This document shows positions 1-64,000 of a DNA stretch of 64,000 bases, piece by piece. The stretch is taken from positions 62,001-126,000 of the forward strand of contig NZ_FRCD01000014.1 in NCBI RefSeq assembly GCF_900142785.1, given 5' to 3'. The translations under genes and the position numbers were made by a program. Numbering within the stretch: position 1 is the stretch's first letter; every line of letters begins with the position of its first letter. The notes under the pieces are model-generated. The model ran no database searches. It was not told where the DNA came from and saw nothing but the letters and a program-made list of their open reading frames with translations. The stretch is from Chryseobacterium carnipullorum (lineage in GTDB: Bacteria > Bacteroidota > Bacteroidia > Flavobacteriales > Weeksellaceae).

Positions 1-480
1 GTAAGAAATGATCAGATCACGTTGGAAGAGATCGGGAAATATGACAAAATTATCCTTTCTCCAGGTCCTGGAATTCCAGAAGAAGCTGGAATATTACTGG
101 AACTGATCAAAGAATATGCTCCTACTAAAAGTATTCTGGGCGTATGTCTCGGACAACAGGCTATTGCAGAAGCTTTCGGAGGAAACCTGATCAATCTTTC
201 AGAAATTTTCCATGGTGTAGCCACTTCTGCTGAATTGGTTAAAGAAAACACTAAAATTTTCAAAAATCTGACTTCAGGAATGCAAGTAGGAAGATATCAC
301 AGCTGGGCAGTTAATCCGGAAGGTTTCCCGGAAGAGCTTGAAATCACAGCGGTGGATAAGGACGGAATGATCATGGCCCTGCAACACAAAACTTATGATG
401 TACACGGAGTTCAGTTTCACCCGGAAAGCATTTTAACTCCTGATGGAGAAGTGATTATCAGAAATTTTTTGCTTAATTAA
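1..480 (+). CDS. trpG: anthranilate synthase component II (glutamine amidotransferase), 5'-truncated
   Basis: The frame is open from base 1, so the N-terminus lies outside the window; the TTG at 22 is internal. The protein supplies ammonia from glutamine to TrpE for anthranilate synthesis. Visible class-I amidotransferase motifs are LSPGPGIPEEAG (oxyanion region), GVCLGQQAIAEAFGG with the nucleophilic Cys, and HGVQFHPESIL with the catalytic His, followed by the usual short C-terminus. It is the first gene of the trp run seen here, 132 bases before trpD. The family assignment is firm. A role shared with folate synthesis (PabA) cannot be excluded from sequence, but the trp context argues for TrpG. 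Confidence 0.95.
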   Translation, partial: VRNDQITLEEIGKYDKIILSPGPGIPEEAGILLELIKEYAPTKSILGVCLGQQAIAEAFGGNLINLSEIFHGVATSAELVKENTKIFKNLTSGMQVGRYHSWAVNPEGFPEELEITAVDKDGMIMALQHKTYDVHGVQFHPESILTPDGEVIIRNFLLN

Positions 481-612
481 AATAAAGCTGGCAAGCGAAA
501 GATTAAGAGAAACTCAATTTCAGTTGAGCACCGAAGCTTTAATTCAATTTGTTGACCATCAGTTATGAAACCAATAGAAAACGATTACCCGACAACCATA
601 AAAACGCCACAA

Positions 613-1602
613 ATGAAAGAAATACTACAATACCTGTTCAATCACCACACTTTGTCCAAATCTGAGGCAAAAGCAACGATGATCGAGATTGCTCAGAATA
701 AATTTAATACTGCCGAGGTTACTGCTTTCATCAGTGTCTTTCTGATGCGGAATATTACTTTAAAAGAATTGGAAGGCTTCAGGGAAGCTCTATTACAGAT
801 GGCGGTTCCTGTACATCTTAACTCTGAAGATACCTTGGATATTGTTGGTACCGGAGGGGATGGGAAAAACACCATCAATATCTCAACACTGGCAAGCTTT
901 GTAGTTGCCGGAGCTGGTCAGAAAGTTGCCAAACACGGAAATTACGGAGCATCTGCTACTACAGGATCATCAAATGTCATGGAAGAACTGGGGTATCAGT
1001 TCAAAAATAATTCAGACCAATTGAATGAGGATCTTGAGAAAGCCAACATCTGTTTTCTGCATGCTCCCTATTTTCATCCTGCCCTTCAGTCTGTGGGTGC
1101 CTTAAGGAAGGCTTTGGGGTTGAGAACATTTTTCAATCTTCTGGGCCCATTGGTAAATCCTGCCAAACCAAAATATTCGGTCATAGGAGTCTATAACATG
1201 GAAATTGCAAGGATCTATCAATACCTTCTGCAAAAAGAAGAACGGGAGTTTATTCTGGTTCATGGTTTGGACGGATATGATGAAATAAGCCTTACTCAGG
1301 ACAGCAAGATCATTACGAAAATCGGGGAAGAGATTTATTCAGCAGAAGATCTTGGATTTGACTCGGTAAATCCGGAAAGTATACTAGGAGGCGAAACCCC
1401 GCAGGAGTCTGCAAAAATATTCAGAAATATTCTCGAAGGAAATGGCTCATTACAGCAAAATTCTGTAGTTCTTGCCAATGCCTCAACAGCTCTGTTCCAT
1501 ACCAAAAAATTCGGAAGCTACGAAGATTGTGTTTTAGCAGCCAAAGAAAGTCTTGAGAGTGGAAAAGCATTAAGAAGCCTTGAATTATTGATAAACAATT
1601 GA
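613..1602 (+). CDS. trpD: anthranilate phosphoribosyltransferase
   Basis: Transfers phosphoribose from PRPP to anthranilate, the second step of tryptophan synthesis. The glycine-rich PRPP motif DIVGTGGDGKNTINIST and the anthranilate-binding stretch KHGNYGASATTGSSNVMEE are intact, as is RTFFNLLGPLVNPAKP. Length is about 329 residues, normal for the family. An in-frame ATG at 565 would add 16 residues; the ATG at 613 is preferred because the family fold begins at MKEILQYLFNH. It lies between trpG and trpC on the same strand, consistent with one operon. Confidence 0.96.
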   Translation: MKEILQYLFNHHTLSKSEAKATMIEIAQNKFNTAEVTAFISVFLMRNITLKELEGFREALLQMAVPVHLNSEDTLDIVGTGGDGKNTINISTLASFVVAGAGQKVAKHGNYGASATTGSSNVMEELGYQFKNNSDQLNEDLEKANICFLHAPYFHPALQSVGALRKALGLRTFFNLLGPLVNPAKPKYSVIGVYNMEIARIYQYLLQKEEREFILVHGLDGYDEISLTQDSKIITKIGEEIYSAEDLGFDSVNPESILGGETPQESAKIFRNILEGNGSLQQNSVVLANASTALFHTKKFGSYEDCVLAAKESLESGKALRSLELLINN

Positions 1603-1675
1603 TATTGTGATATTTAAACTATTTCCCAACACCTCTGATTTCTAACGTCTACAATCTAACTTCTAGTTTAAAAAA

Positions 1676-2455
1676 ATGACAATACTTGATACAATTATTA
1701 AAAGAAAAAGAGAAGAGATTGCAATTTCAAAAGCAGAAATTTCAATTGAAAATCTAAAAAATTCTGAGTTTTTTGGAAGAAAAAGTTTTTCTCTGAAAGA
1801 ATCTCTAAAAAATAAAAGCGGAATTATTGCTGAGTTTAAAAGACAATCTCCTTCAAAAGGGATTATCAATGATCGGGTTCAGCCTTTGGAAGTGGCTTCT
1901 GCCTACGAAAATTTTGGGGCATCAGGAATTTCAATCCTTACCGACCGTGATTTTTTTGGAGGAAGTTTTGATGATATTCTGAATGTAAGAAAGCACATCA
2001 ATATTCCGATTCTTAGAAAAGATTTTATGGTAGATGAATACCAGTTTTATGAAGCTAAAAGTATAGGTGCAGATGCTGTTTTACTGATTGCAGCCTGCCT
2101 TTCTCCTGATCAGGTTCAGGAATTCACAGAATTGGCGCATGATTTGGATATGGAGGTTCTGCTGGAAATCCATACAGAAGAAGAACTGAAGCATTTCAAT
2201 ACTAGAATTGACCTTGTAGGGATTAATAATAGAAATTTAAAAGATTTCAAAGTTGATCTTCAGCATTCGGTTCTTTTAAAAGACCAGCTTCCAAAAGAGG
2301 TTTTATCTGTAGCAGAAAGCGGCATTTATCATATCGATGATTTTAAATATTTAAAGGAAAAAGGATTTGACGGATTTCTGATGGGAGAATATTTCATGAG
2401 AGATCAGAACCCCACGAAAGCATTTGAAGAATTTACTTTACAAATTCAAAAATGA
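1676..2455 (+). CDS. trpC: indole-3-glycerol phosphate synthase
   Basis: Closes the ring of CdRP to indole-3-glycerol phosphate. It is a single-domain TIM barrel of 259 residues, not fused to TrpF. Diagnostic stretches are IIAEFKRQSPSKGII (phosphate and catalytic Lys region), ILTDRDFFGGS, ILRKDFMVDEYQ, VGINNRNLKDF and VAESGI near the C-terminal phosphate site. The 73-base gap from trpD contains AT-rich spacer with simple repeated TCTAAC/TCTAAT-type words, common filler in this kind of genome. It is followed 37 bases later by trpF. Confidence 0.97.
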   Translation: MTILDTIIKRKREEIAISKAEISIENLKNSEFFGRKSFSLKESLKNKSGIIAEFKRQSPSKGIINDRVQPLEVASAYENFGASGISILTDRDFFGGSFDDILNVRKHINIPILRKDFMVDEYQFYEAKSIGADAVLLIAACLSPDQVQEFTELAHDLDMEVLLEIHTEEELKHFNTRIDLVGINNRNLKDFKVDLQHSVLLKDQLPKEVLSVAESGIYHIDDFKYLKEKGFDGFLMGEYFMRDQNPTKAFEEFTLQIQK

Positions 2456-2492
2456 AATAGTGAAGCCATCATTTGTAAAAAGACGAAAGTAA

Positions 2493-3227
2493 ATGGACAA
2501 GTGCCAATCAGTAAATACCCTTATCAACATGAACCTGCAACCAGTAAACTACAATCTGCCACCTAAACTCAAGGTCTGCGGTTTGACAAAACCAGACCAA
2601 ATCCAGGAACTGATCTCCATGAAAGCAGATTTTCTTGGTTTCATCTTCTATGAAAAATCACCAAGATACGTTCTGGACAGATTGAGTTTAGAGGAAATTT
2701 TGAAGATCGGTCATCCGGGAAAAACAGGGGTTTTTGTCAATGAAGGAATTGAGAAGATTACGGATATCACAGAAAAGGCGGGATTGAAATTCATTCAGTT
2801 ACATGGCGATGAAAGTGAAGATTTTCTGATTGAATTAAAACAAAAACTGCAGCCGGACGTTACTCTTATAAAGGTGATCAGAATTGGGAACAATGACGAT
2901 GAAACCCGGGAGAAAATAAAATGCACGCTCAATTCTTACCGTTCATTGGTCAATTATTTCCTCTTCGACACAGACGGAAAAGCATTTGGAGGAACCGGAA
3001 AACAGTTCGACTGGACCTTATTGAATGAATTCAAAATCCCACTTCCCTATTTTCTGAGCGGTGGAATTTCAGAGGAAAACATTGACAATATCTGTCTTTT
3101 GAACCAACAGCCATTTGCTATCGATATCAACTCAAAATTTGAACTGAAACCAGGAGATAAAGACCTTGAAAAAATAAAAAAATTCATTTCGAAAGAATCC
3201 CAAAGGGACGATTTAACAAAAAATTGA
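2493..3227 (+). CDS. trpF: phosphoribosylanthranilate isomerase
   Basis: Isomerises PRA to CdRP, the step before TrpC. The hallmark N-terminal KVCGLTKPDQ (catalytic Cys), FIFYEKSPRYV, LQLHGDES-like IQLHGDES, LFDTDG and the C-terminal phosphate loop FLSGGISEENI are present. The first ATG gives 244 residues with an unusually long lead before KVCGL; the in-frame ATG at 2529 would give 232 residues and is an equally credible start. The catalytic Asp is seen in the LFDTDGKAFGGTGKQFDW segment. Confidence 0.94.
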   Translation: MDKCQSVNTLINMNLQPVNYNLPPKLKVCGLTKPDQIQELISMKADFLGFIFYEKSPRYVLDRLSLEEILKIGHPGKTGVFVNEGIEKITDITEKAGLKFIQLHGDESEDFLIELKQKLQPDVTLIKVIRIGNNDDETREKIKCTLNSYRSLVNYFLFDTDGKAFGGTGKQFDWTLLNEFKIPLPYFLSGGISEENIDNICLLNQQPFAIDINSKFELKPGDKDLEKIKKFISKESQRDDLTKN

Positions 3228-3395
3228 AACAAGTCTCATTAAAAACAAAAACACAAAAAAACATGATGTTGAATATAATGAAAAATAGATCTGGGACTGA
3301 ATTTGATGCAGAATGATAAGAATAAGGATAAAATCCTTTACTGAAGGTTAGATCGTCCCTTTGGGACTCTCTTAAAAAAAATTACACATATAAAG

Positions 3396-3920
3396 ATGAT
3401 GAACATCCATCTGTTAAAAAAAACATTTTATAAAACCTTATTTCCGCCCAAGTTTGGAAATAAAAAAATCCAGTCGCTGTATAATTTTGTTTCTCAAAAT
3501 GACAGTGATACGGAATACTGGACTCTGGACGGACCGCTAAAGGAATTCATTAGAATCATCAAAAGCTTTGATGAAAATGATATTCAGTATTTCTTTGAAA
3601 GGATCAATCTCTGGAACAGCTATTATCTGGTCATTATTTCTGACAAATTTTTGGACAGTCATGTGCGAGAGCATGTTAAATATGATCTTGGAAAGATTTA
3701 TGCTAAGATATTTTTGCTTTATGAAGTTTCAGATCCTTATTTTTTAATTGACAATCTGGAAATTGCTGTTACCATGTATGACTCGAAAATAGATACGGCG
3801 ACATTAATTGATCTGATCAGTAAAATTGAATTCATGCATCATAAAAAACTGATCACAAGACAGCAACGAAATTATAATATTCAATTTATCAGCAGTCTGA
3901 CCGATGAAATATCAAATTAA
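3396..3920 (+). CDS. uncharacterised protein inside the trp operon
   Basis: A 174-residue protein I do not recognise. It has no signal peptide or membrane segment; it is rich in aromatic residues and looks mostly helical (for example FIRIIKSFDENDIQYFFERI and VKYDLGKIYAKIFLLYEVS). It sits between trpF and trpB, 168 bases after trpF, and a terminator-like hairpin follows it before trpB. Nothing links it to tryptophan synthesis beyond position. Its style resembles small stand-alone proteins found in immunity or orphan islands of Bacteroidota, but that is only an impression. Confidence 0.7.
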   Translation: MMNIHLLKKTFYKTLFPPKFGNKKIQSLYNFVSQNDSDTEYWTLDGPLKEFIRIIKSFDENDIQYFFERINLWNSYYLVIISDKFLDSHVREHVKYDLGKIYAKIFLLYEVSDPYFLIDNLEIAVTMYDSKIDTATLIDLISKIEFMHHKKLITRQQRNYNIQFISSLTDEISN

Positions 3921-3968
3921 AAAACCAGATGAACTGACAGATCACGAAACAGAACATACTCTAAACCT

Positions 3969-4001
3969 TTGGGAAGTACAAAGAACCCTTCCCATTTTTT
4001 G
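3969..4001 (+). terminator. intrinsic terminator-like hairpin upstream of trpB
   Basis: GGGAAG at 3971-3976 pairs with CTTCCC at 3988-3993, followed by ATTTTTTG. It lies inside the trp gene run between the unknown gene and trpB, so it could end the upstream transcript or attenuate readthrough into trpBA. Confidence 0.6.
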
Positions 4002-4036
4002 AAAAAAAAGCTTATTTAATTAATAAAGAATAAAAA

Positions 4037-5215
4037 ATGAATTATAAAAACCCTGATGAACACGGATATTACGGTGAATTCGGAGGCGCTTTTATCCCTG
4101 AAATGCTTTATCCCAATGTAGATGAACTGCAGAAAAACTATCTTCAGATCATAGAATCTGAAGAGTTTCAGAATGAGTATCAGGACCTGCTTAAAAACTA
4201 TGTAGGACGTGCTACCCCGCTTTACTTTGCAAGGAATTTAAGTCAAAAGTACAATACTCAGATTTATTTAAAAAGAGAAGACCTCAACCATACCGGAGCC
4301 CATAAAATCAATAACGCTTTAGGGCAGGTGCTGTTGGCCAAACGCCTCGGCAAGACAAGAATTATTGCAGAAACAGGAGCCGGACAACATGGTGTAGCCA
4401 CTGCTACAGCCTGCGCATTACTGGGGCTGGAATGCATTGTTTACATGGGTGAAATAGACATTCAGCGACAGGCGCCGAATGTAGCAAGAATGAAAATGCT
4501 TGGCGCAGAAGTGATTCCTGCTACCTCAGGTTCCAAAACTTTAAAAGATGCAGTAAACGAAGCGCTTAGAGACTGGATCAATAATCCTGTAACGACGCAT
4601 TACGTCATCGGAAGTGTGGTGGGGCCTCATCCTTTTCCTGATTTGGTAGCCAGATTTCAAAGCATCATCTCAAAGGAGATCAGAGAACAATTGAAAGAGA
4701 AAATCGGGAGAGAAAATCCTGATTATGTTATTGCCTGTGTGGGAGGAGGAAGTAATGCTGCAGGAACTTTTTACCATTTCGTAGAAGAAAAAGACGTGAA
4801 AATAATTGCAGCAGAAGCCGGTGGACTGGGGGTTAATTCCGGAAAATCCGCAGCTACAACCTTCCTTGGTACTTTAGGCGTTCTGCATGGAAGCAAAAGT
4901 CTTGTGATGCAAACCGGAGACGGACAGGTGATTGAACCCCACTCTATTTCGGCAGGACTTGATTATCCTGGAATCGGGCCATTTCATGCGCATTTATTTA
5001 AGGAAAAAAGAGCTGAATTTTTCAGTATTAATGATGAGGAAGCCTTACAATCTGCTTTTGAATTAACGAAACTGGAAGGAATTATTCCAGCGCTGGAAAG
5101 TTCTCACGCCCTGGCAGTTTTAGATAAAAAGAAATTCAATGAAAATGATATTGTCGTGATCTGCCTGAGCGGACGTGGAGATAAGGATATGGAAACGTAT
5201 TTAAAGAATCTGTAA
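4037..5215 (+). CDS. trpB: tryptophan synthase beta chain
   Basis: PLP enzyme joining indole and serine to make tryptophan. The PLP lysine is in [11 protein letters not shown], the catalytic glutamate follows in [13 protein letters not shown], and the phosphate-binding loop is [15 protein letters not shown]. Length is 392 residues, typical of the TrpB1 form that pairs with TrpA. It starts 36 bases after a terminator-like hairpin and is followed 92 bases later by trpA. Confidence 0.98.
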
Positions 5216-5307
5216 AATGTCGGATGTAAAATGTACCATGTATCTCTACCTATTACTTTGTACATTATACTTTGTACTTTTGACTCTATACATTAATACA
5301 ATAAAAA

Positions 5308-6042
5308 ATGAAAAAACTCAACATATACTTCACAGCAGGAATTCCGCAACTGGAAGATACCGCTGATATTATACAACTGATCCAGCAATCCGGTGCCGAT
5401 ATGATGGAAATCGGAATGCCTTATTCAGATCCCGTAGCAGATGGTCCGGTGATCCAGCAGGCTCATGAACAGGCTTTACAAAACGGAATGACGATTGAAA
5501 AACTTTTTTCCCAGCTGAAAACCGTTAAAGACAAAATACAGATTCCCATAATTCTGATGGGATATATCAATCCTGTGCTCAGTTTCGGATTTGAAGAATT
5601 TTGTCGTGAATGTTCGGAAAGTGGAGTTTCAGGACTGATCATTCCGGATCTTCCTCCAATTGAATTTGAAAGCAATTATCAGCCGATTTTAAAAAAGTAT
5701 AACCTTAATTTTACGTTTCTGGTGACCCCTGAAACTTCAGATGAAAGAATTCTGTATCTGGATTCTTTAAGTTCCGGGTTTTTGTATGCGGTAAGTTCTT
5801 CATCCACCACAGGAAATGAAAATGCCGTTCTTAAAAATGAAAACTACCTTTCAAGACTTGCTTCCCTTCCTGTTAAGAATCCTGTGATGATTGGTTTTGG
5901 AATTAAATCAAAAGAAGATTTTGAGAATGTTACCGAAAAAGCAGACGGAGGAATTATAGGAACAGCCTTCGTTCATACGCTGTTAAACCATAAAGACTGG
6001 AAGAATGCTGCCATAGATTTTATCCATTCTATAAAAGCTTAA
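5308..6042 (+). CDS. trpA: tryptophan synthase alpha chain
   Basis: Cleaves indole-3-glycerol phosphate to indole and glyceraldehyde 3-phosphate and feeds indole to TrpB. The family signature MEIGMPYSDPVADGPVIQQA carries the catalytic Glu and Asp; IIPDLPPIE and the glycine phosphate loop IGFGIKSKEDF are also present. It has 244 residues, slightly short but complete. The 92-base gap from trpB contains words such as ACTTTGTACATTATAC, a low-complexity spacer repeated in similar form elsewhere in the window. Confidence 0.97.
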   Translation: MKKLNIYFTAGIPQLEDTADIIQLIQQSGADMMEIGMPYSDPVADGPVIQQAHEQALQNGMTIEKLFSQLKTVKDKIQIPIILMGYINPVLSFGFEEFCRECSESGVSGLIIPDLPPIEFESNYQPILKKYNLNFTFLVTPETSDERILYLDSLSSGFLYAVSSSSTTGNENAVLKNENYLSRLASLPVKNPVMIGFGIKSKEDFENVTEKADGGIIGTAFVHTLLNHKDWKNAAIDFIHSIKA

Positions 6043-6049
6043 AATTCAC

Positions 6050-6057
6050 TAAATTTG
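6050..6057 (+). promoter_or_regulatory. -7 box upstream of lipB
   Basis: TAAATTTG matches the Bacteroidota TAnnTTTG -7 element and lies just after the trpA stop, giving lipB a possible promoter of its own. No convincing TTG -33 element is seen. Confidence 0.4.
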
Positions 6058-6121
6058 TATGTCCAAAAAATGGCAGGAAATGGCAATTCCATTGGTCCAT
6101 TAAGAAAACAGACAGCAACGT

Positions 6122-6850
6122 ATGAATACAAATCAAAATAAATCGGTAGAATTTGAAGATCTGGGTATCAAAGAATATCAGCCCGCCTGGGATTATCAGG
6201 AGAGTCTGATGAAAAATATCATTGATACTAAAATAAAAAACCGTGATTTACCTGCAGAAGAGCATATCACAACGCCTAATCATTTTTTATTAGTAGAACA
6301 TCCTCATGTTTATACCTTAGGAAAAAGCGGTCACGAAGAAAATATGCTTGCCGGGATCGACAAACTGAAAGAGATTGATGCTACTTTCGTGAAAGTTAAC
6401 CGTGGTGGTGATATCACGTATCATGGTTTCGGACAGATTGTGGGCTACCCTATTCTAGACCTTGAAAACTTTTTTACGGATATTCATTTGTATATGAGAA
6501 ATCTGGAAGAAGTGATCATCAGAGCGATTGGTGATTTTGGTCTTAAAGGGGAACGTTCACCGGGAGAAACCGGAGTATGGCTGGATGTGGGAAAACCTTA
6601 CGCCAGAAAAATCTGTGCGATGGGGGTAAAAGCTTCACGATGGGTAACTCTTCACGGTTTCGCTTTGAATGTGAATACCGATATGCGATATTTTGAATAC
6701 ATTATTCCTTGCGGGATCAAAGACAAACAGGTGACTTCTGTAAAAAGAGAACTTGAAAGAGAACTGACCACCGGGGAAGTGGAAGATCTTAAAGCAAATA
6801 TCAGAAGGCATTTTGCAGATGTTTTCGGAGCTGAGCTTATTCAGAAATAA
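6122..6850 (+). CDS. lipB: lipoyl(octanoyl) transferase
   Basis: Transfers octanoyl groups from acyl carrier protein to lipoyl domains of 2-oxoacid dehydrogenases and the glycine cleavage system. The signature RGGDITYHGFGQIVGYPILDL region (seen from 6403), the lysine in GVKASRWVTLHGFALNV and the cysteine in IIPCGI form the usual Lys/Cys catalytic pair. It has 242 residues. It follows trpA by 79 bases and ends before a strong terminator, closing this gene run. Confidence 0.96.
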   Translation: MNTNQNKSVEFEDLGIKEYQPAWDYQESLMKNIIDTKIKNRDLPAEEHITTPNHFLLVEHPHVYTLGKSGHEENMLAGIDKLKEIDATFVKVNRGGDITYHGFGQIVGYPILDLENFFTDIHLYMRNLEEVIIRAIGDFGLKGERSPGETGVWLDVGKPYARKICAMGVKASRWVTLHGFALNVNTDMRYFEYIIPCGIKDKQVTSVKRELERELTTGEVEDLKANIRRHFADVFGAELIQK

Positions 6851-6870
6851 GTACCTCCACAATAGAAATA

Positions 6871-6904
6871 AAGACCGGCCGTGATTCTACAGCCGGTCTT
6901 TTTC
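6871..6904 (+). terminator. intrinsic terminator after lipB
   Basis: AAGACCGGC (6871-6879) pairs with GCCGGTCTT (6892-6900), followed by a T run. Confidence 0.85.
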
Positions 6905-7037
6905 ATTTGTAACAATAGACGAGTTATAAGTGACCGCTTAAAATTCAAAATTTTCATTCAATGTATTATTTTAAAACTTATTTTTGATGCTTCTATAATT
7001 TTTTATATCACCTGTAATTTTTAAGTTAAAAAACCAA

Positions 7038-8087
7038 ATGAAATCATTTATCAGAATTCTCTTCACTGCGGGAATGCTTTTCACGGCAACTCAATCATGC
7101 GCCCAAAGTAAAAACGATTATAAAAGCCGGATCGACAGTTTAATAGAATCTCCTGCGTCTCCAAGACCTTTCAACGGAGTGGTTCTGATTACCCAAAACG
7201 GAAAAATAAAATACTCCAAAGCCTATGGTTTTGAAGACAGCAGAACAAAAGTCCCTTTAAAAATGAAGGATCAGTTTGAAATCATGTCCAATACCAAACA
7301 GATCACTTCTGTATTATTGCTAAAACAGTTTGAGAAAGGCAATGTGAATCTTCAGGCTCCAATCAAAAAATATCTTTCTTCTCTGACACAGTCATGGGCA
7401 GATTCCGTCACGGTTCACCAGCTACTCAATCATAGCCACGGAATTGTGGATACAGAAAAACCATTGCTCTTTAAACCCGGTACAGAATTTAAGTATGGTA
7501 ATTTATCAAATATCCTTTTAGGAAAGATCATTGAACAGGTTTCAGGTAAATCTTATATCCAATTGGCAACCGATCTGTTTAAAGAACTTCATTTGAACAA
7601 TACTTTCTGCTATTCAAAAAATAAACGGAGAAACCTGGTTTCCGGCCATATGAATAAAGATCATGTTTTCACTCCCGTAGAAAATTCATTTATCAATGAT
7701 GAAAATATGCCTGCTGACGGTGTAATTTCGACCGCTGAAGATATGGCATTATGGAATTCCCTTCTTCATAAAGGAAAAATTTTAAATTCTACAACGTACC
7801 AGCTCATGACGACTTCTTCTATCCTGTCACAACATGATGTATTTGGAAAAGATAAGATGGGATATGGTTACAATATTCGGATCGTTAAAGACCAGGGTAT
7901 TTCTTATCTGGGACACACCGGTTTGGGTGATGGTTTCGCTTCTTTGAACATGTACATTCCCGGTTCGGATGTAAGTGTTATTGTTCTTGAAAATCAGATG
8001 AGTGAAGACAGCCGTCTATTCTATTATTATGAAACTCTGATCAAAGAATTCATTTTAAGAAGCGATTGGGCAAAGACTGATCGATAG
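7038..8087 (+). CDS. serine hydrolase of the beta-lactamase/class C family, exported
   Basis: A 349-residue penicillin-binding-like hydrolase. The N-terminus has a signal sequence ending TATQSCAQ, which looks like a lipobox with Cys21. The active-site SxxK is SNTK (residues 84-87), the Tyr motif is YGN (153-155) and the third motif is HTG around residue 293. Such proteins may be esterases, D-aminopeptidases or beta-lactamase-like enzymes, and the substrate cannot be deduced here. It is monocistronic, flanked by the lipB terminator and a 295-base AT-rich gap before the next gene. Confidence 0.85.
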   Translation: MKSFIRILFTAGMLFTATQSCAQSKNDYKSRIDSLIESPASPRPFNGVVLITQNGKIKYSKAYGFEDSRTKVPLKMKDQFEIMSNTKQITSVLLLKQFEKGNVNLQAPIKKYLSSLTQSWADSVTVHQLLNHSHGIVDTEKPLLFKPGTEFKYGNLSNILLGKIIEQVSGKSYIQLATDLFKELHLNNTFCYSKNKRRNLVSGHMNKDHVFTPVENSFINDENMPADGVISTAEDMALWNSLLHKGKILNSTTYQLMTTSSILSQHDVFGKDKMGYGYNIRIVKDQGISYLGHTGLGDGFASLNMYIPGSDVSVIVLENQMSEDSRLFYYYETLIKEFILRSDWAKTDR

Positions 8088-8382
8088 TTTGCTCCTACTA
8101 TAAAAATATTCTGTCACAAATAAATGGCGGTATTTTTTTTTATCATTACTGAAATTTTATTAACCTATCGGTAACGAACCCATACTGTAAAGCCCTAAAA
8201 CATTGGTTTTGTTTAAGTATATGTTAAAATTTTTATTTTTTTATCATAAAATAATTTGTTGGTATTTTATTTTTGTTTACTTTTAATATCACATTAAAGT
8301 GAACTATTTCACCCTGTATTTCAGTGAAAATAATGCAAAACACACCAAAAACTTAATATATTTTATTATTAACCACCAAACT

Positions 8383-9345
8383 ATGAAAATTATGAGAAAA
8401 TTTCTGTTATCAATGATGGTATTTGTGGCAGCCCTGTCATTTAATGCCTGTAATGATTCAAACGCGGAACAGCAAATGAGTCAGAATGAAACCATCAGCA
8501 AAAATCTTACGGATCTTGGGAAAACAGTTCCGGTAGGGATAGAAGATGAAAATGGAACTTTGAAAGTATCATTTATTGTTACTGCACAGTTTTATACAAT
8601 TACCCCTACCAAAGAGAATGAAAAGTACATCAGCCTGATCAGAGAAGCGCTGAAAAACGAATCTCCTATCCAGGTTTTTATCAAGCCTAACACGCATGAA
8701 ATTGCAAAAGTAGAAAAAGGAAGCGAGGATGATATCCGGTATTTCAAATCTACTTTTACAAAAGAAGCTAAAAATGAAGCCAATAAATTAACAAGCGTTC
8801 TTCCTAACATCGCTACCCTCAACAGCATGTTTACGCTGATTAAAAACCAGGCTTGCGGTACTTCAACGGCGTCTTCACCATGCATCACCTTCAGATATCC
8901 TGTAGACGGATGCTATGCAAGAGCTCACAAAATGAGACAAATCCTGATCAACAATGGCTACGACTGTGAGAAACAGTTTGTCTACGGAAACCTGAAAGCA
9001 TCCACAGGAACTTGCTGTGTAGCCTGGAGCTATCACGTTGCGATTCTGGTAAGCTACAAAAATGCATCAGGAGTTACTGAAAAAAGAATTATTGATCCTT
9101 CACTCTTCCCTAGCGGACCTGTTACAGATACCGCATGGAGAAATGCATGCATCAATACAAGCTGCGGATCTGCCTCTGTATCCTCTTATGCCAATACAGC
9201 AGGAAATGTCTATTACAGAAGCCCTACTGCCTCTTATCTGTATGATAACAATTTAGTGAACACCAATTGTGTACTGAATATCTTCTCATCACTTTCAGGA
9301 TGCTCTCCTTCACCAGCTCCAAACGTTGGAGGCTGCGGATTCTAA
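8383..9345 (+). CDS. protein-glutaminase preproprotein (protein glutamine deamidase)
   Basis: Deamidates side-chain glutamine in proteins to glutamate. The mature part is extremely close to what I recall of the Chryseobacterium proteolyticum enzyme: Cys177 in VDGCYARAHKMR, His218 in WSYHVAIL and Asp238 in RIIDPSLF have the same 41- and 20-residue spacing as the known Cys-His-Asp triad. A signal sequence with FNACND lipobox-like end is followed by a ~110-residue pro-region (VPVGIEDENG to the TKEAKNEANK area), which in the known enzyme blocks the active site until cleaved. Eight or more cysteines suit an exported disulfide protein. An ATG at 8299 adds 28 residues before the signal sequence and is not credible; ATG 8383 or 8392 fits. 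Confidence 0.95.
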   Translation: MKIMRKFLLSMMVFVAALSFNACNDSNAEQQMSQNETISKNLTDLGKTVPVGIEDENGTLKVSFIVTAQFYTITPTKENEKYISLIREALKNESPIQVFIKPNTHEIAKVEKGSEDDIRYFKSTFTKEAKNEANKLTSVLPNIATLNSMFTLIKNQACGTSTASSPCITFRYPVDGCYARAHKMRQILINNGYDCEKQFVYGNLKASTGTCCVAWSYHVAILVSYKNASGVTEKRIIDPSLFPSGPVTDTAWRNACINTSCGSASVSSYANTAGNVYYRSPTASYLYDNNLVNTNCVLNIFSSLSGCSPSPAPNVGGCGF

Positions 9346-9415
9346 CTAACTTATACAGCTCCTGTATTTTTTTATCATCAAAAGCTGCAGGGACTGTTTA
9401 TCAAATATTTTTTCT

Positions 9416-9736
9416 ATGAAAGTCTGGACTTATCTCCTATTAATCTTATTTATGATCACATCCTGTTCCGGCAGTTCAAGTTCTCAGAACCTGACCTGGT
9501 ATAATCATTCAGTTATCACCAATGTAGCAGAAGATCCGGAAAAACCGGAAGAATTCACTCGGGTATCTATTGGCATAAGTCCTCAGATTTTTTATCTGTC
9601 TAAAAAAGCAGATGATTATAAAACTCTTCTTGAAAAAACAAGTCAGAGCCATAAAAAAGGAAAAGCATACCATATAGGTATTGAAAAAAACACCAATATT
9701 ATTAAGCAAATTAATGAAATTCCTTCAACTAAATAG
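9416..9736 (+). CDS. small lipoprotein resembling the protein-glutaminase pro-region
   Basis: A 106-residue lipoprotein with lipobox MITSCSG, 70 bases downstream of the protein-glutaminase gene. By eye its body lines up with the enzyme's pro-region: RVSIGISPQIFY versus KVSFIVTAQFY, then a Tyr-x-x-Leu helix, then IGIEKNTNIIKQ versus VFIKPNTHEIAK. The inference is that it is a free-standing pro-domain that could hold or inhibit the deamidase in the cell envelope. This has not been tested by alignment software. A strong terminator follows, so the two genes probably share one transcript. Confidence 0.75.
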   Translation: MKVWTYLLLILFMITSCSGSSSSQNLTWYNHSVITNVAEDPEKPEEFTRVSIGISPQIFYLSKKADDYKTLLEKTSQSHKKGKAYHIGIEKNTNIIKQINEIPSTK

Positions 9737-9801
9737 TTTCTTTTTTGCTCAAAAATACTGCACTGAAAAAAACTGACTAAAATAATCAGATGAACCTCAT
9801 T

Positions 9802-9836
9802 AAAATCCCCATTATGCTTTTATAATGGGGATTTTT
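9802..9836 (+). terminator. intrinsic terminator after the protein-glutaminase pair
   Basis: A 14-bp perfect stem, AAAATCCCCATTAT (9802-9815) with ATAATGGGGATTTT (9822-9835), ends in T residues. Confidence 0.9.
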
Positions 9837-9949
9837 AATTCAGCTCTGTAAAAGAAAAAGAAAATGTAAACAACACACTGATTATCAGTTATATATTTAT
9901 TATTTAGTTAATCTCTACTATTGCCATCAATTAAATCTATCAAAATTAA

Positions 9950-9980
9950 ATTGTGCACAATATAAATAAGTCTACATTTG
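9950..9980 (+). promoter_or_regulatory. promoter of nitroreductase-ohrR-ohr with overlapping candidate OhrR operator
   Basis: TTG (9951-9953), 19 bases, then TACATTTG (9973-9980) is an ideal Bacteroidota housekeeping promoter. The -33 element lies within the perfect 12-bp palindrome ATTGTGCACAAT (9950-9961), which resembles the ATTGTATACAAT centre of known OhrR boxes. Confidence 0.75.
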
Positions 9981-10050
9981 TGTTGTCATTTAGAGCGAAC
10001 TTAATTTCGGAAATGATAAACACAGATAAATATAATCTAAAATAAAAGAA

Positions 10051-10683
10051 ATGTCATTAATAGAAGACCTACAATGGAGACATGCTGTAAAAGCATATGA
10101 TCCTTCAAAAAAAGTATCAGAACAAGATCTTAACACTATTCTGGAAGCTGCAAGACTTGCTCCCACTTCGTCCGGGCTTCAGCCATTCAGAGTTGTGGTG
10201 GTAGAAAACCAGGAATTAAAAGAAAAAATGGTACAGGGAGCCCTTAATCCCGAAGTGATGAGAGACAGTTCACATGTTTTGGTATTTGCTGCATGGGACA
10301 GTTATTCTAATGAAAAAATTGATAAAGTATATGATCATCATACCGATGTAAGAGACTTACCGAGAGGACGTTTCAGCAGTTATACTGATAAGATCAAGGA
10401 AATGTATGGTGCTCAGACTCCTGAAGAGCATTTTGCTCACACGGCCCGTCAGACTTATATCGCATTAGGTTTAGCAATGGCTCAGGCTGCAGAATTAAAA
10501 ATCGACAGTACACCGGCAGAAGGTTTCAGCAATGCAGTAGTTGACGAAATTCTTAATCTTAAAGACTTAGGATTAAAAAGTGTAAGCCTGTTATATCTTG
10601 GTTACAGAGATGCAGCGAATGACTGGCTTTCTACCATGAAGAAAGTAAGAGTTCCTATGGAGGAATTCATCATTAAAAAATAA
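10051..10683 (+). CDS. NAD(P)H-dependent nitroreductase-family oxidoreductase
   Basis: FMN flavoprotein of the NfsB/FRase type, 210 residues. The N-terminal WRHAVKAYDPSKKVSEQDL (FMN phosphate-binding Arg and Lys) and LAPTSSGLQPFRVVVV are typical, as is the C-terminal SVSLLYLGYRDAANDWL. It could reduce quinones, nitroaromatics or peroxide-derived carbonyls. It is the first gene of a unit with ohrR and ohr, so induction by organic peroxides is likely. Confidence 0.9.
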   Translation: MSLIEDLQWRHAVKAYDPSKKVSEQDLNTILEAARLAPTSSGLQPFRVVVVENQELKEKMVQGALNPEVMRDSSHVLVFAAWDSYSNEKIDKVYDHHTDVRDLPRGRFSSYTDKIKEMYGAQTPEEHFAHTARQTYIALGLAMAQAAELKIDSTPAEGFSNAVVDEILNLKDLGLKSVSLLYLGYRDAANDWLSTMKKVRVPMEEFIIKK

Positions 10684-10715
10684 TATACTCATTCTATTCT
10701 TTCATCTTCAATCTT

Positions 10716-11150
10716 ATGGAAAATTCAAAATCGTTACAATTATCAAACCAGATCTGCTTTCCGCTTTATGTGATTGCGAAAGAGATTACCGGACTTTACC
10801 GTCCGTTCCTGGATGAAATTGATATTACCTATCCACAATATCTTGTGATGATGGTGTTATGGGAAAATGACGGTCTTGCAGTGAACCATATTGGTGAAAA
10901 GCTTTTTCTGGACAGTGGAACTTTAACGCCTCTTCTGAAAAGGCTTGAGGCTAAAGGAATCATCGACAGAAAAAGAAAAAAAGAGGACGAAAGAGTGGTC
11001 GAAGTATTTCTAACGGAGTCAGGAAGACAACTTCAACAGAAAGCCTGTGAAATTCCGGGAAAAATTCAAACTAAAATAGGTATAGAAACAGAAGATCTGC
11101 TACACCTTAAAGAAACCATCTTAAAAATATTAAACAAAATAGAAAAATAA
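10716..11150 (+). CDS. ohrR: MarR/OhrR-family organic peroxide-sensing repressor
   Basis: 144-residue winged-helix regulator. The N-terminal LSNQICFPLYVIAKEITGLYRP matches the OhrR reactive-cysteine helix, with Cys14 as the peroxide sensor; the Tyr residues that hydrogen-bond it in known OhrR are present in the GLYRP and ITYPQY segments. The winged-helix reads LFLDSGTLTPLLKRLEAKGII. It abuts ohr directly (its stop and the ohr start are adjacent), and a palindrome at 9950-9961 is its likely operator. Confidence 0.92.
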   Translation: MENSKSLQLSNQICFPLYVIAKEITGLYRPFLDEIDITYPQYLVMMVLWENDGLAVNHIGEKLFLDSGTLTPLLKRLEAKGIIDRKRKKEDERVVEVFLTESGRQLQQKACEIPGKIQTKIGIETEDLLHLKETILKILNKIEK

Positions 11151-11573
11151 ATGAAAACGTTATACACAACAAAAGTAACAGCACAAGGAGGAAGAAACGG
11201 ACACGTAAAAAGTGAAAACGGAGTTTTGGATGTTGAAGTAAGAATGCCTAAAGCCCTTGGTGGTGGTAATGATGACTTTGCGAATCCTGAAATGCTTTTT
11301 GCAGCAGGATATTCAGCTTGTTTTGACAGTGCTCTTAACCGAGTAATCAGTTTATCTAAAGCAAAAACAGGAGAAACAACGGTCATTGCTCAGGTAAGCA
11401 TCGGACAACTTGACAACGGAGGTTTCGGATTAGCCGTAGAATTGGATGTTAATATTCCGGGCGTATCTATTGAAGAAGCGCAGGCATTAACAGACCAGGC
11501 TCACCAGATCTGCCCTTATTCTAATGCAACAAGAGGTAATATTGAAGTGAAGCTTGCAGTAACGAATAACTAA
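11151..11573 (+). CDS. ohr: organic hydroperoxide resistance protein (Ohr/OsmC family)
   Basis: Thiol peroxidase that reduces lipid and other organic hydroperoxides. The two catalytic cysteines are Cys57 in GYSACFDSAL and Cys121 in HQICPYSNATRGN, the canonical Ohr spacing; the catalytic Arg is likely Arg18 or Arg31. It has 140 residues, the usual size. It begins right after the ohrR stop codon and is followed by a terminator. Confidence 0.96.
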   Translation: MKTLYTTKVTAQGGRNGHVKSENGVLDVEVRMPKALGGGNDDFANPEMLFAAGYSACFDSALNRVISLSKAKTGETTVIAQVSIGQLDNGGFGLAVELDVNIPGVSIEEAQALTDQAHQICPYSNATRGNIEVKLAVTNN

Positions 11574-11591
11574 GATCAATTGCTTTTTAAT

Positions 11592-11625
11592 AAAAAATCT
11601 GTTTCTTTGGAGACAGATTTTTTCT
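11592..11625 (+). terminator. intrinsic terminator after ohr
   Basis: A 14-bp stem with one G-T pair, arms at 11592-11605 and 11610-11623, loop TTTG, ends in T residues. Confidence 0.85.
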
Positions 11626-11781
11626 TTACTTATGGAAAACAAAAAAACAGGCCTTATTTTATATTATAAATCATAACCGGAGCAAACAGGACTGAAATTT
11701 CCTGATCAACTTAATGACATCCATCTAACAACTTTCCATTCATCCAAGTATAAAACCAAAAAACATCAACAGAAATAGGAT

Positions 11782-12513
11782 ATGAATATCATGGATCATA
11801 GTTTTTTACTTATTTGTCTTTTAGTGATTGTATTCTTGGCAATTAAATACTATAGTCCAAAAATAAAAGGATATATTGGTGAGAATAAAGCTTCAAAGGC
11901 TCTCAAAAGGCTGAATACTGAAAAATATACTGTTCTGAATAATATTGAGTTGAAGATTAAAGGTTCCTCTTCACAGATCGATCATATTATTGTTTCAAAT
12001 TATGGAATATTTGTTATTGAAACCAAGAATTACAAAGGTTGGATTTTAGGGTATGAAAAAGATAAATCCTGGATTCAGGCTATTTATCAATACAGACGTA
12101 AGTTTTATAACCCTATTTTACAGAATCAAGGGCATATTTATGCTTTAAAACACGTATTGAAAAATTATCAATATCTGAGGTATTATTCCATCATTACCTT
12201 TACAAAAAGAGCAACGCTTAAAACCAAAACCTATACAGATGTTGTTTATATCAATAAGTTGGTCAAAACAATTAAAAAGTATGATCACGATCACATTAAC
12301 GAATACACTAAGCAAGAAATTGTCGCAAAAATTCTGGCTGCAAAAATAAACCGTCGAAATAAAGATAAAGCACTACGAGCTAATTCCAACACGAATAAAA
12401 ATATTTCATGCCCCAACTGTGGTGGACATCTTATGGAGAGAAGAGGTCAGTATGGCGTTTTCTTGGGATGTATAAATTTTCCAAGATGTAAGTATACAAG
12501 AAATAAAAAGTAA
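11782..12513 (+). CDS. membrane-anchored NERD-domain protein with topoisomerase-type zinc finger
   Basis: 243 residues. One N-terminal membrane helix ([17 protein letters not shown]) is followed by a NERD (nuclease-related) domain: [36 protein letters not shown] with the putative metal-binding Asp and ExK. The C-terminus is a C4 zinc finger, [13 protein letters not shown] then [15 protein letters not shown], like those at topoisomerase I tails. NERD proteins are suspected DNA-processing or defence-associated nucleases; the role here is unknown. It stands alone. Confidence 0.9.
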
Positions 12514-12579
12514 CCAATCTACTCAAAAAGCAGGATAAAAAACGCAACGAAAGATTGAAGTGATATTCAGACAAAACCA

Positions 12580-13209
12580 TTATCTCGTTGCAGAATCACT
12601 CCTTTTAAAAGCATCCACTTTTTTATAAGAATCATTTTTCTCTTTTTCCTTTTTATCTGAAATTAAGATTCCGAAAAGATGGTCTATCTCATGCTGAAAG
12701 ATCACTGCCGTAAAGCCTTCTACAAGCTCGGAGTACTTCTGCCCTTTCAGATCCACATATTCTAACTGAATCACTTTACTTCTGTAAAACTGATCTCTGA
12801 ACTCGGGAATGGATAAGTCTCCTTCAGGGCCAAGATTCTGCAATTCTGATCTCCAGACAATGACAGGATTGATGAAGTATTCCAGAGGATTTCCCTCTTT
12901 ATCAAAACGCTGTACCCAGATGATTTTGCGGTTGATTCCTACCTGAGGGGCTGCAATGCCTACTCCACCGTCTGTAGACAAAAGGGATTCTTTCATTCTT
13001 TTCACTAAAACTGCGGTATTCGGATCAACAGGATTAATCTCTGAAGATAAGCTTAATAATGTGTTATGCTGATTGGCGTCTGTAGTCTGATAAATAGGAA
13101 GTGCCGTATTGACATCTCCGTTGTTGATCAGAGAAATCTCATGGGAAGTCAGTTTCTGCGCATTGATAAAACCGATAAAAAGGATGAACAGAAAAGGTAT
13201 TTTTTTCAT
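12580..13209 (-). CDS. exported peptide deformylase-like metalloprotein with altered metal motif
   Basis: 209 residues with a clear signal peptide (MKKIPFLFILFIGFINAQ). Deformylase motif 1 is GGVGIAAPQ (81-89) and motif 3 is HEIDH (173-177). Motif 2 reads EGDLS (129-133) instead of EGCLS, so the metal-ligand Cys is replaced by Asp131. Normal deformylase acts on nascent chains in the cytoplasm; an exported form with this change probably has another substrate or a different metal. It is a lone minus-strand gene just downstream of the ChaN-like gene and may be transcribed with it if the intervening hairpin is leaky. Confidence 0.88.
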   Translation of the reverse strand: MKKIPFLFILFIGFINAQKLTSHEISLINNGDVNTALPIYQTTDANQHNTLLSLSSEINPVDPNTAVLVKRMKESLLSTDGGVGIAAPQVGINRKIIWVQRFDKEGNPLEYFINPVIVWRSELQNLGPEGDLSIPEFRDQFYRSKVIQLEYVDLKGQKYSELVEGFTAVIFQHEIDHLFGILISDKKEKEKNDSYKKVDAFKRSDSATR

Positions 13210-13298
13210 TTTTATTATTTGGAGTTACAAAGATAGATAATGTCCCTTTAAACAGATAAGTGGAATAGAAGTTTTATACAACTCGCCAGGATATTTTA

Positions 13299-13326
13299 AA
13301 CAAAAAAACGGACCTAAGCCCGTTTC
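13299..13326 (-). terminator. terminator after the ChaN-like gene
   Basis: Read on the minus strand, AAACGG pairs with CCGTTT around a GCTTAGGT-type loop and is followed by a T run. Confidence 0.6.
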
Positions 13327-13335
13327 TATTGAATT

Positions 13336-14208
13336 TTAAAATGTTTTCGTCATATCAGTCGGAATGATTAGATTGAAATCTGTAGGGATATAGTCTTTAG
13401 CCGGTACTTTCAGTTCCGGATCTTCAGATTCAAAAACAGAGATCACCGCCATTTTCAGATTCGGATTCTGCTGCTTAATATACCAATAGATTCCACCAAA
13501 TTCTTTGCTGTGATAGTTTCCGTTATAGTGAATAAATGTTTTTCCTGTTTGTATACTCTTCAGGATAGATTCGGCCATGGTAGCGTCTTTTGTAGCCTGT
13601 GCTGAAATGAAATTCATCACTTTTGTTCCTTCCGCATGGTCTCCCATCATCGCTTTCATTTCCTGATAACCCGGAGTTTCCAAAGTTACTTTAATAGGAA
13701 GCTGAGCAATATAGGTTTTCTCTTTATCGCTTAATGCATTCAGAGATTGCAGCCCCTCTTTTGCGGTTTGGGAAGCATATCTCCTTGGAATATTGGTGGC
13801 AATGAATTTCACTTTTTTGTCTTTAGCGAAATCTACCAATGGTTTATAATCCGTCGCATAATTATTCCATAAACGGGCTGAATCTTTGAATGTCTTAGCA
13901 TCCAATTTTCCTTCTAAATATTGATTCAGCTGATCCTGATTGTCTCTCTCAAACATTTCCGCCCCCAGAATGATCTGTCCGTTTTTCTTTTCAAACAAAC
14001 CTTCTGTCAGTTTCAGCTGAAGCCAGTGATTGATAGAGCTGTTGTGATTTTCACCAAAGAAAACGACATCGTATTCCGCCAGTTCTTTAATCAGCTGGTC
14101 TGTTTTTACTCCTTTTCCTTTTTTGTCATAAAACTGGTAAGCTTTAAAATCCTGTCCGCTTAATGAACAGAATCCAGCCAGTAAAACGGCTATGAAAATA
14201 TTTTTCAT
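13336..14208 (-). CDS. ChaN-like protein, haem-binding-uptake Tiki-superfamily
   Basis: 290 residues with signal peptide MKNIFIAVLLAGFCSLSGQ. The ChaN/Tiki core is visible as VVFFGENHNSSINH, ILGAEMFERDNQDQL, ATNIPRRYAS and the late FIHYNGNYHSKEFGGIYWY. ChaN-type proteins are iron-regulated and bind haem in known cases. An upstream in-frame ATG would add 18 residues before the signal peptide, so the start at 14208 is chosen. It lies downstream of the haem operon on the same strand but is separated from it by a long inverted repeat. Confidence 0.88.
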   Translation of the reverse strand: MKNIFIAVLLAGFCSLSGQDFKAYQFYDKKGKGVKTDQLIKELAEYDVVFFGENHNSSINHWLQLKLTEGLFEKKNGQIILGAEMFERDNQDQLNQYLEGKLDAKTFKDSARLWNNYATDYKPLVDFAKDKKVKFIATNIPRRYASQTAKEGLQSLNALSDKEKTYIAQLPIKVTLETPGYQEMKAMMGDHAEGTKVMNFISAQATKDATMAESILKSIQTGKTFIHYNGNYHSKEFGGIYWYIKQQNPNLKMAVISVFESEDPELKVPAKDYIPTDFNLIIPTDMTKTF

Positions 14209-14277
14209 TTTTATTTTATTTAAACACAAATTACACAAATGATTTTTTACAAATATCACCAATTTTTATGTTGATTC

Positions 14278-14481
14278 TAAACCACAAAAGTCACGATTTT
14301 TTTTTATTTGAACACTTTAGAACACTTTAGTTTTAAAAGTTTTACCATCCTGAAAATAATAAGAGCACATAAGCTGAAAATCAAAGATTTTCACAGAACT
14401 TAAGTGTACTTCGTATGCGCAATGTATTACCTTTAAAAATAACTAAAGTGTTTAATTAGCTTTTGTGACTTTAGTGGTTTA
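14278..14481. repeat. long imperfect inverted repeat in the gap between hmuS and the ChaN-like gene
   Basis: The outer arms, 14278-14294 and 14465-14481, match at 16 of 17 positions (TAAACCAC.AAAGTCAC). Inner ACACTTTAG / CTAAAGTGT copies at 14322-14330 and 14443-14451 continue the pairing. A small internal hairpin GAAAATC-AAA-GATTTTC lies near 14375-14391. It looks like a mobile palindromic or MITE-like element and fills most of the 380-base gap. Confidence 0.65.
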
Positions 14482-14590
14482 AAAAAATTACAATTGATTT
14501 ATTCTTCAGCAAATCCAGCGATCTGCATCAAAACAAAAAGACCGCCTTGAATAAAAAAAACAAAACGGCCCATTCAAAATCATCTAATTA

Positions 14591-15619
14591 TTACTTTTCT
14601 AATTCTGCTACAAGATCTTTCCACTCCTGCAGCTCAGGAATTCCCGGTTTTCTCTTCCCAAAGAACTGAACGATAAAATCTCCTTCTTTGTTGAAAACTT
14701 CAATAGCTGTAACTTCTCCGTCTTCAGTAGGTTTCTTTACGATCCATGCTTCAGCAATTTTGGTAACATCTAAATGTAAGTTGAAGTCAGGATCCATGAC
14801 ATTGAACCACTGCTGGTGCCAAAGTGTTTTTTTTACGTTTCCTGTGTGAATCTGGATAATTCCTCTGTTTCCAACGAATACCATGATCGGAATATTCTTT
14901 TCTGAAGCATCTTCAAGAACATTCACCACTTTGGCATTGTCGATCTTTTGAGCAAATCCTTCCGGTGCTAATCTTAAAGCCTGAGTTCTGCTCACCCCGA
15001 ATTTTCTTGTCATCATAAAGAAATCGTGGGTATCTTTTAATTCTGTCCATGCTTTTTTGAATCCTTCAGCATCAATTTCAGAGTCTGCCTCTTCCGGTGC
15101 TTTTGGAGCTACTACCTCAACTGCTAGAGCATCGTTTTGATTTTCTGCTTTGAATTGTTCTACAATCGCATCAAAAGCGGCTTCGTTACTGTTTTTTGTC
15201 AGATAGATCTTATGAAGCGCCAGACCGTCTTTTCCGAAAAACTGAAGGCTTTTTTTGTCTCCTTCCACTACTGCGAATGCAGATTTCCAGTGGTTCAGGA
15301 ATATTCTGAGGTCAATATCTTCGCCTACAAAAAGCTGTGCATGCGGGCTGCTGAAGTCTCCATTCTGATAAATTCCTTTTCTTTCGTGCACGCATTCGTC
15401 ATTACGGGTAAGCGCCATCACCTTTCCTAGTTTCTCTGCCTCGGTAAGGATAGCCGGAAATTCAGGGTTTAAAACGGTTACGCCTTCTCCTATGCTGGTG
15501 GCTAATAATTCAGCTTCGCTTACGCCTAACTGTACTGCTGCATTTCGTATTCTGATATGTGGATTTTCTGCCTTCAGAGCCTCCCATTTTTCCTTTAGAT
15601 CATTCACTAACGTGCTCAT
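14591..15619 (-). CDS. hmuS: haemin-degrading/haem-trafficking factor (HemS/ChuS family)
   Basis: 342 residues, built of two related halves as in HemS/ChuS: ECVHERKGIYQNGDF plus a first LFVGEDIDLRIFLNHW region, then IMVFVGNRGIIQIHTGNVKK with LHLDVTKIAEAWIVKKPT. It is cytoplasmic, with no signal peptide, and in relatives it binds imported haem and breaks it or hands it on. It is the last gene of the haem operon, starting 4 bases after the methyltransferase stop. Confidence 0.92.
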   Translation of the reverse strand: MSTLVNDLKEKWEALKAENPHIRIRNAAVQLGVSEAELLATSIGEGVTVLNPEFPAILTEAEKLGKVMALTRNDECVHERKGIYQNGDFSSPHAQLFVGEDIDLRIFLNHWKSAFAVVEGDKKSLQFFGKDGLALHKIYLTKNSNEAAFDAIVEQFKAENQNDALAVEVVAPKAPEEADSEIDAEGFKKAWTELKDTHDFFMMTRKFGVSRTQALRLAPEGFAQKIDNAKVVNVLEDASEKNIPIMVFVGNRGIIQIHTGNVKKTLWHQQWFNVMDPDFNLHLDVTKIAEAWIVKKPTEDGEVTAIEVFNKEGDFIVQFFGKRKPGIPELQEWKDLVAELEK

Positions 15620-15623
15620 TATT

Positions 15624-16274
15624 TTATTTTTTTATGGTTAAAACTGTATAAATTCTATGGATGGTTTCTTTTCCTGACTTGCTTTGTATATCTTCTTCTT
15701 TCTCGGAAATTTTCATTCTCTTGAAGTGGCTTTCAGAAACCAGCTCTTCCATTTCAGAGTTGCTGTATAGAGTGAAATTGTATTCCGTAAACGGTAGTGT
15801 TTCCATGAATTGTCTCTGTCCGAAAGTAAGAACGAAGATGCCGTCCTTCTTTAAAACTCTATGGATTTCATTGAGAAACTCAACCGGATTTTCCCAGAAA
15901 TAGACTGTGTTGACCGTAAATATTTTGTCAAAAGTTTGGTCTTCAAAGGGAAGTTCTTTTCCTTCATACAATACAAAATCAGCTTGGCTTTTAAAATCTT
16001 CATTCAGCCTTTTAGCTTCATCATGCATGGTTTGAGAAATATCAACGCCTGTATATTTCAGATTTTGAGCTCTGCTTAAAATATTTTTAAGGTGTCCGAC
16101 ATTTCCGTGTCCTATTTCAAGGATGTACTCATCATCTTCTATCAAAAGCGTTTTGATGCTTTCTAAGGTCATGCTGATGTTGGTGGCATTCATCATCTCA
16201 CCGATCTCTATTCCTTTTTCTCCCTGTGGATTGGCGAGATTCTGCGCGAGGATTTTTAATTCATCTTTTTCCAT
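15624..16274 (-). CDS. class I SAM-dependent methyltransferase in the haem operon
   Basis: 216 residues. SAM motif I is YILEIGHGNVGHL, motif II is YTGVDISQTM, and the later PFEDQTFDKIFTVNTVYFWENP and LNEIHRVLKKDGIFVLTFG are typical of the UbiE/Methyltransf_11 group. It is tightly packed, 2 bases after hmuV and 4 bases before hmuS, so it is surely co-transcribed with haem uptake. Its substrate is unknown; methylation of a haem-breakdown product would be speculation. Confidence 0.9.
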   Translation of the reverse strand: MEKDELKILAQNLANPQGEKGIEIGEMMNATNISMTLESIKTLLIEDDEYILEIGHGNVGHLKNILSRAQNLKYTGVDISQTMHDEAKRLNEDFKSQADFVLYEGKELPFEDQTFDKIFTVNTVYFWENPVEFLNEIHRVLKKDGIFVLTFGQRQFMETLPFTEYNFTLYSNSEMEELVSESHFKRMKISEKEEDIQSKSGKETIHRIYTVLTIKK

Positions 16275-16276
16275 GG

Positions 16277-17050
16277 TTATCCAAAAATGATCATTGGGTT
16301 ATTGGTAATAGGGTGTCCGCAAATGGTGCAGGGAAAATTGTACGCCTCACTGATTGTTTCAGCGGTAAAGACTTCCTGCGGTGTTCCGTAAGCAGATACC
16401 TTTCCTGATTTCATTAATAAAATTTTATCTGCAAACTGCGCTGCAAGATTAAGATCATGAAGCACAACGATCGCGCTGTTGCCTTTCCTGGTGAAGTTTT
16501 TAATAATCTCCAAAGCTTTATACTGATGTTTTACATCTAAATTATTCAGAGGTTCATCCAGAAATACCAGTTTATGGGCGATTTTATTTTCCAGCTGGGC
16601 CATTACTCTTGAAAGATGAACCCGTTGTTTTTCACCGCCGGACAGTGTATTGTATTCTCTGTTTTTAAGATGCTCAACATCTGTTTCGTTCATCATTGTA
16701 TTCATCGCCTCAAAATCTTCTTTACGGGGCTGTGAATCAAAGTACGGATAACGCCCCATCATGACTACGTCTTTTACGTCGAGAGGAATCTCGTTGGAAT
16801 TGTGCTGGGAAAATTTAGACTTATGCTTAGATAATTCTTTCACATCCCATTCTGCAATCAACTGGTCTTTGAATAAAATTTCCTGTTTTCCCTGTTTTAT
16901 TTCATTAGCCAAAATACTGAGCAGACTTGACTTTCCGGCTCCGTTGGGTCCAACAATCGCTAAAAATTCTCCATAGCATAAAGAGACATCAACGCCCTCA
17001 AGAATATGGAAATCCTTGTGAAGATAATTGATCTGATGTGCTTTTATCAT
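16277..17050 (-). CDS. hmuV: haem ABC transporter ATP-binding protein
   Basis: 257 residues. Walker A is GPNGAGKSS, the ABC signature is LSGGEKQRVHLSRVMAQ, Walker B is LVFLDEPLNNLD and the switch His is VVLHDLNLAAQ. This is the HmuV/FecE type. The C-terminus carries FPCTICGHP, a Cys/His cluster also seen in other HmuV proteins. It shares one base with the end of hmuU (TAATG overlap), indicating translational coupling. Confidence 0.95.
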   Translation of the reverse strand: MIKAHQINYLHKDFHILEGVDVSLCYGEFLAIVGPNGAGKSSLLSILANEIKQGKQEILFKDQLIAEWDVKELSKHKSKFSQHNSNEIPLDVKDVVMMGRYPYFDSQPRKEDFEAMNTMMNETDVEHLKNREYNTLSGGEKQRVHLSRVMAQLENKIAHKLVFLDEPLNNLDVKHQYKALEIIKNFTRKGNSAIVVLHDLNLAAQFADKILLMKSGKVSAYGTPQEVFTAETISEAYNFPCTICGHPITNNPMIIFG

Positions 17051-18090
17051 TAGAGTGATTTTTTAAATTTAATTAAAATAGCAATAAAAACAGGTCCTCC
17101 GATTAATGAAGTCAAAATACCGATCGGCAATTCTGATGGTGCCACAATACTTCGGCTGAAGGTATCGGCGATCAACAGTAAAATACTTCCTAAAACTGCG
17201 GATAATGGTAAAATAAACACATAATTTGATTTAAATAAAAGCCTTAAAATATAAGGAACAATAAGACCAACAAAACCAATCGTTCCTGAAAATGCCACAC
17301 AGGTTCCTACCATCAAAGAGGTGATAATCACAATCTGCCTTTTCAGTTTCTCAACGTTTATTCCTAAATGCTGAGCATCTCTTTCTCCTAACATCATAGC
17401 GTTCAGTGCCTTTCCTTTCGGAAGTAAGATCGCATAAGAAATAACGATCACTACCGCCAAAATTATATTTTTTGTCCAGGTAGCTGCAGCAAGACTTCCC
17501 ATATTCCAGAACGTAAGGTCTCTTAACTGTTCATCTTTTGAAATATAAATCAAAAAGCCTGTAATCGAAAAGCCGATGGATGTGATGGCGACACCGCTTA
17601 ACAGCATCATGACAACATTGGTTTTCCCTGCGCTTGTAGAAATCCTGTATACCAGCATCATGGCTAGTAAGGCGCCTGCAAAAGCAGATATACCTACGAG
17701 TGAAAACTGTACTACTTCAGGAAGATATTGTTTGAAATGTCCTCCTAAAACAATGGCAATTGCCGCAAGTAATGTTGCCCCGGAAGTTAGACCTATTGCC
17801 TCACCGGTTGCCAAAGGATTTTTAAATAATCCCTGCAGACTCGTCCCTGAAACTGCGAGCATGCTTCCTATTAAAATAGCCATGACAATTCTGGATGCTC
17901 TTACCTCCCAAATTACATATTGATCGCTTAAAGATAAGCCCGGATCACCTTTTATGTATTGCCATAAAACTTTGAAGGGTGATGTTCCTCCAAAGTCGTA
18001 GACTCCCGTATTAAGTGCCAGTACTGCTATGATCGCAAGCAGTACGGCACCTATAGTCAGATAAAAGTATAATTTACTTTGTGTTCTCAA
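17050..18090 (-). CDS. hmuU: haem/iron ABC transporter permease (FecCD family)
   Basis: 346 residues with many hydrophobic helices. FecCD hallmarks include LRASRIV-like VWEVRASRIVMAILIG, LQGLFKNPLATGEAIGLTSGA, MLLSGVAI, LGERDAQHLGINVE and FVGLIVPYILRLL. It overlaps the end of hmuT by 17 bases and the start of hmuV by one. It is placed in the inner membrane, passing haem to the cytoplasm with HmuV. Confidence 0.95.
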   Translation of the reverse strand: MRTQSKLYFYLTIGAVLLAIIAVLALNTGVYDFGGTSPFKVLWQYIKGDPGLSLSDQYVIWEVRASRIVMAILIGSMLAVSGTSLQGLFKNPLATGEAIGLTSGATLLAAIAIVLGGHFKQYLPEVVQFSLVGISAFAGALLAMMLVYRISTSAGKTNVVMMLLSGVAITSIGFSITGFLIYISKDEQLRDLTFWNMGSLAAATWTKNIILAVVIVISYAILLPKGKALNAMMLGERDAQHLGINVEKLKRQIVIITSLMVGTCVAFSGTIGFVGLIVPYILRLLFKSNYVFILPLSAVLGSILLLIADTFSRSIVAPSELPIGILTSLIGGPVFIAILIKFKKSL

Positions 18091-18952
18091 TTAAAAGTTT
18101 GTTTAATCCTACTGCTGCTTCTCCTAGTCTGGGTCCGAAACCTGAAACCAATCCTCCGTCCATTGCGATGATCTTCTTATTTTTACCTGCGTTCGTCTGA
18201 GCTACCCCCGGCATTTTAAGGGCTCCTTCATTTCCACCGGCACCCTGAAGTCCTGTTGAGAAGAAGAATAAAACATCAGGATTAGCTTTTACTACTGCTT
18301 CCGGTGTCAAAGGTTTGAAATCTTCGAAATCAGTTACAGCATTTTGTCCACCCGCAAGAGTGATGAGAGCGTCCATTGGAGTTTTTGTTCCTGAAACCAT
18401 CAGCATGTTTCCTCTTGCGTAGATGAACAATACTTTTGGTTTTTTAGCAATGGGCTGAACCTGTTTTAAATCTGCATCGATTTTATCATTCAATTTCTGA
18501 TAATCTGTATTTCCCACTGCTTTGGCTACATCGGCAATAAGCTTTTTGGTTCCTTCTACCGTAAATTCCTGCTTGAAAACCTCAGTTTTAATCCCTGAAG
18601 ACTTGATTTTAGCCATTAATTCAGGATTGATATCTTTTTCTGAGGCTAAAATTAAAGTGGGACTCACCGCCATGATCGGCTCGATCGTCATAGATCTTAC
18701 ATGACCAAGATCTTTGGCTGTAGTTTTTAATGTTTCAGGATACGTACTGGTAACATCTGTTCCAACAATTTCTTTTTCATGGCCCAGTGCACTTACAATT
18801 TCTGTAACTCCACCGCTCAATGTAACGATCTTGTTGTTGCTTTTCGGAGCTTTAGCAGATGTTTCTGTTGTATTTTCTTTTTTAGCACCTTCTTCTTTTT
18901 TGCATGAATAGACTGCCATCAGAATGGAAGCTGCAAGGATAATTTTTTTCAT
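18074..18952 (-). CDS. hmuT: haem ABC transporter substrate-binding lipoprotein
   Basis: 292 residues; lipobox-like AVYSC at the end of the signal sequence. A periplasmic-binding fold of the BtuF/HmuT class: KIVTLSGGVTEIVSALG, IVGTDVTSTYPE, VLFIYARGNMLMVSG, LTPEAVVKANPDVLFFFSTG and an end GFGPRLGEAAVGLNKLL. It overlaps the permease gene by 17 bases, so it pairs with HmuUV. Confidence 0.93.
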   Translation of the reverse strand: MKKIILAASILMAVYSCKKEEGAKKENTTETSAKAPKSNNKIVTLSGGVTEIVSALGHEKEIVGTDVTSTYPETLKTTAKDLGHVRSMTIEPIMAVSPTLILASEKDINPELMAKIKSSGIKTEVFKQEFTVEGTKKLIADVAKAVGNTDYQKLNDKIDADLKQVQPIAKKPKVLFIYARGNMLMVSGTKTPMDALITLAGGQNAVTDFEDFKPLTPEAVVKANPDVLFFFSTGLQGAGGNEGALKMPGVAQTNAGKNKKIIAMDGGLVSGFGPRLGEAAVGLNKLLIENTK

Positions 18953-18973
18953 GATATACTATTATTAGATTGA

Positions 18974-20080
18974 TTATAAAGGGTCAAATTCGAAATTGGA
19001 AGAACCTCTGTTTCCATTTTTGTCTTTCATGGCATTGAATCTCAGTTTGAAATAAAATCCTTCTGCATCTTTTAAGACAAAGAAACGGTCTGAGTATACA
19101 AAGGGTTGTGGTATATCGGGCGTTCCTGTAGTGGTTCTCCATTTATCTCCAAGCGCACGCTGATCATTAAAAATAAATTTAGACTGATCTACATCGCTTA
19201 ATTTGAATGCATTATAAGCCTGTTCAAGATTACCTCCTGCATTGATCTGATATACTCCAACTCCGTCTAAAGTATTGGTGATAATAAAATCAGCGTAGAA
19301 ATAGCTTCCAGCGCTTGTAGTGGGGGCAGAGAATACTTCGTTGGTAAACGTTGTAAAGGCCAGATCCCATTTTTTCTTTTTCGGCTGTACCTTAGCAGGA
19401 GTACCTGTTTTAAGATTGAAATAGCTAAAATTATATTCGGTATCTTTTGGAATAACATATTCCTGATAAGTCGTTGCTGATACATCAGCATACCTTATTT
19501 TATAGCCGTTCAGGGCACGTAAAATCTGAATTTTCTTCCAGCCTCTTGAAGCTCCGGATAAACTGACAGATCCGGCTCCGATGTTACTTGAAGGTGGAAT
19601 ATCTCTTCCTAAGTTGACGAGATAGATTGGGTTCTCTGTATCATTTTCTTTAATGGCATCAATTCCTGTGGTTTGGGTCAGGAAATTTCCAATTGGATTA
19701 TCAACATACTGCATATTGGCTACACTGAATGTTCCAACCTGAGCTTCTGCTTTCAATGCAGTAACGTCTGATTCCTTTACGAGATTGATATCTGTAGCAT
19801 TCGGAATTTTGGCAACGGTCATCGCTATAGATCCATTGATCACTACACGGAATGCATCTCCTGTGTAAAACCCAAGATCCCAGCTGGTTCTGGTATTGGT
19901 GGCAGCATTCTGGTAATCACTTAAATCAATCCACACCTGATTAGGTTCTGTAGGTCCTCCAACGGCAACATCTACTATTGATCCTGTAAGGGGAGCCACC
20001 GGCACCGGATCTTCATCTGCTGCAAGGCATGACTGCAAAGCAACAATAGAAAGAAGGGATAGAATTTTTAAATAGTTCAT
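18974..20080 (-). CDS. hmuY: HmuY-family haem-binding lipoprotein
   Basis: 368 residues; lipobox ALQSC (Cys18). The HmuY fold is recognised by the paired motifs TSWDLGFYTGDAFRVVING (from residue 65) and KKWDLAFTTFTNEVFSAP in the second half, plus FVLKDAEGFYFKLRFNAM near the end. HmuY proteins bind haem at the cell surface and deliver it to the partner TonB receptor encoded next door, 16 bases upstream. It lacks a T9SS tail, unlike the related protein at 23317. Confidence 0.9.
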   Translation of the reverse strand: MNYLKILSLLSIVALQSCLAADEDPVPVAPLTGSIVDVAVGGPTEPNQVWIDLSDYQNAATNTRTSWDLGFYTGDAFRVVINGSIAMTVAKIPNATDINLVKESDVTALKAEAQVGTFSVANMQYVDNPIGNFLTQTTGIDAIKENDTENPIYLVNLGRDIPPSSNIGAGSVSLSGASRGWKKIQILRALNGYKIRYADVSATTYQEYVIPKDTEYNFSYFNLKTGTPAKVQPKKKKWDLAFTTFTNEVFSAPTTSAGSYFYADFIITNTLDGVGVYQINAGGNLEQAYNAFKLSDVDQSKFIFNDQRALGDKWRTTTGTPDIPQPFVYSDRFFVLKDAEGFYFKLRFNAMKDKNGNRGSSNFEFDPL

Positions 20081-20096
20081 AATGATCGCTTATGTT

Positions 20097-22211
20097 TTAA
20101 AATTGATAGATTAATCTTGCAAAATAGCTTCTTCCGTAATATAAATTAATACGGTCTGCCCCGGCAGTGTGAGCCGATCCTGCATTGGCTGTAGAATTCA
20201 GACTGGTAACATCAAAGATGTTTTTAACCCCCACCGAAACTTCCATGTGATCTTTCCAGAAAGGCTGACTGACAATGAAGTCCATCATATGAAAACCATC
20301 TGTTTTACCCAGTCTGAAGCCTTCGGAATCACTTTCCAGCACATAATTTCTTCCAGGCCCTGTATATTTATAATACAATGAAAAGCCTGTCCCTGAATTT
20401 TTCAGTTTGTAGTTGGCCGATGCTCCTGCCTGTACAAGATATTGGAAATCTGTAGGAGAAGTGTGCTCCAATTCATTCATTGATACTGAAGTCCCATTAA
20501 CCGAACCTCTTAAAGAAAATGCTAACTGGTCTTTTCTAAAATCTACGTTAGCAGATAGAAGCATGTTTCTATAAGTATTGAGGTTCATATATTTATAGGT
20601 GGAAGGTTTTTTCACCATCACCATTTCTATTCTGTCCTGTACGTCAAGGTAAAGTGCATTAACGCCATACGCTATTTTCCAATCGTTACCCGCCGAAAAA
20701 TTCTGATCCCAGAAAAGACCCGCTGAAAAACCTTTTTCAGGATTCAGATCAGGATTTCCCTGAAGGTCATGATTAATATTCACAAAGTAGGTAAACAGCT
20801 CGTCGTAGGTAGGAAAACGGTTGGCCGTACCGGCAACAGCTCTCAGATTTGAATTCTCAGAGGTTTTAAGTCTTGCAGAAAGAGCGTAATTAAATTGATT
20901 ATCAAACCTATCACTGACCGAAAGTCGGGCTCCCGGTCTTACTGAGAATTGATCTGAAATGTTCCATTCTCCTGAAACGAATGTGGAGTAAGTGAAGATA
21001 TTTCTTTTCACAGAATCCCCAAAAAACTGTCCTGCAATAAGGGCTGCCTGACCGTTCGTATAATCTAATTCATAACCAAGCTGAAAATCAAAGGTTTTAT
21101 TGTTCAGGAAATTACTGAACATTCCTCTTGAATAGACGATATCGGTTTGATAATAAGATCTTTTTTCATCCTTACTTGTAACCGATCTGTTAGGAATATC
21201 GTAGTTGTAATCAAAGTATTTTCTATCCTGCGTCTGGTAAGAAAAGTCTCCCATATAGCGGATGTTTCCTAAATTTGCCTGGATGTTGAACTGATGAATC
21301 CATCGGTTGGTATTGTATTCTCTATCCCTGCTCTGATACACCACGCCTCCCAGCCCGTCGTTCAGAGGAATTCTACTCATTTCCGGATTGTAAAAATTAA
21401 ATTTTTCGTTCAGATAAGAAAGCTTATAGTAGAATGAAGTTTTGTTTTTGGTGTATCTTACCAATGCTGAAGCATCATATTGATCCTTCGGATTCCATTC
21501 ATAGCCTCTTTTTATTTCAGGATCTGTTCCGAAATATTTATACCCTCTGCTCTCACCTTCATATCCCATGAATTGATTATGGTTGAAACTGATATTCGCA
21601 AACCAATTGGAATCTATATTATAATCTACGTTAAAGTTCTGAATATGTCTACCGTTTCCTTTTTTCTTAAGGTCGTAGTTATTTCTTACCGTTTCTTCCT
21701 GAAGAGATGCTTTTACTGCAACCTTTTTTGCACTTGTTTTTCTTGTAATAATATTGATTACTCCTGCTACTGCTCCATTCCCGTACTCCACTCCCATGCT
21801 TCCCTTGACAATCTCAATCCTTTCTATATTGTTCAGAGAGAGTTTGGTAAGGTCGATGTTACTTCCAAGTCCTGTATCTCCAACTACCGGAATATTATCA
21901 ATTAATATTTTTACATAATTTCCATCAAGTCCCATCATATTGGCTGTAGAATTACCCGAACGGGTGTCTGGCGTAATCTGGATATTAAGACTTTGATTAA
22001 GAACATCTGCCACATTGGTTGCCGCCATATTTTTGATCTGTTGGGCATCGATGACATCAACTTTATATATTGATTTGTTGATGGACTGCTGGGTATACTG
22101 CCCGGTAATGACAACTTCCTCTATTTTATTTTTAGTAAGAGAATCTTTTTCTTGTGCGTTCATCCAAAAGGCAATGGATAGTGACAGAACGGAAAGCACC
22201 TTCTTCTTCAT
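20097..22211 (-). CDS. hmuR: TonB-dependent outer-membrane haem receptor (HmuR-like)
   Basis: 704 residues: signal peptide ending AFWMNAQ, TonB-box-like EEVVITGQYTQQ, a plug with NMMGLDGNYVKILIDNIPV and GSMGVEYGNGAVAGVINIITRK, then a beta-barrel ending in aromatic YFARLIYQF. The haem assignment rests on the adjacent HmuY, HmuTUV and HmuS genes. It is the first gene of the operon, transcribed from the divergent intergenic region that contains the operators. Confidence 0.93.
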   Translation of the reverse strand: MKKKVLSVLSLSIAFWMNAQEKDSLTKNKIEEVVITGQYTQQSINKSIYKVDVIDAQQIKNMAATNVADVLNQSLNIQITPDTRSGNSTANMMGLDGNYVKILIDNIPVVGDTGLGSNIDLTKLSLNNIERIEIVKGSMGVEYGNGAVAGVINIITRKTSAKKVAVKASLQEETVRNNYDLKKKGNGRHIQNFNVDYNIDSNWFANISFNHNQFMGYEGESRGYKYFGTDPEIKRGYEWNPKDQYDASALVRYTKNKTSFYYKLSYLNEKFNFYNPEMSRIPLNDGLGGVVYQSRDREYNTNRWIHQFNIQANLGNIRYMGDFSYQTQDRKYFDYNYDIPNRSVTSKDEKRSYYQTDIVYSRGMFSNFLNNKTFDFQLGYELDYTNGQAALIAGQFFGDSVKRNIFTYSTFVSGEWNISDQFSVRPGARLSVSDRFDNQFNYALSARLKTSENSNLRAVAGTANRFPTYDELFTYFVNINHDLQGNPDLNPEKGFSAGLFWDQNFSAGNDWKIAYGVNALYLDVQDRIEMVMVKKPSTYKYMNLNTYRNMLLSANVDFRKDQLAFSLRGSVNGTSVSMNELEHTSPTDFQYLVQAGASANYKLKNSGTGFSLYYKYTGPGRNYVLESDSEGFRLGKTDGFHMMDFIVSQPFWKDHMEVSVGVKNIFDVTSLNSTANAGSAHTAGADRINLYYGRSYFARLIYQF

Positions 22212-22227
22212 AGAGTAAAAATTTTGG

Positions 22228-22251
22228 CAAATATAATGCTTTATTTAGAAT
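22228..22251 (-). promoter_or_regulatory. haem operon promoter with degenerate operator half
   Basis: On the minus strand TATATTTG (22228-22235) is a TAnnTTTG -7 box close to the hmuR start. Upstream, at 22246-22251, TAGAAT is a conserved half of the TAGAATnATTCTA operator; its other half is degenerate (AGTTAAAA). Confidence 0.55.
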
Positions 22252-22268
22252 AGTTAAAAATAAATACT

Positions 22269-22289
22269 TATTTTTGTAGAATAATTCTA
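22269..22289 (+). promoter_or_regulatory. promoter plus iron-type operator before the T9SS protein at 22305
   Basis: TATTTTTG (22269-22276) is a -7 box and is immediately followed by the perfect 13-bp palindrome TAGAATAATTCTA (22277-22289). The palindrome resembles a Fur 7-1-7 box in spacing. Confidence 0.7.
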
Positions 22290-22304
22290 AATAAAAATAA
22301 CGTT

Positions 22305-23123
22305 ATGAAATTAAAACTACTTTTAGGAACATTAATGCTGACGGCTTTTACAGCGAATGCACAAGTAGCGACGCTTAATGAAAATTTCAACAACTTTACT
22401 ACCGGAACGACTACTTTTCCTCAGGGAGGCTGGTCCGCAGTAGTAGCTCCTATTACAGGTGCATTTCCACCGGCACCCCCAAGAATGATTGTAGCTGCTC
22501 TGGAAAATGATAATACACAGAGATTTATCCAATCTTATGCGGGTAATAACGCGACCACTCCTTCTTATCTTGTTACTCCTCTGATTGAAAATCTAACAGG
22601 AAATAAGGTTTTGACATTTACCGCTACGTTGGTATCTCCATCTCCAGGGCCCGGAACGATTCAGATAGGATTAGCAACAAGCCCTAGCGATATGTCTACT
22701 TTTGTGGGGGTAGGAACTCCTATCAATGTAACGACCATTGGAGTTATTCAGAACATCAGTGTTAATATTCCTTCGACTACAGGTTCTTATATTGTTTTTA
22801 AATTTACTCCAACGGCTACGCACGTCGCTATCCAGATTGATGATGTAGCCTATAAGCCAAGTACCTCATTGGCAGTCAATGATACTTCTAAAATAAAAGA
22901 GAACTTTAAATTTGCTGTAAATTCTGACAATACTGCTTTAGAATTTATCGCCAGAACAGAACCTAAAAATATTGAGATTTACTCTGCAGCAGGACAAAAA
23001 GTAGCTGAAGGAAAATTAAAAGGACAGAAATTTGACATCAGTACTCTTCAGAAAGGAGTTTATTATATGCTTGTGGAAACCGCTGAAGGATCGGCAGTTC
23101 AATCTAAGTTCATTAAAAAATAA
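22305..23123 (+). CDS. T9SS-exported protein of the haem locus (unknown function)
   Basis: 272 residues: signal peptide MKLKLLLGTLMLTAFTANAQ, then a beta-rich body (LNENFNNFTTGTT, WSAVVAP, PSYLVTPLIENLTGNK, IQIDDVAYKPS) like choice-of-anchor or lectin-type jelly rolls, then a type A sorting domain (IEIYSAAGQKVAEGKLKGQ, LQKGVYYMLVETAEG). It is transcribed away from the haem receptor and has the same operator as the neighbouring HmuY-like gene. It may capture a host or haem protein at the surface, by context only. Confidence 0.85.
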   Translation: MKLKLLLGTLMLTAFTANAQVATLNENFNNFTTGTTTFPQGGWSAVVAPITGAFPPAPPRMIVAALENDNTQRFIQSYAGNNATTPSYLVTPLIENLTGNKVLTFTATLVSPSPGPGTIQIGLATSPSDMSTFVGVGTPINVTTIGVIQNISVNIPSTTGSYIVFKFTPTATHVAIQIDDVAYKPSTSLAVNDTSKIKENFKFAVNSDNTALEFIARTEPKNIEIYSAAGQKVAEGKLKGQKFDISTLQKGVYYMLVETAEGSAVQSKFIKK

Positions 23124-23150
23124 GATTTATCAGACTGTATATCCCTTTAC

Positions 23151-23186
23151 AAAGCCGGCCGGAAGATTTCCAGCCGGCTTTTTTTG
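23151..23186 (+). terminator. intrinsic terminator
   Basis: AAAGCCGGC (23151-23159) pairs with GCCGGCTTT (23173-23181), followed by T residues. Confidence 0.85.
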
Positions 23187-23272
23187 TACTGAACACAATT
23201 ATTTTTTCGATCGATTATTATGAAACAAGACAAATGTCATGTTTTTATTTAGACTGATTAAAAATAATTATA

Positions 23273-23293
23273 TAATTTTGTAGAATCATTCTA
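23273..23293 (+). promoter_or_regulatory. promoter plus iron-type operator before the HmuY-like T9SS gene
   Basis: TAATTTTG (23273-23280) is a -7 box directly joined to TAGAATCATTCTA (23281-23293). The arrangement is identical to that at 22269-22289, differing only at the central base of the palindrome. Confidence 0.7.
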
Positions 23294-23316
23294 AATAAGA
23301 ATTTAAAAAATCAGTT

Positions 23317-24606
23317 ATGAAAACAAAACTATTATTGGCTTCAGTTCTTGCTCTTTCTGTTCAACAGACTGTTTTAGCACAAACTGATGCATTAGGATAT
23401 ACGCAGGCAAATATGACGATGGGACCTTCCTACCAGAATCGTGTGTTTTTTAACCTTGCCAACGGTAATATGGTTTCTCAGCCAGCCAATACGTGGGATG
23501 TTGCTTTTTACAGAAATTCCAACTTTGCATTTGGTTCAAGAGTGAATGATGCGATGAGTATCGAGGTATATACTGCTTCTACCAACATGGCAGATTGGGA
23601 TAATATCAACATCAGCAATATAGGAAGCTGGGGTGAGCCTTTATACAATCCCGATCAGGCGACAGATATAAGCCAGGGAGCTTTTGAACAAGGGCCTGTT
23701 ACCCATCCTACTCTTCCATCAACAGGCTGGGGAGTATATAACAGCTTGAATCACCACATTGAAGGGAAAGCAATTTTTGTTTTGAAATATACTACCTCCA
23801 ATACCTACGTAAAATTTGCTATTGAAGATGCTTTTGCAGGATACACTTTTAAATATTCAAAATGGAACGGAACAGCATGGGGCCCTACTGAAACCAGAAC
23901 CCTTGCCAACGGATCGGATGATGCTTACTTTAACTACTTCTCCTTCACGACAGGAGCAAAAGTTCCTAACATGGAACCTTCTAAAAGCGGCTGGGATTTT
24001 ATGTTTACCAAATATTATACTTTCTATAACAACATGATGATGTACCCTCTTACCGGGGCTATTCAGGGACCCAGTGTAAAAGTAGCCAAAGTGCAGTCTG
24101 AAACCCAGGAAACAGCGACTTTTACGACTCCTGCTGACACCAATTTCTCATCAAATCTTACCACGATAGGTCATTCATGGAAAGGGATTGGAAACGTTTA
24201 CAACAATGTAGTGTATTACGTGAAAAAAGGGAATGACTATTACAGAATGTACTTCACAACCAATGGAGGCGCTACTACAGGAGACATGTATTTCAAATAC
24301 AAAAAGATCACCGCCACTTTGGGAATTACAGAAGTAAGCAAAAAAGCTTCTTTCGGGATCTATCCCAACCCAACGACGGCAGACAAAAAAGTAACTGTTC
24401 TTTTTGATGTTAAAGAAAAAGCCAACAACAAAGGAAGCATAGAAGTCTATGATCTTACAGGAAAAAAAGTCTATACTGCAGAACTGACCAATCAGGCTGG
24501 TTTCTACAAGCAGGATCTTAACTTATCCCACCTTACTGCAGGAAATTATCTGGTAAAAATCACTTTTGGCGGCAGTACGGAAACAAAGAAACTTATCGTA
24601 AAATAA
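23317..24606 (+). CDS. HmuY-like protein with T9SS type A sorting domain
   Basis: 429 residues: signal peptide ending TVLAQ, a body with two HmuY-type motifs, NTWDVAFYRNSNFAFGSRVND and SGWDFMFTKYYTFYNN, and YVKKGNDYYRMYF in the position of the HmuY C-terminal strand. The last ~80 residues are a type A sorting domain (FGIYPNPTTADKK, IEVYDLTGKKVY, LTAGNYLVKITFGG). It would be secreted or surface-attached and may act as a second haem scavenger (haemophore) next to the HmuY lipoprotein. Its promoter carries the locus operator. Function is inferred. Confidence 0.85.
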   Translation: MKTKLLLASVLALSVQQTVLAQTDALGYTQANMTMGPSYQNRVFFNLANGNMVSQPANTWDVAFYRNSNFAFGSRVNDAMSIEVYTASTNMADWDNINISNIGSWGEPLYNPDQATDISQGAFEQGPVTHPTLPSTGWGVYNSLNHHIEGKAIFVLKYTTSNTYVKFAIEDAFAGYTFKYSKWNGTAWGPTETRTLANGSDDAYFNYFSFTTGAKVPNMEPSKSGWDFMFTKYYTFYNNMMMYPLTGAIQGPSVKVAKVQSETQETATFTTPADTNFSSNLTTIGHSWKGIGNVYNNVVYYVKKGNDYYRMYFTTNGGATTGDMYFKYKKITATLGITEVSKKASFGIYPNPTTADKKVTVLFDVKEKANNKGSIEVYDLTGKKVYTAELTNQAGFYKQDLNLSHLTAGNYLVKITFGGSTETKKLIVK

Positions 24607-24641
24607 ACTCAAAATTTTAATACTTTCTATTTTTTCTAATC

Positions 24642-24680
24642 AAAAGGCGGTTTCAGAATTCTGAAACCGCCTTTTATATG
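24642..24680 (+). terminator. intrinsic terminator, perfect 34-bp palindrome
   Basis: The arms AAAAGGCGGTTTCAGAA and TTCTGAAACCGCCTTTT (24642-24675) pair completely. It can work in both directions but suits the upstream HmuY-like gene. Confidence 0.85.
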
Positions 24681-24778
24681 GTATTTTTAATTCAAAGATT
24701 GAAAGATTAGAGAATTAAAAGATAACAATTTTTGTAACCCCTGCCTCTTTAAATTTTTAAATGCTTACCTCTTTAAAA

Positions 24779-25069
24779 TTAATAAATTTTAAACCCTTTA
24801 TACACTTCTACAGCACTTTCCATGATTTTTGAAGCATCTTTACGGAAATCCAGAAGATGATCCTGTCCATTGTGTCTGTTGTGATGCTCAACGCTTTCCC
24901 AAAGTTCAACCATAAAAAAAGTTCCTTTATTGTCTTTGTCTTCGATCAGGTCGTACTGAAGGCATCCTTCTTCTTTTCTCGTCTCTTTTACAAGATTTTG
25001 AAACAATTCTACAGCGTCCATCAGATAGTTTTCGTTAAACTTAAAAAGCGCTATTACATGTAAATTCAT
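24779..25069 (-). CDS. antibiotic biosynthesis monooxygenase-like (ABM/YgiN) protein
   Basis: 96-residue single-domain protein. VIALFKFNENYLMDAVELFQN, TRKEEGCLQYDLIEDKDN, FFMVELWESVEHHNRH and an HLLDFRKDA end match the dimeric ferredoxin-like ABM fold. Members act as quinol or small-molecule oxygenases, and some (IsdG-like) break haem, but the substrate cannot be told here. It stands alone in an AT-rich setting. Confidence 0.85.
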   Translation of the reverse strand: MNLHVIALFKFNENYLMDAVELFQNLVKETRKEEGCLQYDLIEDKDNKGTFFMVELWESVEHHNRHNGQDHLLDFRKDASKIMESAVEVYKGFKIY

Positions 25070-25156
25070 TGTCTATTATTTAATGATGTAAATGTAAATA
25101 TTTTCGAAGCTAAAAATGTTTTTGAAGCTTTTATTTTTTCACGAATTTCATTTGTT

Positions 25157-26044
25157 TTAATTAAAAACTGATTTATAAATAGTTATAGAACTCATGACAA
25201 TAACAAGGATCCCGATGACCAGAAACATTTTCTTCACAGGAAGCTTTGCCGTGAGCATCGCAGAAAATGGAGCGGTGATAATCCCGCCTATCAGAAGACC
25301 AAGAATAATGTTCCAGTGCTGGATTCCCAAAGTAAGGAAGAAAGTAACAGCCGCTGTTATGGTCAGTATGAATTTGGCTACAGTAGAACTGCCGACTGCA
25401 AATCTTGGGGTAAATGCATTTTTAATAAGGGTTCCGGTAACCAGTGGTCCCCAGCCTCCTCCGGCAAATGAATCTATAAATCCACCAATTAAACCAAGCC
25501 TTGTCAGATGAGTCTTTCTTTTCATGGCCCTGTTTTGTTTCTTTTTAAACGCGTTGGAAAGGATCTGAATTCCCAGATAAAGAGTGTAGAACGCAATAAG
25601 TGTTTTCGTGATTTTCGCATAGTACTCTCCCAGATACGTAAGGCTTAATGCCCCGATGACCGCTCCAATCACGGCAGGAATGGCCAGTTTTTTAACCAGA
25701 CTTTTACTTACATTTTTCAGTTTGATGTGGCTCAAACTTCCGGCAGCTGTGGTAAAACTTTCTGCAGAATGGATACTGGCACTGACGATATGAGGCGGAA
25801 TATTCAGAAATAAAAGAGTGGTCGTACAGATCACCCCATATCCCATTCCCATGGATCCGGCTACGATTTCTGCAAATACACCGACCAGGAGCATCCAGTA
25901 AAAAATATAATGGTCTTTGGCTAAAATATTCAGCAGCTCATCCATATAACCTAGTTCATACATGGATACCACTGCAATCAGCAGTATTGCCGCTGTAATA
26001 AAGAATACATTGAGTCTTATCTGGATTTTTCTTGAAATTATCAT
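25157..26044 (-). CDS. TauE/SafE (TSUP) family anion transporter
   Basis: 295-residue inner-membrane protein with about eight helices. GSMGMGYGVICTT and GGFIDSFAGGGWGPLVTGTLI are the paired family motifs. TSUP proteins move sulfite, thiosulfate, sulfonates or similar sulfur compounds. It lies downstream of an Rrf2 regulator gene, and its promoter has a 27-bp operator nearly identical to that before the cupin gene at 37006, so sulfur-linked control is likely. Confidence 0.92.
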   Translation of the reverse strand: MIISRKIQIRLNVFFITAAILLIAVVSMYELGYMDELLNILAKDHYIFYWMLLVGVFAEIVAGSMGMGYGVICTTTLLFLNIPPHIVSASIHSAESFTTAAGSLSHIKLKNVSKSLVKKLAIPAVIGAVIGALSLTYLGEYYAKITKTLIAFYTLYLGIQILSNAFKKKQNRAMKRKTHLTRLGLIGGFIDSFAGGGWGPLVTGTLIKNAFTPRFAVGSSTVAKFILTITAAVTFFLTLGIQHWNIILGLLIGGIITAPFSAMLTAKLPVKKMFLVIGILVIVMSSITIYKSVFN

Positions 26045-26186
26045 ATTACAATATCATTACAGTCCTTACGCTACAATTCCGGTTCCCAGATAATATAATT
26101 TCCTGTATCTGTTGGTCGGAGCCTTTTAAAAGCCTTCAGGAGAAGAGCTTTTCATGGGATTGTTTCATTTGGTGCACTGCAAATAT
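26045..26186 (-). other. long leader between the TSUP promoter and its start codon
   Basis: About 140 bases of transcribed leader. On the minus strand a short frame MKSSSPEGF-stop-KAPTNRYRKLYYLGTGIVA-stop can be read, and CAGATA/TATCTG arms and a CTTTTAAAAG core could fold. It may be a riboregulator, a leader peptide or a decayed small gene. No known riboswitch was recognised. Confidence 0.35.
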
Positions 26187-26224
26187 CAAATAAAAATATT
26201 ATCCTACCAAATGAGTAGACTAAT
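26187..26224 (-). promoter_or_regulatory. TSUP promoter with 27-bp palindromic operator
   Basis: On the minus strand the operator (26224 to 26198) has core CTACT-CATTTG-GTAG inside ATTA...TAAT ends and is followed after 3 bases by the -7-like TTTATTTG (26194-26187). It matches the operator at 36949-36975 at 25 of 27 positions. Confidence 0.75.
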
Positions 26225-26245
26225 TATTCAAAAAAAAGGATCAGG

Positions 26246-26653
26246 TCAGTCGACCAGATCCATTAAAGTTTTACTCTCCAGAATATTCAGCGATGCATCC
26301 CGGACTTCTATCAGTACATCATGCAGCCCGCAATGGTCTTCATTACAGTCATCGCATTTTTCATAGAAGTTTAAGCTTACGCATGGAAGCATGGCAATAG
26401 GCCCGTTCACCAAACGGATAATTTTTGCAAGTTTCACATTTTCAGGATTTTCCCTAAGAAAGTATCCTCCTCCCTTTCCTTTTTTACTGTCAAGGATATC
26501 CGCCTTTTTTAATTCCAGCAGAATATTTTCTAAAAACTTTAAAGGGATCTTCTTATGTTCCGCAATTTCGGAAATAAGGACCGGGCCATCATTCCTTTTC
26601 TCTACAAGGTACGAAAGCGCTTTAAAAGCATATTGAGATTTTTTTGAAAGCAT
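26246..26653 (-). CDS. Rrf2-family transcriptional regulator
   Basis: 135 residues. The winged helix is QYAFKALSYLVEKRN with ISEIAEHKKIPLKFLENILLELKKADILDSKKGKGGGY. A cysteine cluster (MLPCVSLNFYEKCDDCNEDHCGLHDV) fits an iron-sulfur or cysteine-metabolite sensor of the IscR/NsrR/CymR type. It is directly upstream of the operator and the TSUP gene, and is the natural candidate to bind both that site and the twin site at 36949-36975. Confidence 0.93.
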   Translation of the reverse strand: MLSKKSQYAFKALSYLVEKRNDGPVLISEIAEHKKIPLKFLENILLELKKADILDSKKGKGGGYFLRENPENVKLAKIIRLVNGPIAMLPCVSLNFYEKCDDCNEDHCGLHDVLIEVRDASLNILESKTLMDLVD

Positions 26654-26759
26654 TATAGCAAAAATAAGAAAATACTTTGAATTAGATCAATGTAGTTTCA
26701 CCGGCAAAGAAGGTAAAGAAATAAAAACAGTAAAATTCACAGGTATGGTATGTGCCTTT

Positions 26760-26790
26760 TTGCCCTTTTCCCATTAAATCCTTAAGTTTG
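26760..26790 (+). promoter_or_regulatory. promoter of the DUF4268 gene, near-leaderless
   Basis: TTG (26760-26762), 20 bases, TAAGTTTG (26783-26790). The start codon is at 26796, so transcription would begin at or just before the ATG. Confidence 0.55.
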
Positions 26791-26795
26791 TTCAT

Positions 26796-27224
26796 ATGTT
26801 CAGTAAACAAGAAGCACAGCAGTTAAAAAAGGAGTTTTGGACGGCATTTGGAAAGTCTTTTCCAAGAAAATGGCTCCTGTATGATACCAAGATCAAGGAT
26901 TTTTCATTTAAATTTAATGCCGATAATAAAAAGGCGGAAGTGTCATTGGATATAGAAATGAAGGATGAAATTTTCCGGAATGCTTATTATGAAAAGATCT
27001 GGTCTCTGGAAGATATTCTTCAGGATTTCATCGGAGATTTTCATAAAGATGAATATTTTACGCTGGACAATGGAAAAGTAATCAGTAAAATCTGGATTGA
27101 AAAACATGATGTTTCAATATTCAATAAAAATTCGTGGCAGGAAATTTTCGAATTTTTCTGGGAAAAAATGGATGGTTTTGAGCGGTTTTATTATGAATAT
27201 GAAGATTTTATCAAGGACGTTTAA
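26796..27224 (+). CDS. DUF4268 family protein
   Basis: 142 residues, acidic and rich in aromatic residues. The opening FSKQEAQQLKKEFWTAFGKSFPRKW and the following KIKDFSFKFNADNKKAEVSLDIE are as I recall for DUF4268. In some proteins this domain is joined to restriction-like or DNA-binding parts, but here it is alone. The function is unknown. It opens a run of unrelated genes on the plus strand. Confidence 0.82.
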   Translation: MFSKQEAQQLKKEFWTAFGKSFPRKWLLYDTKIKDFSFKFNADNKKAEVSLDIEMKDEIFRNAYYEKIWSLEDILQDFIGDFHKDEYFTLDNGKVISKIWIEKHDVSIFNKNSWQEIFEFFWEKMDGFERFYYEYEDFIKDV

Positions 27225-27284
27225 TCCGTTTTTACCTTTGTATGATCACTGAAAATTAGAATACATTTTAAATGTTTTTAAGGT

Positions 27285-28142
27285 ATGACCACTCAATATG
27301 TCAATATTTTAGAGAAATATAAGCTTTTATTTGTCAACCGCCCGTTCACTTTTCCCGGTGACAAAACGGTTAATAAAAAAATAGCGATACACCGTATTGA
27401 AAATGATTTTCTGGGATATTTTCTGAACTCTTTCCCTGATGAAGAAGCTATCGATGAAATCATTACCCAGATCGATTGTATTATTTCAGAAGGTTTCTAT
27501 GATCCTGGATCCTGCGAAGAAATCTATCTTCATTTTCTTACCATGAGGTACACGGATACTTCTGTCGTGTTTGAAGATACGGATATGAATAGATCTTATC
27601 TTCAGGAAATTCATTTTTCAGAATTCACAGAAATCCTTTTACTATGGAAAGATTTTATACATTCACCCCCTTTTGACCGGACCATTTTAGATGACCGAGC
27701 GGAGTTCTGCTATCATCTGAAAGAATACGAATCTGAACAGGAAATAGCTTTGTCTCTTGTAAAAACATTCAGCGAAATAGACTTTACGCTGATCAGAGGT
27801 GAGAATATCGGAGAATACAGAAAAGAGTTTAGTGCAGGCTACACAAAGGGAAAGTCTGATGAATTCTATATTACCTGCCTTTATGACAAAAATGGAATGA
27901 TGATCTATGAAAAGGAGGAAAATTACTTTAAAGGAGGATCCGACGTTGTGGTACGGAAGTATTATTTTGATGAACAGATCTCCTACCATTTTGACCTTTT
28001 ATATAATGAAAAAGGTGAATTTTCCGCTATTGAAAATCGTAACCCGGAGATTCCCTATATTTATGCTTCTGAGATGGATTTACTATGTCCCGGCTTCTTA
28101 GCAAAAAATCCTTATTATAAAAATTCAGATATAATTCCTTAA
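27285..28142 (+). CDS. uncharacterised acidic protein of the 26.8-30.2 kb array
   Basis: 285 residues, no signal peptide, not recognised. The N-terminal half is helical (KIAIHRIENDFLGYFLNSFPDEEAIDEIITQID), and the C-terminal half has repeated short beta-like pieces (YITCLYDKNGMMIYEKEEN, YHFDLLYNEKGEFSAIENR). A TACCTTTG -7 box at 27233-27240 provides a promoter. The neighbours and composition fit an immunity-type protein, but this is inference from context. Confidence 0.75.
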   Translation: MTTQYVNILEKYKLLFVNRPFTFPGDKTVNKKIAIHRIENDFLGYFLNSFPDEEAIDEIITQIDCIISEGFYDPGSCEEIYLHFLTMRYTDTSVVFEDTDMNRSYLQEIHFSEFTEILLLWKDFIHSPPFDRTILDDRAEFCYHLKEYESEQEIALSLVKTFSEIDFTLIRGENIGEYRKEFSAGYTKGKSDEFYITCLYDKNGMMIYEKEENYFKGGSDVVVRKYYFDEQISYHFDLLYNEKGEFSAIENRNPEIPYIYASEMDLLCPGFLAKNPYYKNSDIIP

Positions 28143-28186
28143 TTCTCTGATTTTAAATATATTTGAACTCACAAAAAAACAACCCC

Positions 28187-28427
28187 ATGAAAACTGATTA
28201 CAGAGGTAAAAATTTTAAACTGATGGACAGCATCCATACTTATGGGAAAAAGTACAAATGGTATGTTATACAGACTACCAGAATAAAACGTTAATCATAC
28301 CTTCAGCGGATGAAGATTTCGCTAAAGATAGAGGTATTGTATCCACTATCAAAGAATTTCTCTCACAACTGTACATATCAACGGCTTTCAACTTCAGGAA
28401 AATAATCCTGAAAAAATACTGCATTAA
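28187..28427 (+). pseudogene. small frameshifted gene in the array
   Basis: The frame opens MKTDYRGKNFKLMDSIHTYG and goes on to KYKWYV, then must shift to read YTDYQNKTLIIPSADEDF, and shifts again to a natural-looking end NGFQLQENNPEKILH-stop (TAA 28425-28427). Corrected, it would be an ~80-residue protein. Two single-base changes, or sequencing errors, break it. The family is not recognised. Confidence 0.6.
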
Positions 28428-28572
28428 ACTGTGCATATTTTTCTGAAGTCAACTTTAACCAAAGGATGATAATTTTATCTAAAGACTGCGGAATTCAGTA
28501 TAGGTAAGATCATCCCAAGTTTACTTTGGTACAAACACTATGATAACACAACCTTACATTAAACCACTAAAC

Positions 28573-29211
28573 ATGAAAAAAGTATATAAAAACATTTTTG
28601 GAGAAGTGATTTCAAAAGCGAAAGCTGAGAAATTGGACGACTATCATTTATACTATTATGACAAAGATTCTGAGGTACTTAAAGAAATCGAATTTCTTAC
28701 CGAAGATGAGATATACAGCATTAATTATTTTATGAGCCCGGATGAAGATGAAGAACAGATCGTCAATTATCTTAAAGAAAAATCTGACCTTTTCGATATT
28801 GAAATAAGAGAATCTGCGGGAGACTTTATTATTGCCACCAACAAGATGTACTCTTTATCGGTAGATGAGCAGCCTTTGATTTCAAAAACTGTTTTCTATC
28901 ACGATGATCCTGAAAACTTTATCTGCTCGCAAATTCTTGATAATGAAACATTACAACCCATACCGGAAAGAACCACAAAATGCTGGTATACGCTTGATGA
29001 AAACGGAGAAAAATATGCAGCCATTGAATTTAGTTATCAGGAAGACGGAAAGCTTGAACTTGCTGTAGACAAAACTCCCAATCCGGGTAATGACCTTGAA
29101 TGGGAACATTATGAATATTCTACTTTTAAGAATCTTCAGAATCATATAGACACCGATATAAGCTATTATAAAACAGCAGCACTACTCCCCAAAACGGTCG
29201 ATAAAGAATAG
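28573..29211 (+). CDS. uncharacterised acidic protein of the array
   Basis: 212 residues from the ATG at 28573 (an upstream in-frame ATG at 28540 adds 11 residues of poor character). The protein is acidic; it starts MKKVYKNIFGEVISKAKAE and contains YYDKDSEVLKEIEFLTEDEI and WYTLDENGEKYAAIEFSYQEDGK. No signal peptide, membrane helix or catalytic motif is seen. It is comparable in style to immunity proteins encoded in toxin-immunity arrays, but I do not recognise the family. Confidence 0.72.
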   Translation: MKKVYKNIFGEVISKAKAEKLDDYHLYYYDKDSEVLKEIEFLTEDEIYSINYFMSPDEDEEQIVNYLKEKSDLFDIEIRESAGDFIIATNKMYSLSVDEQPLISKTVFYHDDPENFICSQILDNETLQPIPERTTKCWYTLDENGEKYAAIEFSYQEDGKLELAVDKTPNPGNDLEWEHYEYSTFKNLQNHIDTDISYYKTAALLPKTVDKE

Positions 29212-29285
29212 AAAACATTGAAAATTTCCCAAAAAAACCAAACGTCCGTTTATATTTTTTTTGTATTTTAGTCAAAATAAAAAAA

Positions 29286-29329
29286 ATGCCGGGTTTAAAA
29301 GCGTTACAGAACACTTTTAAATCCGGCAT
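29286..29329. terminator. long hairpin with a T run only on the minus strand
   Basis: Arms at 29286-29301 and 29314-29329 (ATGCCGG.TTTAAAAG / CTTTTAAA.CCGGCAT). A T8 tract follows on the minus strand only, although the genes on both sides run plus. It may be an attenuator or a leftover of a lost minus-strand gene. Confidence 0.55.
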
Positions 29330-29371
29330 CATTATCAACATCAAATTCTAACTTTACCAAACCCAATCACA

Positions 29372-30190
29372 ATGGAAGAGAATTCGTTTATATTTACTGA
29401 TGGGACAGACCCTAAAATGATCGAAGCGTATGAAAAAGCAAGAGAAACGTTCAAATATTTCTGGCGGGAGCAGTCCTGGGAAAACAGGAGGATTATACCT
29501 GCGCTGGATCTTGCCTGTGTAAAAGCCTCATTCAGTCAGGAAGATCCTGAAACAGGAGAGAATACGGTAGAGCACATGTGGATCAATGAAATTGATTTTG
29601 ATGGTGATACCGTGAGTGGATTCCTGATGAATGAACCGAACAATCTCACCAATATACAGCCCGGAGATTATTTTGAAATTCCACTGAACGAAATCAGTGA
29701 CTGGCTTTTTGCCATCACTCCTGCGGTACAGAAACCGAAAGGATTATCTAAACTGTTTTCATCTCCCGAACAGGTAATACCAAGAGCTTATGGTGGATTT
29801 ACCATTCATAAAATGCGTGCTGACATGTCTGAGGATGAAAGAAAAGAGCATGATGATGCATGGCATCTTGATTTCGGAGATTTCAATAAGATCCCTGTCG
29901 TGAATGACCAAGAAGAGAAACCGGAAAATCTGGTGGAACATCCGATGAGCAAAAATATGGAAGGGGAATTTATTAAATTTCTTAAGGACTATCCTGATGA
30001 AATTACGCATGCAGATGAAAAGGGCCTTACTCTCCTTCACAAAGAAACCATTGCCGGAAACCTGACCTCTGTAAAACTTATACTGGATGCCGGAGCCGAC
30101 AGAAATATAAAATCTCAAATGGGAAAAACAGCATTGGATTATGCAAAACAGCTGAATTGGGAACATATTATTCCTGTTTTAGAAGGTTAG
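29372..30190 (+). CDS. DUF2314 protein with C-terminal ankyrin repeats
   Basis: 272 residues. The N-terminal ~135 residues match DUF2314 (FKYFWREQSWENRRIIPALDLACVKASF, VEHMWINEIDFDGDTVSGFLMNEP, GDYFEIPLNEISDW). The C-terminus has ankyrin-like units, EKGLTLLHKETIAGNLTSVKLILDAGADRNIKS then GKTALDYAKQLNWEHIIPVL. This pairing is known in Bacteroidota, often in arrays near toxins. Likely a protein-binding or immunity role, by inference. A UNCG-loop terminator follows. Confidence 0.82.
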   Translation: MEENSFIFTDGTDPKMIEAYEKARETFKYFWREQSWENRRIIPALDLACVKASFSQEDPETGENTVEHMWINEIDFDGDTVSGFLMNEPNNLTNIQPGDYFEIPLNEISDWLFAITPAVQKPKGLSKLFSSPEQVIPRAYGGFTIHKMRADMSEDERKEHDDAWHLDFGDFNKIPVVNDQEEKPENLVEHPMSKNMEGEFIKFLKDYPDEITHADEKGLTLLHKETIAGNLTSVKLILDAGADRNIKSQMGKTALDYAKQLNWEHIIPVLEG

Positions 30191-30221
30191 CCATTCTTTA
30201 ATTGGGAGCGTGATAGTATAT

Positions 30222-30248
30222 AAAGGGAAACTTCGGTTTCTCTTTTTT
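30222..30248 (+). terminator. intrinsic terminator with TTCG tetraloop
   Basis: AAAGGGAAAC (30222-30231), loop TTCG, GTTTCTCTTT (30236-30245) and further T residues. Confidence 0.8.
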
Positions 30249-30281
30249 CATGCCCAATCCACGATCTGAAGAGCCAAATAA

Positions 30282-30416
30282 CGCCTCAGCACCACCCACC
30301 TCTCGGTAAGTGAAATTGCTTATGAACTGGGTTTTGAGCATCCGCAATCCTTCAGTAAGTTATTTAAGCAAAAGACCAATCAGTCGCCCGTGGAATTCAG
30401 GAAGCTATTTAATTGA
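30282..30416 (+). pseudogene. remnant of an AraC-family regulator (C-terminal helix-turn-helix only)
   Basis: In frame from 30282, after a stop, one reads LSVSEIAYELGFEHPQSFSK followed by LFKQKTNQSPVEFRKLFN and TGA at 30414-30416, the standard last helix-turn-helix of an AraC protein. The rest of the gene is missing upstream, where only the preceding terminator lies. It marks a deletion or rearrangement at the end of the array. Confidence 0.85.
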
Positions 30417-30481
30417 GAAAACCATTTCAGCTAAGCTAAATTTATTATTTCCTAACCTTAAAAATTTCGACTCATTTTATT

Positions 30482-30489
30482 TATATTTG
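30482..30489 (+). promoter_or_regulatory. -7 box of the XRE gene
   Basis: TATATTTG, 25 bases before the ATG at 30515; no clear -33 element. Confidence 0.45.
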
Positions 30490-30514
30490 TACAAAACACA
30501 GATAAAATATCATT

Positions 30515-30877
30515 ATGGAAAAGCTACGAAATCTAAGAAAACAAAGAGGATATACTCAGGATTATATGTCTAAAATCATCTCAACCGATGTTTCCAACTA
30601 CTGCAGAAAGGAAAGCGGTGATGTCAGAATATATGATGACGAATGGGAAAAGCTGGCCAAAGCACTTGATGTTCCGGTACAGGAGATCAAAGAAGAAAGA
30701 AAATCCGGCATTGTAAATAATGAAAATCCAATTTATAATGATAACTCCGGAAACTTTAATCACTATAATAATATTCCAGGTGATATTGTAGAAAATCTGC
30801 AGGATTATATCAAGGTCTTAAAAGCGCAGATAGAAGCTTTAAAGGAAGAAAATAAGAAATTGAAGTCTAAAAGGTAA
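30515..30877 (+). CDS. XRE-family helix-turn-helix regulator with C-terminal coiled coil
   Basis: 120 residues. The N-terminal HTH_3 domain is LRNLRKQRGYTQDYMSKIIS with an unusual NYCRKESGDV segment in place of the common recognition helix. Following it, an Asn-rich linker (VNNENPIYNDNSGNFNHYNN) leads to a coiled coil (LQDYIKVLKAQIEALKEENKKLK). Such small regulators are common in Chryseobacterium-like genomes near toxin or peptide genes. The target is unknown. Confidence 0.85.
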   Translation: MEKLRNLRKQRGYTQDYMSKIISTDVSNYCRKESGDVRIYDDEWEKLAKALDVPVQEIKEERKSGIVNNENPIYNDNSGNFNHYNNIPGDIVENLQDYIKVLKAQIEALKEENKKLKSKR

Positions 30878-30905
30878 AATAATTCTCTTGACCAGAATAT
30901 ATAAT

Positions 30906-30935
30906 AAACCACTGCTTTTTCGCAGTGGTTTTTCT
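30906..30935 (+). terminator. intrinsic terminator after the XRE gene
   Basis: AAACCACTGC (30906-30915) pairs with GCAGTGGTTT (30922-30931), T-rich tail. The following ~300 bases to 31234 hold no gene that I can support. Confidence 0.85.
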
Positions 30936-31234
30936 TTTTACAGGCTATACAAAACTCCTGTTCATCAATAAAAACTGCACCTTTTCCTGCCAAAAAATCA
31001 TTACAAAACGAGCAGCAAATTCCGCTGCCTCATTTATTTTTTTCAAATTAATCATTACCTACCTAAAACACCATCAACACGATAAAACACTACACAACAA
31101 CACCTTACATAAGAATTTATTTAATGGATTATGTAAAAAAATAAAAAGGGAATCATAAATTCACTACCTTAGGATTTAGATAAGCGGAATCCGAAAAGCT
31201 TTAAAAGAGTAGGAAAACCAAAAAACTAAATACC

Positions 31235-31435
31235 ATGAAAAACTTAAAAAAACTTTCAAGAGACCAAATGAGATCATTATCCGGGGCAGTAGCAGCAGCA
31301 ATCGAAGCACCTTGTGACGGATGGAAATTATGCCATGCCAACGATGACGGCAGTTATGGCTGGGGAATGTGTCCTGCGTCAACAGGAGGAACAAGCTGCC
31401 ATAATTACGCCTGCGGAGGTGGATTTTGGTGCTAA
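31235..31435 (+). CDS. Cys-rich small peptide with RiPP/bacteriocin-like leader
   Basis: 66 residues. The leader MKNLKKLSRDQMRSLSGA resembles the conserved leader of small secreted bacteriocin-like peptides of Chryseobacterium, which usually ends in a Gly-Gly or Gly-Ala processing site. The core is rich in Cys, Gly, Trp and Asp (CDGWKLCHANDDGS, GWGMC, SCHNYACGGGFWC), with six Cys. No modification enzyme, ABC peptidase or radical-SAM gene is seen nearby, so maturation would be in trans. Confidence 0.75.
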   Translation: MKNLKKLSRDQMRSLSGAVAAAIEAPCDGWKLCHANDDGSYGWGMCPASTGGTSCHNYACGGGFWC

Positions 31436-31537
31436 TTAAAAGCATGAGAATGAATAGTTTTTCAGAAGGCTATTCATTCTTCTCTTATTTTTAATGCCCT
31501 ATTGAGTTCTGTCATTTCCACAACAATCACAATTATT

Positions 31538-31981
31538 ATGAAAAAAATTATCTTACTCATCCTGATGCTGATCTTCGGAATTGGGTATGCGCAAAAAGTA
31601 AAAAAAGAAGAAAAGGTAAAAGATAAATTTGAATCGCGGCAGCCTCAGGACCTGTCTGTTCCTCCGCCTCCAATGGTCGCTTTTCCCGCTCAGTATCCTA
31701 AAGGTAACAAGGCATTTATTGACAATGTCAAAAAGAATTTGGATGCCAGCGCTCTAAAAACTCTTGGTAAGGATTTAAAAACAAAAATCATCCTGAAGGT
31801 AAATTCAGAAGGCAATGTAGTGAATGTTTCCACCTACGGAGGGAATGAAGCATTCAATACAGAAGTAAAAAAAGCAGCTGAAAAAGCCACGTACAATATT
31901 AAATGGGAAGCCGGGAAAAATAACCGTGGCGAAAAAGTAATTGACATCGTCCATCTTCCGTTTAAATATCCAAATACGTAA
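31538..31981 (+). CDS. small exported protein with TonB C-terminal-like domain
   Basis: 147 residues from ATG 31538 (an upstream ATG at 31502 would put 12 residues before the signal peptide MKKIILLILMLIFGIGYAQ). After a proline-rich stretch (LSVPPPPMVAFPAQYPKGNKAF) comes KTKIILKVNSEGNVVNVSTYGGNEAFNTEVKKAAEKA, the pattern of a TonB C-terminal domain. It lacks a membrane anchor, so it is more a soluble TonB-C-like protein than a working energy transducer. Confidence 0.8.
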   Translation: MKKIILLILMLIFGIGYAQKVKKEEKVKDKFESRQPQDLSVPPPPMVAFPAQYPKGNKAFIDNVKKNLDASALKTLGKDLKTKIILKVNSEGNVVNVSTYGGNEAFNTEVKKAAEKATYNIKWEAGKNNRGEKVIDIVHLPFKYPNT

Positions 31982-32027
31982 AAAATCAGTATCAAATTCA
32001 ACCCTTATTTGATATTCCCCGATAAAC

Positions 32028-32060
32028 AAAAAAGAGAAACCTTACGGCTTCTCTTTTTTT
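32028..32060. terminator. bidirectional terminator between the TonB-C-like gene and gldG
   Basis: AAAAAAGAGAAACC (32028-32041) pairs, with one mismatch, with GGCTTCTCTTTTTT (32046-32059), loop TTAC. Both arms end in A or T runs. Confidence 0.8.
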
Positions 32061-32064
32061 ATTT

Positions 32065-33735
32065 TTATCCAAACTTTCTCTTCCTCATCCAGAAGAACAG
32101 GCCTCCCAGCAGGCCAATCACTACTAAAGGCAGCAGTAAATTCAGCCATTGCCAGTTTGCTTTTTCTTCCGTGATACGGTTTCTGTCCAGAAGCCTTTCT
32201 TCAATATTTCTGTTTCGGAGCGCCATCAGATTACTGTCGTCCAGAAGATAATCTAAAGCATTTCTCAGGAACTGCTCGTTTCCGAACTCCTGATTCGTGA
32301 GACGGTCAATTCCCATCGGAAGCGGCTCACCTTTATGCATTTTATTTCTTCCGACATCTCCGTCAGCAATCACGATCATTTTATTTTCAGGACTCTGGCT
32401 TTTGAAGCCCGGATATCCTTTTCTTTCAATTCTTGATGCATAGGCGGAAGTAAATTTTCCTTCCAGCGCAACAGCGAAAATTTTAGGCGTACTTGGTTTT
32501 TCCATCTGGCCAAGGCTGTCTACGCTTGCAATTTCTTTAAGATCCACATAATTGGGAACCTGCTTAAGAAGCGTTCGTTCACTGGATTCAAAAAGAACCT
32601 TTGTTTTAATATTTTTTCTTCCTCCCAAAGTATCAATAGAAGTCGGGAATTCAAATTTTACAGGATTGATGTTTTTCGTGATCGGATTATCATTCTCCGC
32701 AATTCCCAGTGGGAAATACGGCCACGGAAGGCTGGTATACTGAGGGTTCCCTCCTACTTCACCGGTAACCAGTTTCAATAGTGCAAATTTCTTTACATCT
32801 TTCACCAAAGCCGGATTGATCCTGATACCGTAATTGAAAAAGAAATCCGTCATATTGATATCTACCGGGAAAGGCATTACCTTCTGATATCTTGTCAGCG
32901 TATCCATTTCAGCATTCACTGCATCAATCATCCAAAGCGTTTTCCCGCCATTCATAATAAACTGGTCAAGAATAACCTTTTCATTATCTGTAAATGCTTT
33001 TCTGGGTTTTGCAATCACCAGAGCGCTCATCTGTTTTAGCAAAGGAAGATCCTCCAGTGTAAGTTCTGTCTGATTTTTTGGGACCACGGGACCTGCATCA
33101 TAATTTTCCATTGCCAATTGCATAAAACCATGGAACTCTTCAGGACCAAGCTCATCCTGATTCACCAGGATTCCTACTTTCTTTCTTTTATCTGCTGCGA
33201 TATTTTTGATATTGGAAACCAGACTGTACTCCAGACCTTCTATAGATCTCGTCAGCTGCTGATCTGCATCTATTCCTGCCTGCTGTACCACCAACGGAAT
33301 AGAAACGCCTCTTTTGTCATATTTTATAACGGCATAAGGGAAAAGCGTGATCTGTGAAATCTTCCCGTCTTTGATATCCGGAAGAACAGAAGGCTGCATC
33401 CCCATCGCCATCAGGGTATCCTGAGACATTTTTGTTTTTATAGGATCGATGAATTTGAAATCGATCTTCGGATTGATCTTCCTGAACTCTTCCAGCATAA
33501 ATCTGGTTTCGCTCTGAAGCTGCTTGAAGCTTGCCGGGAAGTCACCTTCAAGATAAACATCTACGGTAAGCGGCTTTTTCACCGACTCCAGTACTTTTAC
33601 CGTACTGTCCGAAAGCGTGTATCTTTTTTCTTTTGTTAAGTCTAATCTGATTCCCGAATAGGCAAGCAGAATAACCAAAGGAACCACTGCAATAAGGAAA
33701 ATTCCTAATGGAGATTTGATATTGAACTTCTTCAT
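32065..33735 (-). CDS. gldG: gliding motility ABC transporter auxiliary protein GldG
   Basis: 556 residues from ATG 33735 (17 extra residues from an upstream in-frame ATG at 33786 are not credible). One N-terminal helix, then RYTLSDSTVKVLESVKKPLTVDVYLEGDFP, the GldG/ABC-type uncharacterised transport domain, and a C-terminal helix LLLPLVVIGLLGGLFFWMRKR. With GldF and GldA it forms the ABC system needed for gliding in flavobacteria. It starts 4 bases after gldF ends; gldA is not in the window. Confidence 0.93.
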   Translation of the reverse strand: MKKFNIKSPLGIFLIAVVPLVILLAYSGIRLDLTKEKRYTLSDSTVKVLESVKKPLTVDVYLEGDFPASFKQLQSETRFMLEEFRKINPKIDFKFIDPIKTKMSQDTLMAMGMQPSVLPDIKDGKISQITLFPYAVIKYDKRGVSIPLVVQQAGIDADQQLTRSIEGLEYSLVSNIKNIAADKRKKVGILVNQDELGPEEFHGFMQLAMENYDAGPVVPKNQTELTLEDLPLLKQMSALVIAKPRKAFTDNEKVILDQFIMNGGKTLWMIDAVNAEMDTLTRYQKVMPFPVDINMTDFFFNYGIRINPALVKDVKKFALLKLVTGEVGGNPQYTSLPWPYFPLGIAENDNPITKNINPVKFEFPTSIDTLGGRKNIKTKVLFESSERTLLKQVPNYVDLKEIASVDSLGQMEKPSTPKIFAVALEGKFTSAYASRIERKGYPGFKSQSPENKMIVIADGDVGRNKMHKGEPLPMGIDRLTNQEFGNEQFLRNALDYLLDDSNLMALRNRNIEERLLDRNRITEEKANWQWLNLLLPLVVIGLLGGLFFWMRKRKFG

Positions 33736-33739
33736 AATG

Positions 33740-34468
33740 CTACTTCTTTTTTGTGATAAAATGGTTGGACAATAAGAGTGTAGCACCGATGATCAGAATA
33801 AAATAAGCCACATCCGTAAGATCGATAAGCCCTCTGGTAAAGCCCAGAAAATGCTGATAAAATCCTACATTCTGAAGAATAAAATCTGCCCCTCCCAACA
33901 ATTTATAGCTCGCCAGCTGCTCTATTCCGAAGTACATGATAAAACACATGAAAACGCCTAAAAGGTAAGCCATGATCTGGTTCTGCGAAATTGAAGAAGC
34001 TAAAATCCCGACTCCTGAAAAAGCAGCAATTAAAACAATCAGACCAATATAGCTTCCGAAGGTCATTCCAAGGTCAATATTTCCGGCCGGAACCCCTAAA
34101 ACATAGACGGTATAAAGATAAATGAGTGAGGGAATAAGACATAAAAACCCAACGATCCACACCGAAAGAAATTTTCCTGCTACCAGATCTGAAACCTTTA
34201 AAGGCTGTGAAAAAAGCCAGTTCAGCGTTCCCGTCTGCTGCTCTTCCGCAAAAGTTTTCATAGATAGTGCTGGGATAATAAACATCAGCAGCCATGGAAC
34301 CAGTACGAAATAGCTTTGCAGAGAAGCCATTCCGATATCGAAAATATTAGAATCATTCTCGAAAAAAAACAGGAAAAGAGCCGTTATCAAACTGAATGCG
34401 CCGATAATGACCCACGCGCTCCAGTTGCCAAAGTAACTCCAGAGTTCCTTTTTTAAAATTGCAATCAT
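33740..34468 (-). CDS. gldF: gliding motility ABC transporter permease GldF
   Basis: 242 residues from ATG 34468. Opens IAILKKELWSYFGNWSAWVIIG, the ABC-2 permease start; six helices including FVLVPWLLMFIIPALSMKTFAEEQQTGTLNWLFSQP, the conserved segment of the family. It is followed directly by gldG, so both are one operon. Confidence 0.93.
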   Translation of the reverse strand: MIAILKKELWSYFGNWSAWVIIGAFSLITALFLFFFENDSNIFDIGMASLQSYFVLVPWLLMFIIPALSMKTFAEEQQTGTLNWLFSQPLKVSDLVAGKFLSVWIVGFLCLIPSLIYLYTVYVLGVPAGNIDLGMTFGSYIGLIVLIAAFSGVGILASSISQNQIMAYLLGVFMCFIMYFGIEQLASYKLLGGADFILQNVGFYQHFLGFTRGLIDLTDVAYFILIIGATLLLSNHFITKKK

Positions 34469-34528
34469 AGTTTTTCTGTACAATGTAAAAAGTAAAATGC
34501 ATTCATGTACCCATTCTACTTTCAACAG

Positions 34529-35080
34529 TTATTTGTTTTTTTTATTTTTATTAACGAGTTTTACTGTCATCATGATCAGAAATACAAGAACGAAAAATCC
34601 GGTAATTAATTGCCACCAGTATTCAATCACGGAAGATTTCAGGATCACTGTGAAAACCACCAGAAACAGAATGAAAGTAGCGATTTCGTTCGCCTGCCTA
34701 AGTTTGATGTTGGGTGTTTCGATTGTTGCTCCGTTCAGCTCCTTCAGTTGAAGCACTTTTTTCCAGCACCAGTAGTGATAGGCAGCCAGACCAAGCAGGA
34801 AAGTCAGCTTCAAATGAAACCACGGCATTTTCATCAACCCTGTATTCAGAAAAATCATGACAATTCCGCAGACTGCCATAATGATCCCTGCAGGAACTGT
34901 AATGATATTCCACAGCCTTCTGGCCATGAAAGTATACTGCTCTCTGAGGATTTTCTTTTTTTCTTCTGCAAACTCGTCCGTATCTTTATAGTAAACGAAA
35001 ATTCTTACGAGATAAAAAATTCCCGCAAAATAGCTTACCATGAAGATGATATGCAGTGCTTTGATTATGGTATAAAGCAT
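34529..35080 (-). CDS. hemJ: HemJ-type protoporphyrinogen oxidase (CopD-like membrane protein)
   Basis: 183 residues, four to five membrane helices. The N-terminal ALHIIFMVSYFAGIFYLVRIFVY contains the conserved His of HemJ, and RLWNIITVPAGI and WFHLKLTFLLGLAAYHYW carry the other conserved residues. HemJ oxidises protoporphyrinogen IX in haem synthesis in bacteria that lack HemG/HemY. It is 60 bases upstream of gldF. Confidence 0.9.
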   Translation of the reverse strand: MLYTIIKALHIIFMVSYFAGIFYLVRIFVYYKDTDEFAEEKKKILREQYTFMARRLWNIITVPAGIIMAVCGIVMIFLNTGLMKMPWFHLKLTFLLGLAAYHYWCWKKVLQLKELNGATIETPNIKLRQANEIATFILFLVVFTVILKSSVIEYWWQLITGFFVLVFLIMMTVKLVNKNKKNK

Positions 35081-35095
35081 GAGTGAATATAAAAA

Positions 35096-35617
35096 TTATT
35101 GATCTGTAGCGTCGATGGGCTGCATTTCCTGTAGTTTTACTCTTTTCGCGCCCAGATTGACGTAGTATTTCTCCAGTTTATTCAGATGATCTTCGCTGCT
35201 CTCCTTTCCTTTTACATACAGGCTGTAGTCGCTCCAGATGTTAATGCAAAACAATCCTTTCACTAAAATCCGGGCGTTGGACTGTTCAAAATTTTTGGCA
35301 AGAAAGACCTCCAGATCGGGTTTTGTTTTAAACTCATACACCATCACGCCACCGTCATCTCCTTTTGGGTTATTATAGGTGAAAGTGTAGAAATTTTTGA
35401 TGGTCGCTGCCGTTTCAGGGCCTTCTATTTTTGAAATAATATCGGGATCACTCGTCACAAAAGGAATCTTTGTAATCCCGATATCTTTCATTTCTTTATC
35501 TATTCTCGCAGGTTTCATCCCCTGCAGTTCTACATTTTTAAGATCGAAATCCATAATGCTCTGTGCAGAGAAACTCTGAAAACATACAAAACCGATGATC
35601 AAGAGTAATTTTTTCAT
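35096..35617 (-). CDS. uncharacterised exported protein
   Basis: 173 residues; signal peptide MKKLLLIIGFVCFQSFSAQ. Body MDFDLKNVELQGMKPARIDKEMKDIG, then FYTFTYNNPKGDDGGVMVYEFKTKPDLEVFLAKNFE and IWSDYSLYVKGKESS. No catalytic motif is seen and it lacks a T9SS tail. It sits between kbl and hemJ, and may be co-transcribed with hemJ (15-base gap). Confidence 0.75.
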   Translation of the reverse strand: MKKLLLIIGFVCFQSFSAQSIMDFDLKNVELQGMKPARIDKEMKDIGITKIPFVTSDPDIISKIEGPETAATIKNFYTFTYNNPKGDDGGVMVYEFKTKPDLEVFLAKNFEQSNARILVKGLFCINIWSDYSLYVKGKESSEDHLNKLEKYYVNLGAKRVKLQEMQPIDATDQ

Positions 35618-35647
35618 AAAACCTGTTTTAAATGATTAGATATTCAA

Positions 35648-36844
35648 TTAAGAAATAACACCAAGTTCTTTTCCTACTTTTTCAAAAGCAACAATCGCTT
35701 TGTCAAGGTGTGCTCTTGTGTGCGCTGCAGAAAGCTGTACTCTGATTCTCGCTTTTCCTTTAGGTACGACAGGATAAAAGAATCCGATGACATAAATCCC
35801 TTCATCCATAAGCTTTTCAGCCATTTTCTGAGCAAGAGGAGCGTCATATAACATCACGGGAACGATTGCGGCATCGCCTTCAGGAATATCAAATCCTTTC
35901 GCCACCATTTGTGTTCTGAAATATTCCGCATTTTCCATAACCTGGTCACGAAGTGAAGTATCATCGGAGATCATATCCAAAACTTTAAGGGCAGCTCCTA
36001 CGATACCCGGCGCCAGTGAATTGGAGAATAAATACGGACGTGAACGCTGTCTCAGCATATCGATGATCTCTTTTTTACCGGAAGTAAATCCTCCCAGAGC
36101 ACCTCCTAACGCTTTCCCTAAAGTTGAAGTGATGATATCTACTCTGCCCATTACTTCATTGGCTTCATGGGTTCCACGGCCTGTTTTTCCGATAAAACCT
36201 GTCGCGTGAGAATCATCTACCATCACCAAAGCATTGTATTTATCCGCAAGGTCACATACACCTTTCAGGTCAGCTACAATTCCATCCATAGAGAAAACGC
36301 CGTCTGTAACGATGATTTTGAAACGGTGATCTTTTTCAGAAGCAGCGATCAACTGTGCTTCCAGATCAGCCATATTATTGTTTTTATATCGGTATCTCGC
36401 TGACTTACAAAGACGCACTCCGTCAATGATTGAAGCGTGATTCAGCTCATCTGAAATAATTGCATCTTCTTCAGTAAACAAAGGTTCAAAAACCCCTCCG
36501 TTCGCATCAAAACATGCAGCATATAAAATGGTGTCTTCAAGACCTAAGAAATCAGCAATCTTTTTCTCCAGTTGTTTGTGAATATCCTGGGTTCCGCAGA
36601 TGAAACGTACAGATGACATTCCGTAACCGTGAGATTCTATCATGTCCTGAGAAGCCTTCATCACCTCCGGATTGTTGGACAACCCCAGATAATTATTGGC
36701 ACAAAAGTTCAAAAGCTTTTTTCCGTTAGCTTCTATTTCCGCACTCTGCTGGGAAGTGATGATTCTTTCTCTTTTATAAAGACCGTCATTTTCAATGTTT
36801 TGCAGTTCGTTCTGTAAATGTTGAAGATATTTTTCAGAGATCAT
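35648..36844 (-). CDS. kbl: glycine C-acetyltransferase (2-amino-3-ketobutyrate CoA ligase)
   Basis: 398-residue PLP enzyme of the alpha-oxoamine synthase group that joins glycine and acetyl-CoA, or acts in threonine breakdown. It shows [56 protein letters not shown] and [15 protein letters not shown], with the PLP lysine in the last. A threonine dehydrogenase gene is not seen next to it here, so the direction of flux is open. Confidence 0.95.
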
Positions 36845-36948
36845 TTTTTAGTAAATTTTTAGATGCGCTAATTTAATAAAAAGGCGGTAAAATATCAGCT
36901 TTTATGAGTTTTATTCTAAAAATAGAATACAAATTCAGTTTTAACACT

Positions 36949-36986
36949 ATTAGTCTACTAATTTAGTAGGATAATATTTATATTTG
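36949..36986 (+). promoter_or_regulatory. cupin gene promoter with Rrf2-type palindromic operator
   Basis: The 27-bp site 36949-36975 has the perfect 15-bp core CTACTAATTTAGTAG (36955-36969) within ATTA...TAAT ends, and is followed after 3 bases by TATATTTG (36979-36986), a -7 box. It differs from the TSUP site at only two positions. Confidence 0.8.
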
Positions 36987-37005
36987 TCCTTTAAATTTCA
37001 GGAAT

Positions 37006-37884
37006 ATGAGACTGACTCCGATAGAAAAACTAAGCAAAATAAGTACGAGAAACTTTAACACCCATTACATGAAGCCGCGCTTACCTGTAGTCATGGAAGA
37101 TTTTATCGATCCGGAAAGTCCTGCTTTTAAAAAATGGAGTTATGAATATTTCAAAGAAATCGCTGGTGATCACAAGGTTAATATCTATGGAAGTGAACTG
37201 GAATCTCTGGACAGAGTGGCCAGCAGCCCTATCGGACAGACGACATTTTCAGAATATCTTGATCTGATCAGTACGACCCCTACAGAACACAGGCTTTTTT
37301 TATTTAATCTCCTCAATATCAGACCCGAGCTTAAAGATGATCTTCACTACAACGATGTCACCAACGGCAAACTCATCAAATGGTTGCCTTTTATGTTCTT
37401 TGGTGGTGAAGGTTCGATCACCAGAAATCATATTGATATCGATATGTCCCATGTGTTTATTACCCAGTTTCACGGTATTAAAAGAATCTGGCTTTTCCCA
37501 TGGGAGCAGTCGGATCTGATGTACAAACTTCCCTATAATTTCCACAGTTTGCCTAATATCAAAGATCCCGATTACAGAGAATTTCCCGCACTGCTTTATT
37601 TAGACGGCTATGAAACAGTCCTGAATCCGGGCGAAACTCTTTATATTCCTTCCGGATGGTGGCATTACATTCAATACGAAACCGAAGGCTATTCAGTTTC
37701 TGTAAGAGCTCTTCCTTCCAGTCTTCTGGAGAAGTGGCGTGGTTTCAAAAACATGGTGGTGACAAGGAATTTTGACAACATCATGCGCAAAATCTTTAAG
37801 GAAAAATGGTTCAGGTACAAAGTAAAAACCGCCAGAAAAAGAGCTGTACGGGCTACCAGAAAACAAAAAAGCTTTATCATCTGA
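37006..37884 (+). CDS. cupin-8/JmjC-like dioxygenase-fold protein
   Basis: 292 residues. RPVVM-like LPVVMEDFIDPESPAFKKWSYEYF opens the fold. The iron-binding site is NHIDIDMSHVF (His-x-Asp) and PSGWWHYIQY (distal His). Fe(II)/2-oxoglutarate hydroxylases of this type modify proteins or RNA. Its promoter carries the same operator as the TSUP transporter gene, linking it to Rrf2 control; no substrate can be inferred. Confidence 0.88.
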   Translation: MRLTPIEKLSKISTRNFNTHYMKPRLPVVMEDFIDPESPAFKKWSYEYFKEIAGDHKVNIYGSELESLDRVASSPIGQTTFSEYLDLISTTPTEHRLFLFNLLNIRPELKDDLHYNDVTNGKLIKWLPFMFFGGEGSITRNHIDIDMSHVFITQFHGIKRIWLFPWEQSDLMYKLPYNFHSLPNIKDPDYREFPALLYLDGYETVLNPGETLYIPSGWWHYIQYETEGYSVSVRALPSSLLEKWRGFKNMVVTRNFDNIMRKIFKEKWFRYKVKTARKRAVRATRKQKSFII

Positions 37885-38066
37885 AAGCGTCCTCAATAGA
37901 TGTTTAATCAATAAATTATTTTAACGATGGAATTATTGTATGCCATAACATGCTCTGAACGTTCTCACTATTTCTGTTATCCAATTTTTTTGCCTTGTTC
38001 TGGCTTGTGAGCATCTTCATCCAATTTGGTTTTTACCAATCAAATTTTTATCCGGCTCTTGCCCGA

Positions 38067-38105
38067 AAACAGCAAAAACGGTCCTTAGGTCCGTTTTTGC
38101 TGTTT
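38067..38105. terminator. strong bidirectional terminator
   Basis: AAACAGCAAAAACGG (38067-38081) pairs with CCGTTTTTGCTGTTT (38091-38105), serving the cupin gene and the converging M1 peptidase gene. Confidence 0.85.
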
Positions 38106-38119
38106 AAGTGGAAGTATTT

Positions 38120-40051
38120 TTAATGTTTGATAAACTTTATATTTTTCTCCTGAACGGTAAAGATGTAAGTGCCCGGAACAAGCTCTGCAATTCCAATTGC
38201 TTTTCCAGGTTGATATGCCTCTTTTCTGATCAGTCTTCCATCGATAGAGTGAATGGAATAATCAGCCGGCTTGTCAAGTCCTTTCAGGTACATTTCATTC
38301 TTTGCAGGGTTTGGATAGAGGGCAAAGTCTTCCTTCTCTACAGAAGAGACACTCAATGTATTATCCTGAACCACGGTAGAGTTTTTATCCAGAATCTGAT
38401 TTTCATAATTAAACTGAACGCTGGCAACCGTAAAAGGTACTGTTTCCAGGAATCCCTGATTATTAGAAGTATGATTTAAAACAAAATAAGCGGTTTGTCC
38501 TCCTGTTCCGTTTACTTTGATCGGAAGCGGCATTTCAAAAAAGCTTACAGAAGCATTGCTCTGAGTCTGTCCTGCTTTGAACAAAATCTGATTTCCGGTC
38601 TGTCTCCATTTAATGGAATACGTAGGATACCCTTGTCCATATAACCAGTCATTAAAAAACTCTGTAAAATCTTTTCCGGTAGACTGAAGAAATGAAGCTT
38701 TAAAATCCGCAGTACTGGCATAGCCGTACGCTAAATTCGGTCTTGCATGATAGTCTTTCACTGCCTGGTAGAAAGCGTCGTCTCCCAATATCCATTTGAT
38801 CATTCTTACGATATATCCACCCTTCGCATAGGAAAGCCTGCTGCTGAAGATACGGTTGGAATTGGAAAGTTCTCCATCTGAAACATAGGTACTACCACCT
38901 GTACTGCTTGTAATTAAGTTTTTCTGACCCACAAGATAATTCATAAAGTCAGCATTCGTCATCAGAAGTTTTTCGTTGGCTACATGTTCCCCGAAAGTCG
39001 CAAAACCTTCATTCAGCCAGATGTCATTCCACGTGGCACAGGTAACTTTGTCGCCAAACCACTGATGAGCAAGCTCATGAGCAATAATATCCTTACTCCA
39101 GCTCCCCATAGAAGACATCGTCTGGTGTTCCATGCCACCACCCCACTGAAATTCCAGATGTCCGTATTTTTCATTACGGAATGGGTAGGGTCCAAAATAG
39201 GTTTCAAACGTATTCATGATTTGTTTAGTCCATTCAATATTAGCCATTCTTGTTGTATTGGAATTGGTGGACGGGAATACATAATTCACAAACGGAAAAG
39301 GAGGATTTCCGATGGTGCTGGTGATTTTTGTATAATTGGTAACGGAAAGGGTAATCAGATAAGCTGCTGTAGGATAAGCCGTTCTCCAGAAAGTAAGTTT
39401 CTTTGAACCGGGAAGTATCGTTTCAGACATCAGTTTACCATTCGCTGCAACGTTATATTGTGAAGGTGTTGTGATTTTAAAATCGAATCTTTCAATTTTA
39501 TCATTAAGACTTTGCTTGGTAGGAAACCAGTCCTGTGCGCCGTAAGGTTCACTTAACGTAGAAAGAACAGCCGATCCGCCCTGAGTGCCATTAAAAAAAG
39601 CATTGTACCCGGTAGGAGGAGCTCCTGCATAAGTAATCGTCAGAGAATCAAGTGTATTGGCAGGAATAGAAGCAGGAAAATCTATTTTCACTTCATCTGT
39701 TGGAAGCTGCTGAAACGTTAAATTAGCGCCGTGGTATTTCACCTGAGAAACCGTAAGAGCATCCGTAAGATCAAAATAGATGCTGCTCATATTCTGATTG
39801 GGCTTAAAGTGAGAGGTTACGGAACCCGAAATATTATACACTGCAGGATCCAACGCAATATCCATTCTCTGATACTGAAGATCATAATTTAAAGTATTGG
39901 GGCTTATATTATAGGTCGTCATTTTTTGAGAAAAGGATTTCATTTCCCTGGCAACCAATCCTTTTTTTTCAATATTGTGATCATGTTTATTCTGGCTGTA
40001 GAATAACTGCGGAAGCAAGAGGCTCAGAATCAAAAGATAAAGTGTTTTCAT
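38120..40051 (-). CDS. M1-family metallopeptidase with T9SS sorting domain, copy A
   Basis: 643 residues; signal peptide MKTLYLLILSLLLPQLFYSQ. Zinc motif IAHELAHQWFGDKVT with the second Glu in NEGFA; exopeptidase-type motif GGGMEHQTM in place of GAMEN. C-terminal type A sorting domain FALYPNPAKNEMYLKG, LVPGTYIFTVQEKNIKF. It is strongly similar throughout to the next gene (copy B, 40304-42226), so the two arose by duplication. Exported aminopeptidase, substrate unknown. Confidence 0.93.
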   Translation of the reverse strand: MKTLYLLILSLLLPQLFYSQNKHDHNIEKKGLVAREMKSFSQKMTTYNISPNTLNYDLQYQRMDIALDPAVYNISGSVTSHFKPNQNMSSIYFDLTDALTVSQVKYHGANLTFQQLPTDEVKIDFPASIPANTLDSLTITYAGAPPTGYNAFFNGTQGGSAVLSTLSEPYGAQDWFPTKQSLNDKIERFDFKITTPSQYNVAANGKLMSETILPGSKKLTFWRTAYPTAAYLITLSVTNYTKITSTIGNPPFPFVNYVFPSTNSNTTRMANIEWTKQIMNTFETYFGPYPFRNEKYGHLEFQWGGGMEHQTMSSMGSWSKDIIAHELAHQWFGDKVTCATWNDIWLNEGFATFGEHVANEKLLMTNADFMNYLVGQKNLITSSTGGSTYVSDGELSNSNRIFSSRLSYAKGGYIVRMIKWILGDDAFYQAVKDYHARPNLAYGYASTADFKASFLQSTGKDFTEFFNDWLYGQGYPTYSIKWRQTGNQILFKAGQTQSNASVSFFEMPLPIKVNGTGGQTAYFVLNHTSNNQGFLETVPFTVASVQFNYENQILDKNSTVVQDNTLSVSSVEKEDFALYPNPAKNEMYLKGLDKPADYSIHSIDGRLIRKEAYQPGKAIGIAELVPGTYIFTVQEKNIKFIKH

Positions 40052-40084
40052 ATCCGATAAAATTATGCGCTAAATATAGATAAA

Positions 40085-40111
40085 AACCTTTCAATCAATG
40101 ATTAAAAGGTT
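40085..40111 (-). repeat. hairpin upstream of M1 copy A
   Basis: AACCTTTCAATC (40085-40096) pairs with GATTAAAAGGTT (40100-40111), one mismatch. It lies 34 bases before the start codon, as does the related hairpin before copy B, so it belonged to the duplicated unit. Confidence 0.6.
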
Positions 40112-40303
40112 AATTTTTCGCAAATATAGATATTTATATAAAAAACAATGAAAGTTTATAATGATAATAATATTTATTTCATCATATTATCAATAATACA
40201 TAATTTTTTAAATCAAAAATTACAGAAACTCTACATTTAAATTAACAAATAATAACAGTAAGTTAGATATTATTAAACATAATTCCTATATTATTGTAAT
40301 TTT

Positions 40304-42226
40304 TTAATATTTTATAAATTTGATCTGCTGATCTTGAATACTCAAAATATAAGTTCCCGGAACAAGTTCTGAAATGCTTATGGCTTTCCCGGGCTGGTAC
40401 TTATTTTTCATTACTAATTGGCCGTCCAGAGCATGAATTGAATACTCAGCAGATTTCAAAACTCCCTTCAGATATAATTCATTTTTTGCAGGATTCGGAT
40501 ACAACGCAAAGCCTTCTTTTTCCACAGAGGACACACTTAATGTATTATCCTGAACAACCGTAGAGTTTTTCTCCAGGATCTGGTATTCATCATTGAATTC
40601 AATACTGGCGACCGGGAAAGAAACCGTTTCCACGAAACTCTGATTATTAGCGGTATGATTCAACACAAAACTGGCAGTCTGTCCTCCCGTTCCGTTCACC
40701 TTGATCGGTAATGGCATTTCAAAAAAGCTTACGGAAGGACTGCTCTGCGTCTGTGAAACCTTAAAAAGGATCTGATTTCCTGTCTGTCTCCATCTTGTCG
40801 CATAAGTCGGATAACCTTCTCCATACAGCCAATCATTAAAAAATCCTGTAAAATCTTTTCCTGTAGACTGCAGCAGTGACGCATTGAAATCTACCGTTCT
40901 TACATAGTTATAGGCTAAAGCGGGTCTGCCATGATAGTCTTTTAAAGCCTGGTAGAAAGCGGTATCACCAAGAATCCACTTGATCATCCTTAAAATATAA
41001 GCCCCTTTTGCATACGTCAGTCTGTTGCTGAATATCCTGCTTACATTGGAAAGTTCAGTATCCGGAACGTAGGTAGGTCCATCCGGAGCAGAAGTGATAT
41101 TATTGATCTCTCCCAGCAGAAAATTCTTAAATTCAGCACTGGTCATGAGTAATTTTTCATTTGCGAGGGTAGCTCCGAACGTGGCAAACCCCTCATTCAG
41201 CCAGATATCATTCCATGCCCCGCATGTCACTTTATCGCCGAACCACTGATGGGCCAGCTCATGAGCAATAAGACCTTTGCTCCAGCTTCCCATGGACGAC
41301 ATGGTCTGATGCTCCATACCACCTCCGAATTTGAATTCCATATGCCCGTATTTTTCATTACGGAAAGGATACGGACCAAAATAGGTCTCGAAAGTATTCA
41401 TGACCTGTTTGGTCCATTCTATATTCGCCATGCTTGTTGCATTGGCATTGGTGGAGGGATATACATAATTGACAAAGGGAAATGGCGGATTGCCTATGGT
41501 GTCATTTAGCTTAACAAAGTTGGTAATGGAGAGTGCGATCAGATAGGCTGTGGTAGGATACGCTGTTCTCCAGAACGTAAGTTTCTGACTGCCGGGAAGA
41601 GCAGTTTCAGACATCAGCTTTCCGTTGGCTGCCACATTATATTGTGAAGGAGTGGTGATCTTGAAATCAAATCTTTCAATTTTGTCATTCATACTCTGTT
41701 TGGTGGGAAACCAGTCCTGTGCCCAGTAAGGCTCATTCAAAGTACAGAGGATAGGAATTCCGCTTTGGGTGGTCGTATTGAAGCCATTTCCAGTTACAGG
41801 AGCTCCTGAGTAATGGATCGTTAATGAATCCAGTGTATTGGCAGGAATCGAGGCCGGAAAATCTATTTTGATTTCTTTGGTCGCCAGCTGTTGGAATGTA
41901 AGATCAACTCCATGATACTGCACCTGTGAAACTACCAGAACATTGGACAGATCAAAGTAAATGCTGCTCATATTCTGATTGGGTTTAAAATGAGAAGTCA
42001 CTGAACCTGAAACATAATATACTGCAGGATCAAGATTCAGATTCATTCTCTGATACTGAAGATCATAGTTTAAGGTGTTGGGATTGATGTTGTAGGCAAT
42101 CATTTTCTTCGAAAAAGTATTCATTTCTTTCGCAATGAGTCCTTTCATTTCAATATTTTCCTGTATCTGGCCGGAGAACTGCTGGGAAAGGAAAAGCCCC
42201 AGAATTAAAAGATAAAATTTTCTCAT
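40304..42226 (-). CDS. M1-family metallopeptidase with T9SS sorting domain, copy B
   Basis: 640 residues from ATG 42226; the in-frame ATG at 42274 adds 16 residues ahead of the signal peptide MRKFYLLILGLFLSQQFSGQ. It has the same zinc motif IAHELAHQWFGDKVT, NEGFA, GGGMEHQTM and C-terminal YPNPAKNELYLKG sorting domain as copy A. The two differ mainly in the N-terminal 30 residues and scattered surface positions. Both are minus strand, in tandem, 252 bases apart. Confidence 0.93.
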   Translation of the reverse strand: MRKFYLLILGLFLSQQFSGQIQENIEMKGLIAKEMNTFSKKMIAYNINPNTLNYDLQYQRMNLNLDPAVYYVSGSVTSHFKPNQNMSSIYFDLSNVLVVSQVQYHGVDLTFQQLATKEIKIDFPASIPANTLDSLTIHYSGAPVTGNGFNTTTQSGIPILCTLNEPYWAQDWFPTKQSMNDKIERFDFKITTPSQYNVAANGKLMSETALPGSQKLTFWRTAYPTTAYLIALSITNFVKLNDTIGNPPFPFVNYVYPSTNANATSMANIEWTKQVMNTFETYFGPYPFRNEKYGHMEFKFGGGMEHQTMSSMGSWSKGLIAHELAHQWFGDKVTCGAWNDIWLNEGFATFGATLANEKLLMTSAEFKNFLLGEINNITSAPDGPTYVPDTELSNVSRIFSNRLTYAKGAYILRMIKWILGDTAFYQALKDYHGRPALAYNYVRTVDFNASLLQSTGKDFTGFFNDWLYGEGYPTYATRWRQTGNQILFKVSQTQSSPSVSFFEMPLPIKVNGTGGQTASFVLNHTANNQSFVETVSFPVASIEFNDEYQILEKNSTVVQDNTLSVSSVEKEGFALYPNPAKNELYLKGVLKSAEYSIHALDGQLVMKNKYQPGKAISISELVPGTYILSIQDQQIKFIKY

Positions 42227-42257
42227 ATTCAGGATATTAGATTTAATCAAAGATAAA

Positions 42258-42290
42258 AAAAACCTTCTAATCATGGATTAAAAGGTTTTT
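42258..42290 (-). terminator. hairpin between dacB and M1 copy B, terminator-like
   Basis: AAAAACCTTCTAATC (42258-42272) pairs with GATTAAAAGGTTTTT (42276-42290), loop ATG; on the minus strand a T run follows. It can end the dacB transcript and is a relative of the hairpin at 40085-40111. Confidence 0.75.
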
Positions 42291-42312
42291 ATACTGTTGA
42301 AATTATTATTTT

Positions 42313-43782
42313 TTAAAGATCCAGAGCCGGCTCAAGAATTTTTTCCATTCTTTTCTTTACCATGTCTACAGATCCTGCGTAGTTGTTGACCATTAAAGAA
42401 AACACCAGTGTCTTTCCTGAATTGGTTTTCAGATATCCTGCTAATGTTTTTACTTTATTTAAAGTTCCTGTTTTAGCAAAAACCTGTCCGTTTCCGGTTC
42501 CGATGAACATTCTTTTCAATGTTCCGGATTGCCCTCCTACAGGAAGTGATGTTAAATACGTTTTATAATATTTCTCATCCATTAATGAGGTCAAAAACTT
42601 CACTTGAGAAATCGGGGTCACATTATTACTTCTTGAAAGTCCGCTACCATCCATATAATTCAGCCCGATCATGTCGAAACTTTCATTCTTAAGATGCTCT
42701 GTTACCACTACTCTTCCTGATTCTGAAGTCTGATCTCCCATTTTCTGGAAGCCTACCGTTTTCAGGAGCGCTTCTGCCAAAGAGTTGTCACTGTGCTGGT
42801 TGGTATAAAATATAATATCACCTAATGTTGGAGATTTATATGCTGAAACAAGTTTTCTGGTTTCAGGGGTAGCATCCGTCATTTTAGGGGTTACTTTTCC
42901 TGTCACTCCAATTCCGCTCTTTACCAGTGTCGTTCTTAAAGTATTGGCAAGATATGCCGGAGCATCTGGAAGTTTGGTTGTTAAAGTTCCGTTTCCTTCA
43001 TACTTTTCAGCATATACCATCTGTTTTACGTAAGGAGAAACATAGAAATACTTTTTATCAGAAGTAAAACCTGATTTTTTGACGATCAGTTTTTCGTTGG
43101 CTGGATTGATCTCGCGGGTAGTTCCTACGGGCAGATAGTAATTATTGTTTTCAAGCCATACAACATTTTCCGGAAGCATTGCAATATTGCCTTTGAAAAG
43201 CGCTGTCTGAATGATAATATCACCATTTACCTTTTTGATACCTTCGCGGGAAAGTCCGCCCATGAAGTCTGAAATAATGTCTCTGTAAGACCATGCTCCG
43301 GCTTTATTGGTTCCTAAGGAAGGATCACCACTGCCGATCAGATACAGATTTCCATTTAAAACTCCATTTTCATCAATAGTCCCTGAATATTCCAGCTGCG
43401 TCATCCAACGGTAGTTCTCCCCTAAAAGGTTCATCGCTGTTTCTGTTGTTAATAATTTGGTGGTAGAAGCCGGAACTAAAGGAGTATTTTCGTTGTACGA
43501 AGAGATGATCTTCTTCGTTTTGGGATCATACACTACGAATCCCCAGGTTGCATTTTTCAGCACAGGATCCGTCATCATTGTGTTTACATTAATGTCTACA
43601 AGCTCTTTGGCCGACAAAAATGTTTTCTCTGCTACCGAAGTAACGGGAGAAGGCAAATTCAAAGTACTCCTTTGATTGTCGTAGGCATGTGAGTAAAGAA
43701 CTGTAGAAACGGTAGATTGAGCAAGGAAAAAACCAGAAGCCAATACCGCTACACTTGAAATATATTTTCTGTAATTTACCAT
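42313..43782 (-). CDS. dacB: D-alanyl-D-alanine carboxypeptidase/endopeptidase (PBP4 family)
   Basis: 489 residues from ATG 43782, preferred to the upstream ATG at 43842 because it opens on the signal sequence MVNYRKYISSVAVLASGFFLAQ. Penicillin-binding motifs: SxxK as STTK in VPASTTKLLTTETAM, SxN as SDN in HSDNSLAEALLK, and KTG in VFAKTGTLNK. It trims or cuts peptidoglycan cross-links in the periplasm. It is the last gene of its own short run. Confidence 0.94.
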   Translation of the reverse strand: MVNYRKYISSVAVLASGFFLAQSTVSTVLYSHAYDNQRSTLNLPSPVTSVAEKTFLSAKELVDINVNTMMTDPVLKNATWGFVVYDPKTKKIISSYNENTPLVPASTTKLLTTETAMNLLGENYRWMTQLEYSGTIDENGVLNGNLYLIGSGDPSLGTNKAGAWSYRDIISDFMGGLSREGIKKVNGDIIIQTALFKGNIAMLPENVVWLENNNYYLPVGTTREINPANEKLIVKKSGFTSDKKYFYVSPYVKQMVYAEKYEGNGTLTTKLPDAPAYLANTLRTTLVKSGIGVTGKVTPKMTDATPETRKLVSAYKSPTLGDIIFYTNQHSDNSLAEALLKTVGFQKMGDQTSESGRVVVTEHLKNESFDMIGLNYMDGSGLSRSNNVTPISQVKFLTSLMDEKYYKTYLTSLPVGGQSGTLKRMFIGTGNGQVFAKTGTLNKVKTLAGYLKTNSGKTLVFSLMVNNYAGSVDMVKKRMEKILEPALDL

Positions 43783-43943
43783 CGATCTTTTTTTTGTTTC
43801 AATAGTTTGACACCGTAAAAAAGGATAAGTTAAATCATCCAATTAAAGAGCCAAACACTTAATCAACGACCAAAAGTAGAAATTATTGTCATATAAAGGG
43901 GTACCGAGGTCTTATAAAAGACCGTAAAGTTTGTTAAAAATTG

Positions 43944-46391
43944 TTAAAAATCTACAATAACATCTTTTTTAATACTTTGATAAGCAGTAATTTCATCAAA
44001 TTCATTCAAACTTAACAAAACCATTTTCTTGAACGGATCATAGTTTTTCCCCCGCGGAAGTTTGAGCATAATCTGAAACTGGTAGAGATTATTAAGCCTT
44101 GCAATCTGAGCCCTTTCCGGTCCCAAAACACATTCTTCCGGCAGATATTTTCTTAAAATAGACCCCAAAAACTGGGAAGCACGGTTCACCTTATCCTCTT
44201 TTCTGTGCTTAAGCTCGATCATGATAAGTTTTGTGAATGGCGGATAATGGAATTTCTGACGTTCCGTAAGAATATATTTATAGATTTTGGCAGGATTATT
44301 CATCTTGATCAGCTGAAAAACAGAATGCTCAGGATTATAGGTTTGAATTAAAATTTTCCCTTTTCCCGAAACCCTTCCCGCTCGTCCAGAAACCTGAGTG
44401 ATGAGCTGGTACGCTCTTTCTTCAGCCCTGAAATCCTGTACGTACAGTAAGGAATCAGCTTTGGGAATGGTAACCAGTTCGATATGGTCAAAATCAAGGC
44501 CCTTAGAAATCATCTGTGTTCCCACGATAATATCTGTTTCGCCTTCTTCTATCTTTTCGTAGAGCTTTTCGTAGGCAAACTTCTTACGCATGGAATCTAC
44601 ATCCATCCGGTCTACTTCATTGTCGGGGAAAAGTTTGGAAACTTCCTCGTGAATCTGTTCTACGCCTACTCCTCTTTCATTCAGCTTTTCCGACTGACAT
44701 TTCGGGCAGCTTTTGGGCTTTGATGCTCTCTGCCCGCAATAGTGGCATTTCATTTCATTGGCCGCTTTGTGATAGGTCATCACGACATCGCAGTTCGAAC
44801 AGTAATTAACGTAGCCACAACTTTCACACTCGATTACATTGGCATAGCCACGACGGTTGTGAAGTACGATGGCCTGATTTTTTTCATCAAGTGTTTTTTT
44901 GATTTCATCAATAAGTTGTAAAGAAAAATTACCGGAAACTTTTTTAGATTCCTGGGCTTCTTTAAAATTGATCAGTTCGTATTCAGGTAGATCTACATTC
45001 CCGAATCTTTCATTGAGGAAAATATATTTTATTTTGTCTTTTCTGGCGTTATAATAACTTTCTACAGAGGGAGTGGCTGATCCCAGAATGACTCCGGCAC
45101 CGTAAAGATTTCCCAAAACCAGGGCTGCATCTTTTGCGCTAAAATTGGGTGAAGCTTCTCTGGGTCTGTAAGCGGAATCATGTTCCTCATCCACCACGAT
45201 CAATCCGAGATTGTGATAAGGCAGAAACAACGCATTCCGTGTTCCGATAAGGATTTTGATATCATTCTGCTTAATTCTCCTCCAGACTTCTACGCGTTCA
45301 AAATCGGTGAGTTTCTGGTGATAGAAACCAAGCTGTCTTCCATATTTCTTTTCTAATCTTTGGGTAATCTGTTTGGTAAGCGAAATTTCAGGAAGCAGGA
45401 AGAGAACATTTTTCCCTTCTTCAATACATTCTTCTATTTTTTCTAAATAAATATGGGTTTTTCCAGAGGAAGTCACGCCATGCAACAATACATTTTTACC
45501 TTCCTCAAAGGCTTCATCGATTTCAACTTTGGCCTCCTTCTGTTGTTCGGAAAGTTCTTCCAGCGCTTCAATTTCACCTTCGTAACTTTCGATCCTGTCT
45601 TTCTGCATGTAATATTCCTCGACAAGATTTTTATCGGTAAGCGGTTTAAAATGGGAGCTGCCGAAATATCCATCCTCAAAAAGTTCAGCCTTTTTTATAG
45701 GAATATCAGGATGTTCCGTCTGCTTTTCCAAAATCGCCAGAAAAAGGTCTTTCTGCTTGGGTGCCTTGTTCAGTTTCAGAAGAATTTCAGTAAGGTTCTG
45801 GTTGACTAAAACCTCATCTTTGATTTTTACGTAGGCTACTTCTTTTGCTTTATATTTTTCATCAATTTTTTCATCAATTTCAATATACTGCAAATCGATC
45901 AGTGAATTGATGGTTTTAATAATATCTTTTTTAGGAACAAAGGCTTCGATATCGGTAAGGTTGATCAACTGGCGTACTTCCAACGCCTGGATCAAATACA
46001 TTTCATTGACATCTAGATTTTCAAAATCAACCGTAATCCCGGGCTTTAACTTCAGATAGGTTTCACTTTCCAGTTTTAAAGAGGAGGGAAAGGCAAAACG
46101 GTAGATCTCACCCAATTTGCACAGATAGTAATCTGAAAGCCAGTTCCAGAAATTGATTTGCTCTTCAGGCACGATGGGTTGATCATCCAAAATACTGATC
46201 ACTTCTTTAGCCACAAAATTCTCAGGTGTGTTGTCGTGAAGTTCAAAAACAATTCCTGTATAGATTTTCTTCCCTCCAAACGGTACCAATACCCGCATTC
46301 CCGGCTGGATATCAGTTATTAGTTCTTCCGGAACTTTATACGTGAAAGATCCTTTTAAATTAAGTGGTAAAACGATTTGAGCGTACTGCAA
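43944..46391 (-). CDS. priA: primosomal protein N' (replication restart helicase)
   Basis: 815 residues. N-terminal DNA-binding part (LPLNLKGSFTYKVP), Walker A HGVTSSGKTHIYLEK, Walker B with DEEHDSAY, and the zinc-binding region CESCGYVNYCSNC ... CHYCGQ ... CPKC inserted in the helicase core. Motif V/VI segments GTQMISKGLDFDH and QVSGRAGRVSGKG are present. It reloads the replisome at stalled forks. It is monocistronic. Confidence 0.96.
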   Translation of the reverse strand: MQYAQIVLPLNLKGSFTYKVPEELITDIQPGMRVLVPFGGKKIYTGIVFELHDNTPENFVAKEVISILDDQPIVPEEQINFWNWLSDYYLCKLGEIYRFAFPSSLKLESETYLKLKPGITVDFENLDVNEMYLIQALEVRQLINLTDIEAFVPKKDIIKTINSLIDLQYIEIDEKIDEKYKAKEVAYVKIKDEVLVNQNLTEILLKLNKAPKQKDLFLAILEKQTEHPDIPIKKAELFEDGYFGSSHFKPLTDKNLVEEYYMQKDRIESYEGEIEALEELSEQQKEAKVEIDEAFEEGKNVLLHGVTSSGKTHIYLEKIEECIEEGKNVLFLLPEISLTKQITQRLEKKYGRQLGFYHQKLTDFERVEVWRRIKQNDIKILIGTRNALFLPYHNLGLIVVDEEHDSAYRPREASPNFSAKDAALVLGNLYGAGVILGSATPSVESYYNARKDKIKYIFLNERFGNVDLPEYELINFKEAQESKKVSGNFSLQLIDEIKKTLDEKNQAIVLHNRRGYANVIECESCGYVNYCSNCDVVMTYHKAANEMKCHYCGQRASKPKSCPKCQSEKLNERGVGVEQIHEEVSKLFPDNEVDRMDVDSMRKKFAYEKLYEKIEEGETDIIVGTQMISKGLDFDHIELVTIPKADSLLYVQDFRAEERAYQLITQVSGRAGRVSGKGKILIQTYNPEHSVFQLIKMNNPAKIYKYILTERQKFHYPPFTKLIMIELKHRKEDKVNRASQFLGSILRKYLPEECVLGPERAQIARLNNLYQFQIMLKLPRGKNYDPFKKMVLLSLNEFDEITAYQSIKKDVIVDF

Positions 46392-46553
46392 GGGAAATTT
46401 TTAAAGTGTAAAATTAGATTTTTCTTTAGAGAACTGCAATTTTTTATTGAGATTGTATGCTGTCATTGTAAGGAGGTGTAGTGAGGTTAACTTAAATAAA
46501 GTAAAAAATCTTTTTCTCGTATTTTAAATGGCACCAGAAGGCTTTCTGTTTCT

Positions 46554-46619
46554 CGCAGATTTAGCAAATTAAGCAGATTAAAAATAATGTGTATCTCTGC
46601 AAGATCTATGCAATCTGCG
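46554..46619. repeat. inverted-repeat spacer in the priA-AEC gap
   Basis: The gap 46392-46894 has no supported gene. CGCAGATT (46554-46561) and AATCTGCG (46612-46619) bracket repeated AGCAGATT-like words. Near 46840-46870 there is another low-complexity piece (CTTTCGCTTTGCTCTGAATGAC). Both resemble dispersed intergenic repeats of Chryseobacterium-like genomes. Confidence 0.55.
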
Positions 46620-46894
46620 GGAGGTTATTTCAAAATGTAATACGATGTAGTTTTTCAAACGCAAAGTATGATGTTGAAAGCTTTTAATTTTAAGGAAAGC
46701 AATGCGTCCGGCTGCACTGTTGATGAAGCTTTATTGATAAAACGTTGGCTTAATCAAATCAGGGCTCATTAGTTTGACTCTTTGTTTAACTAAAAACAAG
46801 GTCTTAAAATTAATCCTGGCATCGAAAAAGCAATTTTCCTTTTGAGATTCTTTCGCTTTGCTCTGAATGACAAGTATATGGCTAAATTTTGATT

Positions 46895-47803
46895 TTAGAA
46901 AAGCCATTCGGTGATGTGATACCAACCTGCTGAAGTGAGGAATCCCACTATAATGCTGAAACCAATGATGAGATTGGTAAGCTTGGTATTGAGTCTGAAC
47001 TGTTCTGCAATAATGCTTGAGGTGACCACGGTAGGCATAGCGGCTTCAAACACGGTAATTTTCGCTACATCTCCTTTTATATTGAGAAGCAGTGCCAATC
47101 CTAAAACGATTGCCGGAGCTAAGATCAATTTATACAACATGGAAGCAGACATCTGCGGGATCAGTTTTTTCCATCCGTTGAATTTCAACTGAAGTCCTAC
47201 AGAGAATAATGCCAATGGACTTACCGTGGCAGCCAGTTTATCAAAAAAAGGTTCAGCCGCTGTAAAATCAATAAACTGAGATAATGTCAGTGCTGCGATA
47301 CAGCCTACCAGTGGCGGAAAGGTAATCAGTCTTTTAAGAATAAACAGAGCACTTACTTTTCCGGATCTGCTTCCTCCTTTTACTGCGGCAATGATTCCTA
47401 AGGTAGAAAGGGCAAAAAACATGGTCTGATCACAAATAATAGCAATACTTAAAAGGCTTTCTCCGTAAAAAGCACTGATCAGCGGAAATCCTATAAAGGA
47501 AGTGTTACTATAACCACTTGTTAATTCCAATGTACTTCTTGAACGCCTCGAATAGCCTTTGCTTTTACTGTAAAATAGCATAAAGAAGAAACAGAAAACG
47601 GAAATCAGGAAGGTAGCTGCAATCGGAAACAGCATTTCTGTGGTCCATTTTACTTTGGGCAGGTATTTAAATGACACTGCGGGCAGCGCAAGATAGAGAA
47701 TCCAGGTATTGATGCCTTTATGAGCATCGGGATGGATAGATTTTGTTGCTTTGAATACCATTCCGGCTATAATGCATACTGCAATCAGAACAAAATTGAC
47801 CAT
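46895..47803 (-). CDS. AEC (auxin efflux carrier) family transporter
   Basis: 302 residues with about ten hydrophobic helices. VAICIIAGMVFKATK-like start (VLIAVCIIAGMVFKATK), ELTSGYSNTSFIGFPLISAFYG, CDQTMFFALSTLG and FEAAMPTVVTSSIIAEQF are the typical AEC motifs. Related carriers export malate, auxin or other carboxylates. The substrate is unknown. It stands alone. Confidence 0.9.
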   Translation of the reverse strand: MVNFVLIAVCIIAGMVFKATKSIHPDAHKGINTWILYLALPAVSFKYLPKVKWTTEMLFPIAATFLISVFCFFFMLFYSKSKGYSRRSRSTLELTSGYSNTSFIGFPLISAFYGESLLSIAIICDQTMFFALSTLGIIAAVKGGSRSGKVSALFILKRLITFPPLVGCIAALTLSQFIDFTAAEPFFDKLAATVSPLALFSVGLQLKFNGWKKLIPQMSASMLYKLILAPAIVLGLALLLNIKGDVAKITVFEAAMPTVVTSSIIAEQFRLNTKLTNLIIGFSIIVGFLTSAGWYHITEWLF

Positions 47804-48057
47804 GTTATTTTAAAATATCATACGAAGTTACGGTTGATTTTTTATTTACAGACTCAAAAAACAATTTTTATTTAAAATAATTTCAGAGAGAATATCATCC
47901 ATATAATTCAATAAACATAATACTTTAATACTATTTAATTCTCCTTTAATCACGAAATAAACTAAAGAACTTATGTTAAATTTTAATATTTTTTACTAAA
48001 TAAATCACAAAATATTGAATAAATTATTACATTTACTAACCACAAAATATATTTAAT

Positions 48058-48933
48058 ATGAAAAGTAAATTAATGTCTTTAGCACTAAGCGTGCTATTCC
48101 TGTCCTCCTGCAATTCCAATGAGGACATCACCACTTCAAATCCTGAGCCTACTCCCCAAAAGCAATATGCATTGGGAGCAAAACTTGTAGATGAGCAGAC
48201 GTTTAACTCTTATCAAAAAGCAGATATAGAGGCATTGACACTGAAATTTAAAGGAAAAAGTCTGGATGCTGCTAAAGTTGCTCTTCCAGGCAGCTACACG
48301 ATTCCCAGTTCAGCAGTGGGAAATCAGGGCTCCGAAGGTTCTTGCGTTGCATGGGCCACAGCGTACGCGGCGGCAAGTTCAATTGAACGCAACTTTAAAG
48401 GGGTTACTCAAAGCAGAAGTCCTGAGTATGTTTACAACCAGATCAAAGTGGGAACATGTGCTCAGGGGGCCTATGTTACTGCGGGACTTAATCTGATAAA
48501 AAATCAGGGAGTCTGCAGCTGGAATGAAATGCCTTATACGGATGCCGGATGTTCCACACAACCTAATGCAACACAGAAGGCTGCAGCAAGTACGCATAAG
48601 TTTACGAGCTGGGGAACCGTCAATAAAACGGATATCACAGGGGTAAAAAATTTACTAAGCATGAATCTTCCTGTCATTATTGCAGTAAGCGTGGATGACA
48701 GTTTTTACAATATGGGAAGTACAGGATGGATCTGGAAAGCCCATTCGGGACAGAATTATGGCGGACATGCCATTTGTGTTGTCGGGTATGACGACAGCAA
48801 GCAGGCGTTTAAGGTTCAGAATTCATGGGGGCTGTCATGGGGAAGCAGCGGACATTTCTGGATCGACTATTCATTCTTTGCAAAAACCTCTAATGGAGCC
48901 ATTAATGAGAGTTATGTAGCCTATGTTCAATAA
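48058..48933 (+). CDS. papain-like (C1) cysteine peptidase lipoprotein
   Basis: 291 residues. Lipobox FLSSC (Cys18). Peptidase C1 motifs: the active Cys in NQGSEGSCVAWATAYAAAS, the His in GGHAICVVGYDD and the Asn in VQNSWGLSWGSSGHFWIDY. It is probably outer-membrane-anchored and works on peptides outside the cytoplasm. The upstream 254-base gap is strongly AT-rich with no clear promoter match. Confidence 0.9.
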   Translation: MKSKLMSLALSVLFLSSCNSNEDITTSNPEPTPQKQYALGAKLVDEQTFNSYQKADIEALTLKFKGKSLDAAKVALPGSYTIPSSAVGNQGSEGSCVAWATAYAAASSIERNFKGVTQSRSPEYVYNQIKVGTCAQGAYVTAGLNLIKNQGVCSWNEMPYTDAGCSTQPNATQKAAASTHKFTSWGTVNKTDITGVKNLLSMNLPVIIAVSVDDSFYNMGSTGWIWKAHSGQNYGGHAICVVGYDDSKQAFKVQNSWGLSWGSSGHFWIDYSFFAKTSNGAINESYVAYVQ

Positions 48934-48964
48934 TCATACAGCACCACATTATTTTATATAAAAG

Positions 48965-48998
48965 AAGCCTTCCATAGTTGTGGAAGGCTTTTCTTTTT
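48965..48998. terminator. terminator between the C1 peptidase and beta-mannosidase genes
   Basis: AAGCCTTCCA (48965-48974) pairs with TGGAAGGCTT (48981-48990), then a T-rich tail. Confidence 0.8.
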
Positions 48999-49006
48999 CA
49001 GACGCA

Positions 49007-51493
49007 TTATTGATGTTGCATCGTATCCCAAAGACTCATGACTTCAATGTTTTGTAAAGGTTTTGAAAGTTTGATCTTTTTTGACGTATTGGGAAGGAGG
49101 TCGAAGAAGTTATCACTATAATGCGTATCTCCCATCAGATAGACCTCTTTTGCCAAAACATCTGTAGAAATTTCAATCTCATCTGCTGCCACTCTTTTCA
49201 TCTTAATGGCAGGTTTTGAAAGTTGTAAATCTTTAGGCCTGACAAAGAAATGCTGATTGGCCGCAATGACTTTTCCACCGTTATCTTTCAGGGTAAGTTG
49301 TAAAAAGATTGTATTTCTATCGGATTCATTCAGTAAATTTTTAATTTCAACCGGATCAAATTTCAGAATACTTCCCAATGTTTGCTCTCTTGAAACGCCT
49401 ATGATTTCTTTTAAAACCTTTCCCTCAAAATTTAAAACTTCGATTTCCAAACTGACCCCACTGAGATCATTCAGTCCATCATTAACCGCATAAAAGTTTA
49501 ACATTCCTTCTTTTTCTTCCGTCAGAATAACCTGCTGTTCAAAACTTCTCTTCATCTGATATTGAAGCGCCTTCCAGTTTCCTGAATAATCAATGGAAGA
49601 CCATGAAACAACAGGCCAGCAGTCGTTCAGCTGCCAGTATAAAGTTCCCATATTATAAGGTTTTGCACGACGATGGGCCTCTACAGCGATTCTCATCCCT
49701 CTTGCCTGAAGCAATTGGGAAATGTAATTGTATTTTACAAAATCTATGGGAAGCGGATAATCTCTTTTGATATATTCATTGATGATCTCCCAGCCTCTGC
49801 TATGTTTTTCATGAGCTTTAATCGTTGGATTTTGAAGATTCAGATCAGGAGTTCCCGAAAACATGGATTTTACAGCTTCAAGACCTGGCATCCCCTGAAA
49901 ACCATATTCGGACATGAAGCGGCCCACCTTTTCGTTATAGATCTCAAATGGCTGTTCTCCCCACCAAACGCCCCAATAATGGGAGTCTCCTTCTGTAAGG
50001 CTTTCTTTATGTCCCCATCCAATGGATGGCGAACTCGGCCAGTATCTATTTTTATCGGGAGTAAGATTCTCCTTCAATGCATTGGGAATCACTTCATGGA
50101 ACAATTTTTTATAGTCTTTCCAGACCTGAAGGGAGTCATCTTTTGAGTATTTGAACTGCTTCTGATATCCCCAGTTGACAATCGCTTCATCAATTTCATT
50201 ATTTCCACACCACAAAGCAATCGAGGGATGATTCTGCAGTCGGTTAACCTGATCTTTTACTTCTTCTTTTACGTTGTTTAAAAAAGCTTCATCAGCCGGA
50301 TAAAAGCTTCCGGCAAACATGAAATCCTGCCAGACTAAAATGCCGTTTTCGTCACAGGCTTTATAAAATTCATCATCTTCATAGATTCCACCGCCCCAGA
50401 TACGGATCATATTCATATGGGCGTCTTTGGCATCTTTGATGAGCTTCCGGTATTTTTCTTTGGTTATTCTGGGTGAAAAACTATCAGCAGGAATCCAGTT
50501 GGTTCCTTTAGCATACAATGGCTGGCCATTGACTTTAAAGTAGAAGGATTTTCCAGCAGCATCCTTTTCCTGAACGAGTTCTACCGTTCTAAGACCAACT
50601 TTTATATTCTTTTGATCTAACGCTTTACTATTTTTGGAAAGTTCAATTTTAAAATCATGAAGATTGGCTTCTCCCCATCCGTTGGGTTGCCAGAGTTTGA
50701 AACCGCTCACATTATAAGGAACACGAATTGTATTGATTCCTTTTTTGAGAGCAATGGTTTTGTTCAATTGATTAATATTCAAACGATAATCCCCGGCTTC
50801 CTGGGCATTAATTTCAATTTCAAAATTAAAATCCAAAACTTCATTTGAAAAGTTCTGATGGTATTTAACGTTCTCAATTTTCGCGAAATTCCAGAGTTCC
50901 AATTGTATCTCTTTCCAGATTCCTGCGGTCACCAGTCTGGGTCCCCAATCCCAACCAAACTGATATTGGGCCTTTCTTACAAAGCTGCGGGGTGATTCCG
51001 GTATAGCAAACGGAACTTTTTTCGCCAATTCCTTGCCTTGTTTCACGGCCGATTTGAATTTAATCTGTAAGTCATTGTCCCCTTGTTTCAGGAATTCTTT
51101 CACAGGAACATTCCATTTCCTGAACATATTGTCTGTTTTCTTCAACAGTTTTCCGTTCAGGTAGATCTCGGAAAAGGTATCGAGACCATTAAAAATCAAA
51201 TCAATATGATCATTTTTTAGTTCATTTGCTGAAACTTTAAAGGTTGTTTGATATTCCCAGTCTTCATTTTCTATCCACTGTACTTTTTTTTCGTTTTCAT
51301 CTTTGAAAGGATCGGGAATGATTTTATTGTCCATCAGATCAAGATGAACGGTACCCGGAATTTTTGCAGGCAACCATTTCTGCTCTTTTGTATTTTTGAA
51401 CTGCCATTTCTCTGAAGACAAACTTCTTTCTGTCATTTGTGCAGTTATCATGGTTTGGATCAAAAGGAAAGCTAGCAGGATCGATTTATTCAT
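49007..51493 (-). CDS. beta-mannosidase (GH2), exported
   Basis: 828 residues; signal peptide MNKSILLAFLLIQTMITAQ. Sugar-binding N-domain (WEYQTTF, FNGLDTFSEIYLNG), GH2 barrel with acid/base Glu in WCGNNEIDEAIVNW and nucleophile Glu in FMSEYGFQGMPGLE. The layout matches beta-mannosidases that remove the Man-beta-1,4-GlcNAc of N-glycan cores. It overlaps the upstream GxxExxY gene by 8 bases. Context with aspG and GH20 supports N-glycan use. Confidence 0.93.
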   Translation of the reverse strand: MNKSILLAFLLIQTMITAQMTERSLSSEKWQFKNTKEQKWLPAKIPGTVHLDLMDNKIIPDPFKDENEKKVQWIENEDWEYQTTFKVSANELKNDHIDLIFNGLDTFSEIYLNGKLLKKTDNMFRKWNVPVKEFLKQGDNDLQIKFKSAVKQGKELAKKVPFAIPESPRSFVRKAQYQFGWDWGPRLVTAGIWKEIQLELWNFAKIENVKYHQNFSNEVLDFNFEIEINAQEAGDYRLNINQLNKTIALKKGINTIRVPYNVSGFKLWQPNGWGEANLHDFKIELSKNSKALDQKNIKVGLRTVELVQEKDAAGKSFYFKVNGQPLYAKGTNWIPADSFSPRITKEKYRKLIKDAKDAHMNMIRIWGGGIYEDDEFYKACDENGILVWQDFMFAGSFYPADEAFLNNVKEEVKDQVNRLQNHPSIALWCGNNEIDEAIVNWGYQKQFKYSKDDSLQVWKDYKKLFHEVIPNALKENLTPDKNRYWPSSPSIGWGHKESLTEGDSHYWGVWWGEQPFEIYNEKVGRFMSEYGFQGMPGLEAVKSMFSGTPDLNLQNPTIKAHEKHSRGWEIINEYIKRDYPLPIDFVKYNYISQLLQARGMRIAVEAHRRAKPYNMGTLYWQLNDCWPVVSWSSIDYSGNWKALQYQMKRSFEQQVILTEEKEGMLNFYAVNDGLNDLSGVSLEIEVLNFEGKVLKEIIGVSREQTLGSILKFDPVEIKNLLNESDRNTIFLQLTLKDNGGKVIAANQHFFVRPKDLQLSKPAIKMKRVAADEIEISTDVLAKEVYLMGDTHYSDNFFDLLPNTSKKIKLSKPLQNIEVMSLWDTMQHQ

Positions 51494-51872
51494 TAATAAG
51501 TTTATTTACAATTCTGTGAATACCGTATTTGATAAGTTCACTGTTGAAATTGATAAGAAGTCCCAGTCTGATATTAGTCAGTTTAAGATAGGTCAAAACC
51601 TGTGAGTAAAAAACAGGATTCAGTTCAAGAACAGCTTTTACTTCAATGATCACCTTATTTTCCACGATTAAATCAATTTTACAGGCATTTTCTACTGTAA
51701 TTTCTTTATACTTTAAAGACAAAGCTTTCTGTTGCTGTACATCCATTCCTTGTTGTTTCAATTCGTACGCAAGAGCTGCTTCATAGGCATTTTCCAATAA
51801 TCCGACACCAAGATTTCTATGGACTTCTATAGCGGCTCCTATTATCTTGTAGGACAATTCGTTTTCTATCAT
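51486..51872 (-). CDS. GxxExxY protein
   Basis: 128 residues. Named for its signature GVGLLENAY; DLIVENKVIIEVKAV shows a nuclease-like ExK-type core, related to PD-(D/E)XK nucleases. The function is unknown; these genes are common and often near mobile or repeat DNA. Its end overlaps the start of the beta-mannosidase gene by 8 bases. The repeat region follows on its other side. Confidence 0.9.
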   Translation of the reverse strand: MIENELSYKIIGAAIEVHRNLGVGLLENAYEAALAYELKQQGMDVQQQKALSLKYKEITVENACKIDLIVENKVIIEVKAVLELNPVFYSQVLTYLKLTNIRLGLLINFNSELIKYGIHRIVNKLINE

Positions 51873-51934
51873 TCATTTGTGTTTTTATATTTTGTTTCTT
51901 ATTATTTTTTGACGCAAAGGCTTATTTTACTACT

Positions 51935-52420
51935 GCATACTTTAAGCCTGCCAAGAAAGAATCAATTAGCATTGATTCGATTAAGCGGACGCTCATGCAT
52001 TCAACTTCATCAGCGACAGAGTCGCATTCTTTGCCTTCCTTAAAATTCACCGTTATCTACGTAAAAACTTTGCGTTTAAAATATAACAAAGATTAATTTT
52101 AAAACGGCATACTTTAAACCTGCAAAGAAAGAATCAATTAGCATTGATTCGATTAAGCGAACGCTCCATTCAACTTCATCAGCGACAAAGTCGCATTCTT
52201 TGCCTTCCTTAAAATTCACCGTTATCTACGTAAAAACTTTGCGTTTAAAATATAACAAAGATTAATTTTAAAACGGCATACTTTAAGCCTGCCAAGAAAG
52301 AATCAATTAGCATTGATTCGATTAAGAGGACGCTCCATTCAACTTCATCAGCGACCAAGTCGCATTCTTTGTCTTCCTTAAAACTCACCGTTATCTACGT
52401 AAAAACTTTGCGTTTAAAAA
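51935..52420. repeat. three tandem ~170-bp repeats carrying hairpins
   Basis: Copies begin at 51935, 52107 and 52276 (periods 172 and 169). Each has a GAATCAA-TTAGCA-TTGATTC hairpin (copy 1: 51959-51978) and a GCGAC-nnn-GTCGC hairpin with loops AGA, AAA and CAA (52013-52025, 52182-52194, 52351-52363). Stems are unchanged while loops differ. The copies end in TTTGCGTTTAAAA. No open frame is credible. The function is unknown. Confidence 0.9.
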
Positions 52421-52426
52421 ACGAAT

Positions 52427-53089
52427 TTATTTATTTTTCAAGGCAACCACCTCATCCGCGCTCGCAAAAGCGCCACCATCTGTAATCGCTGATGAATGAA
52501 AATAGTCTGCATTGGTGAATTCGCGGATCTCTTTAATATTGGATGAACGAAGTCCGCCTCCAACCAGAATCCCGATCCTTCCCGCAGAAAGTTCAACGAG
52601 TTTTTTCAGGTTTTCTTTACCTTCTGAAACATTGGGTTTCTGACCTGAAGTAAGAATGGTTTTAAAACCACATCCGATTACCTTTTCCAGAGCGTTTTCA
52701 AGATCCTTAGCTCTGTCAAAAGCCCGGTGAAAGGTACATGGAAGAGGATTTGCCAATTCTACTAATGTTTTATTCTGCACAAGGTTTACCTCATCATTTC
52801 CGTCGAGAATACCAAAAACGAAACCGTCAATCCCTAACGATTTTAAATAGATCAAATCCGTTTTCATTTGTTCAAACTCAGCATCTGAATAAGTAAAATC
52901 ACCGCCTCTGGGTCTTATCATTACAAAAATTGGGATATTAATTTTTGCTCTGAGATCTTTTAAGGTTTCAAAATCCGGAGTTGTTCCGCCTTCGCTTAAT
53001 CCGTCACATAATTCTATTCGGTCTGCTCCGTTTTCAAAAGCTATGATTGCAGATTCAGGATTGAAACACGCTATTTCTATTTTTGACAT
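52427..53089 (-). CDS. cutC: CutC-family protein
   Basis: 220-residue TIM barrel. KIEIACFNPESAIIAFENGADRIELCDGLSEGGTTP and MIRPRGGDFTYSDAEFEQM are diagnostic. CutC was named for copper homeostasis, but its true enzyme role is uncertain. Here it lies 32 bases after aspG and in a run with glycan hydrolases, so a sugar-related role deserves thought. It has no signal peptide. Confidence 0.93.
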   Translation of the reverse strand: MSKIEIACFNPESAIIAFENGADRIELCDGLSEGGTTPDFETLKDLRAKINIPIFVMIRPRGGDFTYSDAEFEQMKTDLIYLKSLGIDGFVFGILDGNDEVNLVQNKTLVELANPLPCTFHRAFDRAKDLENALEKVIGCGFKTILTSGQKPNVSEGKENLKKLVELSAGRIGILVGGGLRSSNIKEIREFTNADYFHSSAITDGGAFASADEVVALKNK

Positions 53090-53121
53090 TTATTGTTTAT
53101 TGAATGGTAAGAAAAATATTT

Positions 53122-54114
53122 TTATTTCAAGGCAAATTCCGGCTTTTCAAGACGGTTTCCCTTCTGATCATGAACGGCAAAATTAAATCCGTCCTGAATA
53201 CAGTAAGAACCGTACTCCCCTTTTTTATTCAAAGCGATAAAGCCAACCTGGATATCTTTTAAATTTTTATTTCTTCTCTTAGTAATATTGACAATTCTTT
53301 CTACGGCTTCTTTACAGGCCTGTTGAGGATTTCTACCCTGTCTCATCAATTCAACCACAAGATGGGTCCCCACGGTACGGATGACTTCTTCACCATGTCC
53401 GGTCGCTGTGGCTGCTCCTACTTCATTATCAACAAATAAACCTGCACCAATGATCGGGGAATCCCCCACTCTACCATGCATTTTAAACGCCATTCCACTG
53501 GTGGTACAGGCTCCGGAAAGATTTCCCTGGGCGTCCAGAGCAATCATTCCTATAGTATCATGATTTTCAATATTGGCAATAGGTTTATATTCGCTGGTTT
53601 TCAGCCACTCTTTCCATTCTTTTTCTGATTCCGGAGTAAGAAGGTTTTCTTTTTTGAATCCCTGTGATAAAGCAAACTGAAGCGCCCCATCTCCTACCAA
53701 CATCACATGCGGCGTTTTTTCCATAACAGATCTTGCTACGGAAATAGGGTTTTTAATATGCTCCAAGCATGCCACTGAACCAATATTATAGTTGTCATCC
53801 ATAATACAGGCATCCAGAGTCACCCTTCCGTCTCTGTCCGGACGCCCTCCGTATCCTACACTTCTTTCAGTTGGGTCCAGCTCTACAAGACGAACTCCTT
53901 TTTCTACTGCATCAAGAGCTTTTCCGCCTTTTCCAAGAATAGTCCATGCTTCTTCATTGGCTTTCAGTCCAAAATTCCAGGTGGAAAGAACGATGGGCTT
54001 ACCTACTCTATTATGATTATCAGGCAGATCTTTCGCGATGAGATCCAGTGGGTTTACGGCAAGTGCCAGAGAAGCAGCGGCCGTTTTTTTGATGAAGTTT
54101 CGTCTACTTTGCAT
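53122..54114 (-). CDS. aspG: N4-(beta-N-acetylglucosaminyl)-L-asparaginase (glycosylasparaginase)
   Basis: 330 residues. TAT-type signal (SRRNFIKKTAAASLALA). The N-terminal nucleophile Thr follows Asp in NHDTIGMIALDAQGN, where the precursor cuts itself. GRVGDSPIIGAGLFVDNEVGAATATGHGE is the family's substrate loop. The enzyme frees GlcNAc from Asn in N-glycan remnants and is well known in Elizabethkingia (formerly Flavobacterium) meningosepticum. The ATG at 54144 adds 10 residues before the SRR motif and is not preferred. Confidence 0.95.
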   Translation of the reverse strand: MQSRRNFIKKTAAASLALAVNPLDLIAKDLPDNHNRVGKPIVLSTWNFGLKANEEAWTILGKGGKALDAVEKGVRLVELDPTERSVGYGGRPDRDGRVTLDACIMDDNYNIGSVACLEHIKNPISVARSVMEKTPHVMLVGDGALQFALSQGFKKENLLTPESEKEWKEWLKTSEYKPIANIENHDTIGMIALDAQGNLSGACTTSGMAFKMHGRVGDSPIIGAGLFVDNEVGAATATGHGEEVIRTVGTHLVVELMRQGRNPQQACKEAVERIVNITKRRNKNLKDIQVGFIALNKKGEYGSYCIQDGFNFAVHDQKGNRLEKPEFALK

Positions 54115-54164
54115 GTAAGATGTATTTGCCTCCCAAATTAGCAAATTTCCCGCTAGCAGAAAAG

Positions 54165-54188
54165 AAAAAAGACCACGGTAAGCGGTCT
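54165..54188 (-). terminator. terminator after the YeeE-type pair
   Basis: On the minus strand AGACC and GGTCT (54184-54188 and 54170-54174) pair around a 9-base loop, followed by a T run. Confidence 0.65.
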
Positions 54189-54214
54189 ATGGTATTTATA
54201 TTATTTTCTTATCA

Positions 54215-54700
54215 TCAATGAGGGAGCTTATCTCTTACATAACCATATACCCACGTTCCTGCAATGGCACTGAGAAGGGTCATGCTCACTGCCAATGCAC
54301 CAGTTCCGATCTGTGCAAAAAGTGGTCCGGGGCACGCTCCTGTCATTGCCCAACCAAAACCAAAGATCAAGCCACCGTAAATCTGGCCTTTACTAAATTT
54401 TTTAAAGGGTACATTGATAGATTCACCATCTAATGTTTTAATCCTGAATTTTTTAATTATCCATACTGAAATCATTCCAACGAAAACGGCACTCCCAATA
54501 ATTCCGTACATATGGAAAGACTGGAGTCTAAACATTTCCTGTATTCTGAACCAGCTGATGACCTCAGCTTTCACAAAAACAATTCCGAAGATAATTCCGG
54601 TCATAAGGTATCTGATATAATAATACCATGGACGATTCAGACTGCTTTCATTGGTACAGGCTGTATTCTGATGAATATCGGTTTCTTTAAGGTCTGTCAT
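54215..54700 (-). CDS. YeeE/YedE-like (DUF6691) membrane protein
   Basis: 161 residues, four helices. Hallmark GGLIFGFGWAMTGACPGPLFAQIGTGAL carries the conserved Cys of sulfur (thiosulfate-type) channels. It pairs with the next gene, 22 bases upstream, to make one transporter in two halves. Likely imports reduced sulfur. Confidence 0.88.
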   Translation of the reverse strand: MTDLKETDIHQNTACTNESSLNRPWYYYIRYLMTGIIFGIVFVKAEVISWFRIQEMFRLQSFHMYGIIGSAVFVGMISVWIIKKFRIKTLDGESINVPFKKFSKGQIYGGLIFGFGWAMTGACPGPLFAQIGTGALAVSMTLLSAIAGTWVYGYVRDKLPH

Positions 54701-54722
54701 TATTATTCTGTTAAAAATTGAA

Positions 54723-55286
54723 CTAAAGGGAAAGAATGATAGGCAAAATAAAATTCGCCATTATAAAACCACCAATCATAAAACATACTGTTGCCACCAG
54801 TGACGGCCATTGCAGATTGGAAAGTCCCATAATGGCATGGCCACTGGTACATCCGCCTGCGTATCTTGTTGCAAAGCCTACCATAAATCCTCCCACGATC
54901 AACATTATAAATCCTCGTAAGGTCAGCAGACTTTCAAAATTCATCAGCTGTACAGGCACCAGATTGGTGTAATCAGTAATTCCATAGCCTGCCAATTCGG
55001 TTTTAAGTTGGGGATTAACGGTAATTTCAGCGGTATTGAGCAGAAAATGGGAGGCAATCATTCCTCCTAAGAAAATTCCCAGTACAAAAAACAGGTTCCA
55101 AGCTTCCTTTTTCCAGTCATATTTGAAAAAGCTGATCCCAGCTGGAATGCATGCAGCACAAATATGTCTTAAAGAAGAACTGATTCCAAAGGATTTGTTC
55201 CCCAGAATCAACAAAGCAGGAACGGTAAGTCCTATTAATGGTCCGGCTATATACCACGGCCATGGTTCTTTTATAATGTCAATCAT
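54723..55286 (-). CDS. YeeE/YedE-family sulfur transporter half
   Basis: 187 residues, five helices. GFATRYAGGCTSGHAIMGLSNLQ is the family motif with conserved Cys; LSGI-like start GLTVPALLILGNKSFGISSSLRHICAACIP carries further Cys. It is transcribed with the gene at 54215-54700. The Crp-family gene upstream on the same strand is the likely regulator. Confidence 0.88.
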   Translation of the reverse strand: MIDIIKEPWPWYIAGPLIGLTVPALLILGNKSFGISSSLRHICAACIPAGISFFKYDWKKEAWNLFFVLGIFLGGMIASHFLLNTAEITVNPQLKTELAGYGITDYTNLVPVQLMNFESLLTLRGFIMLIVGGFMVGFATRYAGGCTSGHAIMGLSNLQWPSLVATVCFMIGGFIMANFILPIILSL

Positions 55287-55527
55287 TTATTTTGTCTTAA
55301 TTTAATTCTGAGTAAAAATGGAAATAACTGGGGAGACTTACAGCTACTTTTGTTACATAAGGTGTTTTTGGTGATTTTTTTTACAAAAGTTTTAAAAGTA
55401 AAAGGAGTACTGTAAAGAAGGGTGGCTAAGGTTTTTGAAAATCAGAGATTTTCTGATGATTGTGCTTGAGTTTTAAAGATTATTTTCTTTTGAACCACCC
55501 CGTCAAAAATTCTTTGAATTTTCGCCA

Positions 55528-55544
55528 CCCCTCCATTGGAGGGG
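55528..55544. repeat. palindromic intergenic element
   Basis: CCCCTCCATTGGAGGGG is a perfect palindrome within a spacer containing TTCAAAGAATTTTTGA-like words in the gap 55287-55580. It looks like a dispersed short repeat; nothing else is seen in this gap. Confidence 0.5.
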
Positions 55545-55580
55545 AATGATTGCAGTCGGAATGAGAATTGTGATGGTGTC

Positions 55581-56204
55581 TTATAGAAGAGCGATTTTGT
55601 TTCTGCTGAGTTTTAGTTTTCCGGATTCCTCTAATTGTTTGAGTAGTCTGGATACTACGACTCTTACAGTACCGAGTTCGTTGGCTAGCTGTTCGTGGGT
55701 GATTACAATAATTGAAGAATGGGTAAGTTCAGACTTTTTATTCAGAAGATCCAAAAGTCTTTCGTCTACTTTTTTAAAAGCAATGGCATTAATAATGTCA
55801 AGTAATTCTTCGAAACGTTTATGATAGAGTTTAAAGATGTAATCCAGCCATTCCGGATATTGTGTGATCAATAATGAGGCTTTATCTACCGGAAGGAAAA
55901 GGATTTCTGTATCTTCTTCCACTTCTGCTTTTACGATGCTTTTTTCATTGTGCATTCCGCCTAAAAATGACATGATACAGCTTTCTCCGGCTTTAATGTA
56001 ATACAGCAAGATCTCCCGTCCGGCTTCATCGGTTCTGATGACTTTGATCATTCCTTTCATAATGATCGGGATAGAGCGTATTGAAGCGTTTTCATTTAGA
56101 ATATGGTCTCCTTCACGGTAGGTTTTGGCTATGCCATATTGGTAGAGCTTTTCAACAAGTTCGGGTGAATTGGCAAATTCTGAGGAAAGGATATCGTTCT
56201 GCAT
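55581..56204 (-). CDS. Crp/Fnr-family transcriptional regulator
   Basis: 207 residues. Cyclic-nucleotide-binding-type fold (YREGDHILNENASIRSIPIIMKGMIKVI, LLYYIKAGESCIMSF) and a winged helix THEQLANELGTVRVVVSRLLKQLEESGKL. No Fnr-type Cys cluster is seen. It is transcribed toward the YeeE-type pair and starts 21 bases after the GH20 gene ends, so it may be part of either unit. Confidence 0.93.
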   Translation of the reverse strand: MQNDILSSEFANSPELVEKLYQYGIAKTYREGDHILNENASIRSIPIIMKGMIKVIRTDEAGREILLYYIKAGESCIMSFLGGMHNEKSIVKAEVEEDTEILFLPVDKASLLITQYPEWLDYIFKLYHKRFEELLDIINAIAFKKVDERLLDLLNKKSELTHSSIIVITHEQLANELGTVRVVVSRLLKQLEESGKLKLSRNKIALL

Positions 56205-56225
56205 GATGCCTGGTCTACATAAAGT

Positions 56226-58472
56226 TTAATTTACACCAATTTCATCTACAAAAAGCCAGGCTTTTGAGTCGGCTCCGGGATTTCCGGCAGGAATAATGCC
56301 TGCATTTTCAATGATCAGCTTGATGTATTTTGAGGTCTGGTTTCCTACGTTCAGTGTTATTTTTCCTTTTGAATCCTGAATTTCTTGTGTTCCGATCTCC
56401 TTAATCATTTTAAAATTCCTGCCATCATCGGAAACAAAAATCTTTGCAGATTTCGCCAGATGAATCCAGCTTCCTTTATTTTCCAGGGTATTAAAATACA
56501 CTTCCGAGAAGCTTGTTTTCTGACCAAGATCAATAGTTGCCACAACATCTTTACCCTGAAAGCCCAGCCATGTTTTACCCAACTGCCTTGTATTCCCGAT
56601 TATTCCGTCTACTAAAGTAAAAGCACCTCCGAAAGAGTAGTTTTCACTTGGTGGCTGTTCTAATGTAATTTTTTTTCCTGTGGTTTTGGAAACTGTAAAT
56701 TCCTGTGAAGAAACTGCGCTTTTCAGTTTTCCATCTTCAAAATAGGCGGATTTCACCGTTATCGACTTTTTAACTCTGACAGGATTCTGATAGACCTGTG
56801 AATCCAGCGAAGGTTCTGTTCCGTCAGTGGTATATCTTATCCCTGCCGGATCCTGTGATACGGTGAGCTCATAAGCAATACCTTCATTGGCAGGAACTAC
56901 TTTTACGGAGATATTGTAAATGCTTTTTGCATAATTAACCTTCATTCCATCCAAAATTTTGAACTGGCCAATGACCCTGCTTTCAAATTCTTTATAATTT
57001 TCAGGATCTGCTGTTCCCCATCCTACTTCGGAAAGTGCCATGAGTCTTGGGAATATCATGTACTGTACCTGCTTAAAATCTGTAATATATTCCGTCCATA
57101 AATTGGCCTGAACCCCCAGAATGTATTTTGCCTGTTCCGGATTCAATTCTGAGGGAACGGGATTATACGAATAGACTTTATCCAAAGGTGTAAAACCTCC
57201 GAAAGCATTAGGTTCCGACTGTGGATCTCCCTGATAATGATCGAAATAGCAATACGCACCAGGCGTCATCACTGCGAAATGTCCTGATTTTGCGGCTTCT
57301 ATTCCTCCATTTATACCCGTCCAGCTCATGACAGCGGCGTTTGGAGCAAGACCTCCCTCAAGGATTTCGTCCCAGCCGATGATCTTTCTGCCTTTACTGT
57401 TTACATATTTTTCAATTCTGTGAATGAAATAGCTTTGCAGGCCATGTTCGTCTTTCAGATTATTCTTCTTAATCAATTTCTGACAGTGGGCGCATTCTTT
57501 CCATCTTGTTTTCGGACATTCATCGCCGCCGATGTGGATGTACTGGGAAGGGAAAAGTTTCATGACTTCATCGAGAACATTTTCGAGAAAGGTGAATGTT
57601 TCTTCTTTCGGGCAAAAAACATCGTCAAAAACACCCCATTTTGTAGCGGATTCAAATGGCCCTTTTGTACAGGCCAGTTCCGGATATGCTGATAAAGCGG
57701 CTAAAGCATGTCCCGGCATTTCAATTTCCGGAACGACGGTGATATGTCTTTGCTGGGCATATTTAACGACATCCCTGATCTGCTCCTGAGTGTAGAAATA
57801 GGGTCCGTAAGGTTTTCCGTCAAAAGTATTGTCAACATACGCACCCACCATTGATTCTTTACGTTTTGAACCGATCTCTGTAAGTTTTGGATATTTTTTA
57901 ATTTCAATTCTCCAGCCCTGATCATCTGTAAGGTGCCAGTGAAAAGTATTCAGCTTGTACATGGCCAGATAATCGATGTATTGCTTCACTTCGTCAACGT
58001 TAAAGAAATGGCGGCAGACATCCAAATGCATTCCGCGCCAGGCAAATTTTGGATAATCCTTGATCTTTACAGCAGGAATTTTACCGTCTTTAGAATTCTG
58101 AATAAGTTGAAGCATCGTTTGAATACCGTGAAAAAGCCCTGCATCATCCTTTCCAATCACAGACATAAAGTTTTCTGCTACATTAATTTCATAATCTTCT
58201 TTTTTGTCCTTATCTACAGATACAAAAATGACATCTGTTCCATGAGTTCTTTCATTTTTTGACAGATCCAACTGATAGTTTTTATTTAAAGATTTAAGAA
58301 AAAACTGATACTCAAAAGACTTCTCATTGCCTTTTACAGCTGTTGTATTACTTAAAATAAATTCTCCTTTTGAAAACTCAACACTTTGGGGATAAGGAAT
58401 TAAATTTGGTTTTGTCTGAGCGGAAAAAACACTGAAAAAAAGAACAGAAAATACAAAAAGAAAACGTCGCAT
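56226..58472 (-). CDS. beta-N-acetylhexosaminidase (GH20)
   Basis: 748 residues; signal peptide MRRFLFVFSVLFFSVFSAQ. The catalytic Asp-Glu pair is in YIHIGGDECPKTRW; FAWRGMHLDVCRHFFNV and YKLNTFHWHLTDDQGWRIEI are typical GH20 stretches. After the barrel come a chitobiase-type Ig-like part (IRYTTDGTEPSLDSQVYQNPV) and an F5/8-type sugar-binding end. It removes terminal GlcNAc or GalNAc from glycans, and fits the aspG and beta-mannosidase genes nearby. Confidence 0.94.
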   Translation of the reverse strand: MRRFLFVFSVLFFSVFSAQTKPNLIPYPQSVEFSKGEFILSNTTAVKGNEKSFEYQFFLKSLNKNYQLDLSKNERTHGTDVIFVSVDKDKKEDYEINVAENFMSVIGKDDAGLFHGIQTMLQLIQNSKDGKIPAVKIKDYPKFAWRGMHLDVCRHFFNVDEVKQYIDYLAMYKLNTFHWHLTDDQGWRIEIKKYPKLTEIGSKRKESMVGAYVDNTFDGKPYGPYFYTQEQIRDVVKYAQQRHITVVPEIEMPGHALAALSAYPELACTKGPFESATKWGVFDDVFCPKEETFTFLENVLDEVMKLFPSQYIHIGGDECPKTRWKECAHCQKLIKKNNLKDEHGLQSYFIHRIEKYVNSKGRKIIGWDEILEGGLAPNAAVMSWTGINGGIEAAKSGHFAVMTPGAYCYFDHYQGDPQSEPNAFGGFTPLDKVYSYNPVPSELNPEQAKYILGVQANLWTEYITDFKQVQYMIFPRLMALSEVGWGTADPENYKEFESRVIGQFKILDGMKVNYAKSIYNISVKVVPANEGIAYELTVSQDPAGIRYTTDGTEPSLDSQVYQNPVRVKKSITVKSAYFEDGKLKSAVSSQEFTVSKTTGKKITLEQPPSENYSFGGAFTLVDGIIGNTRQLGKTWLGFQGKDVVATIDLGQKTSFSEVYFNTLENKGSWIHLAKSAKIFVSDDGRNFKMIKEIGTQEIQDSKGKITLNVGNQTSKYIKLIIENAGIIPAGNPGADSKAWLFVDEIGVN

Positions 58473-58554
58473 TTGAGTATAATTAAGGTGTTAGCTAATA
58501 TAATTATTTTCCAAAACTCTTTTACGTATTTAACCTATTAAATAATAAAACATC

Positions 58555-58562
58555 TAAATTTG
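58555..58562 (+). promoter_or_regulatory. -7 box of the DUF4197 gene, very short leader
   Basis: TAAATTTG ends 12 bases before the ATG at 58575, so the message would have a leader of only a few bases. Confidence 0.5.
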
Positions 58563-58574
58563 CAAAAAAATACA

Positions 58575-59384
58575 ATGAGAAAAAGCATTTTACTGGCCGC
58601 AGGATTATTATTTTCAGTTTCTTCGCAGGCACAGCTCTTAGATATCATTAAATCTACTGTTAAAACTAAAACAGGGGTTGATCTTGACAATCCGTCAAAA
58701 ACTAATAGTTCTGCAACGACAACCAGTACGACCACAACTCCAGCCAAAACATCTCCGGTGAACCTTGGAAATCTTACTTCCACACAGATCTCTTCAGGAT
58801 TAAAGGAAGCTTTAAGTCTTGGAGTTACTGATGGGGTAAAAAAACTGGCACTAACAGATGGGTTCTTTAAAAATGAAGCGGTTAAAATTTTAATGCCTGA
58901 AAAATTAAGAAAGATTGATACGACATTGCGTTCTCTGGGAATGGGAAGCCTGGCGGATGAAGGGGTAAAGTTATTGAACAGAGCTGCTGAGGATGCTGTA
59001 ACCGAAGCTGCTCCTATTTTCACAAAAGCGATCACCTCCATGACCATCACTGATGCTAAAAATATATTATTAAGCAATGACAATGCGGCTACGAATTATC
59101 TACAGACCAAAACGCAAAGCCAGTTGTTTACAGCTTTCCAGCCTAAAGTGAAAGCTTCGTTGGGAAAAGTAGGTGCTGATACCGTCTGGAAAAACCTGAT
59201 CACCAAATACAACACGTTTACAGGACAGTCTGTCACAACGGATCTTAATGAGTATGTGACGACAGAAACCATCAACGGTGTTTTCAAAATGGTAGCGGAC
59301 AAAGAAAGCGGAATCAGAAATACTCCGGCTATGAGAACAACTTCTATTTTACAGAAGGTTTTTGGCGCTCAGGATGCGAAATAG
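58575..59384 (+). CDS. DUF4197 domain exported protein
   Basis: 269 residues from ATG 58575 (TTG at 58560 gives 5 more). Signal peptide MRKSILLAAGLLFSVSSQAQ, a Thr/Ser-rich linker, then the DUF4197 body: GLKEALSLGVTDGVKKLALTDGFF, IKILMP-like AVKILMPEKLRKIDTTLRSLG and ITDAKNILLSNDNAATNYL. Exported, mostly helical, function unknown. Terminator follows. Confidence 0.9.
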   Translation: MRKSILLAAGLLFSVSSQAQLLDIIKSTVKTKTGVDLDNPSKTNSSATTTSTTTTPAKTSPVNLGNLTSTQISSGLKEALSLGVTDGVKKLALTDGFFKNEAVKILMPEKLRKIDTTLRSLGMGSLADEGVKLLNRAAEDAVTEAAPIFTKAITSMTITDAKNILLSNDNAATNYLQTKTQSQLFTAFQPKVKASLGKVGADTVWKNLITKYNTFTGQSVTTDLNEYVTTETINGVFKMVADKESGIRNTPAMRTTSILQKVFGAQDAK

Positions 59385-59442
59385 ATGTCGGATATGAGAC
59401 TTCTCATTGGAGGTTTAAAATTTATCAGACATTAAAATATAA

Positions 59443-59480
59443 AAAAGGCTGTTTCAATTTCTGAAACAGCCTTTTCTTTT
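59443..59480 (+). terminator. intrinsic terminator after DUF4197
   Basis: AAAAGGCTGTTTCA (59443-59456) pairs with TGAAACAGCCTTTT (59462-59475), then T residues. Confidence 0.9.
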
Positions 59481-59635
59481 GCTCTGAAACGAAAATTATT
59501 TTATATGCTTCGACTATGCTCAGCATGATATTTCCGGTACGATCTGTCATCGTTAACAGTCAGTTTTCAGCAGTGTTATTCTGATTTATAGATTGAAGGT
59601 TTATGAATGAAATTCACGAAGCGTCTTCAATTATA

Positions 59636-60289
59636 TTAAAATTGCATTTCAGGAATTTCACCATCGATGATGAGATCTGCTTCGGTTGATTTTACAATAT
59701 GTTCTACTGAAACCCCCGGTGCTCTTTCTATTAGTTTAAATCCTTCAGGAGTTACATCTAACACTGCCAGTTCGGTCACTACTCTTTTCACGCAGTTAAC
59801 CCCTGTAAGCGGAAGGCTGCATTTTTTCAGTATTTTGCTTTCTCCGGCTTTATTTACGTGCATCATGGCTACGATGATATTTTCAGCAGAAGCTACAAGG
59901 TCCATCGCCCCGCCCATTCCTTTGACCATTTTACCGGGAATTTTCCAGTTGGCAATATCTCCGTTTTCTGAAACTTCCATCGCTCCCAGAATGGTAAGAT
60001 CTACTTTCTGACCGCGGATCATCCCAAAACTGAAGGCTGAGTCGAAAAATGACCCCCCAGGCAGAATAGTAATGGTCTGTTTTCCGGCATTGATGATATC
60101 GGCATCTTCCTCACCTTCGAAAGGGAAAGGTCCCATCCCGAGAACTCCGTTTTCACTCTGGAATTCTACGGAAATACCTTCTGGAACGTAGTTAGCGACC
60201 AAAGTTGGGATTCCGATTCCCAGGTTTACATAATAACGGTCTTTCAGTTCTTTTGAAATCCTTTTAGCAATTTGTTCTTTTGTAAGCAT
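59636..60289 (-). CDS. scoB: 3-oxoacid CoA-transferase subunit B
   Basis: 217 residues. The catalytic Glu is in EFQSENGVLGMGPFPFEGEE; LGIGIPTLVANYVPEG and GGAMDLVASAENIIVAMMH are typical. Works with subunit A to move CoA between succinyl-CoA and acetoacetate. Its partner gene scoA is not adjacent but 2.3 kb further upstream on the same strand, beyond an oppositely oriented ABC gene. Confidence 0.94.
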   Translation of the reverse strand: MLTKEQIAKRISKELKDRYYVNLGIGIPTLVANYVPEGISVEFQSENGVLGMGPFPFEGEEDADIINAGKQTITILPGGSFFDSAFSFGMIRGQKVDLTILGAMEVSENGDIANWKIPGKMVKGMGGAMDLVASAENIIVAMMHVNKAGESKILKKCSLPLTGVNCVKRVVTELAVLDVTPEGFKLIERAPGVSVEHIVKSTEADLIIDGEIPEMQF

Positions 60290-60418
60290 AATAAAAACTT
60301 AAACTGCAATTTAAATCTTTTCACTTGAATACAAAAGGCCTTTGTTACTGAAAATTATTAAGATTTCCCTGATTTCGGGACAATGTAATGATGTACCGAA
60401 GCAAAGCATACAGGAAGT

Positions 60419-60451
60419 ATCTCTGACAAGGTTTAAGATCTTGCCAGGGAT
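60419..60451. repeat. hairpin repeat in the scoB-ABC gap
   Basis: ATCTCTGACAAG (60419-60430) pairs with CTTGCCAGGGAT (60440-60451) with wobble and a mismatch. Resembles a dispersed intergenic palindrome. Confidence 0.5.
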
Positions 60452-60546
60452 ATCGTCTTTCGCTCGTTTCTATCAGCTTTTATCGTCATTATATTATTTT
60501 TTTTAACCAGAGCTCAGGTTAATACTGTAAGTCAAAATAATATCTC

Positions 60547-60554
60547 TAATTTTG
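60547..60554 (+). promoter_or_regulatory. -7 box of the ABC exporter gene
   Basis: TAATTTTG, 17 bases before the ATG at 60572. Confidence 0.5.
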
Positions 60555-60571
60555 CATCATTATTTATTAGA

Positions 60572-62377
60572 ATGAAAATACTTTTAAGATACCTTAAGCC
60601 CTACCAATGGCTCATTGCTCTTTCTTTACTACTGGCAACCGTTAATCAGGTTTTTTCTTTATTTGCTCCGGCTATTACAGGGAATATTCTGGATCAGCTG
60701 GTTACGCATCCTAATTTTTTTGATAAGGAAAAACTTTTACCCCGAAATCTGAATGAATATTTATACGGAAGCGGAATTTATCACGGTGTTTTTTACTTTC
60801 TGGGATTACTTATCGGAACAGCAATGGTAAGCAGAATTGCCAAGGCTTTTCAGGATTATGCGGTAAGCGTTATCACACAAAAGTTTGGTGCAAAAATTTT
60901 CACAGACGGGTTAAAGCATTCAATGGCACTGCCTTATCAGGAATTTGAGGATCAGAGAAGTGGAGAAACTTTATCAATTTTAACAAAAGTGAGAGAAGAT
61001 ACTGTAAAATTCATCACCAGTTTCATTAATATTTTCTTCGGAATCCTGGTCAGTATTATTTTCGTGTCTGTATATGCCATTCGGTTGCATTGGTCAATCA
61101 TGCCTGTCTATATCTGCGGAATTTTTCTTGTTGCCTTCATCACTAATTTATTAAGTAAAAGGATAAAAGGCATTCAGAAAAATATTGTTTCAGAAACGAC
61201 GGCTTTAGCGGGAAGTACTACAGAAAGTTTAAGAAATATAGAAATTGTCAAAAGTTTGGGGTTAACGAATCAAGAGGTGATCCGTCTAAATAATAATACG
61301 TATAAGATTCTGGGGCTTGAACTGAGAAAAGTCAAAAGTATCCGTTCATTAAGCTTTATTCAGGGAACGATGGTCAATTTTCTTCAACAGACCATTACCA
61401 TGACCTTGTTATTCCTGATTTTTAAAAATATTGTCACTCCGGGTCAGTATCTGTCTCTGATGTTTTATGGTTTCTTTATTTTCGGACCAATGCAGGAAAT
61501 AGGAAACATTATTATTTCTTATCGCGAGGCTGAAGCTTCTCTTCAGAATTTCGATCAGTTAATGAAAAAAGAGGTGGAAGAAAAGCCTCTTCATCCCAAA
61601 CAAATTGGGGCTATTGAAGAATTGGAGTTTAGACATGTTTCTTTTAAACACCAGTCTGCTCAATATAAAGCCCTGAATAATATCTCCTTTGATGTTAAAA
61701 ACGGAGAAACCATTGCTTTTGTGGGACCAAGCGGATCGGGGAAAAGTACAATGGTTAAATTGCTGGTTGGGCTGTACAGACCTCAGGAAGGCAATGTTTT
61801 CTTCAATACCATTAATGGAAAAGAGTTTGATTTTGATGAACTGAGAAATCAAATTGGTTTTGTCACTCAGGATACCCAACTTTTTGCAGGAACTATTAAG
61901 GAAAATCTTCTTTTTGTGAATCCGGAGGCTACAGAATCGGATTTGGAAATTGCATTACAAAAATCGAGCTGTACTGCATTGTTACAAAGAGCTGAAAAAG
62001 GCATAGACACGGTGATTGGTGAGGGCGGACTGAAATTGAGTGGCGGAGAAAAACAAAGAATCGCCATCGCAAGAGCCCTTTTAAGAAAACCTCATTTATT
62101 GATTTTTGACGAAGCTACCTCAGCTTTGGACAGTATTACCGAGGAAGAAATCACGTCTACGATTAAAAATATTTCAAAAGAAAAGGAACAGATCACGGTT
62201 CTTATTGCGCATCGTCTCAGTACAATCATGCATGCAGACCGGATTTATGTGCTTGAACGCGGACAAGTAATAGAAATGGGATCTCACGATAATCTGATTG
62301 CTGAAAAAGGCTTGTACTACGCCATGTGGCGACAGCAGATCGGGGAAAGAAAAATGCTCATTTCACCGGAAGCATAA
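60572..62377 (+). CDS. ABC transporter, fused membrane and ATPase domains (exporter type)
   Basis: 601 residues: six-helix membrane domain (residues ~15-315), then an ATPase with Walker A GPSGSGKST, signature LSGGEKQRIAIARALL, Walker B LLIFDEATSALD and switch His in LIAHRLST. Half-transporter of the MsbA/lipid-or-drug exporter kind, working as a dimer. Its direction is opposite to the two sco genes that flank it. Substrate unknown. Confidence 0.94.
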   Translation: MKILLRYLKPYQWLIALSLLLATVNQVFSLFAPAITGNILDQLVTHPNFFDKEKLLPRNLNEYLYGSGIYHGVFYFLGLLIGTAMVSRIAKAFQDYAVSVITQKFGAKIFTDGLKHSMALPYQEFEDQRSGETLSILTKVREDTVKFITSFINIFFGILVSIIFVSVYAIRLHWSIMPVYICGIFLVAFITNLLSKRIKGIQKNIVSETTALAGSTTESLRNIEIVKSLGLTNQEVIRLNNNTYKILGLELRKVKSIRSLSFIQGTMVNFLQQTITMTLLFLIFKNIVTPGQYLSLMFYGFFIFGPMQEIGNIIISYREAEASLQNFDQLMKKEVEEKPLHPKQIGAIEELEFRHVSFKHQSAQYKALNNISFDVKNGETIAFVGPSGSGKSTMVKLLVGLYRPQEGNVFFNTINGKEFDFDELRNQIGFVTQDTQLFAGTIKENLLFVNPEATESDLEIALQKSSCTALLQRAEKGIDTVIGEGGLKLSGGEKQRIAIARALLRKPHLLIFDEATSALDSITEEEITSTIKNISKEKEQITVLIAHRLSTIMHADRIYVLERGQVIEMGSHDNLIAEKGLYYAMWRQQIGERKMLISPEA

Positions 62378-62384
62378 TACAAAT

Positions 62385-62415
62385 AAAGCGCTGAACTTTC
62401 GTTCAGCGCTTTTGT
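62385..62415 (+). terminator. intrinsic terminator after the ABC gene
   Basis: AAAGCGCTGAAC (62385-62396), loop TTTC, GTTCAGCGCTTT (62401-62412), T residues. Confidence 0.9.
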
Positions 62416-62553
62416 TTTTATTCAAATTTTAACCCTAAAACATTCAATTAAGAGTAAGGATCAAGCACACTTACCCTTGTTAGAAAATTTAAGATTTTCA
62501 TTGGAGTAAACCTGATCAATTTCTTGTGAATTTTGTGGTTAAAAACAGGAATT

Positions 62554-63255
62554 TTATTCTTTTGTTCTCACTGTTCTCTGCTCAATTCTCTTTTCAAAAT
62601 TCTCCCCCTGGAAAATTCTCTGGATCATGATTCCCGGAATATGGATTTCGTTAGGGTCTAATTCTCCCGGTTCTACGAGCTCTTCTACTTCAGCGATGGT
62701 AATTTTTGCAGCACCGGCCATTGGATGGTTGAAATTTCTTGCTGAACCTTTAAAAATAAGGTTTCCTACATGATCTCCTTTCCAGGCTTTTACAATAGAA
62801 TAATCTGCTTTATAAGCATGTTCCAGAATATGAGGCTTTCCGTCAAAATCTTTCACTTCTTTCCCTTCTGCAATTTCAGTTCCGTAGCCTGCAGGTGTAT
62901 AAAACGCAGGAATTCCAGCTTGTGCCGCTCTGCATTTTTCCGCTAAAGTTCCCTGTGGGGTAAGTTCCACTTCAAGTTCTCCTGACAACATCTGTCTTTC
63001 GAATTCTGCATTTTCTCCTACATACGAAGAGATCATTTTTTTGATCTGTCTTTTCTGAAGCAGTAATCCTAATCCGAAATCATCAACCCCTGCATTGTTT
63101 GAAATACACGTTACATCTTTCACATCGCTCTCTACCAAAGCATTGATTGAGTTTTCAGGAATACCGCACAGACCAAATCCGCCCAGCATTAAAGTCATTC
63201 CATCCTGAATTCCTTCGATGGCTTCCTTCGCATTTTTTACTCTTTTATCTATCAT
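62554..63255 (-). CDS. scoA: 3-oxoacid CoA-transferase subunit A
   Basis: 233 residues. [19 protein letters not shown] is the CoA-transferase family 1 signature; [33 protein letters not shown] and [22 protein letters not shown] are typical of the alpha subunit. Partner of scoB at 59636-60289, from which it is separated by the ABC gene. Confidence 0.95.
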
Positions 63256-63425
63256 GAAATATTAGATTTTTCTGTCCGTTAAATTTAATAAATTTTATCA
63301 AATATCCTAAGAACGGAATTCGTCCTGTTTTCATAAGAACAATCAACAAGACAAATCATGAAAAATTCCGGGTTTTTACGGATCCAAAATACTGTCAACG
63401 CTTTCTATTTCTCAGTAAATTGATT

Positions 63426-63433
63426 TATATTTG
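63426..63433 (+). promoter_or_regulatory. -7 box upstream of the YwqK-like gene
   Basis: TATATTTG, ~95 bases before the ATG at 63529; the gap between has no gene. Confidence 0.4.
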
Positions 63434-63528
63434 ATCCTGTAAAATCTGACTGTATTCTACGACCGTTTCTGTATTTCCAATCCTATTTTATATTTTTAAT
63501 TACCGAATCATTTAAACTTTAATAAAAC

Positions 63529-64000
63529 ATGAAAAAATTATTTACGTCAGCCATTTTGGTCCTGATTCTCAGCATCAGTGTCGGTGCACAGGAAAAAGTC
63601 TATTTTGACGAAAACTGGGAAAAAACCACTCAGGATAAAATGGAATTCTACCGTGAAACAGAGAATAAAGGCAAACTCACTTTAATCAGAGATTTTTATA
63701 AAAACGGCAAACTTCAGATGGAGGGTCTCGCATCCAATACAATTCCTGGCAGCGAAGTCTATGAAGGTAAAGTGATCTGGTACAGTCCTGAAGGTAAAAT
63801 CTTAAGCACCGCAACCTTTTCCGGAGGAAAGCAAATAGGACCGGCTCAGACGTTTGATGAGAAAGGAAGACCTGTGGAGGATCTTGTGTATAAAGCGGAT
63901 GGTACCTTTAAGGGAAAAATGTACGTCTATAAAGATCCGGAGTTATCCTCTTTTTATAACAGCGTTACGATTTATGAGAATTCTGATACTTTCAAAACAA
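63529..64000 (+). CDS. exported YwqK/MORN-like repeat protein, cut by the window edge
   Basis: At least 157 residues, no stop before the window end. Signal peptide MKKLFTSAILVLILSISVGAQ. Repeats of the MORN/YwqK type: LIRDFYKNGKLQMEGLA, then VIWYSPEGKILSTATFSGGKQIG and QTFDEKGRPVEDLVYKADGTFKGKM. Such proteins were once named YwqK-type antitoxins but many are simply exported repeat proteins. The remainder is outside the window. Confidence 0.85.
   Translation, partial: MKKLFTSAILVLILSISVGAQEKVYFDENWEKTTQDKMEFYRETENKGKLTLIRDFYKNGKLQMEGLASNTIPGSEVYEGKVIWYSPEGKILSTATFSGGKQIGPAQTFDEKGRPVEDLVYKADGTFKGKMYVYKDPELSSFYNSVTIYENSDTFKT

Follow-up and report, generated by a model that had tools for sequence, protein, structure and literature searches.

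The window, by which we mean the whole analysed stretch of 64,000 nucleotides from a Chryseobacterium genome, encodes on its forward strand a protein-glutaminase (PG) precursor of 320 amino acids (8383..9345, +), composed of a signal peptide with a conserved cysteine (Cys23), a pro-region and the mature deamidase. We took the ATG at 8383 as its start; the list of open reading frames gives an earlier GTG. In the NCBIfam and Pfam searches the precursor matches NF040782 with an E-value of 1.6e-132 and also PF18626, and it is very close to the solved pro-PG, the structures 3a54 and 3a56 aligning to its residues 25-320. Alignment to the window PG places the start of the mature chains 2zk9 and 2ksv at residue 136. 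The pro-region (residues 24-135; 8452..8787, +) comprises an OB fold and a C-terminal helical part, and its AlphaFold2 (AF2) model matches 3a54 with Z 15.9. The tip of the active-site-covering loop is formed by Ala68 and Gln69 of the precursor (8584..8589, +), which are Ala47 and Gln48 in pro-PG numbering and are invariant in the 101 rows scored. Cys23 (8449..8451, +) stands in the lipobox-like context FNAC and is a possible lipidation site of the zymogen; a cysteine in such a context is found in 104/104 rows of the PG alignment, which leaves out the PG pieces of the three assemblies in which PG is broken (G171, G173 and G137). Judging from this motif, the PG zymogen may itself be a lipoprotein. 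The PG literature, in the sections covered here, describes a putative signal peptide and does not mention the lipobox-like cysteine.

An open reading frame of 106 amino acids (9416..9736, +) begins 70 nt after the PG stop codon and encodes a stand-alone pro-domain-like lipoprotein; the initial annotation had given this frame with the same coordinates, length and position after the protein-glutaminase gene, all of which are correct. The frame starts with a lipoprotein signal peptide (9416..9466, +), recognised in the sequence by its lipobox ITSC with Cys17 (codon 9464-9466). The bacterial lipoprotein signal (MITSC) and the invariance of Cys17 in 82 aligned orthologues suggest that the protein is lipidated at this residue. 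The AF2 model places an OB-fold core at residues 26-101 (9491..9718, +), within which residues 53-57 (GISPQ; 9572..9586, +) are the counterpart of the active-site-covering loop. The lipoprotein has no match in Pfam or in the plasmid collection, and it reaches no NCBIfam family at cut-off; the best of its matches far below the cut-off is the PG model. Among the named loci listed, the closest gene is that of C. shigense (94% identity). One member of a second genus (G220; L127 6437-7057) encodes a lipoprotein of 206 amino acids whose C-terminus bears an additional Ig-like domain, Big_14 (PF20251, E 1e-06).

In Bacteroidota, a polar or lysine residue followed by two acidic residues soon after the lipidated cysteine has been described as a surface-export signal (PMC5080379). 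The window lipoprotein reads SGSSSS after its cysteine, and the motif variants listed for its family contain no two consecutive acidic residues; this is a pattern reading, as the covered part of PMC5080379 does not define the signal for Chryseobacterium. A clear export signal is seen in neither PG nor the lipoprotein, one PG variant having two acidic residues further on, and the window holds too few other lipoproteins to serve as a control. On such a motif reading, the lipoprotein would sit on the periplasmic side of the envelope.

Between the two genes lies an RNA hairpin followed by a short T run (9356..9396, +). Its stem has 11 pairs, of which 9 have changed on both sides, and 94.2% of the cells pair in an alignment of 43 sequences, hand-picked for spread among the 75 listed of 95 distinct intergenic stretches. 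The stem reaches a covariation score of 0.301, compared with 0.167 for shuffled and at most 0.090 for slid controls. Over 101 copies the mean folding energy of the intergenic stretch is -19.2 kcal/mol, compared with -6.2 after base shuffling; the window's own hairpin is weaker (-13.3, z -2.5). The hairpin is kept in two genomes that lost the lipoprotein (G033 and G195) and in one where the lipoprotein gene has decayed (G019), and it is weak in G014, where the gene is present. As to co-transcription, the two genes are closely spaced and on the same strand, yet a covarying hairpin with a T run separates them; this stable hairpin, kept where the lipoprotein is lost, is a point against simple one-to-one co-transcription. 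We infer that this hairpin forms the 3' end of the PG mRNA and that the lipoprotein gene is reached by read-through. A second hairpin, of 15 pairs with a T-rich 3' end (9802..9835, +; fold of 9737-9850, z -4.06), follows the lipoprotein gene and is probably the terminator of the PG-lipoprotein unit. Neither hairpin was listed by a simple consensus scan, which gave no more matches than shuffled sequence did.

PG is present in 107/320 genomes of the window's family. The search for the lipoprotein gave 103 matches in the same genomes, leaving 100 intact copies after removal of a decayed copy (G019), a frameshifted one (G013) and one that is not a true copy. The latter, in G280, seemed to be a lipoprotein without PG; the match covers only residues 6-43 within a frame of 369 amino acids, and the signal-free profiles give it E-values of 540 and 150. 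In 100 of the 107 PG genomes an intact lipoprotein gene immediately follows PG in the same orientation, starting 32-80 nt after the PG stop codon in the 101 copies measured (G013 included). The initial annotation had suggested looking for co-occurrence, and held that the gene being present without PG in many genomes would speak against its proposal; the lipoprotein proved to be linked to PG, and was found without it in 0/320 genomes of the family. In three genomes (G137, G171 and G173) PG is in pieces and the lipoprotein is intact. A scan of 84,980 species, with patterns that reach close relatives only, gave 64 loci, all titled Chryseobacterium or Weeksellaceae. The lipoprotein gene is found in Chryseobacterium and in one other genus of the family. 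In another genus of the order (g3, probably Flavobacterium), the lipoprotein HMM detected no stand-alone relative at 23 loci with PF18626 genes, which represent 24 PF18626 genomes with G662 left out; at two of the loci, L198 and L200, little contig follows the gene, and L205 gave no PG open reading frame. The pro-region HMM recognised a pro-region in two g3 PGs only (L194 and L197). In this genus (L189-L191, L198-L211), the match begins close to the N-terminus, at a residue between 2 and 37, in 16 of the 22 genes matched by the PG HMM, which leaves little room for a pro-region, and these 16 genes are probably something other than secreted PG.

Four genomes have an intact PG and a missing or broken lipoprotein (G013, G019, G033 and G195), and all of them belong to one six-member clade with a support of 1.0, whose other members, G014 and G180, keep the lipoprotein. 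This implies at least three losses in the six-species clade if the frameshift in G013 is real, and the lipoprotein is dispensable in these four species. The divergent PGs of G029, G117 and G267 are also without an intact lipoprotein. G029, which belongs to the same genus, encodes many divergent PG-like lipoproteins (L131, L132 and L133), several of them in tandem, that adjoin Thiol_cytolysin (PF01289) matches and a papain-family protein. G034 (L125) has a PG, a lipoprotein and a second PG in a row, the second PG being 60% identical to that of the window; one lipoprotein may serve two enzymes there.

Where it is kept, the lipoprotein is under purifying selection: dN/dS is 0.067 for the lipoprotein, 0.096 for the pro-region and 0.025 for mature PG (214 non-independent pairs among 96 genomes, with a mature-PG dS of 0.1-0.6 and usable values elsewhere). 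In addition, of 4560 genome pairs (96 genomes, with G013 and G220 left out), 76.1% show a higher identity for the lipoprotein than for the pro-region.

The initial annotation had aligned the lipoprotein by eye with the PG pro-region, and the tools gave the same register. At this register the mean identity is 19.8%, compared with 3.7-11.4% at 16 other shifts (one residue inserted, 52 positions). The NCBIfam PG model matches the lipoprotein with an E-value of 0.0013 in the register 8-103 to 11-113, a value to which the signal peptides contribute. When an alignment of 82 of the 101 lipoproteins (frameshifted G013, G220 with its extra domain and near-identical copies left out) was compared by hhalign with one of 73 of the 104 pro-regions (without G117 and near-identical copies), the probability was 78% and the E-value 1.8e-5. 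After removal of signal peptides and linkers the hhalign score was 29.2, against at most 19.9 for 200 column-shuffled profiles and 9.6 for the reversed profile. With filters off, the pro-region HMM matched 90/101 lipoproteins at E<1 and 6/101 at E<0.01, the best at 0.0005, and 0/101 reversed lipoproteins; these E-values were set for a nominal 10,000 sequences, and the 101 lipoproteins are related and not independent trials. In the opposite direction, the lipoprotein HMM matched 7 of 107 PG sequences (104 of the family and three of g3) below E 1 and none below E 0.01. With the signal peptides kept, its matches included a g3 PG (E 0.026) and the divergent PG found in G267 (E 0.00096). Plain HMMER searches of the window's whole own genome with either the pro-region or the lipoprotein alignment (E<=10) gave no cross-match in either direction. 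A PDB sequence search with the lipoprotein returned RGS10 alone (E 0.39), which we rejected as weak. Taken by itself, this sequence evidence for kinship with the pro-region is borderline.

The fold search, which rests on a predicted model, is the strongest evidence for this kinship. The AF2 model of the lipoprotein, built from its own family only, has strands at residues 26-32, 34-39, 47-52 and 58-62, a helix at 68-81 and strands at 85-90 and 95-101, with block-mean pLDDT values of 95-99 over residues 31-100. Foldseek ranked 3a56 and 3a54 first of 350,542 PDB chains (E 2.3e-4), and VIA-align gave a Z of 11.9 and an rmsd of 1.6 A over 77 residues against 3a56, residues 24-105 of the model superposing on residues 19-95 of the 3a56 pro-region. 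In the same test the pro-region's own model reached Z 15.9, and other OB folds had Z at most 9.9 and rmsd at least 2.0 among the matches listed. Most of these other matches are toxin B-subunits and SilF, which we take to be OB folds and which share the fold only. The staphostatin (lipocalin-like) fold is not among the fold matches listed, an absence that excludes nothing. It should be noted that the fold match is not fully independent of 3a56, because the AlphaFold2 training set probably includes that structure. The model of the pro-region contains two helices, one at 92-102 and a low-confidence one at 104-107, and the lipoprotein frame ends after the last strand. Structure prediction of the lipoprotein alone had been proposed with the initial annotation, which regarded a lack of profile or structural similarity to the pro-region as evidence against its idea; pro-PG came out as the first match. 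Profile and fold similarity together support its view of a stand-alone, lipid-anchored relative of the PG pro-domain, and we regard it as confirmed that the lipoprotein is a stand-alone relative of the pro-region.

The similarity extends to the loop that covers the active site, which reads SIGISPQIFY in the lipoprotein and VSFIVTAQFY in the pro-region. Ala47 of pro-PG is reported to lie over the active-site pocket and to mimic the substrate. The structures 3a54 and 3a55 carry glutamine where 3a56 has alanine in the T-A-Q tripeptide, the title of 3a54 naming an A47Q1 mutant, and the A47Q change reportedly turns the loop into a bound substrate. DSSP assigns a five-residue loop in both models (residues 53-57 of the lipoprotein and 42-46 of the pro-region), and from this equal length it follows that residue 56 of the lipoprotein occupies the Ala47 place and that its invariant Gln57 corresponds to Gln48. 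At the Ala47 place the 101 lipoproteins have alanine (66), proline (27) or glutamine (8), giving the pattern S-[A/P/Q]-Q; parsimony on the PG tree (98 tips) counts five changes there, and the window copy has Pro56. Ser55 and Gln57 are invariant in the 100 rows scored. Residues 51-60 form the ten-residue window of lowest entropy in the mature lipoprotein, at 0.32 bits compared with 0.87 elsewhere in it. When windows of five residues are compared, LTWYN has a lower entropy (0.20 bits) than the loop (0.24). The loop of the pro-region has 0.66 bits over ten residues and the remainder 0.99, so that it is conserved above the average, but the five-residue window with the lowest entropy there is TVPVG (0.29) and not VTAQF (0.76). 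A T-N..I motif in the last strands is common to both proteins, and LTWY, DPD.P and KK are conserved features of the lipoprotein family's own, not seen in the pro-region. The pro-region loop reads TAQNF in all six species of the clade in which the lipoprotein was lost (L128, L129, L136, L137, L126 and L138) and in no other row.

What, then, might such a protein do? The reading that we favour, and consider reasonably though by no means overwhelmingly probable, is that the lipoprotein is an envelope-tethered propeptide-type inhibitor of PG; the inhibition is what we infer. Its gene would have arisen long ago, by duplication or excision, from the part of the PG gene that encodes the pro-domain, and its product would be an exported, lipidated domain on a tether of about eight residues at the periplasmic face of the envelope. 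The PG zymogen and the lipoprotein may both begin as lipoproteins in the same place, and the cut in the pro-region would free PG from its anchor; release from an anchor by pro-region cleavage has been proposed for the C10 zymogens of Bacteroides (PMC2873492). The lipoprotein would dock on PG that has lost its pro-region too early and place its S-[A/P/Q]-Q loop over the catalytic cysteine, as the pro-region does in pro-PG. Envelope proteins would thereby be spared from active deamidase, and PG leaving the cell would escape the lipoprotein. The intergenic hairpin would probably end most PG transcripts, so that less lipoprotein is made, via read-through. The C-terminal helical part of the pro-region, absent from the lipoprotein, may strengthen binding in cis. 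The clade that has lost the lipoprotein several times and keeps PG makes a vital guard role less likely.

The same data can be read differently. A trans-acting folding helper or holder would bind PG during or after export and aid its folding or membrane retention, inhibition being a side effect. Pro-regions often act as folding aids, and both the strict linkage to PG and the greater identity of the lipoprotein than of the pro-region in the genome pairs compared would suit such a role. On the other hand, PG already has a pro-region in cis, and the four species with an intact PG lack an intact lipoprotein. Moreover, active C. lactis PG has been produced by Lpp-OmpA surface display (PMC13298967), and the titles of cited references point to PG production in C. 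glutamicum and E. coli. The covered parts of these production texts mention no partner gene, and an inhibitor thus fits better than an obligate foldase. We therefore regard a folding helper as rather unlikely.

A further reading is that the lipoprotein descends from the same source as the pro-region and now serves another partner, an envelope protein or a ligand, the linkage reflecting operon history only. OB folds bind many things, and such a partner could explain the family's own LTWY, DPD.P and KK, LTWYN being the best conserved window of five residues; yet of all ten-residue stretches the one that is conserved best corresponds to the loop covering PG, and the absence of the gene from every PG-free genome among the 320 also argues against this reading, which we consider improbable. 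That the similarity is one of fold only, an unrelated OB-fold lipoprotein lying beside PG by chance, is suggested by the many OB folds at Z 8-9.9, by an identity to the pro-region of about 16-20% and by the failure of plain HMMER to find the link. Against this, pro-PG is the best of the PDB chains and has the lowest rmsd among the matches listed, the profile score exceeds all 200 shuffles with the reversed controls empty, the register peak stands alone among 17 shifts, and the S-A-Q loop and T-N..I strand motifs are shared, so that we give chance very little credence. Returning to the inhibitor that we favour, a bolder version, which we put forward tentatively and think less likely to hold than to fail, is that the two proteins make up a new type of enzyme-and-cap pair, the cap being the first propeptide-type inhibitor of a protein deamidase to stand alone on a lipid anchor, and that the glutamine-bearing copies act as a slow, self-consuming substrate that is held until deamidated and then released.

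PG is an industrial food enzyme with a solved zymogen structure, and its neighbour belongs to no Pfam family and, at cut-off, to no NCBIfam family. If the lipoprotein is an inhibitor, guard proteins of the propeptide type would no longer be confined to proteases but would serve a protein deamidase as well; the lipoprotein would also show how a Gram-negative cell lives with an enzyme able to deamidate its own envelope, and provide a way to control PG production. A natural knock-out already exists in the clade that lost the lipoprotein. In the PG papers PMC6132073, PMC9396377, PMC13298967, PMC12791059 and PMC13139226 we found, within a search of their accessible sections that lay outside most subscription papers and patents, no mention of the lipoprotein gene, and the search gave no account of such a pair for a deamidase.

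The closest known counterpart is the pro-region of PG itself (3a54, 3a55 and 3a56), with which the lipoprotein shares the OB fold, the order of strands and helix, the S/T-A-Q loop before a short strand and the T-N..I motif. It differs in being encoded by a separate gene, in its lipid anchor, in having no C-terminal helical part and no link to a mature domain or cleavage site, and also in an additional residue within the loop region or behind it, in its N-terminal LTWY and DPD.P stretch and in the varying Ala47 place. The lipoprotein model also matches the N-terminal part of FBPG, the protein glutaminase of Flavobacterium sp. 316 (8z3i), with Z 9.8 and an rmsd of 2.6 over 78 residues. The statement in the initial annotation that no pair of this kind had been described was too strong, since SpeB-Spi, which comes nearest in kind, and the inhibitors neighbouring Bacteroides C10 proteases are known (PMC2873492, PMC3462683). 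Spi, "a propeptide analogue", is encoded beside SpeB in Streptococcus pyogenes (PMC2873492, PMC3462683) and, like the lipoprotein, it is a stand-alone propeptide analogue beside a papain-fold enzyme, thought to restrain premature activity. As with Spi, the lipoprotein resembles the cognate propeptide and its gene lies beside that of its enzyme. The two pairs differ in their target, a protease in one and a deamidase in the other, and, going by the descriptions, in location, Spi being cytoplasmic whereas a lipoprotein signal is present here. The predicted inhibitors Bfi and Bti, several of them predicted lipoproteins, are encoded beside C10 proteases of B. fragilis and B. thetaiotaomicron (PMC2873492, PMC3462683). 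They likewise are small exported proteins, come from the same phylum and neighbour zymogens that have a papain fold and are predicted to be lipoproteins; however, they are described as staphostatin-like, Bfi having no significant identity to propeptides, whereas the PG lipoprotein matches the cognate pro-region. Further free-standing relatives of propeptides that inhibit the mature enzyme are the I29 proteins CTLA-2alpha, crammer and BCPI, and a SUB1 propeptide-like protein of malaria parasites (PMC4089206, PMC6993865). Unlike the PG lipoprotein, these are eukaryotic and directed against proteases. To our knowledge, they also have different folds and no lipid anchor. Propeptide-type inhibitors are thus a known kind, and what is different here is the deamidase target, the combination of a lipid anchor with a pro-domain fold, and the natural glutamine variants.
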